Assembly: GCA_964036195.1 (NCBI GenBank) | Contig: OZ038450.1 | Coordinates: 5,768,701-5,832,700, forward strand | From: Sphaerolaimus hirsutus | Taxonomy: Eukaryota > Nematoda > Chromadorea > Monhysterida > Sphaerolaimidae | Direction of reading: 5' to 3' | DNA length: 64,000 bases | Part shown: piece by piece, positions 1 through 64,000 of the stretch | Position numbering within the stretch: the first letter of the stretch is position 1 | How the letters are laid out: each line of letters opens with the position of its first letter | Position numbers and translations under genes: made by a program | The notes under the pieces: generated by a model | The model's input: only the letters and a program-made list of their open reading frames with translations | Told to the model about the DNA's origin: nothing | Database searches by the model: none

Positions 1-1560
1 GCTGAATACGTGAGGAATCAAGTATAATTTAAAATTTCAAGCCATGCAAAAGTTCAGGATAAATAAATAAATATCAAACCTCCAGAAAATATTTGACATA
101 TTACGGCATTTTACATGCCTTTTAACACTTTGCAAGAGATTTTACAGGGTCCAAGTGGGCTTGAATTTTAGTTTTTCACAGTGGCACCCGACGTCAACTG
201 GCCAGACTGGTTTCCATTTAGAGTTTAGTTGATGGGCTGCGAAACCATGTTAAAATGCATATGGCAATATTGATTCCTTTTCGACATTGCCGTATGCACA
301 CTTGAAAATTGTCCTGCCACCAAAAATTGAACTACAGTGTGCGCGGATATTTTGCTTTGCATGCGGCGGTCAGCGTAAGCTCCGCCCACTTTCGTGTAAA
401 TGTCCACTAGCGCTAACCCCAAAAATCACGAACGTTCCGTCAGGCTCGCCTTTTTTTTGTGTGTGAGCTCAATAACGACAGTTAAATTTCTAAGATTTTT
501 TACATCTGACAGAGAACGGACATAATTCTAGCACTCTGTGCGTACGCTCGACCCACAATTCCCATTTTCAAGCGCGTGGTGGGCCTCGAAAGGTTCGTAA
601 AAATCACAAGTTTGTATAGGGAAAACGACACGCCCGGCCGAGCAAAATTCGCGTGCAGTTTTAAGATGTAGGCTGGCGCGAATGCGCGGAGTAACAGTGG
701 CACATGGCTCGGTGCCAATACGCACAGGAATTTCTGCGCACACTGTATACTCGAGTTGACACCGAAACCAGTTGACATCCAGTGTGTGGCACCAATAGTG
801 TGATAAACATGATTCACTGTTCGTAAAAGAATAATAAATACATAACACAACACAGCATCATTATTGGTGCCATAAAACAATAATTGTTGGCATCTGTAAA
901 AAATTTTATTATAAAAAAAAGAATGAGGCACCAATGAATCATGCTAAGAAGCGTCAGTATTAAGAGTTACTGAAAAAACCACAATATCGGCGTGTCGAGA
1001 ATACGATCGTTTTCACGATGTCGTTAATTAAAAATTTATAAAATACATGTATACATGAGCTAAATACAACGTATTATAACAACGAACCGTAAATGCAACG
1101 TAGTCGAGTACCTACACAGAAAAGGCAGCGGCAACGCAATTTTGACAGACACTAGCAACGTAAAAACGTGACACCGAATAAGAAACAAGGGCCGGCCAGG
1201 CAGGAGACCAACGTATATACGTGAAAACGTTCGTATATTTACGTATGGGATGTTTCTCATAGCACCTGCACAGTATCCCTGAGTGCTGCCCTTGGGGTGC
1301 CCGCGCGACAACTGGACGCGCCTTCCCGCCGTCACGCTTCACATTCCATCGGTTCCGCCGCTGCGACATTTTGGGGGTATATTTATATATTTACTTATAT
1401 TTATATATTTAAGGTGCGAGGTAATTTCGGTATCTTTTTTAACAGTATTTCTTCAAATAGAAGATTTCAAAAGTTATGACTTTTTGGCCAACTTTTGTAC
1501 CTGCCATTCTATTCGAGACTGCCGTTTTATTTTTCACCACTTAGTTGAAATTTTACGCGG
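1..1560. other. Region downstream of AMPK gamma; decayed repeats only
   Basis: I see no gene. A family-A-like scrap lies at 95-155. A family-C-like piece with CGTCAACTGG and CCACTAGCGC ends spans about 179-420. A similar inverted-repeat scrap (GCACCAATAGTGTG) lies at about 700-930. The 1370-1420 stretch is AT-rich and low complexity. Confidence 0.4.
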
Positions 1561-1564
1561 CATT

Positions 1565-4500
1565 TTACAGGACCTGAAACACTTTGCAGGAAATTTCACA
1601 TTTTAAAATGTCTCCCCTTTTCCACCAACCCTCGTCCACAGTATCCTTGACAACGCTGCGCACGTGCGTCTGCGCGGCCACATAGTGATCTCTCTTCGTC
1701 TTGGCGTCGAGCACGCCGGCGCAGCACATCCACTGGGCCACGTCGTTGTCCAGCACCAGGTACTGCAAGATGTCTGACAGGGACACGATGCCGCGCGGTA
1801 CGCCGCTCGCCGCGTCGGTTACCACCATGCGATGCACCTCCGCCTTGACTAGACGCTCGATTACTGTTGCTAACGAGTCCGTTTCCGAGCAGTTGCGCAC
1901 CCCTTCGAACCACTGCGGGGGGGGGGGGGTTCAGTTTATTGCGATTGCCGCATATAAGCCGCTATGCTGTTGCCTCCTGGTAGTCCAGTTGGTTAGAGCA
2001 ATCACACATATAGTGAAAGGTTCCGGGTTCGAGTCCCGGCGAGGGCGAAAACATTTTTGTACCTTTTCTGTACATGGAGCCATGTACATACAAAACTTTT
2101 TAACAGTCTGTAATTCAAACCTCACAATCCATTAAACATCACAGACAGCCTCCATTTAAAACCGACCGCACTGCGATGTTTCAACGCCTCGGCGACGGTC
2201 ACATCCAAATCATTATAGGCGTTCTGCGCGGCCAAATGAATCACGTCGAATTTGGCGTAAATGTCGACCACCTTGCCTGAATCGTCAACGACAGGTAGGG
2301 CGCTTATGCGCCGATCCAAAAACATCGACAGCACCTCGATTATGGGCGTGGATTGGCGCGCCTGCAAAAGTGGGCGGAGCTTGGCGACTATGGCGGGGAT
2401 ATCGGTTGGTGCTCGATTTGAAATGCGGATAACACCGTAGGAGTGACAGGTAGGGTTCAAACGGGATCCCTATCCCGGATCCCGTGAAATTCCGGGATTT
2501 AGCAATCCCGATCCCGATCCTGAAATCCAAAAATACCAATCCCGATCCCGAAAACTTTCAAATCCCGATCCCGAGAATCTCCCAAGTCCGGGATCCCGAT
2601 CCCGGAAAAATAGTGAAAATTTTAAAAAGTGAAAAAATGACATTTTTGCGTGCAAAAATGTGAACGCAAACCCCCAGCGTCCATTTTATGTCACTTTTCT
2701 GGCATCCAACAGTGTTTTGAGACCTTTATGAACCACTGTGAATGCCAGAACAGTGACGAAAATCTCTACCCCTAGACCCCAATCCCGATCCCGAAAAAAT
2801 GCCAATCCCGATCCCGATCCCGTGACCCCAATCCCGGCCAATCCCGATCCCGAAATCTCAAAATACCAATCCCGATCCCGATCCCGAAACCCCGATCCCG
2901 AAATCTCAAAAAGTGAATCCCGATCCCGATCCCGAAATCTCAAAAAGTGAATCCCGATCCCGAAAAGTCAATCCCGTTTGAACCCTAGTGACAGGTGATA
3001 TTTACGTGGTGTCGAGTGATAAATTTTATGTGCGGGTGATAAGAAAACAATAGACTTAAAATTGAGGATTTAAAACAATTGACTAGAAATTTACTGCCTT
3101 ACTTATCACTTATCATTAAAGATTTACTGATACCGTATTTTTTCTAATAGCAGAGCGCCGTTTAATTTTATCGTCAACTTGTTGATATTAAACTTTTATA
3201 AATTAGCAACTATAAATAATCAATTCATTCATCGGGTTTCCAACCCTCAACGTTATAGAAATAGATTTTGATATAGCAACTAGCATCTTCGTCAACTAGA
3301 GAAAGGGAAATTTAACGACGGGCTTCAAACGGATTTGTCAGTTGACCGACAGTCAACTGGCGTGAAAAAAACAGTCAACTAAGCTTACCGTGACAACGTC
3401 GTCCCACGTGCCAATGCCGAGCTCCCTAGGCGTTTTCCGGAGAAAAGTAGGCCGCGGCAAATTGTGCAACTGCAAATGAGTTTCACAACGTGTTTCAACG
3501 TGAAGAAAAAAAACGAGTTAAAAAGTCAACTCACATTTATATAGAGGTATTTGATGATGCGTTTGTGAGTCAAAATGTAGATAATGTTGCCGGAAAATCT
3601 ATCGAGAACGGGTAACCGGTGCACCCGGTTGCTGCACAGCTGCCGCACCGCCTTGTACAAGCTGCAAATTGAAATTAAAGGGGTATATTATAAAAACCGG
3701 AGCAATTTGTCTAAGCTTGTAAAAAACTTAGCAGCTAAAAGGGCCCACACAGGGACATAGTTGACATCGCAAATAAATGTCAACCGAATGTCAACTAAAT
3801 TACACAAAAAAACTTTCTTAAGCATCACACTTCACAGAAACAATGAAAATTAAGTGACATGACAGAGAATTAACTATGCTCTATCACACAGGAAAGTTTA
3901 AATCATTTAATCAACCAAATTTTTGTAGGATTTAGTTGATACGAATTCTGATGTCAACCAGTGTGTGGGCCCAAAGTAGGGATAAATGGGCCTGTGCCGC
4001 TTGACATGTAACCCATTTGGAATGTACACAGCGGGTCAGGGGTTTCCAAGGGTTTGACGCTCGCGGCGGCATCATAGATAGCAAATCTCTAATCCGGAGG
4101 GATAGATAGTTGAAAATTATTCTGGGGGCTAGCTGGCAAAAATAATATGAGATATGGCAAAATTGACAAAATTTAGTGATTTTGGGTGAAGGTAGGGAAA
4201 AATCGCTCAAATTTTACTCCACTTAGATAGTAGATAGTTGAGAGGCTCAGGGGATAGTAGCCTCGATATAGATAGCTAACTGAGCAGCCCGCCGATCGGA
4301 CCGCCGCAACGGGTCTAGATGCCAAGCGGGTTAGATGCCAAGCGGGTTAGATGCCAAACGAGCCTACGCCAGCCGTAAGACTCACCTCTCGCAGGGATCT
4401 ACCGATATGATATCCTTCATTTTCCCGTCTTTCTCGAGCACCTCTGCGCAAAATTATCGCAGTAAAAAAACGAAAACTCGGGAAAAAACAAACAAAAACA

Positions 4501-7500
4501 GGAAGAAAAAACACACTAACCTCTCCAAGTAGAAATCTTATGGGTCTCCAGCTCTCTAATTCCGCCAGTCTGTCCCGCCTTATAATACCGATGCAAAATG
4601 TGTATGAAATCGGTGATTGTCAGCATGCCGACAAATCTCTGGTTGTCGCTGTCCCATAAGGGTGCCGCCCTGACGCCATTGTAAACGAGCGCAAAGAAGG
4701 CCTTTCTGACTGGCAACTGGGTGTCGAACACGACCAGGGGCAGTCCCAGACCCTGTAAAATGCCCTGTCAAACGTCAAATGTCACGCAAAGTGTCAAAAG
4801 TCTTGGAAAATGGCCGGTAAAACGGCAAAAGAATGTTTTACCGGGCATTTTCCATGACTTTTGACACTTTGCATGACATTTGATATTTTACACGGCATTT
4901 TACAGGGTCTGGGATTGGCACCAGCTTGGTGGAGGCGGGCACCAGCTCGTAGCACTGCTTGGAGCGCATGAACGCGCTCACCGCCACCTCCGGGTGCTCT
5001 GTACGTTTTGGGTTTTTGTGTGGGTTGAATGGGCGTTACCGAATTGTGCTTGTTTAGAGGGTTTTGTTTATGGTTCTCGGGATAGGTCAAGGAATGTCTT
5101 TCTAATATCAAATGATAATGAAATTAAGTATTTTTAAATTGTTGTTATAAGAATTCGATTCTGGCAGTGTCCTTTGCCCGAAAAATTGGGATCGGGAACC
5201 CACTCTAACTCTCAGAGTACAAAGGCAAGCCTGTGCAAAACCAATTATGCAAAACTATAGATCATGTAAGAATTTCACAACCTAAGTTATGCTTTTCTAG
5301 TCGAGGGGTCAACATTACACGACGTACTGAAAATCATCACCTAGTACGCATTTGCAAATTTCGTTTTGCACAGACAAATATAGCTCAAAAAAATAATAAA
5401 TTCCACGAAAACTCACCTAAAGATACTCTGGTCATTTCGTTCGTATCAGCAAATGACGCCTGCGGATCGGAGAAGAAATTGAATGACGTAAAAAATAGCA
5501 CAACGAACAATTCACTTTTAAATATAAGAAAGTGACAAGAAGTGCACCCGAAAACTTTGTCTTATCTGCCCGTCGTGACCGATTACTCGATTGCCTGGGG
5601 TTCTCTGATAGCGCCGCCATAAATTCAATCAATATTTGGGCGGTAAAACCGATCAATACTTCTATTTGCGATACTTAGAGTACGTACGCATTTTATACGT
5701 ACATACATAGGTATTGTTATATTTATTCGAGGCGTGTATTGACGTATTGTATCAAAGTTTGTGCATGGTGTACAAAATAGATTTATACAACCTTTTTATT
5801 TATGTATAAAGTACAGATTTTAACGGAACAGGAAGTAAATGCAAAAATGCTTCCACTCTACGTGCATAACTCGGCATACGTGCATATATGACGATCGGAT
5901 CACATGAATAATATCGTGTCAAAGTGAATATTTTAACACTGTCACTCTCGGATTCACTCATATTCTAGTGTTTTTGAACAGCTGCCAACTTAAGATTGTG
6001 GGTTAAAAAAATCCAAATCATTAATTTCTGCGCACCCGCTGTGCCCAGTAAAAAACGCATAAAAAATACAGAAATCTATGCAAACACGCATTATCGACGC
6101 GAAAACAACCGCGCTGCCGGCCCAGATTGTAAAAGGGAGGTAATCCCGGATTATTTACGTAAATAGTTCCTTGCGGGAAAGTGTATTTATTTACGCGCGG
6201 GGGTGGCGAAAGGGAATTATTGAGATGGGTTAATGTTTATAAGCAGCTGCAGTCAGAGTCTACAGAGTGCAGTCAGTTAATCAATCATTACTGTTGAACG
6301 GGGAACTTATTTGAAGTGAAAATTCAGAAAATATTTACATCACGTACATATGTATATGTATGTAGGTATTCTACCCGTAGTTACTTTAAATGTATTTACG
6401 TTTACTAGAAAAACACGTATACTCGAGTACTGAGTAAATACTGATTTACGTTTCCTCCGAAAAAATACACGTTGGTACGCGTATTTACTTGTCAAATGTC
6501 ATACAAAGTGTCTAAAGTAATGTAAAATGGCAAACGTACTTTTGCCACTTACTATGACATTTGCCACTTCCTATGACATTTTCCATGACTTTTCGACACT
6601 TTGCTTGACATTTGAAATTTTACAGGGTCTGGGACTGCTGAAACCGAAGTGAATTCTATCCCTGATTCCTGCATTTGTGTTAATAATTTTATTCGGATTA
6701 ATACGTGTCATTGTGAGTTCTTGTAATGTAAAAGTGAATTTTTGATTGTACGTGCATCTATGCAATACAAAACCGCACACAAAGAGAAAGGTTTATTCTA
6801 CAAAGCATCTACCTATTCGTGGCAAGAAATGTTAACATGTGTCTGCGACAACAGCTTGTAGGCTCGCAGAACAATGAAATGCATTCGAAAACGACCAGAA
6901 TGGCCACACACACGCTAGTTCACATCGACACCAAATGTCAACTGGTTCAGTTCCCAATTCAATGCTTGCGTTTGAACGTTATTCGTTGGCTCAACATCTA
7001 TCTTTGAATCGGGATCGGGACCAGTTGACATTTGGTGTCAATGTCAACTAGCGTGTGTAGGCCCTATAACACGGAAATTCAACAACCTAACAAAATTATT
7101 CGAAAATTAGAAAACAACTTTTGGAAGAAAAAAAGTCGAAATTAAAGATAATTTCAGAAAGTTATCCTGAAATTTGCCCGCGGCATTTTCCATGACTTTC
7201 GACACTTTGCATGACATTTGACATTTTACATGGTCCGGAACTCACACCAATTCTCCACCTCACACTCACACTAGTATCATCCGGGGTGGCGTCTCTCTCG
7301 TTCCCCCCCATCAGCGGGGACACGCTGCCCACGCTCCTAGACGCCCTAGAGCGGCGCAAACTGGGCGGCGACAAGTACCGCTTGACGGCCATGTCGTCGA
7401 ACGCGCAGTCGGTGGACGTGCCGGGCAGCGCGTACGCGTCCGACGAGGACACACTGGATTGTGGGAGCGAATGGCAAATGGCTACCCAGGGATGGAAAGG

Positions 7501-7971
7501 GGGTGGTTGAGAGGTTTGCGGTGCTAGAATGGGGCCATTGAAAGAGGTTCCGTGGGTCCTTTTTTAGGGCAAATGGTTTTTGCGCGCGATTTCGGCCAGC
7601 TTTGGCGAACTGACTCTGTGTTTCCTCTTCTGGTTTATGGCACGCGAACCAGTGTTGGACCGATAAACTTTTTTTTCGATCAACTTTACACCCCACGATG
7701 AAAAAACTCCGCTCCAATCCCAATACACCCTCGTCAACTAAAAAACAGCGCAGCGGTCACACCAATCCAAAAACACGACGCACTGATCAGTCGCCCTGTC
7801 GGACATGGCCAGCGCCGAATGGTCCAGCGTCAACTCGGGCAAGGGCCTGATCCTGTGCGCGTCCACTTTCACTTCGCTGGCAGCGCGCCGTCTGTGACGC
7901 TGTTTAGACGAGTGCAGCAGGCTAGCCGGCCACCAGCGGCCGGATGGACGCTTGGATTTTAGGTTGAACAT
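1565..7971 (-). CDS. PRKAG: AMP-activated protein kinase gamma subunit (complete, 10 exons)
   Basis: Regulatory, nucleotide-sensing subunit of the AMPK heterotrimer; four CBS repeats bind AMP, ADP and ATP. I read ten exons on the minus strand: 7971-7784, 7453-7248, 4998-4922, 4752-4521, 4443-4386, 3661-3535, 3469-3389, 2361-2167 and 1912-1565, with one exon boundary near 4752 discussed below (nine intervals if counted strictly). All phases agree from the ATG at 7971 to the stop at 1565, giving about 503 residues. Diagnostic stretches are [89 protein letters not shown] and KAEVHRMVV...GIVSLSDIL. The N-terminal 130 residues are Ser/Arg-rich and poorly conserved, as in gamma-2-like isoforms. The C-terminus runs about 50 residues past the usual end, and its last part (1565-1610) overlaps MITE-like sequence, so the true stop is uncertain. 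Splice sites are GT-AG apart from the ambiguous MITE intron. Confidence 0.93.
1972..2047 (+). repeat. tRNA-like sequence (tRNA-derived SINE head or decayed tRNA)
   Basis: It has a good T-arm (CCGGG TTCGAGT CCCGG) and a box-A-like D-arm (TAGTCCAGTTGGTTAGAGCA). The acceptor stem has mismatches and the anticodon loop lacks U33, so I do not call a functional tRNA. It lies in an AMPK gamma intron on the opposite strand. Confidence 0.45.
2451..2987. mobile_element. hAT-like non-autonomous element with CCCGAT satellite interior
   Basis: The ends are TAGGGTTCAAACGGGA and its inverse TCCCGTTTGAACCCTA. A perfect 8-bp target duplication, gtgacagg, lies at 2443-2450 and 2988-2995. The interior is two arrays of a CCCGAT hexamer around a unique core at about 2600-2770. 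It sits inside an AMPK gamma intron. Confidence 0.85.
3741..3973. repeat. Family-C MITE (GGCCCACACA... ends)
   Basis: Imperfect inverted repeats GGCCCACACAGGGACATAGT and its partner ending CAACCAGTGTGTGGGCCC enclose GTCAACT-rich sequence. It lies in the AMPK gamma intron between exons 3661-3535 and 4443-4386. Confidence 0.6.
4033..4305. repeat. Partial copy of the GATAGATAGC hAT-like family
   Basis: It starts CAGGGGTTTCCAAGGGTTTGA and carries the family's repeated GATAGATAGC and GATAGTAGATAGTTGAG motifs, but the right terminus is lost. Compare the intact copies at 39.8 and 44.5 kb. Confidence 0.55.
4735..4921 (-). other. Intron of AMPK gamma consisting of one family-A MITE
   Basis: The conserved peptide [13 protein letters not shown] is interrupted between the codons for L and V by a single MITE. 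On the plus strand the element is 4738-4919, flanked by the direct repeat ACCAG (4733-4737 and 4920-4924; CTGGT in the gene's sense). Exact excision restores K-L-V-V but uses GT...TG ends. The alternative is a canonical GT-AG intron (4921-4753) using an acceptor inside the MITE (CATTTTACAG), which adds six in-frame residues, GLGLPL. Both keep the frame. I favour the canonical version, but only a transcript can decide. Confidence 0.85.
5000..7160. other. AMPK gamma intron; mostly unique AT-rich sequence
   Basis: I recognise no coding sequence. A family-A MITE copy lies at 6490-6639, with CGTTTGCCA-type centre and TTTACAGGGTCTGGGACTGC end. A family-C MITE lies at 6901-7065, with ends GGCCACACACACGCTAGTT and AACTAGCGTGTGTAGGCC. 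The rest shows nothing I can name. Confidence 0.5.
7166..7247 (-). repeat. Half family-A MITE providing the 5' splice site of an AMPK gamma exon
   Basis: The donor after exon 7453-7248 reads G|GTGTGAGTTCCGGACC. This is a diverged copy of the family-A end G|GTGCCAGTCCCGGACC and is followed by the usual family-A body (GTAAAATGTCAAATGTCATG...). The matching left half is missing or unrecognisable. Confidence 0.6.
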
Positions 7972-8474
7972 TTTTCTTTTTTCTTTTATTTTTTTTTCCT
8001 GGGGGGAGAGTAGAATGGTTTTGATAGTGAGGTCGGTATTTGGATAAAATTGGCGGGTTAATTTTGACGAATTTCGAGTTTCGGTTCGGTGATGAATCTG
8101 AGCAGGAAGTGATGGTATGTATAGATGATAAAAAGTCAAGCGTCTGGTTTGAGACACTTCTTATCAGCCCAAGTACAGACAAATAGTTATAAAAAGTTCA
8201 ATGGCAACAGAAACTATCGTCATAAAAACATTTAACGGAAAAATCATTAAAAGCAACATTTCAGTATCTTATCATCTGAGAAACAGAGCACTGTAAATGA
8301 ATGTATTCTGTTTACATATTGCCTTAAGTAGGAATGCAGGGTATAAGTAAGTAATGAAACCCTAGTGCTTTTGTGCAGTCACTGTGAGGTTAATAAATAA
8401 TTAGAAGCACTCAGGAAGAAAAATTCAATTAGAAATAAAGACACTTCAGAAATGAAAGAGACTTCTATCAGATT

Positions 8475-8722
8475 GTGCCTACACACACACTAGTTTTCAC
8501 CGTGACTTCGTGTGAAAACTGAATCTTTTTCAAATGCAAATTAAAAATCACGGTTGAATGATTTGATTTTATTTAAATTTGAGTTTAAATAAATGATAGT
8601 GAAACTTTGAAAATTTGAAAACTAAAACACATAAAGCATACAAAAAGAGTAGGCTGGATGTCGCCATGTCGCCATTTCAGTTTTCACATCGGTCACGGTG
8701 AAAACTAGTGTGTGTAGGGCCA
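8475..8722. mobile_element. Family-C MITE, about 248 bp
   Basis: Long terminal inverted repeats (GCCTACACACACACTAGTTT at left, AAACTAGTGTGTGTAGGGCC at right) continue into GTTTTCACCGTGAC. The flanking trinucleotide ATT (8472-8474, 8723-8725) may be a 3-bp target duplication, which would suit a PIF/Harbinger-type MITE. Confidence 0.65.
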
Positions 8723-8725
8723 TTG

Positions 8726-9970
8726 GTTTATAAAGATAAAAAGAGGGTGCCGAATCGCAACAAAAAAAAAAGAAATAAAATTCAAAATGATTGAAATTGA
8801 CCCTAAAAAAATATAATCGACAACAGTGGCCTTAAGTGCTCAGAAACTACTTTCTAATTTAGCTAAAAACACTCTGGATGCAAATAATCCCTTCGAGCTT
8901 TTTTTCCACAGAATCCAGCAATCTCCGCAAATCTAAATAAGTGCAGTGAAGCGGTTCTGACTTCAGCCGCAAATATTTTACCTAGGTTTATTTGTTCAAA
9001 GAGAATGCACGTAGAAATGCGGGGGGGGGGGGGTTCCATGGTACATAGCACCATTGTTCGTACAACGATAATGCTAATTCGGACAATAAGTACTTTTGTA
9101 CAACGGATTTCACTATCATAAAAATAACACTTTTCTCGACCAAACAACGCATGTTTCTTCAAACAAAGCTGTATGTAATATTTACATTTAAAAATGTGAA
9201 GAATGTAATGGGAAAACGTTCATGATATTGATATTGTTATGAAGTTGTTCACAGCTGTTTAAAAGAAACCCGGGGCGAGGTGCCAGCCATTTGACCATGT
9301 TTTTAGACAATATTTCTGGCGCTTTTAAAGCTGGGCGATAAAAGCTCGCCATCAGCAAAAATTCAAAAAATTAAAAAGTAAATCGAAGTGGCAGAAATGT
9401 TATCCATTAACGTTTTTGTGCAGATTTCAGTACAGAGGCAAAAGAAAGTGCAGTGTTCTCGTGCAAAAAGTACTGTTGTACTAATGCAATTTTGCCCTAA
9501 TAACATATACCAAAATGCGGTATCACGTGGCACGTGCCGCCCCAGGCATGGCGTTGCATGCATTACATGCTGAATATTTAGCTAGCTAGCAAACCCGGCG
9601 TGTCTTTGCCCGACGCCAGCGCATGCATTCAACTGTCTTTGCGTCATCACTTGTCATGGAGGGGGGGGGGGGGGGTCATATTCGGATTTTACTCAAGTGA
9701 CTTTGCAGCCTTGCATCCATGGTTTACGCTGGAAGCGTGCCAATGATATTTAACGCATGCGGTTTTCACATAAAGTTGAATAAATCAATGCTGTTGTAAC
9801 GTTATTTGTGGCGTAAACATTTTAACCTCAAACCTTCTCATTTTTTTTTACAAAAATTGCATGCATTGTCATCAATGGCACACTTCCAATGTGAGACATA
9901 AATAAGTGCGAGTGCAAGGTATCAAGTCCGCTGATTATGCACATTTTCTTTGCATTGTAAATACATTGAA
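8726..9970. other. No gene seen
   Basis: AT-rich unique sequence with poly-G runs at about 9018-9031 and 9660-9676. I see no exon-like GC-rich coding patch. Confidence 0.4.
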
Positions 9971-9972
9971 CC

Positions 9973-10557
9973 TAGTGATGGAAAGGCACCGGGGCACCGG
10001 GTGCCCAGCACCCGTGCTGGTGCGGTGCCGATGCCATTTTTAGAGGTGCCCTGCCAGTGCCAGTTCCGGTGCCATTTTTTCAGAATAGCACTGGTGCCGG
10101 TGCGGTGGCTTTTTTCGCGGGTGACTTTAGGCGCTAGCACCAGTGCCAAAGTAAAAGACACTGGAAAGGCACCAGTCAAGTGTTCATGGGTGGTAAATTT
10201 TTCACCACATGTGCTTGTTCAATGTTATAAACATGACAATACAAAATGAACTGTGAAATATAATATATACTGTGAAATGCTCAGCTGAAGAGTTTACCAA
10301 GAATTGTGTAGTATTTCTAATCATAAATGCTACGTTTCTTTCATTTTTTATCATGATTTGTAATCAATTTATGAGCCGGATTCAGGATTAGGTGCTAGCA
10401 CTGGGGACCTGCCGGTGCCATTTTTTTGGGAATGGCACCGGTGCCGGTGCGGTGCCATTTGTAGCCGGTGCCAAAGGTGCCAGGTGGCTTTTCTGAGGAA
10501 TGGCACCGGTGCTGGTGCGGTGCGGTGCCATATTTCCCGGTGGCTTTAACATCACTA
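9973..10557. mobile_element. hAT-like element with GGCACC-rich arms
   Basis: Ends are TAGTGATGGAAAGGCACC and the inverse, ending AACATCACTA. The flanks attgaacc (9965-9972) and attgaaat (10558-10565) look like a diverged 8-bp duplication. The arms are arrays of GGTGCCGGTGC; the core (10200-10380) is AT-rich. Confidence 0.65.
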
Positions 10558-10996
10558 ATTGAAATGGTTCGGTCCCACACCAGAAACACGCGATGCACGT
10601 AAACAACCACATGGTCAGGTGGAGTGAAACGACAAATGGCAATTGGGATGTGATAGGGATGGGAAAAAAATGGGGGGGGGGGAATTTGGCCAGCCTTGGT
10701 TGTAGAAGCATTTTTAGGTGGCATATCAAACATTCGTAAGCGAATGGAATGGGAAAAACGTCCGTTTAACGACGCCGAGTTTTCATTAAAAACATTTTTA
10801 TAACAAACAAACAAAAATATCGCAAAATACCTACCTAGTTAATATGTAGATACTAAACAGTTCGGCTGCCATTCTTTTACGGTTTCAATGCTTGAGTTAC
10901 ATAACAGTTGAAAACGACGCGCAGCCCTGCAAGTAGCAAGTATTTTTTTGACAAATTTAGTTACAACTTAAAAGGGTGGCTAGGGTGGCGCCGGGC

Positions 10997-11625
10997 TAGG
11001 GTTGAAAAAACACGTTTTTTAACTCGATGTTTTTATAAAAAGAACGTTTAAAAAACGTTTTTCAAAAGCTCCCAGATATGACATTGTGTCAACAAGACAG
11101 TTGCAATACTCTGTGATGTTATATTTGACCATGCAATGGCTGTGGAGCCGTGGGGTAGCATTATGAGTGGTGATTTGTGTCAAAAATATCCATTTTTTTG
11201 TCGACATGTTCGTATATTGCCTTATAGTCGAATGTTCGTGACTTCGAGTGAAGTTTGGCACGGAATAGGTATCAATCAAGGTTACAAATAAAGGCCGTTG
11301 TTACTTTGGGAGTGAAGTGACACACTGTGGAGGTACATGGAAGCACATTACTTCAATATTATATACTACACCGACATATGACGGCTTATTTACCCATGGT
11401 AGCACATAGAAATGGATGCTTTGATACTAAAAATGCCACAAAAACCAATGAAAACAACCACCAATGTCAATTTGTGCGTGAAATTGCGCACTTGCGCGCA
11501 AAATTTTTTTGCAAACTACCTAGTGCTTAGTACTAAACATTTCGGCCGATGTTTAACAAAAACATTTCGGACGTCATGTTTAAAAAAACGTTTAAAAAAA
11601 CGTTAAAAAACATCGGCCAACCCTA
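10997..11625. mobile_element. hAT-like element, TAGGGTTG family
   Basis: It begins TAGGGTTGAAAAAACACG and ends GGCCAACCCTA. The flanks cgccgggc and cgcaaggc match at 6 of 8 positions. The core is shared with the copies at 22.06 and 51.14 kb, including the ACTTTGGGAGTGAAGT and CATGGTAGCACATAGAAATG stretches. Confidence 0.7.
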
Positions 11626-12237
11626 CGCAAGGCGTAGGGAATTACTAATCTTAACCCACTACACATCTAGACCAGTTACTTATCTAATTCTACCATTGCC
11701 CATCCATGAATGGGTAAGGTGTCTAGATGGTTAATGCATCTAAATAGATTAGGGATGAAAAAATACAGAAAGAAGATTTTCAAGCACCCTGATTTTATTT
11801 AAATTGATTTTTAAATAATCGCTGGAGTGAAAACGAGTCCTATTTTTCTTGAAAATCGCTTCTGAGGTAAAAAGATAAAACCATAAAAAGAACTAAAAGC
11901 CATATAAATTGATTGCCAGTTCACAGTTCATCTCTTTGCGGTAAAACTGTAGAGCTCTTGAAAAGCTTGAATTAAATGGGTAACGGGTCAAAATGAGTGA
12001 TGGGTTTAGATGAATAATGGCACAGTCCCGATCGAATGACAGGTGAGTGACTAACAAATAGGAAAATTGAAATAGGATAGTTTTTTTTGGTAGATTAGAA
12101 TAGTTGTTTACCCATTACATTTCAAAGCATGGCATCCATTTCCAAGTTATCATATTTCAGAATGGTCGGAAATAGCTCACGCAAACATATGTTACTTTCT
12201 GCACGCTGCTTGCGAGCGAGCAACAAAACAGCACAGG

Positions 12238-12406
12238 CGCCAACTCCAGACCCTGTAGAATGTCAAATGTCACGCAATGTGTCAAATGTCATGCAAAATG
12301 CCGCAAAAAACACGAAAAACCGTGCGTTTACCATTTTGAAGGGCATTCTCATGACTTTTGACACTTTGTATGGCATTTGACATTTTACAAAGCTTGGGAC
12401 TGCCCC
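12238..12406. repeat. Family-A MITE
   Basis: Inverted arms AACTCCAGACCCTGTAGAATG and TTTACAAAGCTTGGGACTGC carry the family's TGTCAAATGTCATGCAAA repeats. It is not next to any recognised exon. Confidence 0.7.
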
Positions 12407-12559
12407 CTGGGCCCTATTTTGACATGCAAGGGGTTCATTTAAGCGAAGTAACGAACGGCAACATCCACAAAAAGGTGGGATTCAATTCAAAGTAGGAGGG
12501 TGTGAAAAACAGAGTTGATTAGGGTAAAATTCTGCTAGTGTAAAAGTGAAAATAGAAGT

Positions 12560-12735
12560 GGAGTGTGATAAGTGGTCAACTGACAAGTCGAGTCAAGTCA
12601 AACAGACAACTACACTACAAATCAGTATTTGCGCCATTTATCACCTTTCTTGTCAGTAAGTTGCCACTTTACATGTCACTTAGCACATGCCACTTTTCGT
12701 TCCACTGGTCCACTGGCGGAATTGGCACCTGGTGA
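12560..12735. repeat. Partial MITE related to the MOCS2A intron element
   Basis: Its right end, TTCCACTGGTCCACTGGCGGAATTGGCACC (positions 12699-12728), matches in inverse the start of the MOCS2A intron (GTGCTAATTCCTCCAGTGG). The left end is degraded. Confidence 0.5.
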
Positions 12736-13544
12736 AAATGAGATCTCGTTACGAAGTCACCCAATAAGCATTATTCCCGCGGGCATCGAGCGAAGGACTG
12801 GCTGAAAACTTTTCACCTTGAAATACACAAGTCTCTGAGCAGTGCTGTGACACGTATATAGCTGGGATGTCGGGGGGGGGGGGGAGGGGGTAATACCCCC
12901 CGTTGGAGACCCCTGCGATAACATAACCATAAGACGCATGTACGCATGGAAATGAACTAGCATTACCGCGCAACGTAGCTAACAGAGCGGCTAACTTGTG
13001 TGGCGAACGGAAGCCGGGTTTCCAAGATACGAATTTTAAGCGTCACGAAAGTCCGTAGCGTTCTACGCAGATATATTGTAAACTTAACTGAAACGAATTT
13101 ATGGTTCAACGCGGGGGATACAAGCGTGTAAAAAAGTTTTGCACGCAATTTTTGCGGCAAAAAAAAAACGAATGTAATTTAAGCCGGGCGATCGCCTCTC
13201 GGACGAAACATGATTAACAAATTGTTAGGCCGAAAAATGTTTACAAAATTAGCTTTGAAGGAATATCCAGTAACCATGTTTTCATTTCATGCCGGAAAAA
13301 TTATCTGAAACATACGGCAACCGTCAACACAACCAAGCTGTGTGCCCCGCGGAGTTGTTAAATGCCGGTATTTTTGGAAAGCGTAAAAATGTAAGCGTAA
13401 ATACCTTTTCTAATTTTAGAGTATTTATACTTAACGGTCAAGGTATTTTTAAATAACCAAGGAAGGCGTAAAAAATAGACAACGTAAAAAACTTCATAGT
13501 GTGTTCTAGGCGTTGAATACACATTCACGATAAATCTAAGCTCA

Positions 13545-13781
13545 GGTGCCAGTTCCGCAAATTGAGAAGTGAGAAGTGAAGTGGCAAATGCGAAGTGAAT
13601 TGATAGGAAAATTGGCGAAAGCAAAGTGAAATGGCAAGTAAATTGGCAAAAGCGAAGTAAAAAAAAAGCAACAAAAAAAGCGATTTCCCTTCGCTTTTGC
13701 CAATTTCCTTCTCAATTCACTTCTCACTTCTCATTTCACTTCGCATTTGCCATTTCACTTCTCAAGTTGCGGAACTGGCCC
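13545..13781. repeat. Family-B MITE
   Basis: Palindromic: AGGTGCCAGTTCCGCAAATT at left and TTGCGGAACTGGCCCC at right enclose repeated GAAGTGAGAAGTGAA and its inverse. The ends have the same layout as family A (GGTGCCA, then TTCC). Copies also lie at 32.2, 42.7 and 55.5 kb. Confidence 0.75.
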
Positions 13782-13990
13782 CACGATAATTACATCAGTT
13801 AACAAAATCTACCATAAATCCTCGAAAAATCCCCTGGCAGTTATTTTTCACCAGACTTTTTCCTGGTGTTATTCAAAGGTGTTTTTACGCATTATTTATC
13901 TCAGAATTTTTTAAAATAATATTTTATCCACTATTTTATTGGATGCACTTTAATCGGGTTATTGTTCGGGTAAACATAAATGAGCTTTCG

Positions 13991-14432
13991 CAGGGACGTA
14001 TCCAGGATTTTCGAGCGGGGGGGGGGCTGCTTGTTTACGGGGGGGGCTCAGCCCCCCCCCCCTAAAATTTGACCCTATATAGGGACGGAAAGGCGTTTTG
14101 GCGCTAGCGCCATACAAAGGCGCCACGCCATGGCGCTATTGGCGTTGGCGCCAGCGCCAGGAATCACTTTATATGTATGTAAAAATGCATACATATACAG
14201 TGAAATTCGCAAAAATGTGCTTATTTCCGAGGAAATTGGTTTACAGGAGCCGATCCGCTGAAAATAAAATGCATGGGGAAGTAATTGCGCGCTTGCGCGC
14301 AAATTTTTTAAGAAACGTCGGAAAATATATAGGAAAAGTTGCATTTTCCGGGACTTTTTGGGTCTCACCCCGGGAAGGGGGGGGGGGGCTGCAGCCCCCC
14401 CCCGCCCCCCCCCCCCCCTGAATACGTCCTTG
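13991..14432. mobile_element. hAT-like element, CAGGGACGTATCC family
   Basis: Ends are CAGGGACGTATCCAGG and the inverse, finishing GAATACGTCCTTG. A perfect 8-bp duplication agctttcg lies at 13983-13990 and 14433-14440. Poly-G/poly-C stretches and GGCGCCA-rich arms flank a short core. Other copies: 43.1 and 57.3 kb. Confidence 0.85.
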
Positions 14433-14871
14433 AGCTTTCGCAACTCTCGTGCACTGCTATGTAAACACAGATAATTTCCTCAAAGCTGCAACAGTGGCTA
14501 TAAAATGACTCTGAACACATGTATGCACAGCACGGCATGACAGAAATGCAGGCCTATGGTGTAGACGTTTGGGGAAATTGGGACTATATTTTTGTGTAGG
14601 TGTTGTTAAAGGAGTTCTTTAACATTCCTCGTTTTTGAAATAAAACGTGATTTTTTAAATACACACATTTTAGGCTATAGCCTAAAATGGGGAAATAAAA
14701 ATTAAGGTTTTATTTTGTATTCAGCTGATGCCAATGCTGATGCTTTTTTCAATGAATATATAAATACACAATCATCATCGAGTCACGAAACACATAAGAA
14801 AATACTCAATAGTTGTCGTTTGTACATAAAATGGTTCTTCACCGGAACATTTGCACAAAATCCCCCAAAAA

Positions 14872-14978
14872 CAGACAGTTTGAAAAAACCGGGTATCGCA
14901 CTTGAAAACACACAAACCACCCCAGACAGTTTAAAAAAACCTTGGTATCGCACTTGAAAACACACAAACCACCCCTAA
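14872..14978. repeat. Tandem duplication, about 50-bp unit, two copies
   Basis: GACAGTTTGAAAAAACC...GTATCGCACTTGAAAACACACAAACCACCCC occurs twice in a row with few differences. Confidence 0.6.
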
Positions 14979-14983
14979 TTCCA

Positions 14984-15490
14984 ACTGAGATTGCTACATG
15001 AAACATACAAGCCCATGAAACATACACGCACGCAGTGTTATAGCAATGCATGTGTGCTGCAATGCGTGTACTGATAATTTGATAATTAGAGTAGTGATGA
15101 TTACTATGATTGGCATATTTGCGACTTCTATCAGGTCATACACGAAATATGCTTTTTTCACCAAATAACATGCCATTTTTGTTCAAATTCGATGGAACAA
15201 ATTGATCATATGCATTTAGGGGGATATTCAAGGGGGGTTATTTTTCCTCAGGTGTCTAACAGGGAAATACAGGGTCTAAATCAGTCAAATACGGTACTTT
15301 GTTCCCCGAATAAACACCCCGGGAGTAATATTTCCATTATTTTTATCAACTTTTTACTTGCTTTTCGGTGGGAATTATTAAGAAGTGAGAAGTTATATGA
15401 CGTGTGCACATACATTGCAAAAACACCGCGTCCGTGTACATGGACTTGTATGTTTCATGCACCTGTATGTTTCATGGGATCCTCCCATTC
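14984..15490. repeat. Foldback element with TGTATGTTTCATG repeats
   Basis: The left arm has two ATGAAACATACA motifs, and the right arm has them inverted (TGTATGTTTCATG twice). A family-H-like fragment ending GTCAAATACGGTAC lies in the middle (about 15220-15300). Confidence 0.5.
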
Positions 15491-15561
15491 CAACTTAATG
15501 CAGAGCGACGGCATGTAACAAGTTTCCTTGTTGCATTTCAACGACATGAAGCTTGTATTTA

Positions 15562-16898
15562 CATGGTCCGGCTGAAAAGTCCCCGGGCAGTGCTCGCCAT
15601 TCGCGCTAGGGGTAAGCTACGGTCATCAAATGTAGACAGGTTAAGATATCAGGTGTTTTGAGTTTTCACCCAAAATTTCACCCCTCTAGCTCCACCCATT
15701 GCAGAACTGTGGGGGTTACAATTTCGGTCATTTTGTACTGATGTATACAAATGGCACTCTAGCTCAATGCTGCTTTAAGTTGTGATCATGAAACTTTGGC
15801 TAGTGTAAGCCACCAGTGTTGGCAATGTGCCAGCACTAACCAACATTAGTTATGATATCATAAGCCTAGTGTTGTAGTCACACTACATTACACACTATTC
15901 CTTACTTCTACTTTGTATTCAATTCTAAGTAGGTTTTGAGTGATTAGTCTGAACCGTTAACTTTTATGTTTCAACCAATCTTGAGTAGTGACCACTTGGG
16001 CGTTTAGGTCAGTTGCTCATTGACTCATTTTCCCTCATCATTCATGTTCCCTTCGGGGGGTGACCATCTATGAATATGAGATGCTAAAACTTTGAGACCC
16101 GTGTTTCTGAGCGACGTTCCACCAAAATGCAACAACACCACATCTCAAACACAAATATCCTCCCGTTGTTGGCTTTGTGGACTTGGCTTCGCCTCTTGCC
16201 CAAGGTCCACATGCCAATCCAGCTGAAACTCACTGCACGTTTCTCATCTGTGTGCCACGGACTCGGTACGCAGTCAGCCCCATTTCCCATGTGCACAACA
16301 CTAGTTCATATTGTCATTACTGTCACTACCAAATTCATCATTCTGCCTCTCCTTCTCAAAAAGTGGTTAATACAGGATGCATTTTGCATGCACACTGCTG
16401 TTGAACACAGGTAATGTGTCCACTACAGATTAGTAATAAAACAAAGGGAAATTTTAAACACATAACTTACTGCACATTTCAAAACAACATTAAAATCACT
16501 GCATTACATACAACATGATCTTAGATGATCACAAAAACATCCATCACAGTTCCCACGTTTCTTGCACATCACCCTGATCTGCATATTAATTTTACCTTAA
16601 TAGCAATGTTGATTAGTGTTGAATATTATCAGCACATTACCAACACTGGTGGCTTACACTAGCCAAAGTTTCATGATCACAACTTAAAGCAGCGTTGAGC
16701 TAGAGCACCATTTGTACATCAGTACAAAATGACCGAAATTGTAACCCCCACAGTTCCGGAGTGGGTGAAGCTAGAGGATTGAAATTTTGGGTGGTAACTC
16801 AAAACACCTGATATCTTAACCTGTCAAAATTTTATGACCGTAGCTGACCCTTAGTGCGAATGGCGAGCACTGCCCGGGGACTTTTCAGCCGGACCATG
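15562..16898. mobile_element. Mariner-like element with about 277-bp terminal inverted repeats
   Basis: The left arm (15562-15838) and right arm (about 16622-16898) are inverted copies starting CATGGTCCGGCTGAAAAGTC, close to mariner ends of the GGTTGGCTGATAAGTCCCC type. TA precedes the left end; the right flank is AA, so the TA duplication is not intact. The interior (15840-16620) holds only short broken frames, with a Cys/His-rich stretch near 16150-16290, and no readable transposase. I infer a non-autonomous or decayed copy. Confidence 0.65.
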
Positions 16899-17052
16899 AA
16901 CATGCCGCACAAAATGTACATAAGTACACAAATACTTATGTAATCAATGAGCTCGGAAGACTAAGGTTGCACGCGGGCCTAAATTGCAAATAGGATGTAT
17001 AAAAAATTATCGTGGATGCTCAAATGATGGGTGATGGACAAGAATATAACCA

Positions 17053-17190
17053 GGTGCCACTCCCAGACCCTGTAAAATACCAAATGCCATGCAAAGTGTC
17101 AAAAGTCACATAAAATGCTAAAAATTGGATTTTACGTGACTTTTGACACTTTGCATGACATTGACATTTTACAGGGTCTGGGACTGCCCT
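17053..17190. repeat. Family-A MITE
   Basis: Ends GGTGCCACTCCCAGACC and GGTCTGGGACTGCCC, with a short central palindrome. It is oriented with the GGTGCC end at left, opposite to the copies used as introns by minus-strand genes. Confidence 0.75.
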
Positions 17191-18990
17191 CTGGGCCCCT
17201 CCCACCGCTTAAGGTTCAGACATAACAGATGCCTGGAATGGCTGTTTTTTACAGTGATTTTGTACGTAGTATGCAAAAATGTATAGAAAAATATAAAAAA
17301 AATTGAAAGTAGATCGCCCAAGCCCAACATTGAGAAAGGATATCGAGATATCGAAAATTGAGTAGTTCTTCGCGCAGTTGAATGTCGACATGCCGGTGAT
17401 AACTGAAAAATAGAAGTGGACGCAATAGGTAAGTCTCTCCAAAAAGGTACAGGTAAAAGTTATAAAAATACTTTGATGGTGATATGAGTGGTGATACTTT
17501 GATAATGGATTACAGACACCGATTCGGATTCGAGTGAGATAACAGATCCAAATACTTTCTGGAAAATAAATTTCATGGTGGGCTAAATATTTACATTGCA
17601 TTATTTACATATATAGATAAATCTGCATTTTCGATGAGTATTTATTTTCCATTAGATCACTAGAAAATTAAACTATGCACGCAAAGCGAAAGTTTAATGG
17701 GAAAATTATCCTGAAAAATAAAATGAAAAATGTGAACTCGGCGGATCGCAAAGTATGCGCCAAAAATAACTTATGTCTTAGTCGATAAAGCGCGAGCGGG
17801 GTACATAAACGCAACAAAAGATAAGTGTTTAAAAAAGGAAAAAGCGTATATATGTTTCGCGCTTGAAATCATGTTTCCTTTTCAAAACACTTCATTTTAT
17901 TAATGATGACGTCATTATGGAGTGTTTCATCCAGAAAACTGCATAGCATGCTTGTCGGCGGAGCATAAACACAGTGTGAACTTGATAGCACAAGAAAGCT
18001 TCAATTGACACTGCATAGCAGCGATAAGGATGCAAATGTCAGCTAAGAAATGTGACGCTAGCCTGGCGCGAGCAAATGAGTTATCATTTTACACCCCTAC
18101 GATGTACATAGATAAATACATAAATACGATGCATAGGCAGCCGCAACGCTTGAATCGAGGCAAATGAACTGCGCTGCACCGCCTGGGCCGTGTCCCAAAT
18201 TGTGAAGAATAAATACATGTTCATAAACATATCGAGCCAAAGACAGGGTCCAAATTGGGTTGGAAGGATAGTGCTTTTCGTCATCGATACTGATCAAATT
18301 GAACGCTATGTTACCATATTTTGATGAATAAGGTGCCATAGGTCACTGTTACACGAGAACGCACCCATACTGAGAAGAGCTTTGCATGTGAGATGAGCAG
18401 AAAAAACATAATTATTGTATTTTTTGGGATGAAATTGGTAGATTACACAGTAGTGTGTAGTCTGCAGACTAAATTCGTTTCGTTGGAATCCCATTACAAA
18501 TTTGGATAGCTATATGGATAAAATTTGAAATTGTAATTTTTTAAAATTTATTCTCAAAGTATTTGTCAACATCATGTGCTATGTTGATGCATTGTGTTAA
18601 TCTAGAACTAGGCCCTGGGAAGGTGTCAAATGTTCCACTTAGGGATTCCCCCGTTAAGGAAATGCTTCCGCGCAATGAAATAGGCGACTTTGACGTCAAA
18701 AAGACCTCAGTAGCACCATCCATCCACTGAGACCCTATCAATGAAATCCATCAAGAACCCCAGGCAATTAAACGTACCATAATGGCAATTTTATGTGCAC
18801 TGCTGAATGAATCGGGCAGAATGTAGAATACTTAATTGTCGGATTTAATCGTTTGAGTGAAAGGCTTTTAAATGTTGGGAATTTAATATCAATGTAAGCC
18901 TGGTATTTATTGATGTGATATTCCAATCTGATTTTTTCAAAGATTAAATTTAATTTTTGGCAGAAAGTAAAAAACCTTTCACTCAATACA
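17191..18990. other. No gene seen; one decayed family-K element
   Basis: AT-rich. Positions 17735-17968 look like a degraded, reversed family-K element (CGGCGGATCGCAAAGTATGCG at one end, GCATAGCATGCTTGTCGGCGG at the other). Otherwise I see nothing. Confidence 0.4.
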
Positions 18991-19020
18991 AATACGTCTA
19001 ACAAAGGAGTCCGGCAAAAA

Positions 19021-19936
19021 TTACCACACCGGTAAATGTGAAACTTTACCGTACTGTACAAGAAAATGTGAAACTTTGACGCACCGTAACGGTAAATGTG
19101 AATATTCGCCGTACCTAGGGTTCAAACGATATATCGTATCGAATATCGGATATCGACCATTTTTTAATATCGAATATCGATATCGAAAATTTTGAAAAAA
19201 TATCGAATATCGAATATCGATATCGAAAATTTTGAAAAAAATCGAATATCGATATCGAATATCGACCATTTTTTTCGATATATCGAACCTGTATTGTTTC
19301 CCCAAATTTACTTTTCATTTTCATTTTGAGATGTTTATGGTTGATCTGATGTGCTTATAGTATTGTATTTGATGAATAAAAGTACAGTATTTATAATGTC
19401 ATTGTTGTTGGAGTGCTAAATTTGAAGCCAGAAAACGCTGATATACTTTTTTTTTGCAACATGCCCTTGAGCAATTAGGTTAGGATGAACTGTAATATCT
19501 ACCAATTGTTATTTGTCTGATACACTTTGATTCATCATGTTTTTCTTCTATTTTCTACCATTGAGTGATGTAAAGCTTGTTAAAATCACTTGTACCATTC
19601 AAATTTCAGTAAAGAGATGATTAAACATGTGTGCAACCACATGAAAATACAATATGCCACTTGAAATATGCCTTGCTATACCAAAAGCATATCGCAATAT
19701 CGAATATCGACCATTTTTCAATATCGAATATCGAATATCGATATCGAGGTTCCATATCGTATCGATATCGAATATCGAGTTTCAGAAAAAAATATCGAAT
19801 ATCGATATCGAAAAATTTAAAAAAATATCGAATATCGATATCGAAAAGTCATATCGTTTGAACCCTAGCCGTACCGTAACGGTAAACGTGAAACTTCATT
19901 CTACCACACCGGCAAATGTCACCAGTCAAAAGGTCT
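19021..19936. repeat. ACCGTAACGGTAAA element, host of the next insertion
   Basis: Both sides of the 19.1-kb hAT insertion carry ACCGTAACGGTAAA and GGTAAATGTGAAAC motifs and ACCACACCGG ends, indicating one earlier element split in two. It resembles the small element at 55.8 kb. Confidence 0.5.
19116..19867. mobile_element. hAT-like element with ATATCG satellite interior
   Basis: Ends are TAGGGTTCAAACGATATATC and the inverse, ending CGTTTGAACCCTA. A perfect 8-bp duplication gccgtacc lies at 19108-19115 and 19868-19875. The two arms are AATATCGATATCGA arrays around a unique core of about 400 bp (19290-19690). Confidence 0.85.
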
Positions 19937-19996
19937 ACCGTACCGCTTACCAGTAATCCCCGACCCACCCCCTCGATCACCCCCCCCCACACGCAC

Positions 19997-20160
19997 CTGA
20001 TCGCCGGGCCAGCCCTTATTCACACCGGGACCGATAACATTGCACAGTCTTGACAAACGGTCGACCTGCGCGTCGAGCGAGCGCTGCGGCCCCACGGTCC
20101 GGTGCTGCTTCGATAGGGGCGACTCGTGCCGCGGAGTTGACACGTACGATTGCGGTTGAG
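19997..20160 (-). CDS. Coding exon of unidentified Ser/Arg/Pro-rich gene
   Basis: The sense strand shows CACTCTCAG acceptor and CAG|GTGCGT donor around 164 nt, with 2 nt completing the previous codon. It reads QPQSYVSTPRHESPLSKQ, then HRTVGPQRSLDAQVDRLS, then RLCNVIGPGVNKGWPGDQ. GC-rich codons and clean splice signals support a real exon. Its entry phase fits the micro-exon at 27574-27588. I do not recognise the family and found no exon after it before AMPK gamma. Confidence 0.65.
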
Positions 20161-20298
20161 CTGAGAGTGGGAGGGGGGTTGATTGAGGGAGGGGCGTTTG
20201 GGGGGGTTATGTTGACGGTGGTTTGGCAATTGGGTTCGGTGACGGTGGAATGGGGTATATTTTGATTATCTATTTTTATGAAACCAATGATTTTATGA

Positions 20299-20515
20299 TG
20301 TAGGCTCCCTGGCCATGTAAACCGGGCGGACATGTAATTATACCCGGCGGTCATGTAGACCCATGTATATGATGAGAAATCTTTACTCATAATATTTTGA
20401 CTTTATTCAAGCAATATTTTCAGTTTATAAAGTGAAAGGTGACAAAAACCGTCAAAAATAGACATTTTTGACGCTACATGGCCAGCGGGATTATATGGCC
20501 GCCGGCACAGGGTCC
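20299..20515. repeat. Inverted repeat with CATGTAAACCGGGCGG/GGCCATGTA motifs
   Basis: GGCTCCCTGGCCATGTAAAC at left pairs loosely with TATATGGCCGCCGGCACAGGG at right, around an AT-rich centre. It is probably a MITE of its own family. Confidence 0.4.
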
Positions 20516-21237
20516 CCGTGAACTAAAATGCTTGATGACAGGTCTTTCAGTTGACAGCTAGGTTCAGTTGATTGGCAGTCAACTGGTATGTAGGCACATT
20601 CAAACAGCATAATCGTGAATGGATAGGTGCAAATATTTACGTGAGAACAAAAAATCAGCCAAAAAATTGCTCTACATTTTTCTAAATGTCAGCGCCGGGC
20701 GCAAAGCCAGAGCACCATACCCGATTGCCAAATGTGGGGAAAATTACAAAAACTGAATTTTCGCCGGAAAGAGCCAAAGAGCACGACAATGATAATAATT
20801 AATCAATTGATGAAACATACATACATAATTTACGGGCGTTCGAACGACGCAGGAAACAGAACAATAACACGACAAATGCCAGCAAAATCCAATAAGATGG
20901 ATCGACCAATCTATCAGCCATCGTTTTTTCTTGTTATTTATTGCAGGCTCAAAATTTGCAACAGAAAATTTGAGCTGGGACGTAAAATTGATAGACCCTA
21001 ATTTCGCCCAAAGCGCATACCTACTTAACTTAAAATTATTTATGTACCTAATCGCCGAAAACCATGTAACATAGATATTTTCGCGCGGCACATGAAGCAG
21101 TCAAAATCGGTAGCCGCACCTCGTACTTTATCAATATTTTAACCACCTGATTTTGAACGAAGTGTAACGATTTATTTTATTCTGGGGTCATGACTGCGCT
21201 ATCCGACAGATCAGTCGATAAAATGCAACGTTCAGAG

Positions 21238-21578
21238 GGCAGTCCCAGACCCTGTAAAATGTCAAGTGTCATGCAAAGTGTCAAAAGTCATGGAAAATGG
21301 CCAGTAAAATGGCAAACGTACGTTTGTCATTTTACCGGGCATTTTACATGACTTTTGACACCGAGCATGACATTTGCCATTTGACAGGCTCTTGGACTGG
21401 TACCAGAGGCAGTCCCAAGCCCGGTTAAGTGTAAAGTAAACTGTCAATTGTCGTGACAAATGGAAAGTGTCAATTGTCACGCAGTATTGAGTAATAAATT
21501 TTCTTGTTTCTTGTTTGGCTGACATTTCACATCACACTTGACACTTTACTTAATACTTTTCACAGATTGGGACTGCCA
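21238..21578. repeat. Two adjacent family-A MITEs
   Basis: The first copy is 21238-21402 (GGCAGTCCCAGACCC... CTTGGACTGGTACC). The second, of the AGTCCCAAGCCC subfamily, is 21408-21578. They are separated only by AGAGG, a duplicate of the CAGAG left of the first copy. Confidence 0.65.
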
Positions 21579-22056
21579 CCTGGACGTATTTACTGACAAC
21601 TGAAATCAGTGCACAACTACGCCAACAATTTCACGCACGGACAAACTTCGATCCAAATTTCATTCAAATGCGTGCGCGACAGCAGAAATGTCCGCACGCT
21701 GGTGATAAACGAATTTCCATGCGTCGAAACACGTTCACTTTGTAAAATATTTCGCCACTACTTTACAAAAACGAGGGGGAAAATGGCGAAACGGGGAACA
21801 AAAAAAAACTACTGATATTTTTTTGCGCTAGAAACACATCACACACAATGCCTATTATTTACGCGGTCGTCAAGTAGTAGCGAGTGCATTTGCATATTCA
21901 GGGTTGTTTAGTTACCACAAAAAACGTATTTCATGTGCATACATGCATAAATGTCTACTAAAAGCACAGACGTGCACAAATGAATCGATGGTAGTCATGC
22001 GGACTTGGCACCGGGTCAAACGAGCTGCGTAAAGACAGTTGGTACAAAGATGCAAA

Positions 22057-22891
22057 TAGGGTTCGCCGATGTTTTTTTTTAAACATTTTTTTAAAAACTT
22101 CAAAATTGCAAAATTTCACACACAAATTGACATTGGTGGTTGTTTTCATTGGTTTTGTTGCATTTTTAGTATCAAAACATCCATTTCTATGTGCTACCAT
22201 GGGTGAATAAGCCGACATAAAGAGCCGGCTAATATAATTGAGCTTTTGATGACATCTGGATTCCATCAATTCTATCTCACTCCCCAAGCACAGTTGGGCC
22301 AGGTGGTCTGGTGTGAAGTTGCCCCCAGGTGTTTACTACATGCACCCCTGGGGGGACCCCTGTGGCTGCTCTGATGTAGCCACAGGGGTCCCCCCAGGGG
22401 TGGATGTAGTAAACACCTGGGGGCAACTCCACACAAACCACTTGGCCCAACTGTGCTTGGGGAGTGAGATAGAATTGATGGAATCCAGATGCCATCAAAA
22501 GCTCAATTATATTAGCCGGCACTTTATGTTGCTGTAATATATAATATTGAGGTAATGTGCTTCCATGTACCTCCACAGTGTGTAACTTCACTCCCAAAGT
22601 AACAACCTCCTTTTATAACTTTGTTTGATCACCATTCCGTGCCAAACTTTACCTGAAGTCACAAACATTCGACTATAAGGCGATATACGAACAATATGTC
22701 GACGAAAAATGGATATTTTTGACACAAATCACCACTTATAATGCTATCCCATGGCTCCACAGCCATTATATGGTCATATTTAACATCACAGAGTATTGCC
22801 AGTGTCTGATATACCTATATATGTTGACACTAGGTCATTTTTTTTTTTTAAAAAACATCGAGTTAAAAAAAAACGTTTTTTTCCAACCCTA
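22057..22891. mobile_element. hAT-like element, TAGGGTTG family, reverse orientation, carrying a MITE
   Basis: Ends TAGGGTTCGCCGATG and TTTTTTCCAACCCTA. A perfect 8-bp duplication gatgcaaa lies at 22049-22056 and 22892-22899. It contains the palindromic MITE at 22220-22524. Confidence 0.85.
22220..22524. mobile_element. Palindromic MITE with TA target duplication
   Basis: A near-perfect 305-bp hairpin with ends AAGAGCCGGCTAATATAATT and the inverse AATTATATTAGCCGGCACTT, inserted at TA (22218-22219, 22525-22526). The uninterrupted sites in the related 11.0- and 51.1-kb elements confirm the insertion point (GACATATGTT or GACATATGAC). The TA target suggests a Tc1/mariner-type MITE. Confidence 0.85.
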
Positions 22892-23071
22892 GATGCAAAT
22901 ACATGTTCTCTGGGTTTTTTTTGACGGTGGTCTTATTCGAGGATGGTGCATCGTGGGGATTTCACGCACATATTTACACAGGCCATTTTCTGGGAGTTGA
23001 CGATTTTTAGGTAATAGATAGCTAACACAAACAACATCGAAAAGTGGCCGCAATTGCGTTTTGGCGCTACA

Positions 23072-23265
23072 CACGGTGGCAGTCAACTGGTTACCATTTC
23101 AGTTCAGATTTTAGTTGACTGGTCACAGAACAATTTTCACACAAGTCCACATGCGGCAACTTGGAAAAGGAATTTTTATAGGCAAATATGTTCATTTGAT
23201 TATCGCTCCGCGGTCCATCAACTAAAATCTAAATGGGCTTTTGAAGCGACTATTCCATAACATAA
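23072..23265. repeat. Family-C-related MITE with CAACTAAAATCT arms
   Basis: GTCAACTGGTTACCATTTCAG and CAGATTTTAGTTGACTGG at left recur inverted as CCATCAACTAAAATCTAAATG at right. The copy at 59.5 kb has the same layout. Confidence 0.5.
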
Positions 23266-23409
23266 AGATATTAAAGAACATTTAAGAGAAAATTACAAAA
23301 CTCCAATTCACAAGCGTGCGAAGCATCCAAAACATTCTCAAACATGGAGGGATTTATTTGAGAGTTTCTGGTAAAGTACTTATAAAAAAGGAACCAGTTA
23401 CATGAGCCT

Positions 23410-23581
23410 GGTGCCACTCCCAGAGCCTGTAAAAAGCCGTGTAAAATGTAAAATGTCATGCAAACTGTCAAAAGTCATGGAAAATGCTCTGGAAAATGGG
23501 TTTGGCATTTTGCATGGCATTTTCCATGACCTCTGACACTTTGCATGACATTTGACAATTTACAGTGTCTGGGACTGCCCC
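23410..23581. repeat. Family-A MITE
   Basis: Ends GGTGCCACTCCCAGAGCC and TGTCTGGGACTGCCCC, flanked by CCTGG on both sides. Confidence 0.75.
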
Positions 23582-23599
23582 CTGGAAGGGATAGACGAA

Positions 23600-26390
23600 G
23601 TTTGTAATGCAATTTACTATGTTTATTACCTCCACTTTTGGCTCCCGACGAAATAGTTCTTGTTAGAAAGTGCAGCATTTTTCATAGATATATAAATATA
23701 TCAGTATTTTGTGCTGGCAAAATGACAGGTGCACACTGGACGTCTTTTCCAAGAGAAAATAAGCTCAAACAAAGCAAATGATATACGTATTCATATTTAA
23801 GTGTATCCATATGTGATCATCAAAAAACAACAACCCACCCAAAAGCAGCCCACCGGTACAAACTCGATCTAAATTTAAGCACAGCTCACCAGTTGGAAAC
23901 AAAATAAGTGCCTTTATACTATTTAGCTCTTAACGCAACACACTATAAAAATCAATATCTCCCTGCTTTACTCCATTTTTATTTTTATGTTTGAAGCTGG
24001 CAACTTGCATGTCTCAAATAATTATCTAGAGTGAAAACATGCATTCAAGCAAGCATAGTAAAGTTGTTTGGCACTTGTACAATTTTAGCTCGCTCGTATT
24101 GACCTAGGGTATGAAAGAATGAAAAGATGTAGAAGATGGGTAGATGTATGAAAAGGTTTGATAAGAAATGGATACCCTTATTTTTGACAATTTTTTATGA
24201 TTATTCAGACTTGAAAAAGTGATGGGCATTAGTAAATTTTTGTTTGAATTTATTACAGGGAAGAATCAAACGCTAGACATTCCCAGCAAAATAAGAACAA
24301 ACAAATATACAAAATTCACACACAAAAAAAATTCGAATATTTATAGAAAGTATATTTTTTCGCCAGCAATTCTATTTTTATGCGGGGGGGGGGGTTAACA
24401 CAGGGTGTGAATAATCTCGGTATAAATTTTATGAAATTCCATATACTCTTTATCATATCAATATGTTTTGGGTGGGGGTATTTCGAGGGTGGTCAATTCA
24501 AGGGGAGGATGTAATTCGAAGAAATACGGTAGATAAAAAATAAGATCATATGACATATCATAAGAACACAGACAGACTCAACCAGACAAAAACATTAAAA
24601 ACTACAGCAGCAGTAAGACACTGGGAATTTAGATTCTGTTCACATTGCATTTACCTGGTAAGTGAACCATGACAAAATATGATGAGTTGTCATTTTAGTA
24701 GAGGAGCTAACTATTTTTCAAGTTAATATACCTAATTTTTGTCAAAAAAGCAAGTGACCTCTCACGGAAATCAAAATTTCACACAAAACAAATTTCACAT
24801 CAATATTCTTCAGTCAGGGAGTTATGAAAAATCATGACAAGCACAATTCTGACGAGAAATTGTTGGTAATCCAAGTTTAAAAAGTCAAGAAATGAGAAAC
24901 AATTTTCCCATGAAAGTAATTAGTGTCTTATCTGACACCAAAACCTGTTAATTGTAATTAGTACCTGAAAATGACTATTTGTTCATGGCCAGGCCAGTAT
25001 CCCACAAATTCTAGAGTTGACCAAAAAAGATGCAAAAATTAAAAAAAGGAACCCAGTTGAAATACAAAACGCAAACAGCTGATGTTTTGTGTACAATTTA
25101 TTTGGAAGTCGCATACCGTTTTCACAGCAATTGGGGTAAACAAGCAAAAAGTTTTGCAGTTCCAGTGAGAATAATGGTGTAAATAACTATTCCAAATAAG
25201 CTCATTGTGTCAGGTGCTGCTAGCAAATAAACGGAAGCAGGCTAAATACAATAAATATTTAGTAGCAAGAAGTTTGTACCTAGGCACACATTTGAAGTTG
25301 GGTGGATCGGTAAAGTAGACACTAGACGCATCACGTTTTTGCGGCGATTATGAACACGTAAAATGGTGAACATGAAAAAGTACGAGTCGACCTTTGCCCT
25401 TCGTTCACGTCCAAAATCTCCCATCATTTCAAAATTATCGACGTCGACAGTCGATAACAAAGTTCGCTCTACACTCAATCACCAATTAGGTTGAAATACC
25501 TCACGCCGACATGCACAAAAGCGTGCGCACTGCACAGCGGCGCGGCGCGGCACAACGCAACATTGACTCAGCGCAGCGGCACAAGCACAACAACTCCGGC
25601 TTTCCCTCCCGCGTCGCATGCGCGCGGCGGCATTTCGAAGGCCCGACTGCACGACTGCACAAAGGCGTGGCTCTAGCTCGCATCTGTTCCGGCTGCGTGC
25701 CCGGCGAACCCGGTGCCAGGTACCCACTGCCGGGTATTTTATGTACACATTCAGTTTGGTGGTTTACGTGAATACGTAACGGAGATGCTCATAGTACATA
25801 AACACATTTATGTATTTGTGTACATAAATACCTCGATATTTACATCGGAGTGAGCAAACAAAATTGGGCGGGTGGCGATTGTTTGGTGAACGGGAGGGAG
25901 ATAACATTAGTATTGGTATTAATAAATTGGAAAATGTGTAAATGCTTGGATGTATTCAAATATTTATGGAACCTTCAGACTCATGCTTCCATTGTGCCTA
26001 AAAAACGCTTCCGCTGCATGCATACTTATAGCAGCGACTATATGAAATTTTGTTAGAAGGTAAAATACAAATCAAATATGCAATGAGGGGGGTGCATTCA
26101 TGCAGACCGATGTACTTTTCAATGGCGCTGAGTGAAATCGAAATTACTTTTTGAACAGCGACACTTATTGGATATTTTTTGATACTCGATGTTCAATATC
26201 AAAAAGTGCCCGGTGTACGATGGTCGAAAAATGGTCTAGGTAGTTATGTTCGATAGATCGTCTGAACCCTAGACTCACTGTTCCTAGATCCTTTGGCAGT
26301 ATTCGAGCAGACTTTGACACTCAAATCCATTCAAACCAAAAAACAAACATAAAAATCAGGCAGAAAAATAAACACAGAGCACATGTTATG
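23600..26390. other. Largely unannotated; possible GC-rich island at 25.5-25.7 kb
   Basis: 24370-24530 has a family-H-like fragment (TTCGAAGAAATACGGTAG). The 25510-25730 stretch is conspicuously GC-rich in AT-rich surroundings and open in several frames, but I could not choose one or find convincing splice sites. It may be a promoter, first exon or CpG-rich island. Confidence 0.35.
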
Positions 26391-26394
26391 TATC

Positions 26395-26830
26395 TACCGT
26401 ATATCCTCGAATAAGACTCCAGGGGAGTTATTTTTTCGTCAGAGCTTTTGAGGGTGGAGTTATTCAAGGGGGGGAGTTATTCAAGGGCGGGTCTTATTTT
26501 TTCCTCAGAAACCTTGGACTTAATTCATTGTATGAATGCATTCTGTCAACTCATGTAATCCAGCTATTTGACAGTTCAACAACAACAAAAAGGTGTGTAG
26601 ACATTGCATACACGCTATGTATCTGCTGAAGCTGTCATACATTAACATTATTTTGTATTTTCATCGATCATTTTTGTAAAATATGCAGCATATTTTTCAC
26701 CATAGGGGGAGTTATTCAAGAGGGGGGAGTTATTCGAGGGAGGGAGTTATTTTTTCGTCAGAGTATTTGGGGGGAGTTATTCAAGGGCGGGGAGTTATTC
26801 GAGGGGGGTCTTATTCAAGAATATACGGTA
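26395..26830. mobile_element. Family-H element, ATATCC subfamily
   Basis: Terminal repeats TACCGTATATCCTCGAATAA and TTATTCAAGAATATACGGTA. The interior is dominated by GGGGGAGTTATTCAAGGG-type strings. No autonomous partner is visible in the window. Confidence 0.7.
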
Positions 26831-26998
26831 TTCCCAGACAATGTAAAGTGCAAGGTAAAATGTAAAATGTTATGCAAAGTGTCAAAAGTCGTGAAAAATG
26901 TCAAACGTCCAGCAAAAAAGTAAAATAAAGTTGACACTTCACACGGCGTTTGACACTTTGCAATTGCATGACATTTCACAGGGCAATTTACAGGTCTA
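26831..26998. repeat. Diverged family-A MITE
   Basis: TTCCCAGACAATGTAAAGTGC at left and GGCAATTTACAGGTCTAC at right, with TGTTATGCAAAGTGTCAAAA between. It abuts the family-H element. Confidence 0.5.
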
Positions 26999-27199
26999 CA
27001 GCGTGGCCTATACTGAACGGACAAACAAAAATGCCTCAAACAGACACTCTGCTTTCTGCTTGCCCGAGCTCGAATATATTCTCGCGCGGGCGGGCAGCCC
27101 GTCGTGAAGCATGGGTGATCGCCCGCCGCTGCTACTCCGATCTGCGTGGCAAACTGATTCGTGTATTTGCTCAAAAATAGAAGAGCAGGGGCTAACAAA

Positions 27200-27475
27200 T
27201 GGAGGGGTTGCCGGTAGATACACATGCCTCAGGGGTCCCCTCATGCCCCTCCCCCCGCAATCGCCCAGCTATCTAGCTATCCTCAACGATTTTTGAGAAA
27301 TTGAGCCAATTTTCACCTTCAAAAGCACTAGTTAATGTGTCTTATCGCCTATTTTCAGCTATTCTTGGCTAAATAGGAGCTTGTAAACCCGTTTTAAGTC
27401 TATTTCCCCGATTTCTTCTTTTCCGCCTTCTGAATACACCTTGTAAAAGCCTTTCCCTTATTCCCTCAGGGGGGG
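27200..27475. repeat. Reversed, decayed GATAGATAGC-family copy
   Basis: CAGGGGTCCCCTCATGCCCC, CCCAGCTATCTAGCTATCC and TTTTCAGCTATTCTTGGC correspond in inverse to the 39.8- and 44.5-kb elements. Confidence 0.45.
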
Positions 27476-27573
27476 GTTATAAATGCTCACTTGCCATCCA
27501 ATTTTCCGCACGTGACCTTCCCGGCCATGCGAAGCGAATACCGGCAGGACCCCAACCACCCACCCCCCCTCAC

Positions 27574-27588
27574 CAGGACTATCCAACT
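27574..27588 (-). CDS. 15-nt micro-exon of the unidentified gene
   Basis: Between a CACAG acceptor and a GTGAGG donor lies AGTTGGATAGTCCTG. It enters and leaves in the phase required by exon 27771-27975 before it and exon 19997-20160 after it, giving ...NESAP-ELDSP-AQPQSY. It looks like the remnant of an exon cut in two by the MITE at 27594. Inference from phases only. Confidence 0.5.
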
Positions 27589-27770
27589 CTGTGGGCAGTC
27601 CCAGACCCTGTAAAATGCCCTGTCAAATGTCAAATGTCATGCAAAGTGTCAAAAGTCATGGAAAATGCCCGGTAAAATGGCAAACGAACGTCAAAAGTTT
27701 CCATGACTTTTGACACTTTGCATGACATTTTCCATTCTACAGGGCACTTCACAGGGTCCGGGACTGGCAC
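27589..27770 (-). other. Intron of the unidentified gene made of a family-A MITE
   Basis: The exon ends GCGCCTG|GTGCCAGTCCCGG, where the donor is the MITE's own end. The other end reads GGGACTGCCCACAG|AGTTGG, so this copy gives a canonical GT-AG intron of 182 bp made almost entirely of the MITE (27594-27769). Phases on both sides agree. Confidence 0.65.
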
Positions 27771-27975
27771 CAGGCGCGCTCTCATTAGCCTCGTCCTCCT
27801 CGTTCAAATGGGGGCCGGCCCACCTGCCGCAGTGCTTCTTGTGGCGGCGGCGGCGCGCCGACGCGATCATGCCGGCCGAGCCGGACGCGCACAGGCCGGC
27901 GTCGTCGGCGCTGGAGGGGCGCGCGTTCGACGCGCTGCTCGGCGGCCAGCGCAGGTGCCGCCGGAAACGGTGCAT
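27771..27975 (-). CDS. Coding exon of unidentified gene, Arg/Ser-rich
   Basis: GC-rich open frame. From ATG at 27975 it reads MHRFRRHLRWPPSSASNARP, then SSADDAGLCASGSAGMIASA, then RRRRHKKHCGRWAGP and the acidic HLNEEDEANESAP. The ATG may be an alternative start, or the exon may extend upstream to an acceptor near 28010. I do not recognise a domain. Confidence 0.6.
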
Positions 27976-28039
27976 TGTTTTTTTTTTTGGGGGGGGTAGC
28001 TGGTTGATGGGTGTGTTGGCGAAACGTCAACGTTGGTGA

Positions 28040-29400
28040 CGTTTGACTGACGTTTGACCGGGTTTAGAGCGGTCGATTTGAAGGTTCTGCGTGAAATTAG
28101 GATGGAACTTGTGTCGCCGAGTTAGATTAGCGTGGAATTCGTTAAAGGGCGTTAGGACAGTCGGGTGGTCGGGGTAGGTTATTAAATAAATATAAGATTA
28201 TCTAGCTAGATCAAATGAAATGAGACAGAACGAAAGACTTGAGCCCAAGCAATAACAAAAACACAAAAAAACGAACAGATTATAAGTTGAGCTCGATATT
28301 TTCCTAAATATACCTACGCAATTCTAAATAAAACCCCAGTAAAGAGACGTGGGCGGGAATAGCATGTCTTACATGTGCATGGATTTTTCAGTTTTCTCTT
28401 TCAAGATTGAAAACTGATATTTTACCAGTGGAAATGTATGTGATAGATCGGATAGCCTGCATTCGATAACAACTGAAGGATGTCGACAGTTGGAACTGGT
28501 TAGGGATGAAAAAACGTCCTTTTCAACGACCCTGCTTTTTAAAAACCGTTTTTAAAGTACCCAAATATGTTCACAAGTGGCTATATATTTCTAGCCATAG
28601 AATGGCTGTCGAGAAATGGGATACCATAAACGTTTCTACCTGTCGTTCTATTGGAGGGTGCCGATCTAACATTCACCAATTTTCTCACACAATTTTCCGT
28701 TTGAACATAGTGCGATTTTTAATGAAACTTGAGCAAAATTTTAATAAATATCAGAGCATCAATTTGAAATATAATATCAACTTTTTGAATGTTTGAACGT
28801 GATCGCAATCCTTTTTTATATTTTTGGCGTAAATACAAATATTCTAATTTCTAAATAGGTATGCGCAATCGATCAAAATGTCAATCGGCGCCGGCAAAAC
28901 ATAACGCTACCAATGGACGCCGGATCTGAATACATACAGCGCTACATATCTGAATACAGAGAAGAAATACAAAAACGCCTGCCTGCTTGAAGTGCTGCCA
29001 TGCAGGGCCCAGTTCCAATGCCAAACAAACACAAAAGCATGATCAAAAACTTTTTTTATACAGAAAAATGAAATGTGTAGGACATGTAAATATGTATGCA
29101 TGAATACGATTAACAACTTCCTTGTGAATACGCTTTTAGTACTTTCCTTTTTTTTAAATTGTACTAGTACATTCAAATACACCTGACTGTCTAATTTATT
29201 GGCCCTACGCACACTAAAAGCTGACAGCTGAAATTTCCAAAAATGATAAATCCGTTTTATTGTTTATTGGAATGAGGTGTTCCTGGAGTGTTGGTGGAGA
29301 TCAAAAGTAATTCATTCTGGTAAAGTGTTCAAAACAGATTTATTTGTTTTGGAAATTTCAGTTGTCAACTAGTGTGCACTGTGCATGGGCACATAAACCC
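28040..29400. other. No gene seen; hAT-end and MITE scraps
   Basis: TAGGGATGAAAAAACGTCC at 28503 resembles a hAT left end without a recognisable partner. 29203-29391 is a family-C-related MITE, with ends GGCCCTACGCACACTAAAAG and CAACTAGTGTGCACTGTGC. Confidence 0.4.
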
Positions 29401-29414
29401 GGAACTAAAACCAC

Positions 29415-29606
29415 GGGCCAGTTCCACACCCTGAAAAGGTCATGCTAAATGCAAAAATATCACACGAACTTGTCAAAGTAATGTCCATAAAATACCCGAT
29501 CAAAAAGTAAAAGATCACTGGGCCTCTGCAATTTAGGCAACACGAAATTTCACAAATTTCCATGAACATTGGTACATGACAATTTACAGGGTGTGGGACT
29601 GCGCCC
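29415..29606. repeat. Diverged family-A MITE
   Basis: GGCCAGTTCCACACCCTG at left and TTTACAGGGTGTGGGACTGC at right. Confidence 0.55.
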
Positions 29607-30450
29607 TGGCCATACACGTAAATACAGTAGATAAAAAGTATCCCACCCCTCTAGCGCTGGCGCTGCCTCAATCCGAACAGCCATGATAAAGATTGCCGGG
29701 GGGCAAAAATGCATGAGCACGAGCAGCCCGTGTGAAAAAGGGAAAAGTGCCCGCTTGACAGGATTGAATAGTGAATGCATATTTATGATGTTGTTTTTTG
29801 TTGACAGAAAGTTCACTTTGTGGGCACTTTGAAGGCAAATTCATGGAGAAAAAAGGTTTCTTCAGGCGGCTATTGACACAAAAGTTTTTGTAAAAGTCAC
29901 ATGCCCGTGTCTTCTCCTTTTGAAAGGAATTTATAAGGGGAAGTAGCCCAAATCAAAGGGTGCATTCAAAGGTTTCAACGTCAGCGATAACAAAAAATTA
30001 AAGAGATCTTTCAGAACAGAACGGAATTAAATATAACTACACAAAACAGTTAGCTTCTAAAACCTTTCTAAACCCTGCTACCTTTGAATTACTCTTTCGA
30101 TGTATCCCTTCAGAAATTCCCTCCTTCAAAAGGCTTTCATGGCGGAAAAACAGCCACCTATACCCACTACAGAAGAAAAAAGTCATTCAAGCGCAAAAAT
30201 ATCCCGCATACAAAACTCGCGCTACAGTAACATAGTGTCCACAATTGACTTCTCACTTGGACAAGATTAAAATACATACATGAATAAGTGGGCAAGTAAC
30301 GAAAGTCACGCGAGGCATGGACACAAAAGTTGCGCAGTGCACAGCCGCCGCGCTAAAGCAATAAATACATGGGCCGCCTGAAACGCGCCACCTGCTAATG
30401 CACAGGGGTCTAGTACAGGGAGGGGGGCTGAGGTGGGGTCTAGTACAGGG

Positions 30451-30636
30451 GGCAGTCCCAGACCCTGTAAAATGCCCTGGAAAGTGTCAAATGTCATGCA
30501 AAATGTCAAAAGTCATGGAAAATGCCCTGCAAAATGACTAACCGTTTGCCATTTTGCAGGGTAATTTAAATGACTTTTGACACTTTGCATGACATTTGAC
30601 ATTTTACAGGGCATTTTACAAGGTCTGGGGTTGGCA
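30451..30636. repeat. Family-A MITE
   Basis: GGCAGTCCCAGACCCTGTAA ... AAGGTCTGGGGTTGGCAC with flanking CAGGG on both sides (30446-30450, 30637-30641). It sits next to a reversed GATAGATAGC-family copy at about 30655-31110. Confidence 0.75.
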
Positions 30637-30654
30637 CCAGGGGAGAGGCTAAGG

Positions 30655-31110
30655 TGGAGGGTCCCCCCCCGAAACGCTCCAGCTATCTATTTATCCCGGA
30701 GGACGCGCAGCTGAACCCCCACCACAAATCGGCCAGCGACCTATCTTTTTATCTATCTGCTGCGATTTTTGGGAAATTTTACACAAATTTTAGCTCAAAA
30801 TCGCTTTTTCTGCTTCACTTTTGCTTATTTTCACCTTCAAAATCATTATCGTTATGTGAAGTGCTTTAACTATATTTGGCTTTATATATTTATAAGCTTA
30901 TATACCTAAGTATTTTCAGTCATTTTTCACCCATCTTTAGCGAATTTTCTCCCCTTTTCCTCTAAAGCTTGAAAAAGCCTACACAAAAAGTGAACGCCCC
31001 CCAAAAAAAAGAACAACAAAAAACAAAAAAATATAATTTTTCTGCTACCTATCCCCCCGGAGAAGCGATTTACTTTTTATATGAACCCCCGCAGGGGTCC
31101 AAATTAACAA
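30655..31110. repeat. Reversed GATAGATAGC-family copy
   Basis: CCAGCTATCTATTTATCCCGG, CTATCTTTTTATCTATCTGC and TCCCCCCGGAGAAGCGATTT are inverse counterparts of the family's start (AAATCGCTCCTCCGGAGGGA). Confidence 0.55.
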
Positions 31111-31429
31111 GAACCCAGCAATGCATGACTCAATGTATTTATATGCGGCGGGACCGCACGGGCCGCTCCGGCGGCAACACGGTCAATGAAATTGAATGTC
31201 AGTGACCTGACCGCCGCCCCTCGCCGGGTGTCCATTTAGATTTAATCAATCACACCCACTGAGGGGGCAAATCCGTCCCCTGTCAAGTGACAAATTTTAG
31301 ACACGGTTTAAGTTCCCTTTTCAAGTTTCAGGCTTGTCACTGAAAGAGCTGAACCCTTCAAGACAAATTTGTGACAGGTAGAAGTTTGTCGCATGTTAGA
31401 AACATTGTCTGTAGTTAAACACGCATGGG

Positions 31430-31546
31430 TCATTCCCAGACCCAATAAAATGTCAAATGTCATTCATGCAAAATGACATGAAAAATGTCAAACAGTGAAA
31501 ATATATAATAAAATTTTGACATTTTACAGGGTCTGGGAGTGGCACC
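31430..31546. repeat. Short family-A MITE
   Basis: CATTCCCAGACCCAATAAAA ... TTTACAGGGTCTGGGAGTGG. The right end, inverted, reads GGTGCCACTCCCAGACC. Confidence 0.65.
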
Positions 31547-31855
31547 AGGAATGTGCGGGAATTGGCGCTACCTTCAGCGCATGTAGATAAAGGCATTTAC
31601 ATCATGTGATTGGACGTACGTATCCATAAATAATCCTAATAACCGGCTGAACTAGCATTAAAATATGTAAAAATGAAACAACGGTAAACTCCGCCTGAAT
31701 GTGACACGCGCAGCTGGAAAAATAATTACGAGATACGCGACGCGATTCATCTGGAAAATGCAAGTCCGCCGCAACTGTGTCATTCACATTTACATGCCTA
31801 TAGTCGACTGGACTTGCGCACTTTACGTTTAGAAAATTAATCAACGCGCACCGAC

Positions 31856-31976
31856 CATTAGCTGAATTATTTTTGTGGGGCTGCTGTGCCGCGGTGGCGA
31901 CCGTTTCGTCGACGCTCTGCAGCGTGTCCAGTCGGTTGTCGCGCGCGCGCATCTTGTTGTGCAGCTCGTACAGATC
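31856..31976 (-). CDS. Coding exon of unidentified gene, helical/charged
   Basis: Acceptor TTTACGCAG, donor G|GTCGGT. It reads DLYELHNKMRARDNRLDTLQ, then SVDETVATAAQQPHKNNSAN. Leucine spacing suggests a short coiled coil. The entry phase is 0 and the exit phase 1. A family-A-like MITE (about 31995-32215) and a family-B MITE (32244-32495) lie just upstream in the same intron. Confidence 0.65.
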
Positions 31977-32243
31977 CTGCGTAAATTTGTCCCCGTCATC
32001 AAAATGTCATGTAAAAAAGTCAAATGTCATTGTAAGGTGTAAAAAATCACGCAAAATCTCAGATTTTATTCATCTATTTTCACCGAGTGTTCTACATTTC
32101 TCACCTAATATTACATGACTTTTCGCTTCAATAACATGACATTTCACATGATCTTCACACTTAAATAGCATGACATTTCATGTCACGTTAAACGTGACAT
32201 TTCACGGGGCGCGGGACCGAAGAGTCACAAAGTCAAACAGCAG

Positions 32244-32495
32244 GGACCAGTTCCACAAATTGAGAAGTGAGTAGAAGTGAGAAGTAAAATGGTAAATGCG
32301 AAGTGAATTGACAAGTAAATTGGCCTAAGCGAAGGTTAATTACTTATTATTATTATTTTTTACTTTTTTACTTTTGCCAATTTACTTGCCATTTCACCTC
32401 GCTTTTGCCAATTTCCTTATCAATTCACTTCTCACTTATAGTTTAAGTCGCATTTGCCATTTTACTTCTCACTTCTCAATTTGCGGAAATGGCAC
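32244..32495. repeat. Family-B MITE
   Basis: GGGACCAGTTCCACAAATTG at left and TTTGCGGAAATGGCACCAG at right, with GAAGTGA/TCACTTC arms. It lies within an intron of the unidentified gene, a few bases from the preceding exon's end. Confidence 0.75.
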
Positions 32496-32527
32496 CAGTA
32501 CCCTACCCAACTGACAAACACGCCGAG

Positions 32528-32628
32528 CAAGGGGGGCGGGCGGTCGCTTTCCTTCAATCTGGACGCGGACCCGGTCACTGTGGCGTAATGGGGGTGGACC
32601 AGACCGGACGCGCCCTGCGACGCCGCAG
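32528..32628 (-). CDS. Coding exon of unidentified gene
   Basis: Acceptor CACTCAG. Two bases complete the codon from exon 33185-33290, then it reads AASQGASGLVHPHYATVTGS, then ASRLKESDRPPPLLGVF. The donor is probably GTCAGT after VF, or GTAGGG three codons later (SW); both keep phase 0 for exon 31976. The left boundary given here is approximate. Confidence 0.6.
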
Positions 32629-32837
32629 CTGAGTGCAGGCGATTCGCTTTTGGATATTGGATTGATAAGGTTGACTTTTGCCGCACTTGGAGTTGGAATT
32701 TTTTTGTTTGATTATTGGTTTGATCACCCTTTTCGCGATTTTTTTTCGATTTTACCTTTATCTTATTGCCCGTAATCCAACTGATACTTTTCAGGATATA
32801 CCTACACTAGAAGACTCCAAGACCTACGCTTTTACGA

Positions 32838-33170
32838 ACCCCAGCGCCAAGTGCCAGCAATGGCTAAAGGTCGCCAAAAGCAAAAGGTCGCCTAGCGCCA
32901 TGGCGCTTTTTGCTTTGGGACGAGCGCTAAGCGCTAGGTGTATTGTTCCTGACACCACGCGCCAAAAGCGCCATGGCACTTTTCATGTGTGTGGCGCCAA
33001 GCGCCAATGGCGCCGCAGCAATATAGCGCCAAATGCCAAACGCCCCATGGCACTTTTCATGTGTGTGGCGCCAAGCGCCAATGGCGCCGCAGCAATATAG
33101 CGCCAAATGCCAAACGCCCCATGGCGCTGTTTGCTTTGGCGCCATGGCGCTTTCTATCACTACACCCAGT
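32838..33170. repeat. GCGCCA-rich repeat with a 75-bp tandem duplication
   Basis: ATGGCACTTTTCATGTGTGT...GCAATATAGCGCCAAATGCC occurs twice in tandem at about 32974-33122, period about 75 bp. The right end, inverted, begins TAGTGATAGAAAGCGCC, like the 9.97-kb hAT-like element (TAGTGATGGAAAGGCACC). Confidence 0.6.
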
Positions 33171-33184
33171 TGACACACACAGAC

Positions 33185-33290
33185 CTCGTTCGAGCGCGCG
33201 CGCAGCCCTATGGGCGCCCTGCAGGGTGGGCGTGTCGGGGTCGCTGCCGCCCGGCGAGTCCTCACGTCGCGAAGATGACCGGTGGGGGAA
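33185..33290 (-). CDS. Coding exon of unidentified gene, Ser/Arg-rich
   Basis: Acceptor TATATTCCCAG, donor G|GTCTGTG. It reads FPHRSSSRREDSPGGSDPDT, then PTLQGAHRAARALER. It enters in phase 0, matching exon 34695-34865, and leaves in phase 1. Confidence 0.65.
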
Positions 33291-33309
33291 CTGGGAATAT
33301 ATAGCAGGA

Positions 33310-33700
33310 TGTTTTAGGGGGAGTGTTGTATACAGAACCCAGTGAATGGACGCCCCCCTAAAATCTGACTCCTGATGTAAGAGACTGGCGTGTTGGCGTC
33401 AGTGCCATGGCGTCATTGGCGCCAAATACTGCTCTGCATGTAAATATAGGCACCGCGCCATGGCAGGGTTGGCGTTGGCACCCATGTCCATGTGTACTAC
33501 CTAAATATATGGTACTGGGCTCCACATTGAGTACATTAGTCGCGGTGTTTATAAATACCTACTCGTAAAACGTAATATCAACGAGCGATATCGTGCGATT
33601 GGGCAATACGCGCAAAGTTTTTGACAATCTGCTTTCAAAATTGCTATTCCTGGCTGTTTTAAGTCTGGCCCGGGAAGGGGGGCGGCCCCGGCTAAAATAA
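33310..33700. repeat. Decayed CAGGGACGTATCC-family copy
   Basis: TGTATACAGAACCCAGTGAATGG...CCCCCCTAAAATCTGACTCC, GCCATGGCG arms and GGCCCGGGAAGGGGGGC recall the 43.1-kb element. The termini are eroded. Confidence 0.45.
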
Positions 33701-33910
33701 ATATAAATATATTGGTATTTTCGACACAGACCAATGTACCAATGTATTGTTTATTTACGTTCCAATTGGGATGATAAGAAGAGTTAAACAGTTGGCAATG
33801 TATGTGCAAGCGTATTTATTTACAAACTGTTCAGACGGAATTCGACAAAAAAAATCTTACCACGTTTCTATGAATAAAGCCACGTGAAAATACGATACAA
33901 AATTCACCGA

Positions 33911-34606
33911 TATACTCGGCGGACCGCATGCTATGCATTTTTCTGAAGGAAACACTCCATCGTGACGTCATCATTAGACAGCGTTCACACTGCATTTTTG
34001 TGACAACTTCAACAACACTTGAAAAAGTTCCATAAGTCGAGTGAAAAGTTCCATATTCATGAGTGAATGTGGTAAAATATACATACCACCTAGTTGTATA
34101 TGCATGTCAACTTTCCGATAAATCGTGTGTGTTGCTCAAAAGTTATACATGTTTATAAACAAATTTGCCACTGTCGGAGTCTGACAGGTGCGCTGACAAT
34201 TTAAAAAAAACTGGTCGTCACATTGCGCAAGTGTGACGACAAGTAAAATATTTGATCTAGTCGTCACAATGAGCATGGTTAAAAAAGGGTCGCTACTTGT
34301 TGCCAATAACGAGGCCGACCAGTCACCACACTCATGAAAATCTGCTAAAAATAGATTTGTCATCACAAAACGGTCTGTGACAAGTAAGATCTATTGTCGT
34401 CACACAAGTGCAGTGTGAAAGGGGCCTTAATAACATTAAAATAATTCCAGCAAAAAAGAAAAACATGACGGGAAAAAAGATTCCCGGTTTGTACGCGACT
34501 TCGCTCTTTTCTTTTTGTGAAAGTGCATACATAAGTATCCAGCTCGCGCGTTATCGATCAAGACATAAATAATTTTGTGCGCATACTTTGCGGTCCGCCG
34601 AGTATA
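33911..34606. mobile_element. Family-K element carrying another element
   Basis: Ends TATACTCGGCGGACCGCATG and TTTGCGGTCCGCCGAGTATA. Compared with the smaller copy at 48.08 kb it carries an extra block (about 33977-34437) with its own inverted ends GTTCACACTGCATTTTTGTG and ACAAGTGCAGTGTGAAAGG. Confidence 0.7.
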
Positions 34607-34694
34607 CCTAATGAAAGCAATGCGAAGAGGGAACAAAAATAAAAAATATTTCAGTTTACGGTAGATTTCATCGCAACCCAAACCAAAAACCGAC

Positions 34695-34865
34695 CAGCTT
34701 CTTCGACAGGGCGCTGAACAAACTAGCCCTCCTGCCCGTCCTGCCCTTCGCCCTGGCCGACTCGGCAGCCATGCGAACTTGGGCCACTTCGTGGCTGTCG
34801 GGCGCGGGCAGCGTTCGCCGCCGTCGGGGGTCGTGGGGGCTTGCAGGGCTGGTTGGCGACGGCAT
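34695..34865 (-). CDS. First coding exon of unidentified Ser/Arg/Pro-rich gene
   Basis: An ATG at 34865 opens 57 codons ending at the donor CTG|GTCGGT, phase 0. It reads MPSPTSPASPHDPRRRRTLP, then APDSHEVAQVRMAAESARAK, then GRTGRRASLFSALSKKL. With 33185-33290, 32528-32628, 31856-31976, 27771-27975, 27574-27588 and 19997-20160 it makes one phase-compatible series. The RR-x-S sites would suit basophilic kinases. I cannot name it. It could be a regulatory protein of its own or, less likely by phase, a distant 5' part of the AMPK gamma locus. Confidence 0.6.
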
Positions 34866-34960
34866 TTTTGGAGTTGATTTAGATTCAATGTGATTTTTGA
34901 TTGGAGGTATCGGAGGTTATAGATGTTGGGGGCTGAAGGAAGGGTAGGGTGTGTGGATAT

Positions 34961-35127
34961 GGTGCCACTCCCGGAGCCTGTAAAATGTCAAATGTCGGGA
35001 AAGACGTCAAATTTTATTTTATTCTTCAACCTGTCATTTGTCATCTTCCAGGGCATTTTCCATGACTTACGAAACTTTGCATGACATTTGACATGTTACA
35101 GGGCACTTTAAAGTGTCCGGCAGTGAC
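34961..35127. repeat. Family-A MITE
   Basis: GGTGCCACTCCCGGAGCC at left and a diverged AAAGTGTCCGGCAGTGACC at right; upstream of the unidentified gene. Confidence 0.65.
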
Positions 35128-35129
35128 CT

Positions 35130-36350
35130 CAGTGAAGTGTGGCGAAGAGAAAAAAGTTTATATGGTGTGATAAGTTTGTTGGTGATTGCATCCACAGCGC
35201 AACGACCGACAGACTGGAAGACGACACTCAAACAATTACGACATCAAATTTCCTCGGGAAAACATGTGATTATATAATATAAAATAAAATCTTTATTCGT
35301 CGGTGTACCATATAAAAGAACATAATTACAGCGTCAGGCACGACGAACACAAACTTTCGCAGCACAATTCACAATCAAAGGCTGAAAGCTGAAAATATAA
35401 GTAAACCGAAAAGAAACTACAAAGCTATATGTATACACTGAAATGAATAAATACATCAACACATTTCATTGAAAAAGGCTCCCGTGGTAAGCAGAACCTA
35501 GCCAAAATGTCCAATGAACAAATGCGACAAGAATAAATACTAGGACTAACAGGTCGAAACATCAACATTGTTGGGCATTTATATTTCTTTAGTATGGGGG
35601 TTGGGTAAACAGCAGACTATTAACGATAGCAAACTGTTTTGAAAAAGCATTTTAATTTTACAGATGTTTTTTTTCTAGGTAGATGAGTTTTTGAGTTTCT
35701 AATTTTTTCTAGCATTTAAGTTCACTTAAGTTTTTGGATTTTCTAATTTTTGGGATAATTTTAAACTTTAGATTTCTTCTAGCAAATTTTGCATTTTCGA
35801 CCTGTTTTGCACCACTTTGCACACCTGATGTTTTGATGGGCTTCCGATTTATGACGGCAGACACATTTTTATCCTTATGTTTTCCACCACCAAAAGTTTT
35901 CCAAGCGAAATTAACGATTCCTAGCCTGTCTGCATTTTACATCCATCTCCAACAAAAATACTCTAAAAGTACGAAAAATATTTTTTTTCTGGACATGCAT
36001 TTCCAAACAATTTCTGTACAACTTTCTGCAGTGTTTTTCAGAGAAGGAAAAAATATTTTCGACTTTATTACAAAGTTTGCCATCGTCACAGGGGAGTCAA
36101 TAAAGTGGTGTACAAAAAGTCCCCTTGTGAGAGTTAGCGCAAACGCATAATAAATAACTAAATATACATATGTACTTAAGTGGACGGGAGTTCACTTGGC
36201 ATGTTAAAATTTAGCACCATCACAAAAAGCTGTAAATAAATAAATATAAGTAAGCTCGGATGGATGGCAAAGGCTGAGAAATTCACATTACTAGAGTATT
36301 CTTCAGAGAACATAAATAATAAATGAAGCACCCATAATACACACACCTAA
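35130..36350. other. No gene seen
   Basis: AT-rich. The 138-codon open frame at 35734-36150 on the plus strand has no recognisable motif or codon bias, and I do not call it a gene. Confidence 0.4.
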
Positions 36351-36355
36351 ATATG

Positions 36356-36932
36356 TACCGTATTACCTCGAAATATCCCCAGGGGGCTTATTATTGCGCT
36401 AGCAAATTTTCAGGGGGGGGGCTTATTCGAGGGGGGCTATTATTTCGCCGGAACTTTTGTGAAATTCCACATAAACCCTGCCCTAACGTCACTCAGTAAT
36501 AGATTTCAACGTGTGTTCTGCATCATACAGATCACAAACCGCGGTATCTGTAGAGTACATTCTCTTTATACCGTATTTCCTCGAAATACCCCCCCTCAAA
36601 ATGGGCACGATGGATTTGTGGTCCGGGAAATGCATAACAGACGTTCAAAACACTCACTCTGTTACGTTAGAACATCGTTTATACCATCTACATCCTTATA
36701 TAAGGCTGTAAAAACTTAAAAATGGTGGTTATTGTCGCATTTTTCACGTTTTTCTCTCAAAATTCTCACTCTGAAACAATAAACCCCCGGGGTGTATTTC
36801 GAGGAAATACGGTACTCAATTTTGGTGGGGTATTGCGGGCGGGGGTTATTATTTCCTCAGCAAAATTTTAGAGGGGGTATTTCGAGGTGGGGGTGGGTAA
36901 TTCAAGGGGGAGTTAATTCGAAGTAATACGGT
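36356..36932. mobile_element. Family-H element with a second family-H copy nested inside
   Basis: The outer ends are TACCGTATTACCTCGAAATA and the inverse TTCGAAGTAATACGGT. The inner copy is 36569-36815, with ends TACCGTATTTCCTCGAAATA and TATTTCGAGGAAATACGGTA. The subfamilies differ at TTACC versus TTTCC. Confidence 0.75.
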
Positions 36933-36939
36933 CTACATA

Positions 36940-37465
36940 CATATTTAGATCACATGTTTAGTTTCGAACAATCGCGTATCCATTATAAATACTAAGCCTA
37001 TTCCGAAAATGCAGGGACACTGCTTTTTCTGAGCTCAGTGAACATGCATTTGCGATAGAAGGCGTTTCAGCCGGCGCACAAGTAACCTGAAAACAACCCA
37101 TGCATGCATAAATACATGAAAACGGCAAAGTGCACACAAAAAAAAGACAAAACGATCTTTTAAAAAAGTGTCGCGCTAACTTTTGGACTTGGAGAGTAAA
37201 ATATTCGGGAAGCGTGACAAAATCAATTAAAATTTAAAAAGCGAATCCCAGGCGCTGTGTGCGGCACGAACTTTTCACGTGCTCGAGGGCAAACGCGGAA
37301 AAATAGCCTGACACAGTCGTTGTCAACAATTCAGTGCAAATAGCAGAAAATTGATTTAGTTAGGACTTTTGCAGGTACATGGCTGATTCAGTTGTACAGT
37401 CGATTCGCTTTCATAATGAACTCATTTTCAGCGGTGCTGGCTAAATAATTACAGAAAGCGTACAT
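36940..37465. other. No gene seen
   Basis: AT-rich intergenic sequence between the family-H pair and the TACGCACA foldback element; no exon-like patch seen. Confidence 0.4.
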
Positions 37466-37470
37466 TTATC

Positions 37471-37625
37471 GGCTCCGCACCTGTACGCACAAACGCCCGG
37501 CGCGCACAAACGCCTGGCATGCACAAAATGAAAGTCTGGTACGCACAAACGCCCGGTATGCACAAAACTGTAGCTGTGTGCGTGCCAGTCGTTTGTGCGC
37601 GCCGGTCATATGTGCGGGCGGGGCT
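37471..37625. repeat. Foldback of TACGCACAAACGCCCGG units
   Basis: Three to four units of TACGCACAAACGCCCGG at left face inverted GTTTGTGCGCGCCGG units at right. The unit matches the end of the MULE at 59.71 kb (GATACGCACATATGCCCG). Confidence 0.6.
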
Positions 37626-37977
37626 TGTATCCTGGCACGCTTCCAACGTGAGACATAAATGAGTGTGAGGGCAGAGTATCATATCCGCCGAGTATAACAA
37701 AAAATTGTATGGAATTCTCATTTATATTTTCCAGAAAAAATGTTGAAAAATTTTTTTTCTGCACCAAGGGTAGTCTGAGGGGGGTGCCCCCTAGGGTATA
37801 TATAGTGAATATTTGGGGGCACCCTCACACAAGATGAAAGCCAAACAGCTTGCATGTGGGATTGGTAAAATACAATTAAGTGATTTTCTCATTCATATTT
37901 TCCACCAGTTACGTGTACTCTTGTAATCCAGATGCTCATGTATGGGGGGCAAACACAACGTGGGGGGGGGGGGCGTG

Positions 37978-38155
37978 TGAAAATCCCCTGCCCGGTACGC
38001 ACAAATGACTGGTACGCACAAATAACCGGTACGCACAAATGCCCGGTACGCACAGAGCATCAGATTTGTGCGTACTGGACATTTGTGTGTGGCGGGCTCC
38101 ATTTTGTGCGTGCCGGGCGTTTGTGCGCGCCGGGCGTTTGTGCGTAGGAGGCCTG
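37978..38155. repeat. Second TACGCACAAATGCCCGG foldback
   Basis: Four direct units at left (GGTACGCACAAATGCCC) face four inverted units at right, ending GGAGGCCTGGCCCC. The inverse of that, GGGGCCAGGCCTCCTACGCA, parallels the MULE end GGGGCAGGCCTGATACGCAC. Confidence 0.6.
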
Positions 38156-38328
38156 GCCCCATTTATCATCACCATGTATACGGTTTTTCTGCTAATGACC
38201 GGTGAACGGTTTTTAATCAGTCTTTTTTTTACCCGGGCATAGACGCACGTTTCTTTCTAAACATCAGCCAAATTTTTTAGTGTGATAAATTATTCAAATT
38301 TTACTAGGAACCTACCACCAAAATGCAA

Positions 38329-39005
38329 TCATCCCCCACCCAGGGGCGGTATAACTGCAAGTTCATCGCCGGCGTGCAGTTCAAGTCTCGCATCGCCACC
38401 ATCATCACCGCCGCCACCCTCCTTTACATCCACATATTCCATGTTGTGAGCGAGAATGAACGAACCGGGTACCCGTTCCAAAGCCGGCCATCTATTCAGA
38501 ATATGCTTTTTTAGCTCGGATGCGCTGATTTTTGAAGGCACCTGGCGCTAATTCCAAGGGTGGGAAAGTGATAAGAATAGTGTCAACTAGAACTATAAAA
38601 ATGTCATGAACCAGGGAGGTACAAACAAACAACACGACACAAGAGAAGGAAGTGCAAAATTTGCAATGCCATAGGCGGGACTCGAACGCGCGTCTTTGGT
38701 ACAGAACACGAGTGCCATAACCGTAGGATCAGTGGTGACTAGGCTCTAGTCACAAAACAAGCGCTAATATGCTGCGACGGCAACACCTATAACTCCATGA
38801 AAAAGCAACAATGTTTTTTCATTCAATTCATTTGCCACACGACTTAACCTAACTTTCGTTAAGTTACAACTTACAGTTAAGCTGACAACTTGACTTGACA
38901 CTTGTCCACTGGAGGAATTAGCACCTGATCCAGCGTGGTTTCGTTGGTGCCGGCCAACTCGCGCGCCGCCGCGAAGAACAGCAAGCGAACGCTGACCGTG
39001 CACAT
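38329..39005 (-). CDS. MOCS2: Molybdopterin synthase sulfur-carrier subunit (MOCS2A/MoaD), complete
   Basis: Small ubiquitin-fold subunit of molybdopterin synthase; its C-terminal Gly-Gly is thiocarboxylated and gives sulfur to cyclic pyranopterin monophosphate in cytosolic molybdenum-cofactor synthesis. Exon 1 (39005-38925) reads MCTVSVRLLFFAAARELAGT, then NETTLDQ. Exon 2 (38541-38329) includes ISASELKKHILNRWPALERV and FILAHNMEYV, and ends ELHAGDELAVIPPLGGG. The beta-grasp pattern and the AVIPPhGG tail are diagnostic. The total is 97 residues, slightly longer than usual because of a Gly/Asp-rich loop (EGGGGDDGGD). The tail ends in three glycines. Both splice junctions are canonical and lie in transposon terminal repeats. 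No overlapping MOCS2B frame was seen. Confidence 0.93.
38542..38924 (-). other. Sole intron of MOCS2A, bounded by MITE terminal repeats
   Basis: The intron starts GTGCTAATTCCTCCAGTGG and ends CACCCTTGGAATTAGCGCCAG (positions 38562-38542). The terminal GGTGCTAATTCC and, inverted, GGCGCTAATTCC form an inverted repeat, so donor and acceptor are the two ends of one element related to family B. A tRNA-like segment lies inside. Confidence 0.7.
38668..38740 (-). repeat. tRNA-like segment with Pol III box B
   Basis: The minus strand shows GCGTTCGAGTCCCGC (box B / T-arm) and a box-A-like CCTACGGTTATGGCA at tRNA spacing. The acceptor and anticodon stems do not pair well, so it is probably a SINE head or decayed tRNA inside the MOCS2A intron. 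Confidence 0.35.
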
Positions 39006-39387
39006 GGCGCGCGCTTGGGGGATGTGTTCGGTTTTAGCTGATAAGATTGGTAGAATTGTTGAACTTGTCAATATTGAACATGATAATTGATTGACAGGAT
39101 TGACAGTACGTATGTGATTATATATTTTTTTTGTATATTTGTGCACTGGTCGGACTGAGACGACCGCTTGATAATTTTTGAAAATAATGAACAATGTATG
39201 AGGGTAAACATTTATTGTTTCGCCCATTTAATTTCACACACTATCAATACTAAAATGATAACATAATTGAGCAATACTTAGAAAATCGTTCAAAAAAACA
39301 AACCACGCAACAAACTATTCGAGGCTAAAATACAAAAGCTAAATGGACCAAAATACGTCACCTACATAAAAATACACATCCATAAAA

Positions 39388-40820
39388 TCACCCCAATCCG
39401 CTAGCACCCTGTCCCTGCATCTGTTGCAACTTTTGCAGCATGAAATTCGACGCGTCGATAAATCGATTGACGCAATTCGCAACGCAAGTCTGCGTTTTAC
39501 CGTCCAATTTCGCCGGCGGCTTGTCGGGCACGCAAACGTCGAAACAAGCGTCGGAGAACTGGTGAACTTGCGCTGTGAACTTGGCTCGTTGCTGTTGCTC
39601 CTGATAATTTTAGGGGGTTGACGGGCGGGTAATTGCATGTTAAGATGTAGCGGATATACAGTATTTTCTCGAAATACCACCCGGGCGTTTATTTTTTCAT
39701 AGTGGCAATTTTGAAGGGTTCAACGAAGTGAGTATTTCCAGGGGGGTTAAACGAGGGGGTATTTCGAGGGGGGATTATTTCGCTCAGGGGTCTCCAGGAT
39801 TTTGGCCCTCGCGGGGGCTGGATAGATAGCAAATCGCTCCTCCGAAGGGATAGATAGCTGAAAAAATTTTCTGGGGGGGGGCTTGGGGGGGGGGGCTCGC
39901 GGGGGCAAAATATATAGGCTTTTTCAGTGCATAGAAGGCCGAAAGGGGAAAAAAATCGCTAATAATCAGTTAAAAGTGGCCAAAAGTAGGTTTAAAACAG
40001 ATAAAAACAGGCATATAACCATGCATATAGCCGGAGAGCACGATTTTGAATGTGAAAAACTATAAAAAGGTGCAGAAATTAGTGATTTTGGGCGAAAATT
40101 GGGGCAAAATTTCTCAAAAACCACTCCAGATAGATAGATAGCTGAGCGATTTGGGGGGGGGGTCTTCGGGGGTAGTAGGCAAAAATTTTGCCTCGGGATA
40201 GATAGATAGGTGAGCGGCCTCCGGGATAGATAGATAGCTGAGCGGCCTCCGGGATAGATAGATAGCAGAGCAGCCCCCCCCCCCCTAGGAGACCCCTGAT
40301 TTCGCTAGTTATATAAGTAAATATTTAGATGCTATAAACCGTGTTCTAACGTAATACAGTCATTGCTTTTAAAGTGTGTTCTGCATTTTCCCGGATCACA
40401 AACCGCAGTTTTTGTCATTTACCTAGTTCGCTTTACACTCAATTTTTTTGGCAGGGTATTTCGGGGGGGTATATCGGGGGGGGGGGGTATTTCGAGGAAA
40501 TACGGTATTTGGAACGATACACATACCGGATATAAATATGTTGATATTTACGCATCACAGACATTGACGAAAACTGTCATGAGTACCGGTCACAGGACAC
40601 TTTTCGCATCACAAATGGATAGTTTCAATTTAAACAGTAAATTTATCAGTATACAAGTTAATCAATCACTAATGGCACCGAAAAGTCATCGCATCAGGCC
40701 TAAGGTAGCTCCCATTGCATTCGATTTTGTCATGTAAATGTAAATTCTTCGTGAATAGAAACAAGTAACCTGAATGAAAGACATCAGTGCAGGGTCCATT
40801 TTCTGTTGATCGGCAGCCAT
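39388..40820 (-). CDS. TIMM8: Mitochondrial import chaperone TIMM8, complete, two exons
   Basis: Small Tim chaperone of the intermembrane space, working in a hexamer with Tim13 to pass hydrophobic precursors to the inner membrane. Exon 1 (40820-40770) encodes MAADQQKMDPALMSFIQ. Exon 2 (39600-39388) begins EQQQRAKFTAQVHQFSD and has the twin CX3C motif: CFDVC and CVANC, separated by 15 residues that include DKPPAKLDGKTQT. Then comes VNRFIDASNFMLQKLQQ and a short QGQGASGLG tail. The total is 87 residues, typical for the family. MDPAL, DKP-KLD-KT-TC and NRFID point to Tim8 rather than Tim9, 10 or 13. One extra residue (VP) follows the first motif. The 1169-bp intron holds a family-H element with a hAT-like insertion. 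The mS31 stop is only 230 bp upstream. Confidence 0.93.
39656..40508. mobile_element. Family-H element in the TIMM8 intron, split by a hAT-like insertion
   Basis: Ends ACAGTATTTTCTCGAAATAC and TATTTCGAGGAAATACGGTA. Its sequence resumes across the insertion at ATTTCGCT. Confidence 0.7.
39785..40298. mobile_element. hAT-like element, GATAGATAGC family
   Basis: Ends CAGGGGTCTCCAGG and CCTAGGAGACCCCTG. A perfect 8-bp duplication atttcgct lies at 39777-39784 and 40299-40306. It contains many GATAGATAGCTGAGCGG units and poly-G runs. Confidence 0.9.
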
Positions 40821-41050
40821 AATGTAAAAATGAGATCCCCTCCAACGACGCTGTGCCAGTCACTGGGGTGAATATAAAAATTAATTTGACAAGCCCAAAT
40901 ATCAGTGTTTTAAGAATCTCAGGTATAGATGATATGCAAATTCATGAAGCGAAACAACACGCAGTTACAGTCTTTCACAACAAACACAGGTGTGTTCAAT
41001 TTCATTTCTAAAATTCATTTTCACTATATTTTTATCCACCACAAAAAAAA

Positions 41051-44000
41051 TCACTTTTCAGCTCTCAATTTATCAATCAATTGCATTTTTTCCTCAGTCA
41101 TATAATCCTTGAACCACTGCAGTGTCCCTTTTTTCTCAACCAATGTCAAATGTGGATTTTTTGACAGGCCCAAACAGACAACTTCCATGAAATCGCGCAC
41201 AGGGCCATTTTTGGGAAAGCCCATCGGATCTAACTGTCGGTTGATGAAAACGTGCTCGTAAAAAGGCACCTGTAAAATGGGACAGCGATTAACGTTTGAA
41301 ATTGTTTGAATTGGTTACAGCAATTTAATGGAAAAAAATATATAAAAATTCAGTTGCGGGGTTCCTTATTTGAGCTGTTATTTTAGACAAGCGGCATAAT
41401 CAATGGAAATGAGAAGTGACACGACGCCTACCAAATAAACTTTTTACTCGAAGCTGGCATATCTTTAAACCGTATTCCACTCCATACTGGCTGGTTCGAA
41501 ACACACGGGAAAATTATTGAGAAAATTATGTACCCTCGCGGGGGTCCAAATCCACAAAACCCCCGGGGGTATATTCAGGTTTTCTTGCTCCTGGGGGTCC
41601 AACTTCACTAATATAAGTGCGCAGCGCAGCGCCAACGGGCAATGGAACGAGTGTCACCTTAGATTCCCCATCTCCGTGCAGGCCGCATTCGTTATCGATG
41701 GGGTAGGGCCACAGCTTGCCGTCGCTCGTCCACTGGATTTGTTGTTCCCACGCGTTCGATGGGCCGCGAGCGCCGCGCATGGCTCTGCGTTGTAACTGGT
41801 TATTGGCTAGGAGATAAGTGGACAAATGACGAAAAGTGGTAAGTGGTGAAAGTTATGACCAAAATACTTGTAAGTGACAAGAATACTTATAAGTGAGTAC
41901 CATGTTAATGTGTTAATGTATTTCAATTTAATTTACTTGGCGCATTATAAGTGCACCCGACGTACCACATTGACCTAGACTGACCACCACTTAGCACTTT
42001 CATCCGTCCACCTGTGAGGATTGGCTCCGAAGGTGGCGAACCCCCACACATCGTGAAACGTTTAAAACCTAAAAAAAAACGACGAGGGAACCTCGAAAAA
42101 CAGCCACTAACTCGATACTTTCAGACTCCAACTTGGTCCAAAAAGACAGCGACTTTCCTTCTTTTTCACCAATTCGACCCTCAACATTTTTCTCGAAAAC
42201 GCCCAAAGTTCTAGTCGAGGCAGGGTCGAAAATATCGTCCACGCTCAATGGCTTTCTGCTAGATGCGAACGCAGCCCGCAGTCCGCCGGATTTGCCGCGG
42301 CCGCGCTGCCACCTGAACATTTTGGAATTTGAATGAAAAGGTGAACTATGAAATGGCACGCACACTGGAAAAATTTAAAGTGGAAGAATTGATCCGTTCG
42401 ACTAGTTGGCATTTGATTTTAAAAAAATCAGATTTAAAAAAATCACGATGGAAACTGATTTCAATTTTTCGCTTTTTCGGCTACCTATATACATGATTAT
42501 ATACCTATTTTGAGCTATTTTTAACTTATTTTTACTAGGACCCACAATAATTGCAGTTCACCATATAATCTTTTTGATCCGAACTTCGATTTTGAAACTT
42601 TGAACTTCGAACTGTGATTTTGGGATGCGAAAATGATATAAGCAGTGTGCCGGAGCCAGTTTGATCTGGGACCAGTTCCGCAAGTGGAAAAGTTAAGAGT
42701 TAAAACTTGAGAGTTGAGTAAAATGACAAATGACAAGTGTTGAGTAAAGTTAAGAGTTAAGAGTTGAGTAAAACGACAAATGATTTTACTCAACTCTTAA
42801 CTTTTAACTTTACTCTTAACTTATCATTTATCATTTTACTCAACTCTTAACTTTTCCACTTGCGGAACCGGCACCTGACCTCCCTTATGCGTAGTTCACT
42901 TATATTTACCGACATTTTCACCTTTCTGCACAATTTTGCTCAAGCGGGACGGCGCCAGCTCCTCCCAACCCAGAAAATATTTCAGCGAAAGAACAGAAGA
43001 GGAGCGACGTCACATTCATCCTGCCCCCGCGAGGGTCAAAACCATTCGGTCGTCTCCAACACACTGTAAAATATCAAATATCATACAAAGTGTCAAAAGT
43101 GATCAGGGACGTAGCCAGGATTTTTGAGCGGGGGGGGGCGGATTGTATACGGAGCCCGGCGAACGGGGGGGGGGCGGCGCCCCCCCCCCTAAAATTTTGC
43201 CTCTGCAGTAAGGGAATGGCGCCGTTCGTCGGCGTGGCGCCATGGCGCCATTGACGTTGGCATTGGCGCCAAAACAGCTGTAAATAGATGCCTGTATCTT
43301 ACAGGCATATAAAGCGACACGGATAGGAATTTAGGGTTTTCTACTGGGTTTGGGGCCGCGGATACTGGTAAACTGAAGACATATGTTGTGTAACGGTAAA
43401 ATGCGCGCTTGCGCGCAAAATTTTTTCAAACTGCGACAAAATCGTCTTCTGGAAGTGCCATTTCTGGCACATTTTTTGGTCCGGCCCGGGAAGGGCCCCC
43501 CCGCCCCCCTAGCTACGTCCTTGAAAGTCATGGAAAATGCCCTGCAACATGGCAAACGTACGTTTGCCATTTTGCAGGGTATTTTCCATGACTTTTGACA
43601 CTTTGCATGACATTCGACATTTTACAGGGTCTGGGAGTGCCCACTGGTTACCTTTGATCCCAATCAAAGTTGATTTGTGACTTCTCAAAACTTCAGTTAA
43701 AAACAAGTGTGCGCGTGTAGAATCAATTTTCTATCACTCAAAACGAACCCGCCAGAACGGCCGTCGCTCCTAGCGCCAGTGTCAGCCGCGTACTGGCCCA
43801 CCCTTTTTGAGAAGCGATCGAACTGATTCACGCTATCGTCGTCGCTGAAATGGGCGCCGGTGGGCGGGGCCGGGCGCATGGCGCTCAGCGTGCTGAACAG
43901 CTCGCCGGACAGATTCAGGCCGGCCCCGCTGGCGGCCGAGTCGGCGCTGGTGGAGGTCAGTTTGGACATGAGGTCGTGTTTAATGCTGCGGGGGGGTTCT

Positions 44001-44466
44001 CTGAAGTGGTTATGGTACACCAAGGCCGTGATTGCATGATCAAAAGGGAATATTCGGGGATTTTTCAAAAAAATGAGAAGTGATGAAGACAATACGCATA
44101 ATTCACGTAGGTGAAAGTGAACACCCAATTTTTTGCACTTTAAAAGGTTATCTCAGATCTGAACGATTACTGACAATCCGTATTTCTAATGTTTAACCGT
44201 GGTCCCGCACCTCGTAAAATCTTATGTCAGAGTTTGTGCCGCGAAAAAACGTCGCCAAAATGACAAAATCTTACTGGACGCTTTACATGACAGACAAATG
44301 TGCGCGACCTCAGAGGGTACGGAAAAGTCACCCGGCAATTTAAATGGTCGCATTAAAAAAACTGTACGAACCGGTCGCGTTCTTTTGGCGTTTTGCCAAG
44401 TGCATCGGCAACGCGACCAGCGGCCACCTCCGCATCGGAAGAATCGGCTGAAACAGGGGTATCTTG
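41051..44466 (-). CDS. MRPS31: Mitochondrial small-subunit ribosomal protein mS31 (5' end not found)
   Basis: Animal-specific mitoribosomal protein. The last exon (41269-41051) reads VPFYEHVFINRQLDPMGFPK, then NGPVRDFMEVVCLGLSKNPH, with WFKDYMTEEK near the end; this is the conserved mS31 C-terminus (F-EH-F-L, FPK-GP-R-FMELV-GLSKNP, WF--Y). The exon before it (about 41795-41658) has NAWEQQIQWTSDGKLWPYPI and DNECGLHGDGESK, another hallmark. Upstream exons at about 42312-42100 (KPLSVDDIFD...TLGVFEKN...SLSFWTKLESESIELVAV), 44020-43740 (IKHDLMSKLTS...GELFSTLSAMRP) and 44466-44380 (ADSSDAEVAAGRVADALGKT) follow the order of the less conserved central part of vertebrate mS31, but their exact borders are unsure. 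The first exon is not identified. Confidence 0.88.
41799..42040. repeat. Family-B-related element filling an mS31 intron
   Basis: Positions 41800-41830 (TTATTGGCTAGGAGATAAGT...) and 42000-42035 (GTCCACCTGTGAGGATTGGC) are loose inverted partners of the MOCS2A-intron type. The mS31 acceptor lies in the left terminus. Exact borders are unclear. Confidence 0.4.
42666..42874. repeat. Family-B MITE with intron-like ends
   Basis: On the minus strand it would read GTCAG|GTGCCGGTTCCGC ... GCGGAACTGGTCCCAG|ATC, a canonical GT-AG layout made only of MITE termini. It lies inside the mS31 gene between exons at 43.74 and 42.31 kb. Removing it joins open frames on both sides (SVNISELRIREVR then SNWLRHTAYIIFAS), but I have no evidence that these are translated. 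Confidence 0.6.
43050..43640. repeat. Family-A MITE interrupted by a hAT-like element
   Basis: The left part (43050-43103, ACTGTAAAATATCAAATATC) resumes at 43524 (AAAGTCATGGAAAATGCCC) and ends TTTACAGGGTCTGGGAGTGC. Confidence 0.75.
43104..43523. mobile_element. hAT-like element, CAGGGACGTAGCC family
   Basis: Ends CAGGGACGTAGCCAGG and CTAGCTACGTCCTTG. The flanks aaagtgat (43096-43103) and aaagtcat (43524-43531) match at 7 of 8. It is inserted in a family-A MITE. Confidence 0.8.
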
Positions 44467-44970
44467 AATTTTGACCCTCTGAGTGGTTGGATAGATAGCA
44501 AATCGCTCCTCCGGAGGGATAGATAGCTGAAAAATTTTCTGGGGGGGTTGGGGGGGGGGGTTTGGGGGGGGTAGTGGTGGTTCGATATATAGGCTTTTTC
44601 GGGGCATAGGAGGAAAAGGGAGAAAAATCGCTAAAAATAGGTGTAAAATAGCTCAAAATGAGTATACAAGAGCGTATAGTACTTAAAATAGCTGAAAATA
44701 GGCAGTTAGACGCATGAACTAGTGATTTTGGAGGTGAAAATCTATATATAGGTATGAAAAATAGCGATTTTGAGCGAAAATTGGGGTATAGTTTCTGAAA
44801 AATCGATTCAAATAGGTAGATAGCTGGGTGATTTGGGGGGGGGGTTTAGGGGGTAGTAGCCCAAAATATTGCCTCCGGGATAGATAGATAGCTGAGCGGC
44901 CTCCGGGATAGATAGATAGCTGGGCGGTTTGGGGGGGGGGGGGGGTAACCCCCCCCATTCGAGACCCCTG
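44454..44970. mobile_element. hAT-like element, GATAGATAGC family, at an mS31 splice acceptor
   Basis: Ends CAGGGGTATCTTGA and CATTCGAGACCCCTG. A perfect 8-bp duplication ggctgaaa lies at 44446-44453 and 44971-44978. On the gene's strand this duplication is TTTCAGCC, the 3' splice site of the mS31 exon at 44.38-44.47 kb. Confidence 0.9.
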
Positions 44971-44979
44971 GGCTGAAAG

Positions 44980-46090
44980 AGTAAAATCTGCTAGTGAAAA
45001 AATGACTCCACCGCAAGATGAAACTAGTGATATAAAAATCACCATGGAGGCAGAAAAATGGCGCTAGCGCCAATACGCCACGGAGAAGCTCCCTGCTAGC
45101 CCACCGCAGTGCGAAGCATAAAAGAACGCCAGGGGCTACCGCCGAAACAAAAAGCGTTAAAAAATAAGACCCACTTCACTCACAATCAGATGAACTTGAC
45201 GACGTCACATCGCACAGAAATCGGCAGCGGCCTGCGGCCCCGCGCGACAAATGCACCGAAAATAACCTCCAAAATTTCCCCGCTGGCAGCATTTTTGGCC
45301 CTATTTTTTTACATGGTACGATATTTGGATAGCAAAGTTTTTGAATGAAAATCATCCTTTCATAATTGAACAGTATGAAGGTGCGTTCGTCTACACAACC
45401 GATTTTTTTGTAGATTCGTGAAATTTCTCATATTTATTTAAAAAACACGTTCATTCGGTAATATTGATTTCTACCAGTCGGAATGATTTCTACCTGAAGC
45501 TTAAAAACACCCAAAGAAAAAAGTTCTTAGACTACCACAAACAGTGAAACACAGCACAGACAAAATTCCCGTTTAGTACGAAACATAGACCTGTAAAAAT
45601 ACCTTGGTAAAATACAACAAGTAAATATTTATGTGAATACACGTGTAATTATGACTAAAACATGACTGTACCTTCATACACATTTTTCGATAAGCGATCA
45701 CTAAAGCTTGTTGCCTAAAAGTGGGAAATGTCGCGCACTTCACAAACATAGATAATGTTTTCACACCCAGAAAAAACCTTTTCGAACAGCGGAAAATCGC
45801 GAAAATGACCCCAAACCCGACATAAAAAACCTCACAAAAAAAAACAGAAAAGAAAAATATTCATCATACCTAACAACACCATGCACGATGGAAATTATCA
45901 TTCCGAATTCAGATGCCCTTCAAAACCAATGGTAAAATGAAAGTTATGAAATAGGCACTACACTGTGTCAATTTTTGTTTGTGAAATTTGCAGTTCAGCA
46001 TTGTTCGTAAACGGAAAGAAAATTTCCAGCGCAGATGGCGCCACAACACCTTCAGCCAACACGATACGAATGTATTTCCTCTACCCACGT
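44980..46090. other. No confident exon; upstream part of mS31 expected here
   Basis: A GC-rich patch at 45050-45120 and an open frame at 45109-45348 were considered, but no mS31-like N-terminus could be read. AT-rich otherwise. Confidence 0.35.
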
Positions 46091-46097
46091 AAACCAG

Positions 46098-46280
46098 GGG
46101 CAGTCCCAAGCCCTGTAAAGTGTAAACTAAAGTGTCAAATGTCAAATGCAAAGTAAAGTCAATCCGAACAAAAAAAGAAAAGATTTTATTACTGAACTTT
46201 GCATGACAATTGACAGTTTACTTTGCATTTGACTTTGCATTTGACACTTTACTTCACACTTTACGGGGCTTGGGACTGCC
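46098..46280. repeat. Family-A MITE, AGTCCCAAGCC subfamily, with 5-bp duplication
   Basis: Ends GGGCAGTCCCAAGCCCTG and CGGGGCTTGGGACTGCC, flanked by ACCAG on both sides (46093-46097, 46281-46285), the same pentamer that flanks the AMPK gamma copy. Confidence 0.8.
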
Positions 46281-46443
46281 ACCAGTCAGTGTTGCAACGA
46301 TAAGTCGCTTCGAATATCCGAATAAAACGTCGATTATCATCAATTTTTTTCTAAATGCCGATTTTAAACATCGCAATCAACCAAAAGAAATATCGTTGCA
46401 ACCCCACAACCAAATGCAATTATCGCCTAACTGCCGACACCTA

Positions 46444-46650
46444 CTACACAATGGCCCTACACAAACCACTTAACAACCGAAAATTCAAAAAATGATAAGT
46501 CTGTTTTGAACACATTTGAGTTTGAAGAATTTACGGTTTCCATCAGCAGCAATTGACGAACGCCTCATTCCGGTAAACTCAAAGGTGTTCAAACAGATTT
46601 ATCAGTTTTGGAAATTTTGGCCGTCAACTAAATAGTCTGCGCGGGCACAC
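46444..46650. repeat. Family-C-related MITE
   Basis: TGGCCCTACACAAACCACTT at left and GTCAACTAAATAGTCTGCGC at right, with ATGATAAGTCTGTTTTGAAC and its inverse inside, as in the 29.2-kb copy. Confidence 0.5.
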
Positions 46651-46673
46651 GGACGGCAGGAAAAACCAAACTA

Positions 46674-49600
46674 TCACTGTTTGGCGAAATTGACACCTTT
46701 CTTGATGCTGGCCTGCAGTTCGGGCACGGCGGCCTTCACCAATTTCTCCTCGTACGAGCTCAGCTTGCCCAGGCCCAGACTCGACTCGGCGCCGTTTTTC
46801 TATGTTTTTAAGTGAGAGGTTTTTTAAGTGAGAGTTTTTTAAGTGGGAGTTTTTTAAGTGGGAGTTATTAAGTGGGAGTTTTTTAAGTGGGAGTTTTTAT
46901 GTGGGAGCGATAGATGATCGTGATCGGCGATTTTGGAAGTGATAATATCGATAACTCCCGCAAACTGACAACACCATCGGTCTACACCATTTACCGCAAA
47001 GCCGCACCGTACACTACCGAAACCGTAACTCACCCCCAGTTTGAGCGGCGTGGAGAAGTAGTCGACGCCGGCCACGTCCTTGGACTGCACGTAGGCGCAC
47101 TCGACCACCGGCTCGCCGTGCATGCCGCGCAGCAGCGACTCGGTGAAGCGCGCCGCCGCGAACGCCATCGACAGGGTCGCCGAGCCCTAAGCTCATTATG
47201 GGTACATGTTCAATGTGCTGCTTAAGGTCAGGGTGGTTTATTGGCACTTGAAGAGTTTCATTCTAAATGTGCACATTTTTAGATTTTTCAAAATCGCATT
47301 TTAAAGTTTGGCGTTGGCCCCACAGCGCCACGTTTGAGTGTCGATTCTTGCCCCGCACTTTTTGGATACCTCAAACATATTTCTAAATTTTTTGTACATA
47401 TTACCACCATTGGCCCGTGACGTAAACATAAGTTATAGTACATTTTACTGACCGTTCTTCAGAGTTTCATTTCGAAAGTGCACGCGTGCATTTAGTGAAC
47501 TTGGCGCTTGTGCACTTTCGTTTTGAAACTCAGAATTTTTACTCAGAGAATGCTTACCGGTACCGTATTTCCACGAAATACCCCCCTCAAAATAGGCACT
47601 ATGAATTAATAACCCCCCCCCCTCGAAATACCCCCCCCCCCAAATTGAGTGTAAATAGAACGTACATGACAAAAGGTGACACGCAAGGTTAAAGCCATTA
47701 TTAGACTAATTATTATTATTTTTATTATCTCGGGAACGAGATGGACTATAACAAAAAATTTTTTTTGCTAAAATGGGCAAAGCTATACGTGGACATAAAA
47801 TCCACGCCTAACTCGATTTTTCTGGATTTGGCGCTTGTGCACATTTGGAATGAAACTCTTCACTTGGCGGTCCGGGTGAAAAGGGGATCCCGAACTGCTG
47901 CCAATTATTGAACCCTGTAAAATGTAAAGTGTAAAATGTCATACAAAATTGTCAACTGTCATGCAAAGTGAAGCAGTTTCATCAATAAAAGCGTCTTCTC
48001 TTTTAATTTAAGCATGACATTTTACACTTGACTAGGGTTCAAAGGAGAACACGGTCTCGGTCAGGCAAAAATAAAAGTATACTCGGCGGACCGCGCGCTA
48101 TGCATTTTTTGGAAGGAAACACTCCATCATAACGTCATCATTAAAAAAATAAAAATAATTCCAGCAAAAATAGAAAAAAATGACGGGTAAAAAAATTTAT
48201 CCGACTCCGCCTACGCGACTCCGCCTTTTTCTTAAAAAAATTTTTTTTCTTTTTGTGAAAGTGCATACATAAGTATCCAGCTCGCGCGTTATCGACCAAG
48301 AAATAAATAATTTTGGGCGCATACTTTGCGGTCCGCCAGTATACCTATCGATCCAGATCCTGAGTACCCAGTCGCGTTTTCATACACAAAAACTAATTTC
48401 ACGATTGAATTTCGGTGATAAACAACAATCCCCGTTGTGATAAACAACAATCCCCAACGATCCCGATACCGCATCCGAAAATTTTCGGGATTTTGCGGTC
48501 CCGATACCGAAACCTCAATCCGGTCCCGATCCCGAAAACTCAAAAAACGAATCCCGATCCCGAAAAGTCGATCTCGTTCGAACCCCACTGACAGTTCAAG
48601 TTTCTCTCTCAACACTCAAACCTCTGCAAAAAAACGCACCGCTCCCGCCTTTGCCTTGACGACTTCCGTGCCGGCGTCCTGAATCCTGGCGGTGAGCTTC
48701 TCCAGGGCGGCCTGGTCGAAGTGGACGCGCGGCTTGCACTGGCTGATCAGGGGGATGATGGTGACGCCCGCGTGCCCGCCCACCACGGGGCAGTTCACTT
48801 GGAGCACGTCTAGGGCCTGGGAGAGCGGAGTTTAGCGGGTGAATTATGCAGCTGGAGAAGTAAGTTAACCGGTTTAGAAGTGAGAAGTAGAAAGCTAAAA
48901 GCGAAGTAAAATTAGACGTGAAATGAGAAGTAAAAAGTTCAAAACTAAGTAAAATTGGAAGTTGAAAAAGTTAAAGGTTTACTTCGCTTTTTTTGTTTAC
49001 TCATTAAATCACTTCTCATACCTTATTTTACTTCGCTTTTCAACCTTTTACCTCTGACTAAAATGTTTTTTTGTTACAGATGTTTGCGGAACCCCTGATT
49101 GCAGTTTGTAGTGTAATCTAACAAATATAATCTGAATAACCAAACCGTTTAGTTTTTGCTAGTGGATTTTAGCACACTTCCGTTTTACCTTTCCGTTTTC
49201 CGGCAACAAATTTTCTTGCCTTTCCGTTTTTTCACAAAAAAATTATTGGCAATTCTCTTCTAGTTCACCCTCGGCCAAGCACTAAAATCACTTCCTTCCA
49301 CCGATTTGGACATTGTCAAACTACTTACCTTCGCGTCGGCAATGAACGCATTCGACCGAACGATGTCCAGCGTGGTCACACCGAAAATGCGCCTGGGGTC
49401 GAGCTTGCCCGCCTTGGCGAACACCTCGCACGCGATCGGCACAGTGCTGTTCACCTGCGGCAGTACATAGGGGGGGGGGGGGTAAATGACGCACATCGAA
49501 GTAGGGTGAAACGAGATTGAATGACATTTTTCGGTCCGAGACCAGAGGATCTCGAATAGGGATAGGACGATATATCGTATCGAATTTCGACTAGTTTTTC

Positions 49601-50698
49601 GTATCGATATATAATTTTTTATATCACAAATCGAATAGTGACTTTTTATTTATACCGTATTCGACCATTTTTCCTATTGAATATCGATATCGAGGGTCCA
49701 TATCAACATCGAATACCGAATTAAAATTTATCGAAAAATCATATCGACTCAAACCTAGTCTCGGACCCCCGACATCTAGTTGAGTCGAGGATCAGACAGA
49801 ATTTTATATTTTTCGAGACCGAGACCGGTAAGTCTGAACAATCTGTCAAGACCCAAGACCGAAATATCGTTTAAACCATATATCAAACTTACCGGGTTTG
49901 TAATAATTCCGAACATGGCCGTGGGACACACGCTGGTGGCTATTTCGGCGATTTTCTTCACAATGCCCGCATTCGTGTTGAATAGATCGTCGCGAGTCAT
50001 GCCTGGGAAGCAGAGAGAACTTTTATCACAATATTAATAGCAAAAAAATTAAGCAAAAATTAAAATTACCTGGTTTCCTTGGGACTCCGGCCGGAATGAT
50101 TACGACATCGGCGCCTTTGAGTGCGTCGGCGATTTGCTCGTCGCCCATGAAGCCGGTCACCTGAAAATGCATCGACAAAACAGTCGTCACAGGGCTAAAT
50201 ACACATTGGTTGGTATAGTAAAATGTACAATTTAATTTATGGCTGTGTATTTTTATAACTCCGACCGAACCGAGTTCAGGTTGAAAAACACACTTTATAG
50301 AAAAAATTATAAATTCGGAAATTAGAGCACTTTTTCCTATTTTTTGTGGGATTTCTAGTTAATAACTCACCTATCATGCCAATAAAGAACAATCTTATCT
50401 TCATATTGATCCATATTTTTGAAAATGTCGAAATTCGAACCGATTTGATTTAAAAAAAACTTATGTAACAAATATTTCAGATGGGTTGCCATCGTTAGCC
50501 ACCATCAGAAACCCTGATCCACCTAAACCTGTTCACCTTGGCTGGCGTGTTGCAGTGGGACAAGTCGGCGGCCACGCCGGGCGTGTGCACGATGTCATAC
50601 AGGCCGAGGCGCGAGATCATCGGGTTCAGTTTGAGCAGCAGACTCAGCGGCTGCCCGATGCCGCCCGACGCGCCCACCACCGCCACGTGCGCGCCGTG
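46674..50698 (-). CDS. MDH2: Mitochondrial malate dehydrogenase (transit-peptide exon missing)
   Basis: NAD-dependent malate-oxaloacetate oxidoreductase of the TCA cycle, matrix enzyme. Seven exons: 50698-50537, 50160-50070, 50002-49893, 49454-49329, 48816-48640, 47186-47034 and 46799-46674. All are canonical GT-AG with matching phases, giving 314 residues of mature enzyme. Visible features: Rossmann [34 protein letters not shown], the substrate-loop arginines [45 protein letters not shown], catalytic histidine in [13 protein letters not shown], and the C-terminus ending [11 protein letters not shown]-rich codon use contrasts with the introns. The first exon with the targeting peptide must lie above 50.7 kb but was not recognised; the intervening intron contains three nested transposons. 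Confidence 0.96.
47563..47645. repeat. Partial family-H element in an MDH2 intron
   Basis: Starts TACCGTATTTCCACGAAATA and has CCTCGAAATACCCCCC; one end only. Confidence 0.5.
47913..48035. repeat. Diverged family-A MITE in an MDH2 intron
   Basis: ACCCTGTAAAATGTAAAGTG, GTCATGCAAAGTG and the inverse AAGCATGACATTTTACACTT. Confidence 0.45.
48078..48343. mobile_element. Family-K element, short form
   Basis: Ends TATACTCGGCGGACCGC and TTTGCGGTCCGCCAGTATA. It shares the CACTCCATCATAACGTCATC and CAGCTCGCGCGTTATCGA blocks with the 33.9-kb copy. Confidence 0.7.
48350..48592. repeat. Decayed CCCGAT-type hAT-like element
   Basis: Has GGTCCCGATCCCGAAAACTC arrays and the end ATCTCGTTCGAACCCC. The left terminus is eroded. 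Confidence 0.5.
48855..49095. repeat. Decayed family-B MITE in an MDH2 intron
   Basis: AGAAGTGAGAAGTAGAAAGC at left; TTACTTCGCTTTT and TGTTTGCGGAACCCCTG at right. Confidence 0.45.
49556..49757. repeat. Decayed ATATCG-type hAT-like element in an MDH2 intron
   Basis: TAGGGATAGGACGATATATC at left and ATATCGACTCAAACCTA at right. Flanks atctcgaa and gtctcgga agree at 6 of 8. Confidence 0.5.
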
Positions 50699-50772
50699 CT
50701 GAGAGATTGCATGCATTGATTTTTACTAGTCTAGATCGGGTGCCTCTCGTGGACTAAAATGTGGGTAAAATG

Positions 50773-52146
50773 TAGGGTTCAAACGGGACCGCGGTCCCGG
50801 TACATGGTTCGGCAAAAAGTCGGGACTGGGGCGGTCCCCGTCCCGGTCCCGACACCACAGTCCCGGTCCCGGTCCCGACAATTGAAAAAAGCCAGTCCCG
50901 GTCCCGGTCCCGACCACCCATTCCCGGTCCCGGTCCCGGAATTTTATAGCGGTCCCGACAAGGGATGGCAAAAACGTATTTTTCAAAAAAAAATTTGCCA
51001 GAATTGGCACTTTTCTAAAGCGATTTTGTAGGAACATCTCAAAACTTTTTGCGCGCCAGCGCGCAAATACCCAGCCAATGATTACTATGTATTATTCCAT
51101 GATGTGACAGCGTTAGAAAGGTCCCCAACATGATTCTAGTTAGGGTTGGAAAAAAAACGTTTTTTTTAACTCGATGTTTTTTTTACAAAAAAACGTTTTT
51201 TTTAAAAGCTCCCAGATATGACCTAGTGTCAACATATATAGGTATATCAGACACTGGCAATACTCTGTGATGTTAAATATGACCATATAATGGCTGTGGA
51301 GCCATGGGATAGCATTATAAGTGGTGATTTGTGTCAAGAATATCCATTTTTCGTCGACATATCGTTCGTATATCGCCTTATAGTCGAATGTTCGTGACTT
51401 CAGGTAAAGTTTGGCACGGAATGGTGATCAAACAAGGTTATAAAATGAGGTTGTTACTTTGGGAGTGAAGTTACACACTGTGGAGGTACATGGAAGCACA
51501 TTACCTCAATATTATATATTACAGCAACATATGTCGGCTTATTCACCCATGGTAGCACATAGAAATGGATGTTTTGATACTAAAAATGCAACAAAACCAA
51601 TGAAAACAACCACCAATGTCAATTTGTCTGTGAAATTGCGCGCTTGCGCGCAAAAATTTTGCAAAATACCTAGTGCTTAGTACTAAAAATTTTGGCCGAT
51701 GTTTTTTTTTTAAAGTATATAACGATACCTATATTGTAGACGTTGGCGCCAACGCCAGCGCCAATACTGGCATGGCGATGGCACCTGCAACTGGCGCCGC
51801 CCCCCCCCCAAAAAAAAAATCCTGCGTACATTGCGTTTCATCATATATTCACAACTTCAAGTGAAGATGGCAATGGAATACTGCTTGAATAATGTTACAA
51901 GAAAAGGCTAATACATCGAGAGTGGTCCTTCACACAGTGGAGGTGTGTGGAACAACATTGGCTGGATATCACATACCAATAAGGTTCAAACAATACCGCG
52001 GTGCCGGTACCTGGTTCGGCAAATCCCAGTCCCGGTCCCGGTCCCGGTCCCGACAATTAAAAAAAGCCAGTCCCGGTCCCGGTCCCGACATGAGAAAATT
52101 TCTGGTCCCGATCCCGGTCCGAAAAACTGGTCCCGTTTGAACCCTA
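50773..52146. mobile_element. hAT-like element with CCCGGT satellite interior, composite
   Basis: Outer ends TAGGGTTCAAACGGGACC and GGTCCCGTTTGAACCCTA, with perfect 8-bp duplication gtaaaatg (50765-50772, 52147-52154). A second left end of the same family (GGTTCAAACAATACCGCGG, 51980) lies inside, so two copies are fused or one is inserted in the other, with a TAGGGTTG-family copy between. Confidence 0.75.
51141..51712. mobile_element. hAT-like element, TAGGGTTG family, right end lost
   Basis: Starts TAGGGTTGGAAAAAAAACG and matches the 11.0-kb copy up to GGCCGATGTTTT. It then runs into GGCGCCA-rich sequence. Confidence 0.65.
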
Positions 52147-52399
52147 GTAAAATGTCCCTTTATGTCAAATGTCATTCAAGGCGTTAAAACTCATGTAACA
52201 CACATAAATGACATTTTACAAAGCATTCCCATGACTTTTGACTGGTTGCACGACATTGACATTTTCCAGGGAATTTTATGACTTTCAAGGTTCGGCAGCT
52301 TGCACGACATTTGCCATTCCGCAGAGCATTATACATGACTTTTGACACTTTGCATGACATTTGACAGGGTCTGGGAGTGGCCTCTGGTCTCGTTTTCGA

Positions 52400-54840
52400 A
52401 GATTGGCACTGGAAAACCCAACAATTCGTCGCGTTGAGAGATCGACTTCTCAGTTCGCTCACAATAATCTGATTTTTTTGGACGAGTGCCAAGGTGGGAA
52501 TTCACTTCTATTGTCATTCAAACAACAGCAGCTACACAAAAAAAACATTCACGGACCCGTCCATGGTGGCAGTGACGCAGTACGGTGCCGGCGGCGGGTG
52601 TGATGCGACCGAACAGACCCATTACGAAGCGGGATTAATAGTTAGAGGTTGGGTAAATGATTCGCACGTTCACCCGGAATTTCGATGGAGTGAATTGAAC
52701 TGAATTGTCGGGTATGCTACAAAAAATTACGGTAATATTTAATTTCAACGCGATTCCGTGTAAGTAGTTGATGCACATTTCGAAAAACTGTATCAAAAAA
52801 AATTTGAAAAATATATATTTTAAGTCTACTGAGCTGGTTTTTAGAAGAGAAGTTGAGTAGAAATCTGAAACATTACTGTCCTTAATTTCCGTCACTACGG
52901 TACTGAAACGAGTGAAACAGTTACCAATGACTGTCCATTTATAAAAAATATTATTTGGATACCTAGGTCACTCACAGTTTCGTCGTACTTGATAGAAAAT
53001 CTCGGCAAGAAAACTGACAACAAGAAAACTGTTTCAAGCATCACTAATGAAGAGTTGCTTGCATTATTTCCCGTCAATTTAAACTTCGAAGCTTTGAGCC
53101 ATCAATTTATCATTTTGAATCTTTAAAGATAAAAATTGGACGCGTGCCAAGATTTTCAAATATTTTACTGACAGTCCACTCGTATATTTTTCATGGTGGC
53201 GATTCAAGTTTTATTGCATGATCTATTTCTCAGTTATTCTCTAAAATATCGTTACTTTCTAACTTGTGGTGCGCTATATAACCATATTCACTTTCCCGCC
53301 TAAAATCTGGCCCAAAATCTCTTCAAATCATAGCAGATCACACATATCACACCCTTTCATTCTTATCTCACAATCAACCCCCCCCCCCCCACAGTCACGC
53401 ACGCATCTGCCGTCAGAAGTGCGCCGCTGCAATTATCACTGCCGCGGCGCCAAGATAATGATTGCACCCTGCCGCCCTTCCCGCCCGCTCCTGCAGTCGC
53501 GTGCGTGTAGCTAACAAAGGCCCAGGGCTATTTAGCTGTTGCATAGTGGACAGTGTCCAGTTGGCTAATAGAGCTTTGCGTGCGGCGTGGCAGTGTCAAT
53601 GTTGCTTTCCGTGGAGTAATGATGTGCTACCGTTTTGGGTGGATTTTAGGGCTATTTGTTAGGTTTGGCACTGTGCCAGGTTGGGTATGGCTGGTTTGGT
53701 TCTGTGTTAACGCAAAAACGAATATGAAATGAACGGGCCGAAATGAAGAAAAAAATCTTATTAAAAGCGAATTTTGTAGACAAATGCCTGCCGATATGCA
53801 TTGCAATTTGTTAATTTTTAAAATACATTGTGTTTTTGAAGTTCAAAGTTTGAACAAATATTTGCATTTGTTTCAAGCTGGAATTAGGCCCATCACATGT
53901 CTAACCTTTTGCATGAATAGCAATAGTTCCTTGCTTTTATATATTATAAAGTATACGGTAGCATATAATGTGGGCTCACTTGTCTTCAGGACTTCAATTT
54001 CCGCGCAATTCGTGTGTTCCTTTCCGTGTGTTCGTATTTAGCGTTCATAACTGCACTTGTAGTTGAGTTGCGTCAACGCGTTTGCGTGCGTTCCCGTCAA
54101 TTCTAAATATTATACACGGCTGGTTTAATTTGTTCAGGCACAACTTTCATTCCCACATATTTTTGTGTTCGAAAACAACCCTCAAAACGCGTTTATTGTC
54201 CCGTTCCCCCTTCGAACGAGTCCAAATTCGATGGCGCGCCAGCGCTTTGCAAATGCAAATACAAATTCCGTCGCATGCGATGCAAGTAATCACGTTTTAG
54301 CATCGGGGGTCGCCCCGGCGCTAACGAATAACGATACTCGCCCATGCACGATGCTGATTGATATTCATAATCTCGTCAATGTCGCGTCGGGTTCTTCGAT
54401 AAATTTCATTCAATGTCGAATCGGATCAAAATGGCGCGGATTTGTGATTTCGGTTCCGCGCATTTGACCCGGACACGCTTCCGATGACTAAATAAATCAC
54501 GCTTTCATCGCCGAATCATAGTTTACATGCGCTAATCTGCCGGCCAGTGCGGAAATCCCATTTCAATTTATTGGTTCGCGTCGGCTTAGCGTTGAATTTC
54601 AGCGCAGTTTCAACTGCAGCTGGCCGACATGAGTGACCATTGGTCAGTTGTCGTGTCCATTTCAAAGTCCATTCGGGTGCGATTTATTTGATTTAGACGT
54701 GTTTGTGTTGCTAACGTTCGCGTAGGGTATTTTCGCTTAGTTTGAGCGTGTCGCGGCCATTTTGGAGCTCATTTTGAAACTTTGAGGACATATGTTTGCG
54801 TTAAATTATTAGCCCCAATTTGACAATTGCTCAAACAAGT
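52400..54840. other. No gene seen; several GC-richer patches
   Basis: 53400-53520 and 54060-54480 are GC-richer than their surroundings and might hold a promoter or a first exon (for instance of MDH2), but no readable exon was found. Confidence 0.35.
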
Positions 54841-54843
54841 ACC

Positions 54844-55042
54844 TACCGTATTTCCTCGAATTACCCCCCGGGGGGTTAAACGACGGGGGGTATTATTTCG
54901 CCAGATTTTTTTTGAAATCCCAGTACTAATTCGTCGTCTGTAACGTACGCAGATGTAGAAAATAGCAACAATATTTTTTTGGGGGGAGGGGTATTTTTCC
55001 CATAGTTTCCATTTTGAGGGGGTATTTTGAGAAAATACGGTA
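54844..55042. mobile_element. Family-H MITE, about 199 bp
   Basis: TACCGTATTTCCTCGAATTA at left, ATTTTGAGAAAATACGGTA at right. Confidence 0.75.
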
Positions 55043-55498
55043 TGTATAAAATGTACAACTCTATAGTCGATACACCACATTTCGCCGTTGAGATTTACTA
55101 CCGCGTATCATACGACATAATGGACATCCCTACCGCTTTCGCTGGCGCTTCTCCAAATATTTACTATCCAGATGCGATAAAGATAATGAATAGAGGCGAG
55201 ATTGTGTGCGCTCGCCGCTCGTGGGGCCAATTGCGTAAATTGGGATTGGCCCACGAACGGCCGGTTCCAAGCCAAAAGCCCCAATGAACTAGTGGTGGTA
55301 ATGCACCGGTGCCGTTGTAGAGTGTTTGCCGTACCGACACCGAAAGGCTTTGTTCGGTACCGCTCATATGCTACTGCAAATATTGACACTCCCAGTTTTG
55401 TCAGAGGGAAAAAGTTCGCCAGCGGCGAACACCACAATTGGTTTATTTAAAGTGAAAATATGATCCCGAATCATGACAAATGATTTGACTCTTAATCT

Positions 55499-55740
55499 GG
55501 TGCCAGTTCCGCAATATGAGGAGTGAGAAGTGAAATGGCAAAGGCAAAGTAAAAGCGTAAAGGCGAACTGAAATGGCAAGTGAATTGGCAGATGAAATGG
55601 CAAAAGCTGAGAGAAATTATTGTTTATTTTTATTTTTTTACTTCGCTTTTACCGATTCACTTGCCGTTTCACTTTGCCTTTGCGCTTTTACTTCGCCTTT
55701 GCCATTTCTCTTCGCAGTTCTCATTTTGCGGGATTGGCCC
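55499..55740. repeat. Family-B MITE
   Basis: GGTGCCAGTTCCGCAATATG at left and CATTTTGCGGGATTGGCCCC at right, with the usual GTGAAATGGCAAA arms. Confidence 0.75.
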
Positions 55741-55812
55741 CTGCACTATTGATAATCCCATTCCCGATTCCAATCCCTAAAATTCAGTCAACTCGAACCG
55801 TGCACACGGCAC

Positions 55813-55950
55813 TAGGGTGGCATATGGTATGGCCATGCGGTAAGCTGTACGGTACGGTAAATTTGCTCTTTTGCTGTAAACGGTACGGTACGGTAAATCT
55901 GAAAAGTGCAGTTCGCGGTACGTTACGGTACGGTAAATTCTACCACCCTA
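55813..55950. mobile_element. Small hAT-like MITE of ACGGTA repeats
   Basis: TAGGGTGGCATATGG ... TTCTACCACCCTA, flanks cacggcac (55805-55812) and cccggcac (55951-55958), 7 of 8 identical. Confidence 0.65.
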
Positions 55951-55959
55951 CCCGGCACC

Positions 55960-57280
55960 GTTTCCACCACTAGTTCACCGCACCGGACCAGCTGCATGCG
56001 ACGCGGTGCGGTGGCGCTGCTGCACGTTGCATCAGGCGCACCGCACCGCGCGTTAGTCATGATCGCATCATTATACGCTTTGCTTGCGTTTGCAACATGT
56101 TCGGAACGCCCCGCGAAATCTGTTTCTGAAGCCAGTGCGGCCGCAGCTGCCGCCGCACTGGCATTTCGTTAATTGGAGCTTGTCGGTGTACTGAATTAGC
56201 GCCGCGGCGGCTTGCAAATGAACGAACGCCGGTTTGCCGACACGCGCGGCTCATTTGCAGTCGATGGAAATTACACGGTTTGTAACGTTTGCGGCGCGAC
56301 GACAACACACTTTGCCTGATTAGCGGGGGTTCAGGGCAGCTGAAAATAAGGCTTTTCTGCGCTTCAAGGCGACACCGACTTTGCATAATTCATTCCATTC
56401 ACCCCTCAAGAGTCCACGCGTTTTGAAATCCGCCCATTGTCATAAGTCATATCAATATCCAAATCCGCCCAGTTGATTCCCACTTGTATTTTGTCCGGTT
56501 GACGGTTGGCACAAACGATGGCAAACGAGAATTTGAAAACGTTTTCGTGTTTTTTTTAAGTTTTTTAATTTTTTTAAATAAAAATTCAAAAATCAGCCAG
56601 TGTCTTAACAGTTTTGTTCAACGGGGTCTTTAAAAACGTTTTTTATCTTTCATCATTTCATATTTTTTTTAATTAATAATGTATTTTTTTAAATTAAAAA
56701 AATTTGCCATCTTCAATCCGCCCGCTGCCGCGGCGCTAATGCGATTGTTTATCCCTCAGCCAAGCGCCGGCCCTGTAACATTGTGGTTTGGGGGCCGGGC
56801 GGCCGGTCATCACTCATCCATGATCGTTCATTCGGCCGCGCGTGAAGGCCGTTTGAAGTGAGAATTTTCAGCCGGCGGCATGATTCCCCAGTTCTTTTAT
56901 CCCTGCTCGCCAGGCGTTCAGTTTTCGAGTTTACAGTTTTGGTTGAGCGGATTTGGTGGTGGGATTTTGTAGGTTTACCTAGGTTTCATTTACAGTGAGG
57001 TCGTGTAGAGATATTTTTTAATGTTATTGCGATATTTCTCACAAATTGCATTTCCTTCAATTGACTCTTTATGGCCAACGCCTGCAACTATTTAGTAGAA
57101 CTTTCTGATCTCTTGCTGATGATAAAAAAATGTATACCTGCTTCATTAAAAAGTCAATTTTTAACAATTTTTTCATTCATTTTGATTTTTAATTGTATGT
57201 TTTTGATTAAAAAATAAAATAAAATCAACTCTGAAAAAAATCATGTGCCATCCCTACTAATGGGTATTTAAATGGGTATC
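55960..57280. other. No gene seen
   Basis: A GC-rich patch at 56080-56300 is open in more than one frame but has no recognisable motif. AT-rich runs follow. Confidence 0.35.
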
Positions 57281-57288
57281 CAGATATC

Positions 57289-57724
57289 CAGGGCCGTATC
57301 CAGGGGGGGGGCGGGGGGGGCTGCAGCCCCCCCCCCTCCCGGGGCGAGACCAGAAAGTGACCGGAAAATTCGACTTTTTCAACGTCAGCGTAAAAATTTT
57401 TGCGCGCAAGCGCGCATTCTTCACCAGACATTAAGGTATTATCATCAGATTTGCTCCATGTGGCCGCGAATCGTTGTAAATACACTCAATGTTGTGCTTT
57501 TTGCTGTTTTGTATGTATATTTACATACATATACAGAGTTCCATGGCGCTGCCGCCAACGCCAATAGCGCCATGGCGTGGCGCCTACTAATGGCGCCAGC
57601 GTCATAGCGCCATTCCGCCACTATCTAGCTAAAATTTTAGGGGGGGGGGGGGCTGAGCCCCCCCCCTCGCCGGCCTCCGTAAACAAGCAGCCCCCCCCGC
57701 TCAAAAATCCTGGATACGTCCCTG
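57289..57724. mobile_element. hAT-like element, CAGGGACGTATCC family
   Basis: CAGGGCCGTATCCAGG ... CTGGATACGTCCCTG, with perfect 8-bp duplication cagatatc (57281-57288, 57725-57732). Confidence 0.9.
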
Positions 57725-58099
57725 CAGATATCTCCAACATTGTAGTGTGCCACAGGGTCATTCTGTATTTGTCAATATTCTTTTTCTAGGTAAAGATAGC
57801 TATTTCTGTCTGTGGAGAAGGAATATTTTTTTAGAAAACCACCGTTGGGCATGTCTGATGCGTATGTGGCGGTTTTCTTTACGGTTTGATTGCGATAGAA
57901 TGAAATCGAACCGCAAGTCAACGCTCTGTGCATTTCAAATGCAATGTTTGCCGCCCGAGTTGTTATGCTTTTTCCCGTTATTTTTTTACGAAATCCATTG
58001 CATGTGCCTTCTACTCACTAATGCACACTTATGCAGTTTCCTTTGTTTTTAAGGTCGACCTATGGCTCCACATCTAAAAAAACTTTACATAATATAGCA

Positions 58100-59242
58100 T
58101 ACCGTATTACCTCGAAATACCCCCATGGGGGTTTATTATTTCGCCAGAAAATTTGAGGGGGGGTTAATTCGAGGGGGGGGGGGGGGTTTATTCAAGGGGG
58201 GTTTTATTATTTCGCCAGAAATTTTCGTAAGTTCCGTAGTAAATAGTAGGCATTTGCATACCCAAAACAGGTAATAAATGTGTCCAAACTAGGGTTGGCA
58301 AGCGATTTTTTTTAAGCGATTTTTTTTTAAAAAAATCGCAGCACCCGTACCGATTTTAAAAAAAAAAATCGCTGGCTATAAATTTTGGTACTCGAGCACT
58401 AGGTAAAATGCAAAAATTTTGCGCGCAAGCGCGGACTTTCATGCAAACAATCCATCAGTTACTTTTTTCATTGCTTTTACAACCAATTTGGGGGTGTAGT
58501 ACGCATTTATGTGTGCTTTTAAGCGTGTAAGGTAGGCTGTAAATCATTTTAGGAAGTATTCATAGTTATGCTTTGTGTTGTCACATCAAACATTTATGCA
58601 AATGCATCCATGTTCACTTCCAATATGATTTATAGTTTGTTCTGAGCAAGAACATGCTATTTCTGCAAACAAAATTGCAAATGGTCGATGAAATGTGATT
58701 CACGTCACAAATATAACAACTTAATTACTTTTACACTTAAAAATAACTGACTTTCAAGCTTTTCCGAACCTCTACAGTACTTATATTAGCACAGAAAGCA
58801 TAAGTGTGCACTCTCTATCAATTTTTATGGCTTTTATCACCCCCAGAGGCGATTTTAGGCAGAAATGGGGCTAATTTTGACCCCAGCGATTTTTATTAAA
58901 AAAATCGATTTTTTTTAAAAAAATCGATTTTTTTTTTAAAAAATCGGGGTCGTTAAAAAAAATCGATTTTTTTCCAACCCTAGTCCAAACAGGAGACATT
59001 GTACAATAAAACGTTGATAGCTACACAAACTAGTCTATGTGTAGTTGCAATGCAAATTAACAGTAATATACATCATGTATACATTGCATACATGACGTAT
59101 TTATTGTGTACTCGACGTACATCATTCCAAGGGGGGGTATTTCGAGGGGGGGGGGGTTATTATTTCCCCAGCCCATTTTGAGGGGGGTTTATTCGAGGGG
59201 GGGTTAATTCAAGGGGGGGGGATAATTCGAGGTAATACGGTA
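58100..59242. mobile_element. Family-H element, TTACC subfamily, carrying a hAT-like insertion
   Basis: TACCGTATTACCTCGAAATA at left and ATTCGAGGTAATACGGTA at right; the interior is split at GTCCAAAC by the 58.29-kb element. Confidence 0.75.
58290..58982. mobile_element. hAT-like element with AAAAAATCGATTTTTT arms
   Basis: TAGGGTTGGCAAGCG ... TTTTTTCCAACCCTA, perfect 8-bp duplication gtccaaac (58282-58289, 58983-58990). Confidence 0.9.
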
Positions 59243-59509
59243 GGTATCTATTTACCAGAATAATAAATACCACCGTTCCAACCCTAAATGTTGGCATTGT
59301 GCCATGTCGTCCCTGAAGTAATCAATTCACCAGTTGCAAATGAAGACGTGACTCTGATGCAAGGCCGAGTTTTATTCGCCCAGAACCCTTTGTTATTGTA
59401 TTCCGTGTGACTGGCCGCGATTATAATGAGCGCATAATAAAGTGCGTGATTTGCGGTCGTCTAGTGTTTACACAAACAAAATTGAGATTGTGGTTCTTGT
59501 GGACCTCTG

Positions 59510-59700
59510 TGTGACTTCACACTTTAGTTGACAATGGTATGGGATGTCAACTGTGCCGGATAGTTTCTATTAAGATTTTAGTTGACGGGTCCTTGAACGA
59601 TTTTCAAATGCAAATTCCTTTCGACATTGCCACATGTGCACATAAAAATTGTCCTGCCACCCGTCAACTAAAATCTGAATTGACATAGAAACCAGTTGAC
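59510..59700. repeat. Family-C-related MITE beside the MULE
   Basis: TTAGTTGACGGGTCCTTGAAC and the inverse CCGTCAACTAAAATCTGAATT. The MULE is inserted at or next to its right end. Confidence 0.5.
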
Positions 59701-60358
59701 ACCCAGTAGGGGCAGGCCTGATACGCACACGTGCCCGATACGCACATATGCCCGTTTTTTTCACTTGACACTTTTTCAAGTGATTTTCAGATATGAGTAA
59801 AGTGAAAAAAAGTTGCGCAATGACATGAGTGAACTTTTTTCACTTCACTCATATCTGAAAATCACTTGAAAATGTGTCAAGTGAAAAAAAGGGCAAATAC
59901 CTATTTATTAAAACGCGCATTTGTTTTGCTAATTAATTTGCCTATTTGACGGCGCTTTTGTCATACCAATTAATTTGCCAGTCAAGCGGAAGTTTTGTCA
60001 TACACAACGGAATATTTAACATAAAGGGGGGTCTATATTCGTCATAACGCAAAGTATAGTGCAGCTGTTTATGTCAAATACAGACCTAAGATTTATCATA
60101 TGGCATCTTATGCCAGGAACAATACGCCTGTTTTCGCTGAGTAAATCACACGCAAATGGATAATCTTTAAACGCTTTTTAAGAGCCAAATATTTTGGCAC
60201 ATAGCTAATGCACACAATGACTCGATAAGGGAGATTAATACTGATTATTGATCTGCACCGAAAAACTATTATGCATGCATGGTTGATGTTTATCGGTGTT
60301 GGTGCCAGTTTTGTATTGTGTGGACGTGTGCCGTCCAGTTGCTTTTGGTTTGTAAAAA

Positions 60359-62713
60359 ATGGCAAATTTTGGCACGCTGGACGAGTGGAAAAGTGGGCTT
60401 ACGGAGCGCGGGTCAGCCTGCTACTACTACAACAGCAAGCAACATCCCAACCACTGGTATCGCTATCAGGCATATCAGGTTCAAATTTGTATTCTACTTA
60501 TGTGATTGTCTTTTTTTACATTAATGTGTGTGAAAATGAATGAAAATGCGGTAACACGGTAATGCGGAAATTAGTACTTAAATATACATTTATGTATTTG
60601 TTTCATGGCGCGTATCAAGTGGCGCCAATGCCATGGCGTTGCAAATGGTGAAAATGATTATGAAAATATCATGTAGTTCCCTGATCAATGCAGACAGTCC
60701 CTTCACGCACTTCGGTCGGGTGACAATGGCTTCCAAAAGCCAAAGAAGGCATACGACAAAATGAAAAATAAGGTCGACACGCTGCCCATGACTGAGGAGC
60801 AGCGGGCAGCGATCCGTGACAAGTTGGAAAGCTACACAAATGTGCAGCAAGCGTACCGCCGCGCAGCAAGGCAGAACTGCCCAACGGTAGCCCAGGTCAC
60901 TGAAATCCCAGTGCAGTTGAAGGTTTGATTGTGGCATTGTTTTTTTGTTTGTACATGGTCGGGTTGAAAAGTCCCCGGGCAGTGCTCGCCATTCATGCTA
61001 GGGGTAAGCTACGGTTGCTGCGCTGGGTTTTCGACAGGGTAAATGCAGTATGTGGCAGCCCAGGCAACATGTTTTGGGCACGATACCACATCGACTTTGA
61101 GGCTGGCGCCATCAACGGCCTGCGCGACGCAATGGGCAACGTGTACATCTTTGGCTGCGTGTTTCACTTCACACAAGCCATACAGCGGAACATCGGTCAC
61201 CTCAAGTTGAAACCTTTATATGATGGGGATGGGGACGGCTCTGACAGATTTAGAGAGTCAGTGTTTTCTATATTTCTTACATTTTTCCTACATAAAAATG
61301 AAAGCCATCAATTGTGACCTCAATGCAGATGGATTCACATGCTCGAAGTGGCCATGTGCCTTCTGCCAATCAACATGAAGCAGGACGTACTCGAAAATTT
61401 ACTGATGAACGCCCCTGTTATCTCCGTCTACTACGACACGCGAATTTTGGAATTCATTAGATATTTTCGCAGCGTGTGGATGACGTCAGTTTCAATATTT
61501 TTGTGGTGGTTGGGTTATGTGGTAAATGGGGGGGAGAGGGGGTTATTTCACTCAAATTTTGTTGTAACATGCTGTTGTAACTTATGCAGACATGGAAAAA
61601 GCAATAATAATTGTAGATGGTATAAACACTGTTTTAACACAGTATAAACACTCCTTAATAATTATTTACACTTACAGAAACGACAAGTTTCACCTTCTCG
61701 ATGCCTTTTCAACAAATGGCCCACGCACAACAAACGCTGCCGAAAGCTACCACTCGCAATACCGCGCAATTTTTGAAGGCATGCAAGGTGTCAATTTGGG
61801 AGTTTGGCTGCATTTGTGGCAACGTTACCACAATACGGTGAGTAGGGTTGGGAATTTAAAAAATTTCGGGTTTGGGTATTGGGTCAAAAAAGTTCATGTC
61901 GGGTATCGGTTCCAAATTCCAAGGTTCCAAGGCAAATAGTATGTATGGATATATATTTATGTATTATTATGATGCGAAATATTATGATGCCAATCTGTAT
62001 AATTTTATCATTATATAATTTTTGTCTCATTTTTTACTATTTATCAGATCCGCGATGGGATCGACGATTTGGCATCTGGAATGCGGCCTCCCAAAGCTCG
62101 TGAAGCGGTCTGGATCAAGAATGACCACATGATTGAAGACGCCAAGCAGCGCCTGAATCGAGGCGAATACAATGGCAGAATACGCGACTACTTGCTGCAC
62201 GTCGCGCACTGCTTGGGCAAGAAAACAAGAAAGGTGTGGAGGGGGGGTGTTATTCGAGGGGGGTATTTTTAATAACGAACACAAGAGGGTGACTAATTTG
62301 AGGGGTTATTAGAATAAAATATATAGAATATTATTTATAATAAAATATATAACTGAATAAATGTGCAGTTGGCCGACGGCGGCCCGGAACACGTTGGCGC
62401 GCCTGTGCAGTTGGCTGGCGGCGCGCAGCACGTCGGCGCACCTGTGCACCTGGCAGGCGACGAGCAGAACGTCGGCACACCGGTGCGTTTGGCTGGCAGC
62501 AGCGCGCAGCCCGTCGACGGCGCTCCTGTGCCGCCGGCTGGCGGCACGCGGCACGTCGGCGCACCTTTGCAGCTGGCTGGCAGCGCGCAGAATGTCGGCG
62601 TACCTGTGCAGCTGGCTGGCGGCGCGCAACAAGTCGGCGCACCTGTGCAGCTGGGTGGAAGCAGCGCGCGGCACGTTGGCGCGCCTGTAGCGCGGCGGCG
62701 CACGTTGAGCTAG
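60359..62713 (+). CDS. MULE transposase, internally deleted, with C-terminal tandem-repeat tail
   Basis: Exons: 60359-60478 (MANFGTLDEWKSGLTERGSA, then CYYYNSKQHPNHWYRYQAYQ, FLYWCH-like), 60677-60922 (FPDQCRQSLHALRSGDNGFQ to VTEIPVQLK), about 61049-61256, 61329-61484, 61678-61837, 62048-62233 and 62369-62713. MULE core motifs: RYHIDFEAGAINGL with IFGCVFHFTQAIQRN, then RTTNAAESYHSQYRAIF. The stretch that should carry the first catalytic aspartate (around DGTF) is absent; between exons 2 and 3 there are only about 100 bp, including a mariner-like end fragment. This copy is therefore probably inactive. The last exon encodes about nine 12-13-residue repeats of the HVGAPVQLAGG type. A family-H fragment lies in the last intron. 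Confidence 0.8.
60950..61013 (+). repeat. Mariner-like end fragment inside the MULE
   Basis: TACATGGTCGGGTTGAAAAGT and the following bases to GGGGTAAGCTACGG match the first 65 bp of the 15.56-kb element with few differences. Confidence 0.75.
62369..62710 (+). repeat. In-frame minisatellite in the MULE transposase tail
   Basis: Imperfect 36-42-bp units (CTGTGCAGCTGGCTGGCGGC... GTCGGCGCAC) are repeated about nine times without a stop in the transposase frame. Confidence 0.75.
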
Positions 62714-63297
62714 ACTAGCTAATGCTTTTTGTGCACCTGTTTACCTATTATGTGTATTTGTTTATATGTAAAAAATATGCACACATCAAATGCTATGGTT
62801 TGCACTACTTATAAATATAATATGTATGCACACTGTTCACACGCATATTGCCACAAATTTTCCTTTGATAGAAGCGCCATACATTTCGTTATGATAAATA
62901 TTCTGTCTGTATGATGAATTGCCCACACTTGAAATTTAATCCTATGATAAACTGCCCTCTCCAACTGGCAAATTGCCCGTGTGTATGACAAATATTCGGT
63001 TTGACAAATAGGCAAAGAAATATGCAAAACTAATGTGTATGACAAAAATGCGTTTTAATAAAAACATAGGGAGTCGAAAAAAACAGTGAAAAACAGCCAT
63101 TTTTCACTGTTTTTCATTTGACACATTTTCAAGTGATTTTCAGATATGAGTGAAGTGATAAAGTTTACTAATGTCATTGCGCAACTTTTTTTCACTTTAC
63201 TCATATCTGAAAATCACTTGAAAAAGTGTCAAACGAAAAAAACGGGCATATGTGCGTATCGGGCACGTGTGCGTATCAGTGCACGCCCCACCCAGTA

Positions 63298-64000
63298 TAC
63301 CTATGTATATGTGACTTCACACATAAATAAATAGCATTCATTCACTCTTTACCCAAATTTTAGCGGAAATCGGCCGTCTTCTCGTCACAGATTTTATCCG
63401 AAGCGGCGGCGTTTTCATTTTCACTCCCGGCGGCGTTATGCATGCGTTTCTGAATCAATTTGCATGGATCAATTGTCAAACTGAATTCAACGCCACTCAT
63501 CGGATCAATCAAATTTGGCATGAGAATTTGCAGGTGAATTATGGCCGCTATTCATGCGGTCGAGTGAAGTGAAAGTGAAGAAAAATAGTGAAAATGTGAA
63601 GTCATTTGAGGGCCGATTTTTGTCGCAACTCTCGCATTCTAGCGTTTAATTCATGCGTGCATATTGTTTCTTGCGGTCGCAATTTTACGCGTTATTTCAT
63701 TCGAAAAGCTCGCGCAAAAGTTTAGCCTGGGTATTTAACCGAAGAAAATGAAACTTATGTGAGAGCATTTATAAAAGCATTGCATGGGCTGTATTTACCT
63801 CCGCGAATGTAAGCGCACGCATATATACACATACATAATAATCGCATATCTTTTGTTCTTTTAGTTCAGGAGTAAATACCAGGCACTTATCTACCTGGTG
63901 TAGAGGCGGTGAAGTTGTCTGCATCTGTGTGCAATTTCACTCATTCACCTTCAATTTTGAGATCTGTCGGGGCTAGAACTTTGGCAATGATCGATACATG
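63298..64000. other. No gene seen
   Basis: Unique sequence, moderately GC-rich at 63360-63560; no exon or repeat recognised. Confidence 0.4.

Follow-up and report, generated by a model that had tools for sequence, protein, structure and literature searches.

The window analysed here, a stretch of 64,000 nucleotides from the nematode Sphaerolaimus hirsutus, carries on its minus strand the CBS-domain part of an AMPK gamma gene, whose exon borders were placed by hand from the sequence (Table 1). The exons found are all open and the introns run from GT to AG, with the exception of a single one that appears to derive from a MITE. In fact, one of the exons is interrupted on the minus strand, at positions 4735-4921, by a near-palindromic, MITE-type insert of 187 bp, the inverted-repeat arms of which are 83 nt long each and 90% complementary. 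Keeping the insert shifts the frame (187 = 3 x 62 + 1) and brings in a stop codon located inside it; its exact excision, from 4921 to 4735, returns KLVVFDT and a 47-residue stretch to a single frame, so that the original prediction of a MITE splitting K-L from V-V in a continuous peptide is borne out. The ACCAG direct repeats described at the same time are real, but the duplicated target is the 3-bp CTG on the gene strand and not ACCAG, the extra GT consisting of the first two bases of the element on the left and of exon sequence on the right. Searches of the 64,000-nt window with tRNA and Rfam models gave no result.

Table 1. Coordinates, in the window, of the AMPK gamma exons and of the features of the insert.
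Feature	Position	Strand	Remarks
Interrupted exon, upstream part	4922..4998	-	Start by AG acceptor, placed by hand
Left target-site triplet CTG	4922..4924	-	End of the upstream exon part
Predicted intron	4735..4921	-	MITE (4921-4738) plus right-hand target triplet CTG (4737-4735); GT start, TG end
Internal acceptor-like TTTTACAG	4753..4760	-	18 nt ahead of the exact 3' end; alternative acceptor, exon resuming at 4752, adding GLGLPL
Right target-site triplet CTG	4735..4737	-	Predicted 3' end of the intron, not AG
Interrupted exon, downstream part	4521..4734	-	
Next exon	4386..4443	-	Canonical borders
Exon	3535..3661	-	
Exon	3389..3469	-	
Exon	2167..2361	-	
Last identified exon	1751..1912	-	Part up to the 3' limit as found; true limit may differ

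The restored protein aligns with human AMPK gamma-1 (residues 7-304 aligned, E = 2.3e-109) and, among the best 120 of 2351 homologs, its best match is the one from the nematode Plectus sambesii, with 67% identity over 296 residues. The insertion site is intact in all 118 homologs checked among these best 120 of 2351, in 105 by a strict motif and in 13 by eye (P0021 and P0049 were left out), in keeping with the earlier claim that the peptide is unbroken in animal AMPK gamma. Conservation at the site is far above chance, and the match to the CBS profile (residues 35-86) runs over the junction, at 38/39.

A search of the genome (348 Mb in 762 contigs) with the insert gave 80 matches at 83-100% identity, corresponding to 40 places each seen on both strands, which are the 40 that were scored, from 2,512 first-look candidates. 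When oriented by their ends, and with substitutions allowed, the 40 fetched copies follow the pattern CWG/GTGCCAGTCCCAGACCCTGTAAAATG...CATTTTACAGGGTCTGGGACTGCCCC/CWG; the duplicated target across the family is 3 bp, CWG, and 33 of the 40 have CAG or CTG on the left. A CWG triplet is duplicated on either side of most copies sampled: in 84 elements, from samples partly chosen for CTG, the flanking triplets are CTG/CTG in 42 cases, CAG/CAG in 19 and CTG/CAG in 8, other pairs being fewer. The left and right triplets are unequal (CAG/CTG) in L020, L023, L035, L036, L044 and L054, perhaps as a result of mismatch correction inside the hairpin. The related loci L003 and L006, separated by about 117 kb on C2, carry the insertion at an identical site, with CAG and CCG, respectively, as left triplets, which suggests that the insertion they have in common is older than a duplication.

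The element is a near-perfect palindrome with GT at one end only. The 192-nt family consensus is almost identical to its own reverse complement, with 3 mismatches over the 96 positions of the arms, and two of them (positions 2 and 4) make a GTGCC end as against GGGGC, so that the palindrome is broken at the splice donor. The median copy is 4.7% diverged from the consensus; the genome contains 389 perfect CTG-type left ends of 29 bases and 175 copies with the full CTG..CTG pattern. The family has the features of a MITE, being short, bordered by TIR, flanked by a target duplication, present in many copies and devoid of coding capacity, as judged from the 192-nt consensus only. Other copies in the window are mostly degenerate or located within AT-rich DNA, hence the family is not limited to exons; two, at 27593-27770 and at 30449-30637, lie in GC-rich DNA and have kept their sequence well. 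The first of these, on the minus strand, lies in a GC-rich (0.65) stretch that is open on both strands, and could be another exonic copy. The window also contains a scattered G-rich repeat family (GGGGGTTATTCAAGGGGG-like; 26419-26809, 36379-36892 and 58124-59237), runs of the short repeats AATCCCGATCCCGAAAT and GTCCCGGTCCCGAC (2504-2966, 48516-48603 and 50860-52124) and a second inverted-repeat family (AGAAGTGAGAAGTGAAATGGCAAA-like; 13565-13781, 32273-32496 and 55499-55741).

The sister copies were then considered as possible interruptions of other genes. From each copy the element and one triplet were removed, and the frames crossing the junction and open on both sides were taken, the peptides having a minimum open length of 12 residues to either side of the junction and of 40 (first sample) or 45 (later samples) in total. 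Loci L001-L008 and L017-L050 come from the 40 scored candidates with the greatest similarity to the AMPK gamma copy; L052-L079 correspond to the first 28 entries, in list order, of the 389 perfect CTG left ends; L080-L139, with CTG at both ends, come from 100 listed of the 175 full copies, without the 30 on C1, the first on C2, neighbouring and almost identical copies on C6 and C7 and the final entries of the list. Since the samples were picked partly for CTG, the ratios of CTG to CAG ends are not genome-wide ones. The right ends of L001, L021 and L027, and in the triplet counts of L033 too, were shifted by one base by hand, and in 4 of the 28 loci L052-L079 a right end was not found. The length of the reading frame over the junction was of little use as a coding test (at least 80 aa in 38/40 sense and 30/40 antisense cases), and Pfam was used for this reason.

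In the first sample (40 copies), 24 Pfam families were matched by 77 sense peptides, and 59 antisense peptides gave one weak, coiled-coil-like family (E = 0.0014); the second sample (40 copies, chosen by CTG ends) gave 11 families in 68 sense peptides against 0 in 54 antisense ones, and the third (40 copies, sense only) 12 families in 58 peptides, it being understood that one locus can yield several families in these counts. In single scans, the Pfam match spans the junction for CBS, FMO, trypsin, FLYWCH, RRM, DB, cation efflux, WD40, OSCP1, CHGN, weakly FYVE_2, GT92, Patched, laminin N, PPP2R1A, PLOD, M18, E1, UNC80 and the homeodomain, and the junction lies near the edge of the match for 7tm and Mito_carr; in four batches of singly scanned peptides, 1/10, 6/10, 7/10 and 1/10 had no Pfam family. 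The matches of WD40 (L041), TPR (L030), PAN (L003), FYVE_2 (L027) and the zinc finger (L060) fall under the curated cut-offs. Alignments to solved structures pass through the junction free of gaps for PP2A-A, LH3/PLOD and aspartyl aminopeptidase, each of them from a copy ending in CTG. A DB module, a domain not known outside nematodes, is broken up by one of the insertions, and the 7TM_GPCR_Srx and Srsx families are among the restored genes; together with the best AMPK gamma match in Plectus, these families point to a nematode-like host. Pfam support was obtained for 8 of the 28 copies L052-L079, namely L053, L056, L058 (the AMPK gamma copy itself), L060 (weak) and L068, from individual Pfam tables, and L067, L069 and L078, by eye from family names.

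In the supported conserved genes the gene strand is the strand of the GT end, with the single exception of L028, a PRKG-like exon (E = 1.2e-5) in which the element is reversed relative to the gene and the 5' end in gene sense is CAG/GC, perhaps a GC donor gained by mutation. As is distinctive of introners, similar putative introns, deduced from the restored frames, are found at unrelated gene positions and are alike up to both boundaries, and the signature of a mobile element (TIR and target duplication) is present. The claim that the MITE must leave as an intron, in the manner of introners, thus finds strong support at the level of sequence, in the frameshift and stop, in the open exons and in the sister copies.

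The junction at which the insert would be removed was compared in 23 loci, reduced to 22 supported ones by dropping L088, which gave 0 Pfam families when scanned singly; Calpain_III, one of the families of the second sample, had first been assigned to this locus, an assignment contradicted by the single scan. Four of the 22 (L067, L069, L078 and L097) were tied to Pfam families by eye and the other 18 from individual tables. Retention leads to a stop or a change of frame in 23/23 tabulated loci (L088 included). Exact removal restores the frame in all of them by construction, and restores conserved sequence too. Of the two frame-preserving options originally put forward, both are indeed in frame in AMPK gamma. 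The second, in which splicing would use canonical GT-AG ends at 4921 and at the internal TTTTACAG, with GLGLPL added to the protein, gives an open product in this copy, and TTTTACAG/G is closer to the nematode acceptor consensus (UUUUCAG/R, in the cited part of PMC4889670) than CCCCTG/G. However, the nearest TTTTACAG of the standard element leaves 19 nt, a frameshift, and it is only by the loss of one C that the AMPK gamma copy leaves 18 nt; a TTTTACAG-type motif occurs near the 3' end in 19/22 loci and the nearest is in frame solely in AMPK gamma, being out of frame in the other 18. Furthermore, none of the 118 checked homologs (best 120 of 2351) has an insertion where GLGLPL would lie, and the CBS profile match crosses that very point. 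Use of the internal acceptor is thus unlikely, and exact GT..TG removal is favoured for AMPK gamma because the nearest TTTTACAG shifts the frame elsewhere. Motifs of this type located farther away are in frame in AMPK gamma, L067 and L068.

Splicing from an internal GTAAAA to TTTTACAG, with 12 extra residues, was attractive given that these motifs are present in both orientations; it was rejected, the use of the two outer GTAAAA motifs being out of frame in the tabulated loci with both motifs, AMPK gamma excepted. Other GTAAAA motifs would be in frame in L053 (at +68) and in L056 (at +25, with a far acceptor). Judged by its sequence, this MITE family looks like one of introners that leave by exact removal.

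A second AMPK gamma locus is present in the same genome (C2:25180570-25184679), and one of its exons passes the insertion site uninterrupted (STKLVIFDTQLPV), providing an empty site within the genome. This bears on the original statement that the gene survives only if the MITE is removed, which holds for the window copy and not necessarily for the animal, since the latter may also be able to rely on the paralog. The unbroken site on C2 would also suit a window copy that is dying, with the MITE retained or mis-spliced and the paralog supplying AMPK gamma. We regard this as improbable, because the exons found in the window copy are open and have kept their splice sites, its protein shows 67% identity with that of Plectus over 296 residues as against 43-67% for the pieces of the paralog, insertions of the same family occur in other conserved genes, and the C2 copy itself may have a frame break near its 3' end. 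This apparent break, between ...LVRAEV and RMVV... (L051, about 2571-2578, minus strand), could be an intron, an error or decay. The AMPK gamma copy of the element is 7.6% diverged from the family consensus, and neutral decay to this extent would leave the AMPK gamma frame without a stop with P = 0.088; taken alone, the argument from the intact frame is weak evidence.

The 3' end is the unusual feature of these inserts. Exact removal would end in TG at 15 of the 22 supported loci (AMPK gamma included), in AG at 6 and in CG at 1, these loci having been selected in part for CTG; a left CTG had guided the choice of the 12 loci taken from beyond the first forty, and the ten loci tabulated from the first forty alone have AG in 4, TG in 5 and CG in 1. 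The 5' GT is kept in the AMPK gamma insert, and a 3' AG is found in only 6/22 supported loci, so either UG acceptors would be in wide use or a less-known process removes the inserts. A rival explanation is the cutting of the element from somatic DNA, as for the internal eliminated sequences of ciliates, which could be expected to remove it exactly, leaving one copy of the short target repeat, and for which non-AG ends would not matter; DNA removal is nevertheless blind to the gene strand, and the conserved genes lie on the strand of the GT end with the one exception of L028, so this is a very improbable explanation.

The predicted hairpin of the AMPK gamma insert has an energy of -132.7 kcal/mol, and 23 elements fold as very stable hairpins with a median of -144.1 kcal/mol. 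A TTTTACAG-type motif lies 18-19 nt upstream of the 3' end in 16/22 supported loci, and the AG of the nearest TTTTACAG is paired in 20/20 predicted folds having one (L088 included). The 3' triplet is fully unpaired in only 2/23 folds, so the modelled hairpin would not simply expose the ends. The donor of the AMPK gamma insert is predicted to be weak, its duplex with U1 reaching -3.8 kcal/mol compared with -5.5 to -10.8 for four other donors of the gene. Non-AG ends are followed by GT in 12/16 supported loci (L088 left out), as against 3/106 for the CTG triplets present in the exon flanks of the same 23 loci; the corresponding figures for the end are 0/13 in other CTG-ended copies, two of which are the central loci L053 and L055, and 14/40 in the third sample, where GT follows in the conserved genes L102 and L136 and not in L128 and L131. 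The excess of GT past non-AG ends may reflect selection for spliceability or target choice. An obligatory G after CTG (43/46 against 13/30 after CAG) was dropped as a proof of splicing, given that it is found after other copies too (10/13).

We consider it probable that the insert is a MITE-derived intron, an introner, and that its family made many introns in this genome: the GT end lies at the 5' side of the conserved genes, with one exception, and exact removal together with one triplet restores them. Splicing of the pre-mRNA would start at the GT that the element itself brings (4921) and end with the second copy of the target triplet (4735), so that a CAG triplet would give an ordinary GT-AG intron and the CTG of AMPK gamma a GT-TG one. 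The nematode-type acceptor motif TTTTACAG, 18 nt upstream, might attract U2AF and fix the branch step, the hairpin would keep its AG within the stem, and the second splicing step would then take the triplet at the edge of the element. By analogy, this mechanism would combine the human TG sites found beside an AG, the C. elegans model of U2AF and a neighbouring AG, and the ability to do without AG that C. elegans splicing reportedly has. The stronger claim, for which the balance is even, is that many MITE-made introns have a UG 3' splice site wherever the target is CTG, and that the spliceosome, or a hairpin-assisted variant of it, accepts the non-AG end constitutively, including in the very conserved PP2A-A (L128) and in a mitochondrial carrier resembling the phosphate carrier (L092).

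If true, this would be an introner burst in an animal lineage for which no introner report was found in the open-licence papers listed, many copies of the source element can still be recognised, and the birth of introns would become testable in an animal. It would also mean that the 3' AG rule can relax on a large scale with GT being kept, which bears directly on the choice of site in the second step of splicing.

According to the part of the introner survey cited here, many introner families carry TIR and/or short target duplications and make introns in many genes, some families having one splice site in the element and the other from the duplication; most leave the length of the mRNA unchanged, and their ends are GT..AG, GC and GA donors being rare (Gozashti et al., 2022; PMC9860276). 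Within animals and land plants, the same part reports introners from no more than two groups, both of them animals, and the string "nematod" is absent from the main text. In the cited part of a study on intron gain in 104 nematodes, introners are mentioned only as found elsewhere (PMC9169325), and a nematode introner was not found in the titles and abstract openings listed from the open-licence literature. The inserts described here resemble the surveyed introners in their TIR, their short target duplication and their insertion in many genes, the introns being in our case deduced from sequence; they differ in that the exact 3' end is TG in 15/22 supported loci, partly chosen for CTG. In Aureococcus, introners adding 12 bp to the mRNA have both splice sites inside the element (as given in the cited part of PMC9860276), and the GLGLPL alternative would require the same arrangement; unlike in Aureococcus, exact removal is favoured here, the nearest internal acceptor being out of frame in the other loci that have one.

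Many introns without GT/AG borders are found in tunicates, another animal lineage, compared with which (in the cited part of PMC13326754) the 5' GT is here kept and the variation concerns the 3' AG only. In the part of the study cited, human TG 3' splice sites occur only as alternatives to an AG lying within 28 nt, and never as the sole acceptor (PMC2374985); the TTTTACAG-type motif upstream of the 3' end in 16/22 loci is reminiscent of them, whereas TG would here have to be the productive site. A model for C. elegans, in the part cited, has U2AF marking one site and the second step using a neighbouring AG (PMC4889670). In the nonconventional introns of euglenids, as described in the cited part of the source, a CAG at +4 to +6 pairs with a CTG at -8 to -6 (PMC4770533), and a non-spliceosomal, hairpin-guided removal of RNA of this type would fit the MITE-like hairpin, the CAG near the 5' end opposite a CTG near the 3' end and the non-canonical 3' borders, but it is the least probable of all the explanations, since the register differs (+5 to +7 and -10 to -8 in a CAG-ended copy) and the kept 5' GT and the bias for the gene strand point to U1. 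Judged by the features tested, the putative MITE-derived introns form an introner-like system, the AG excepted.
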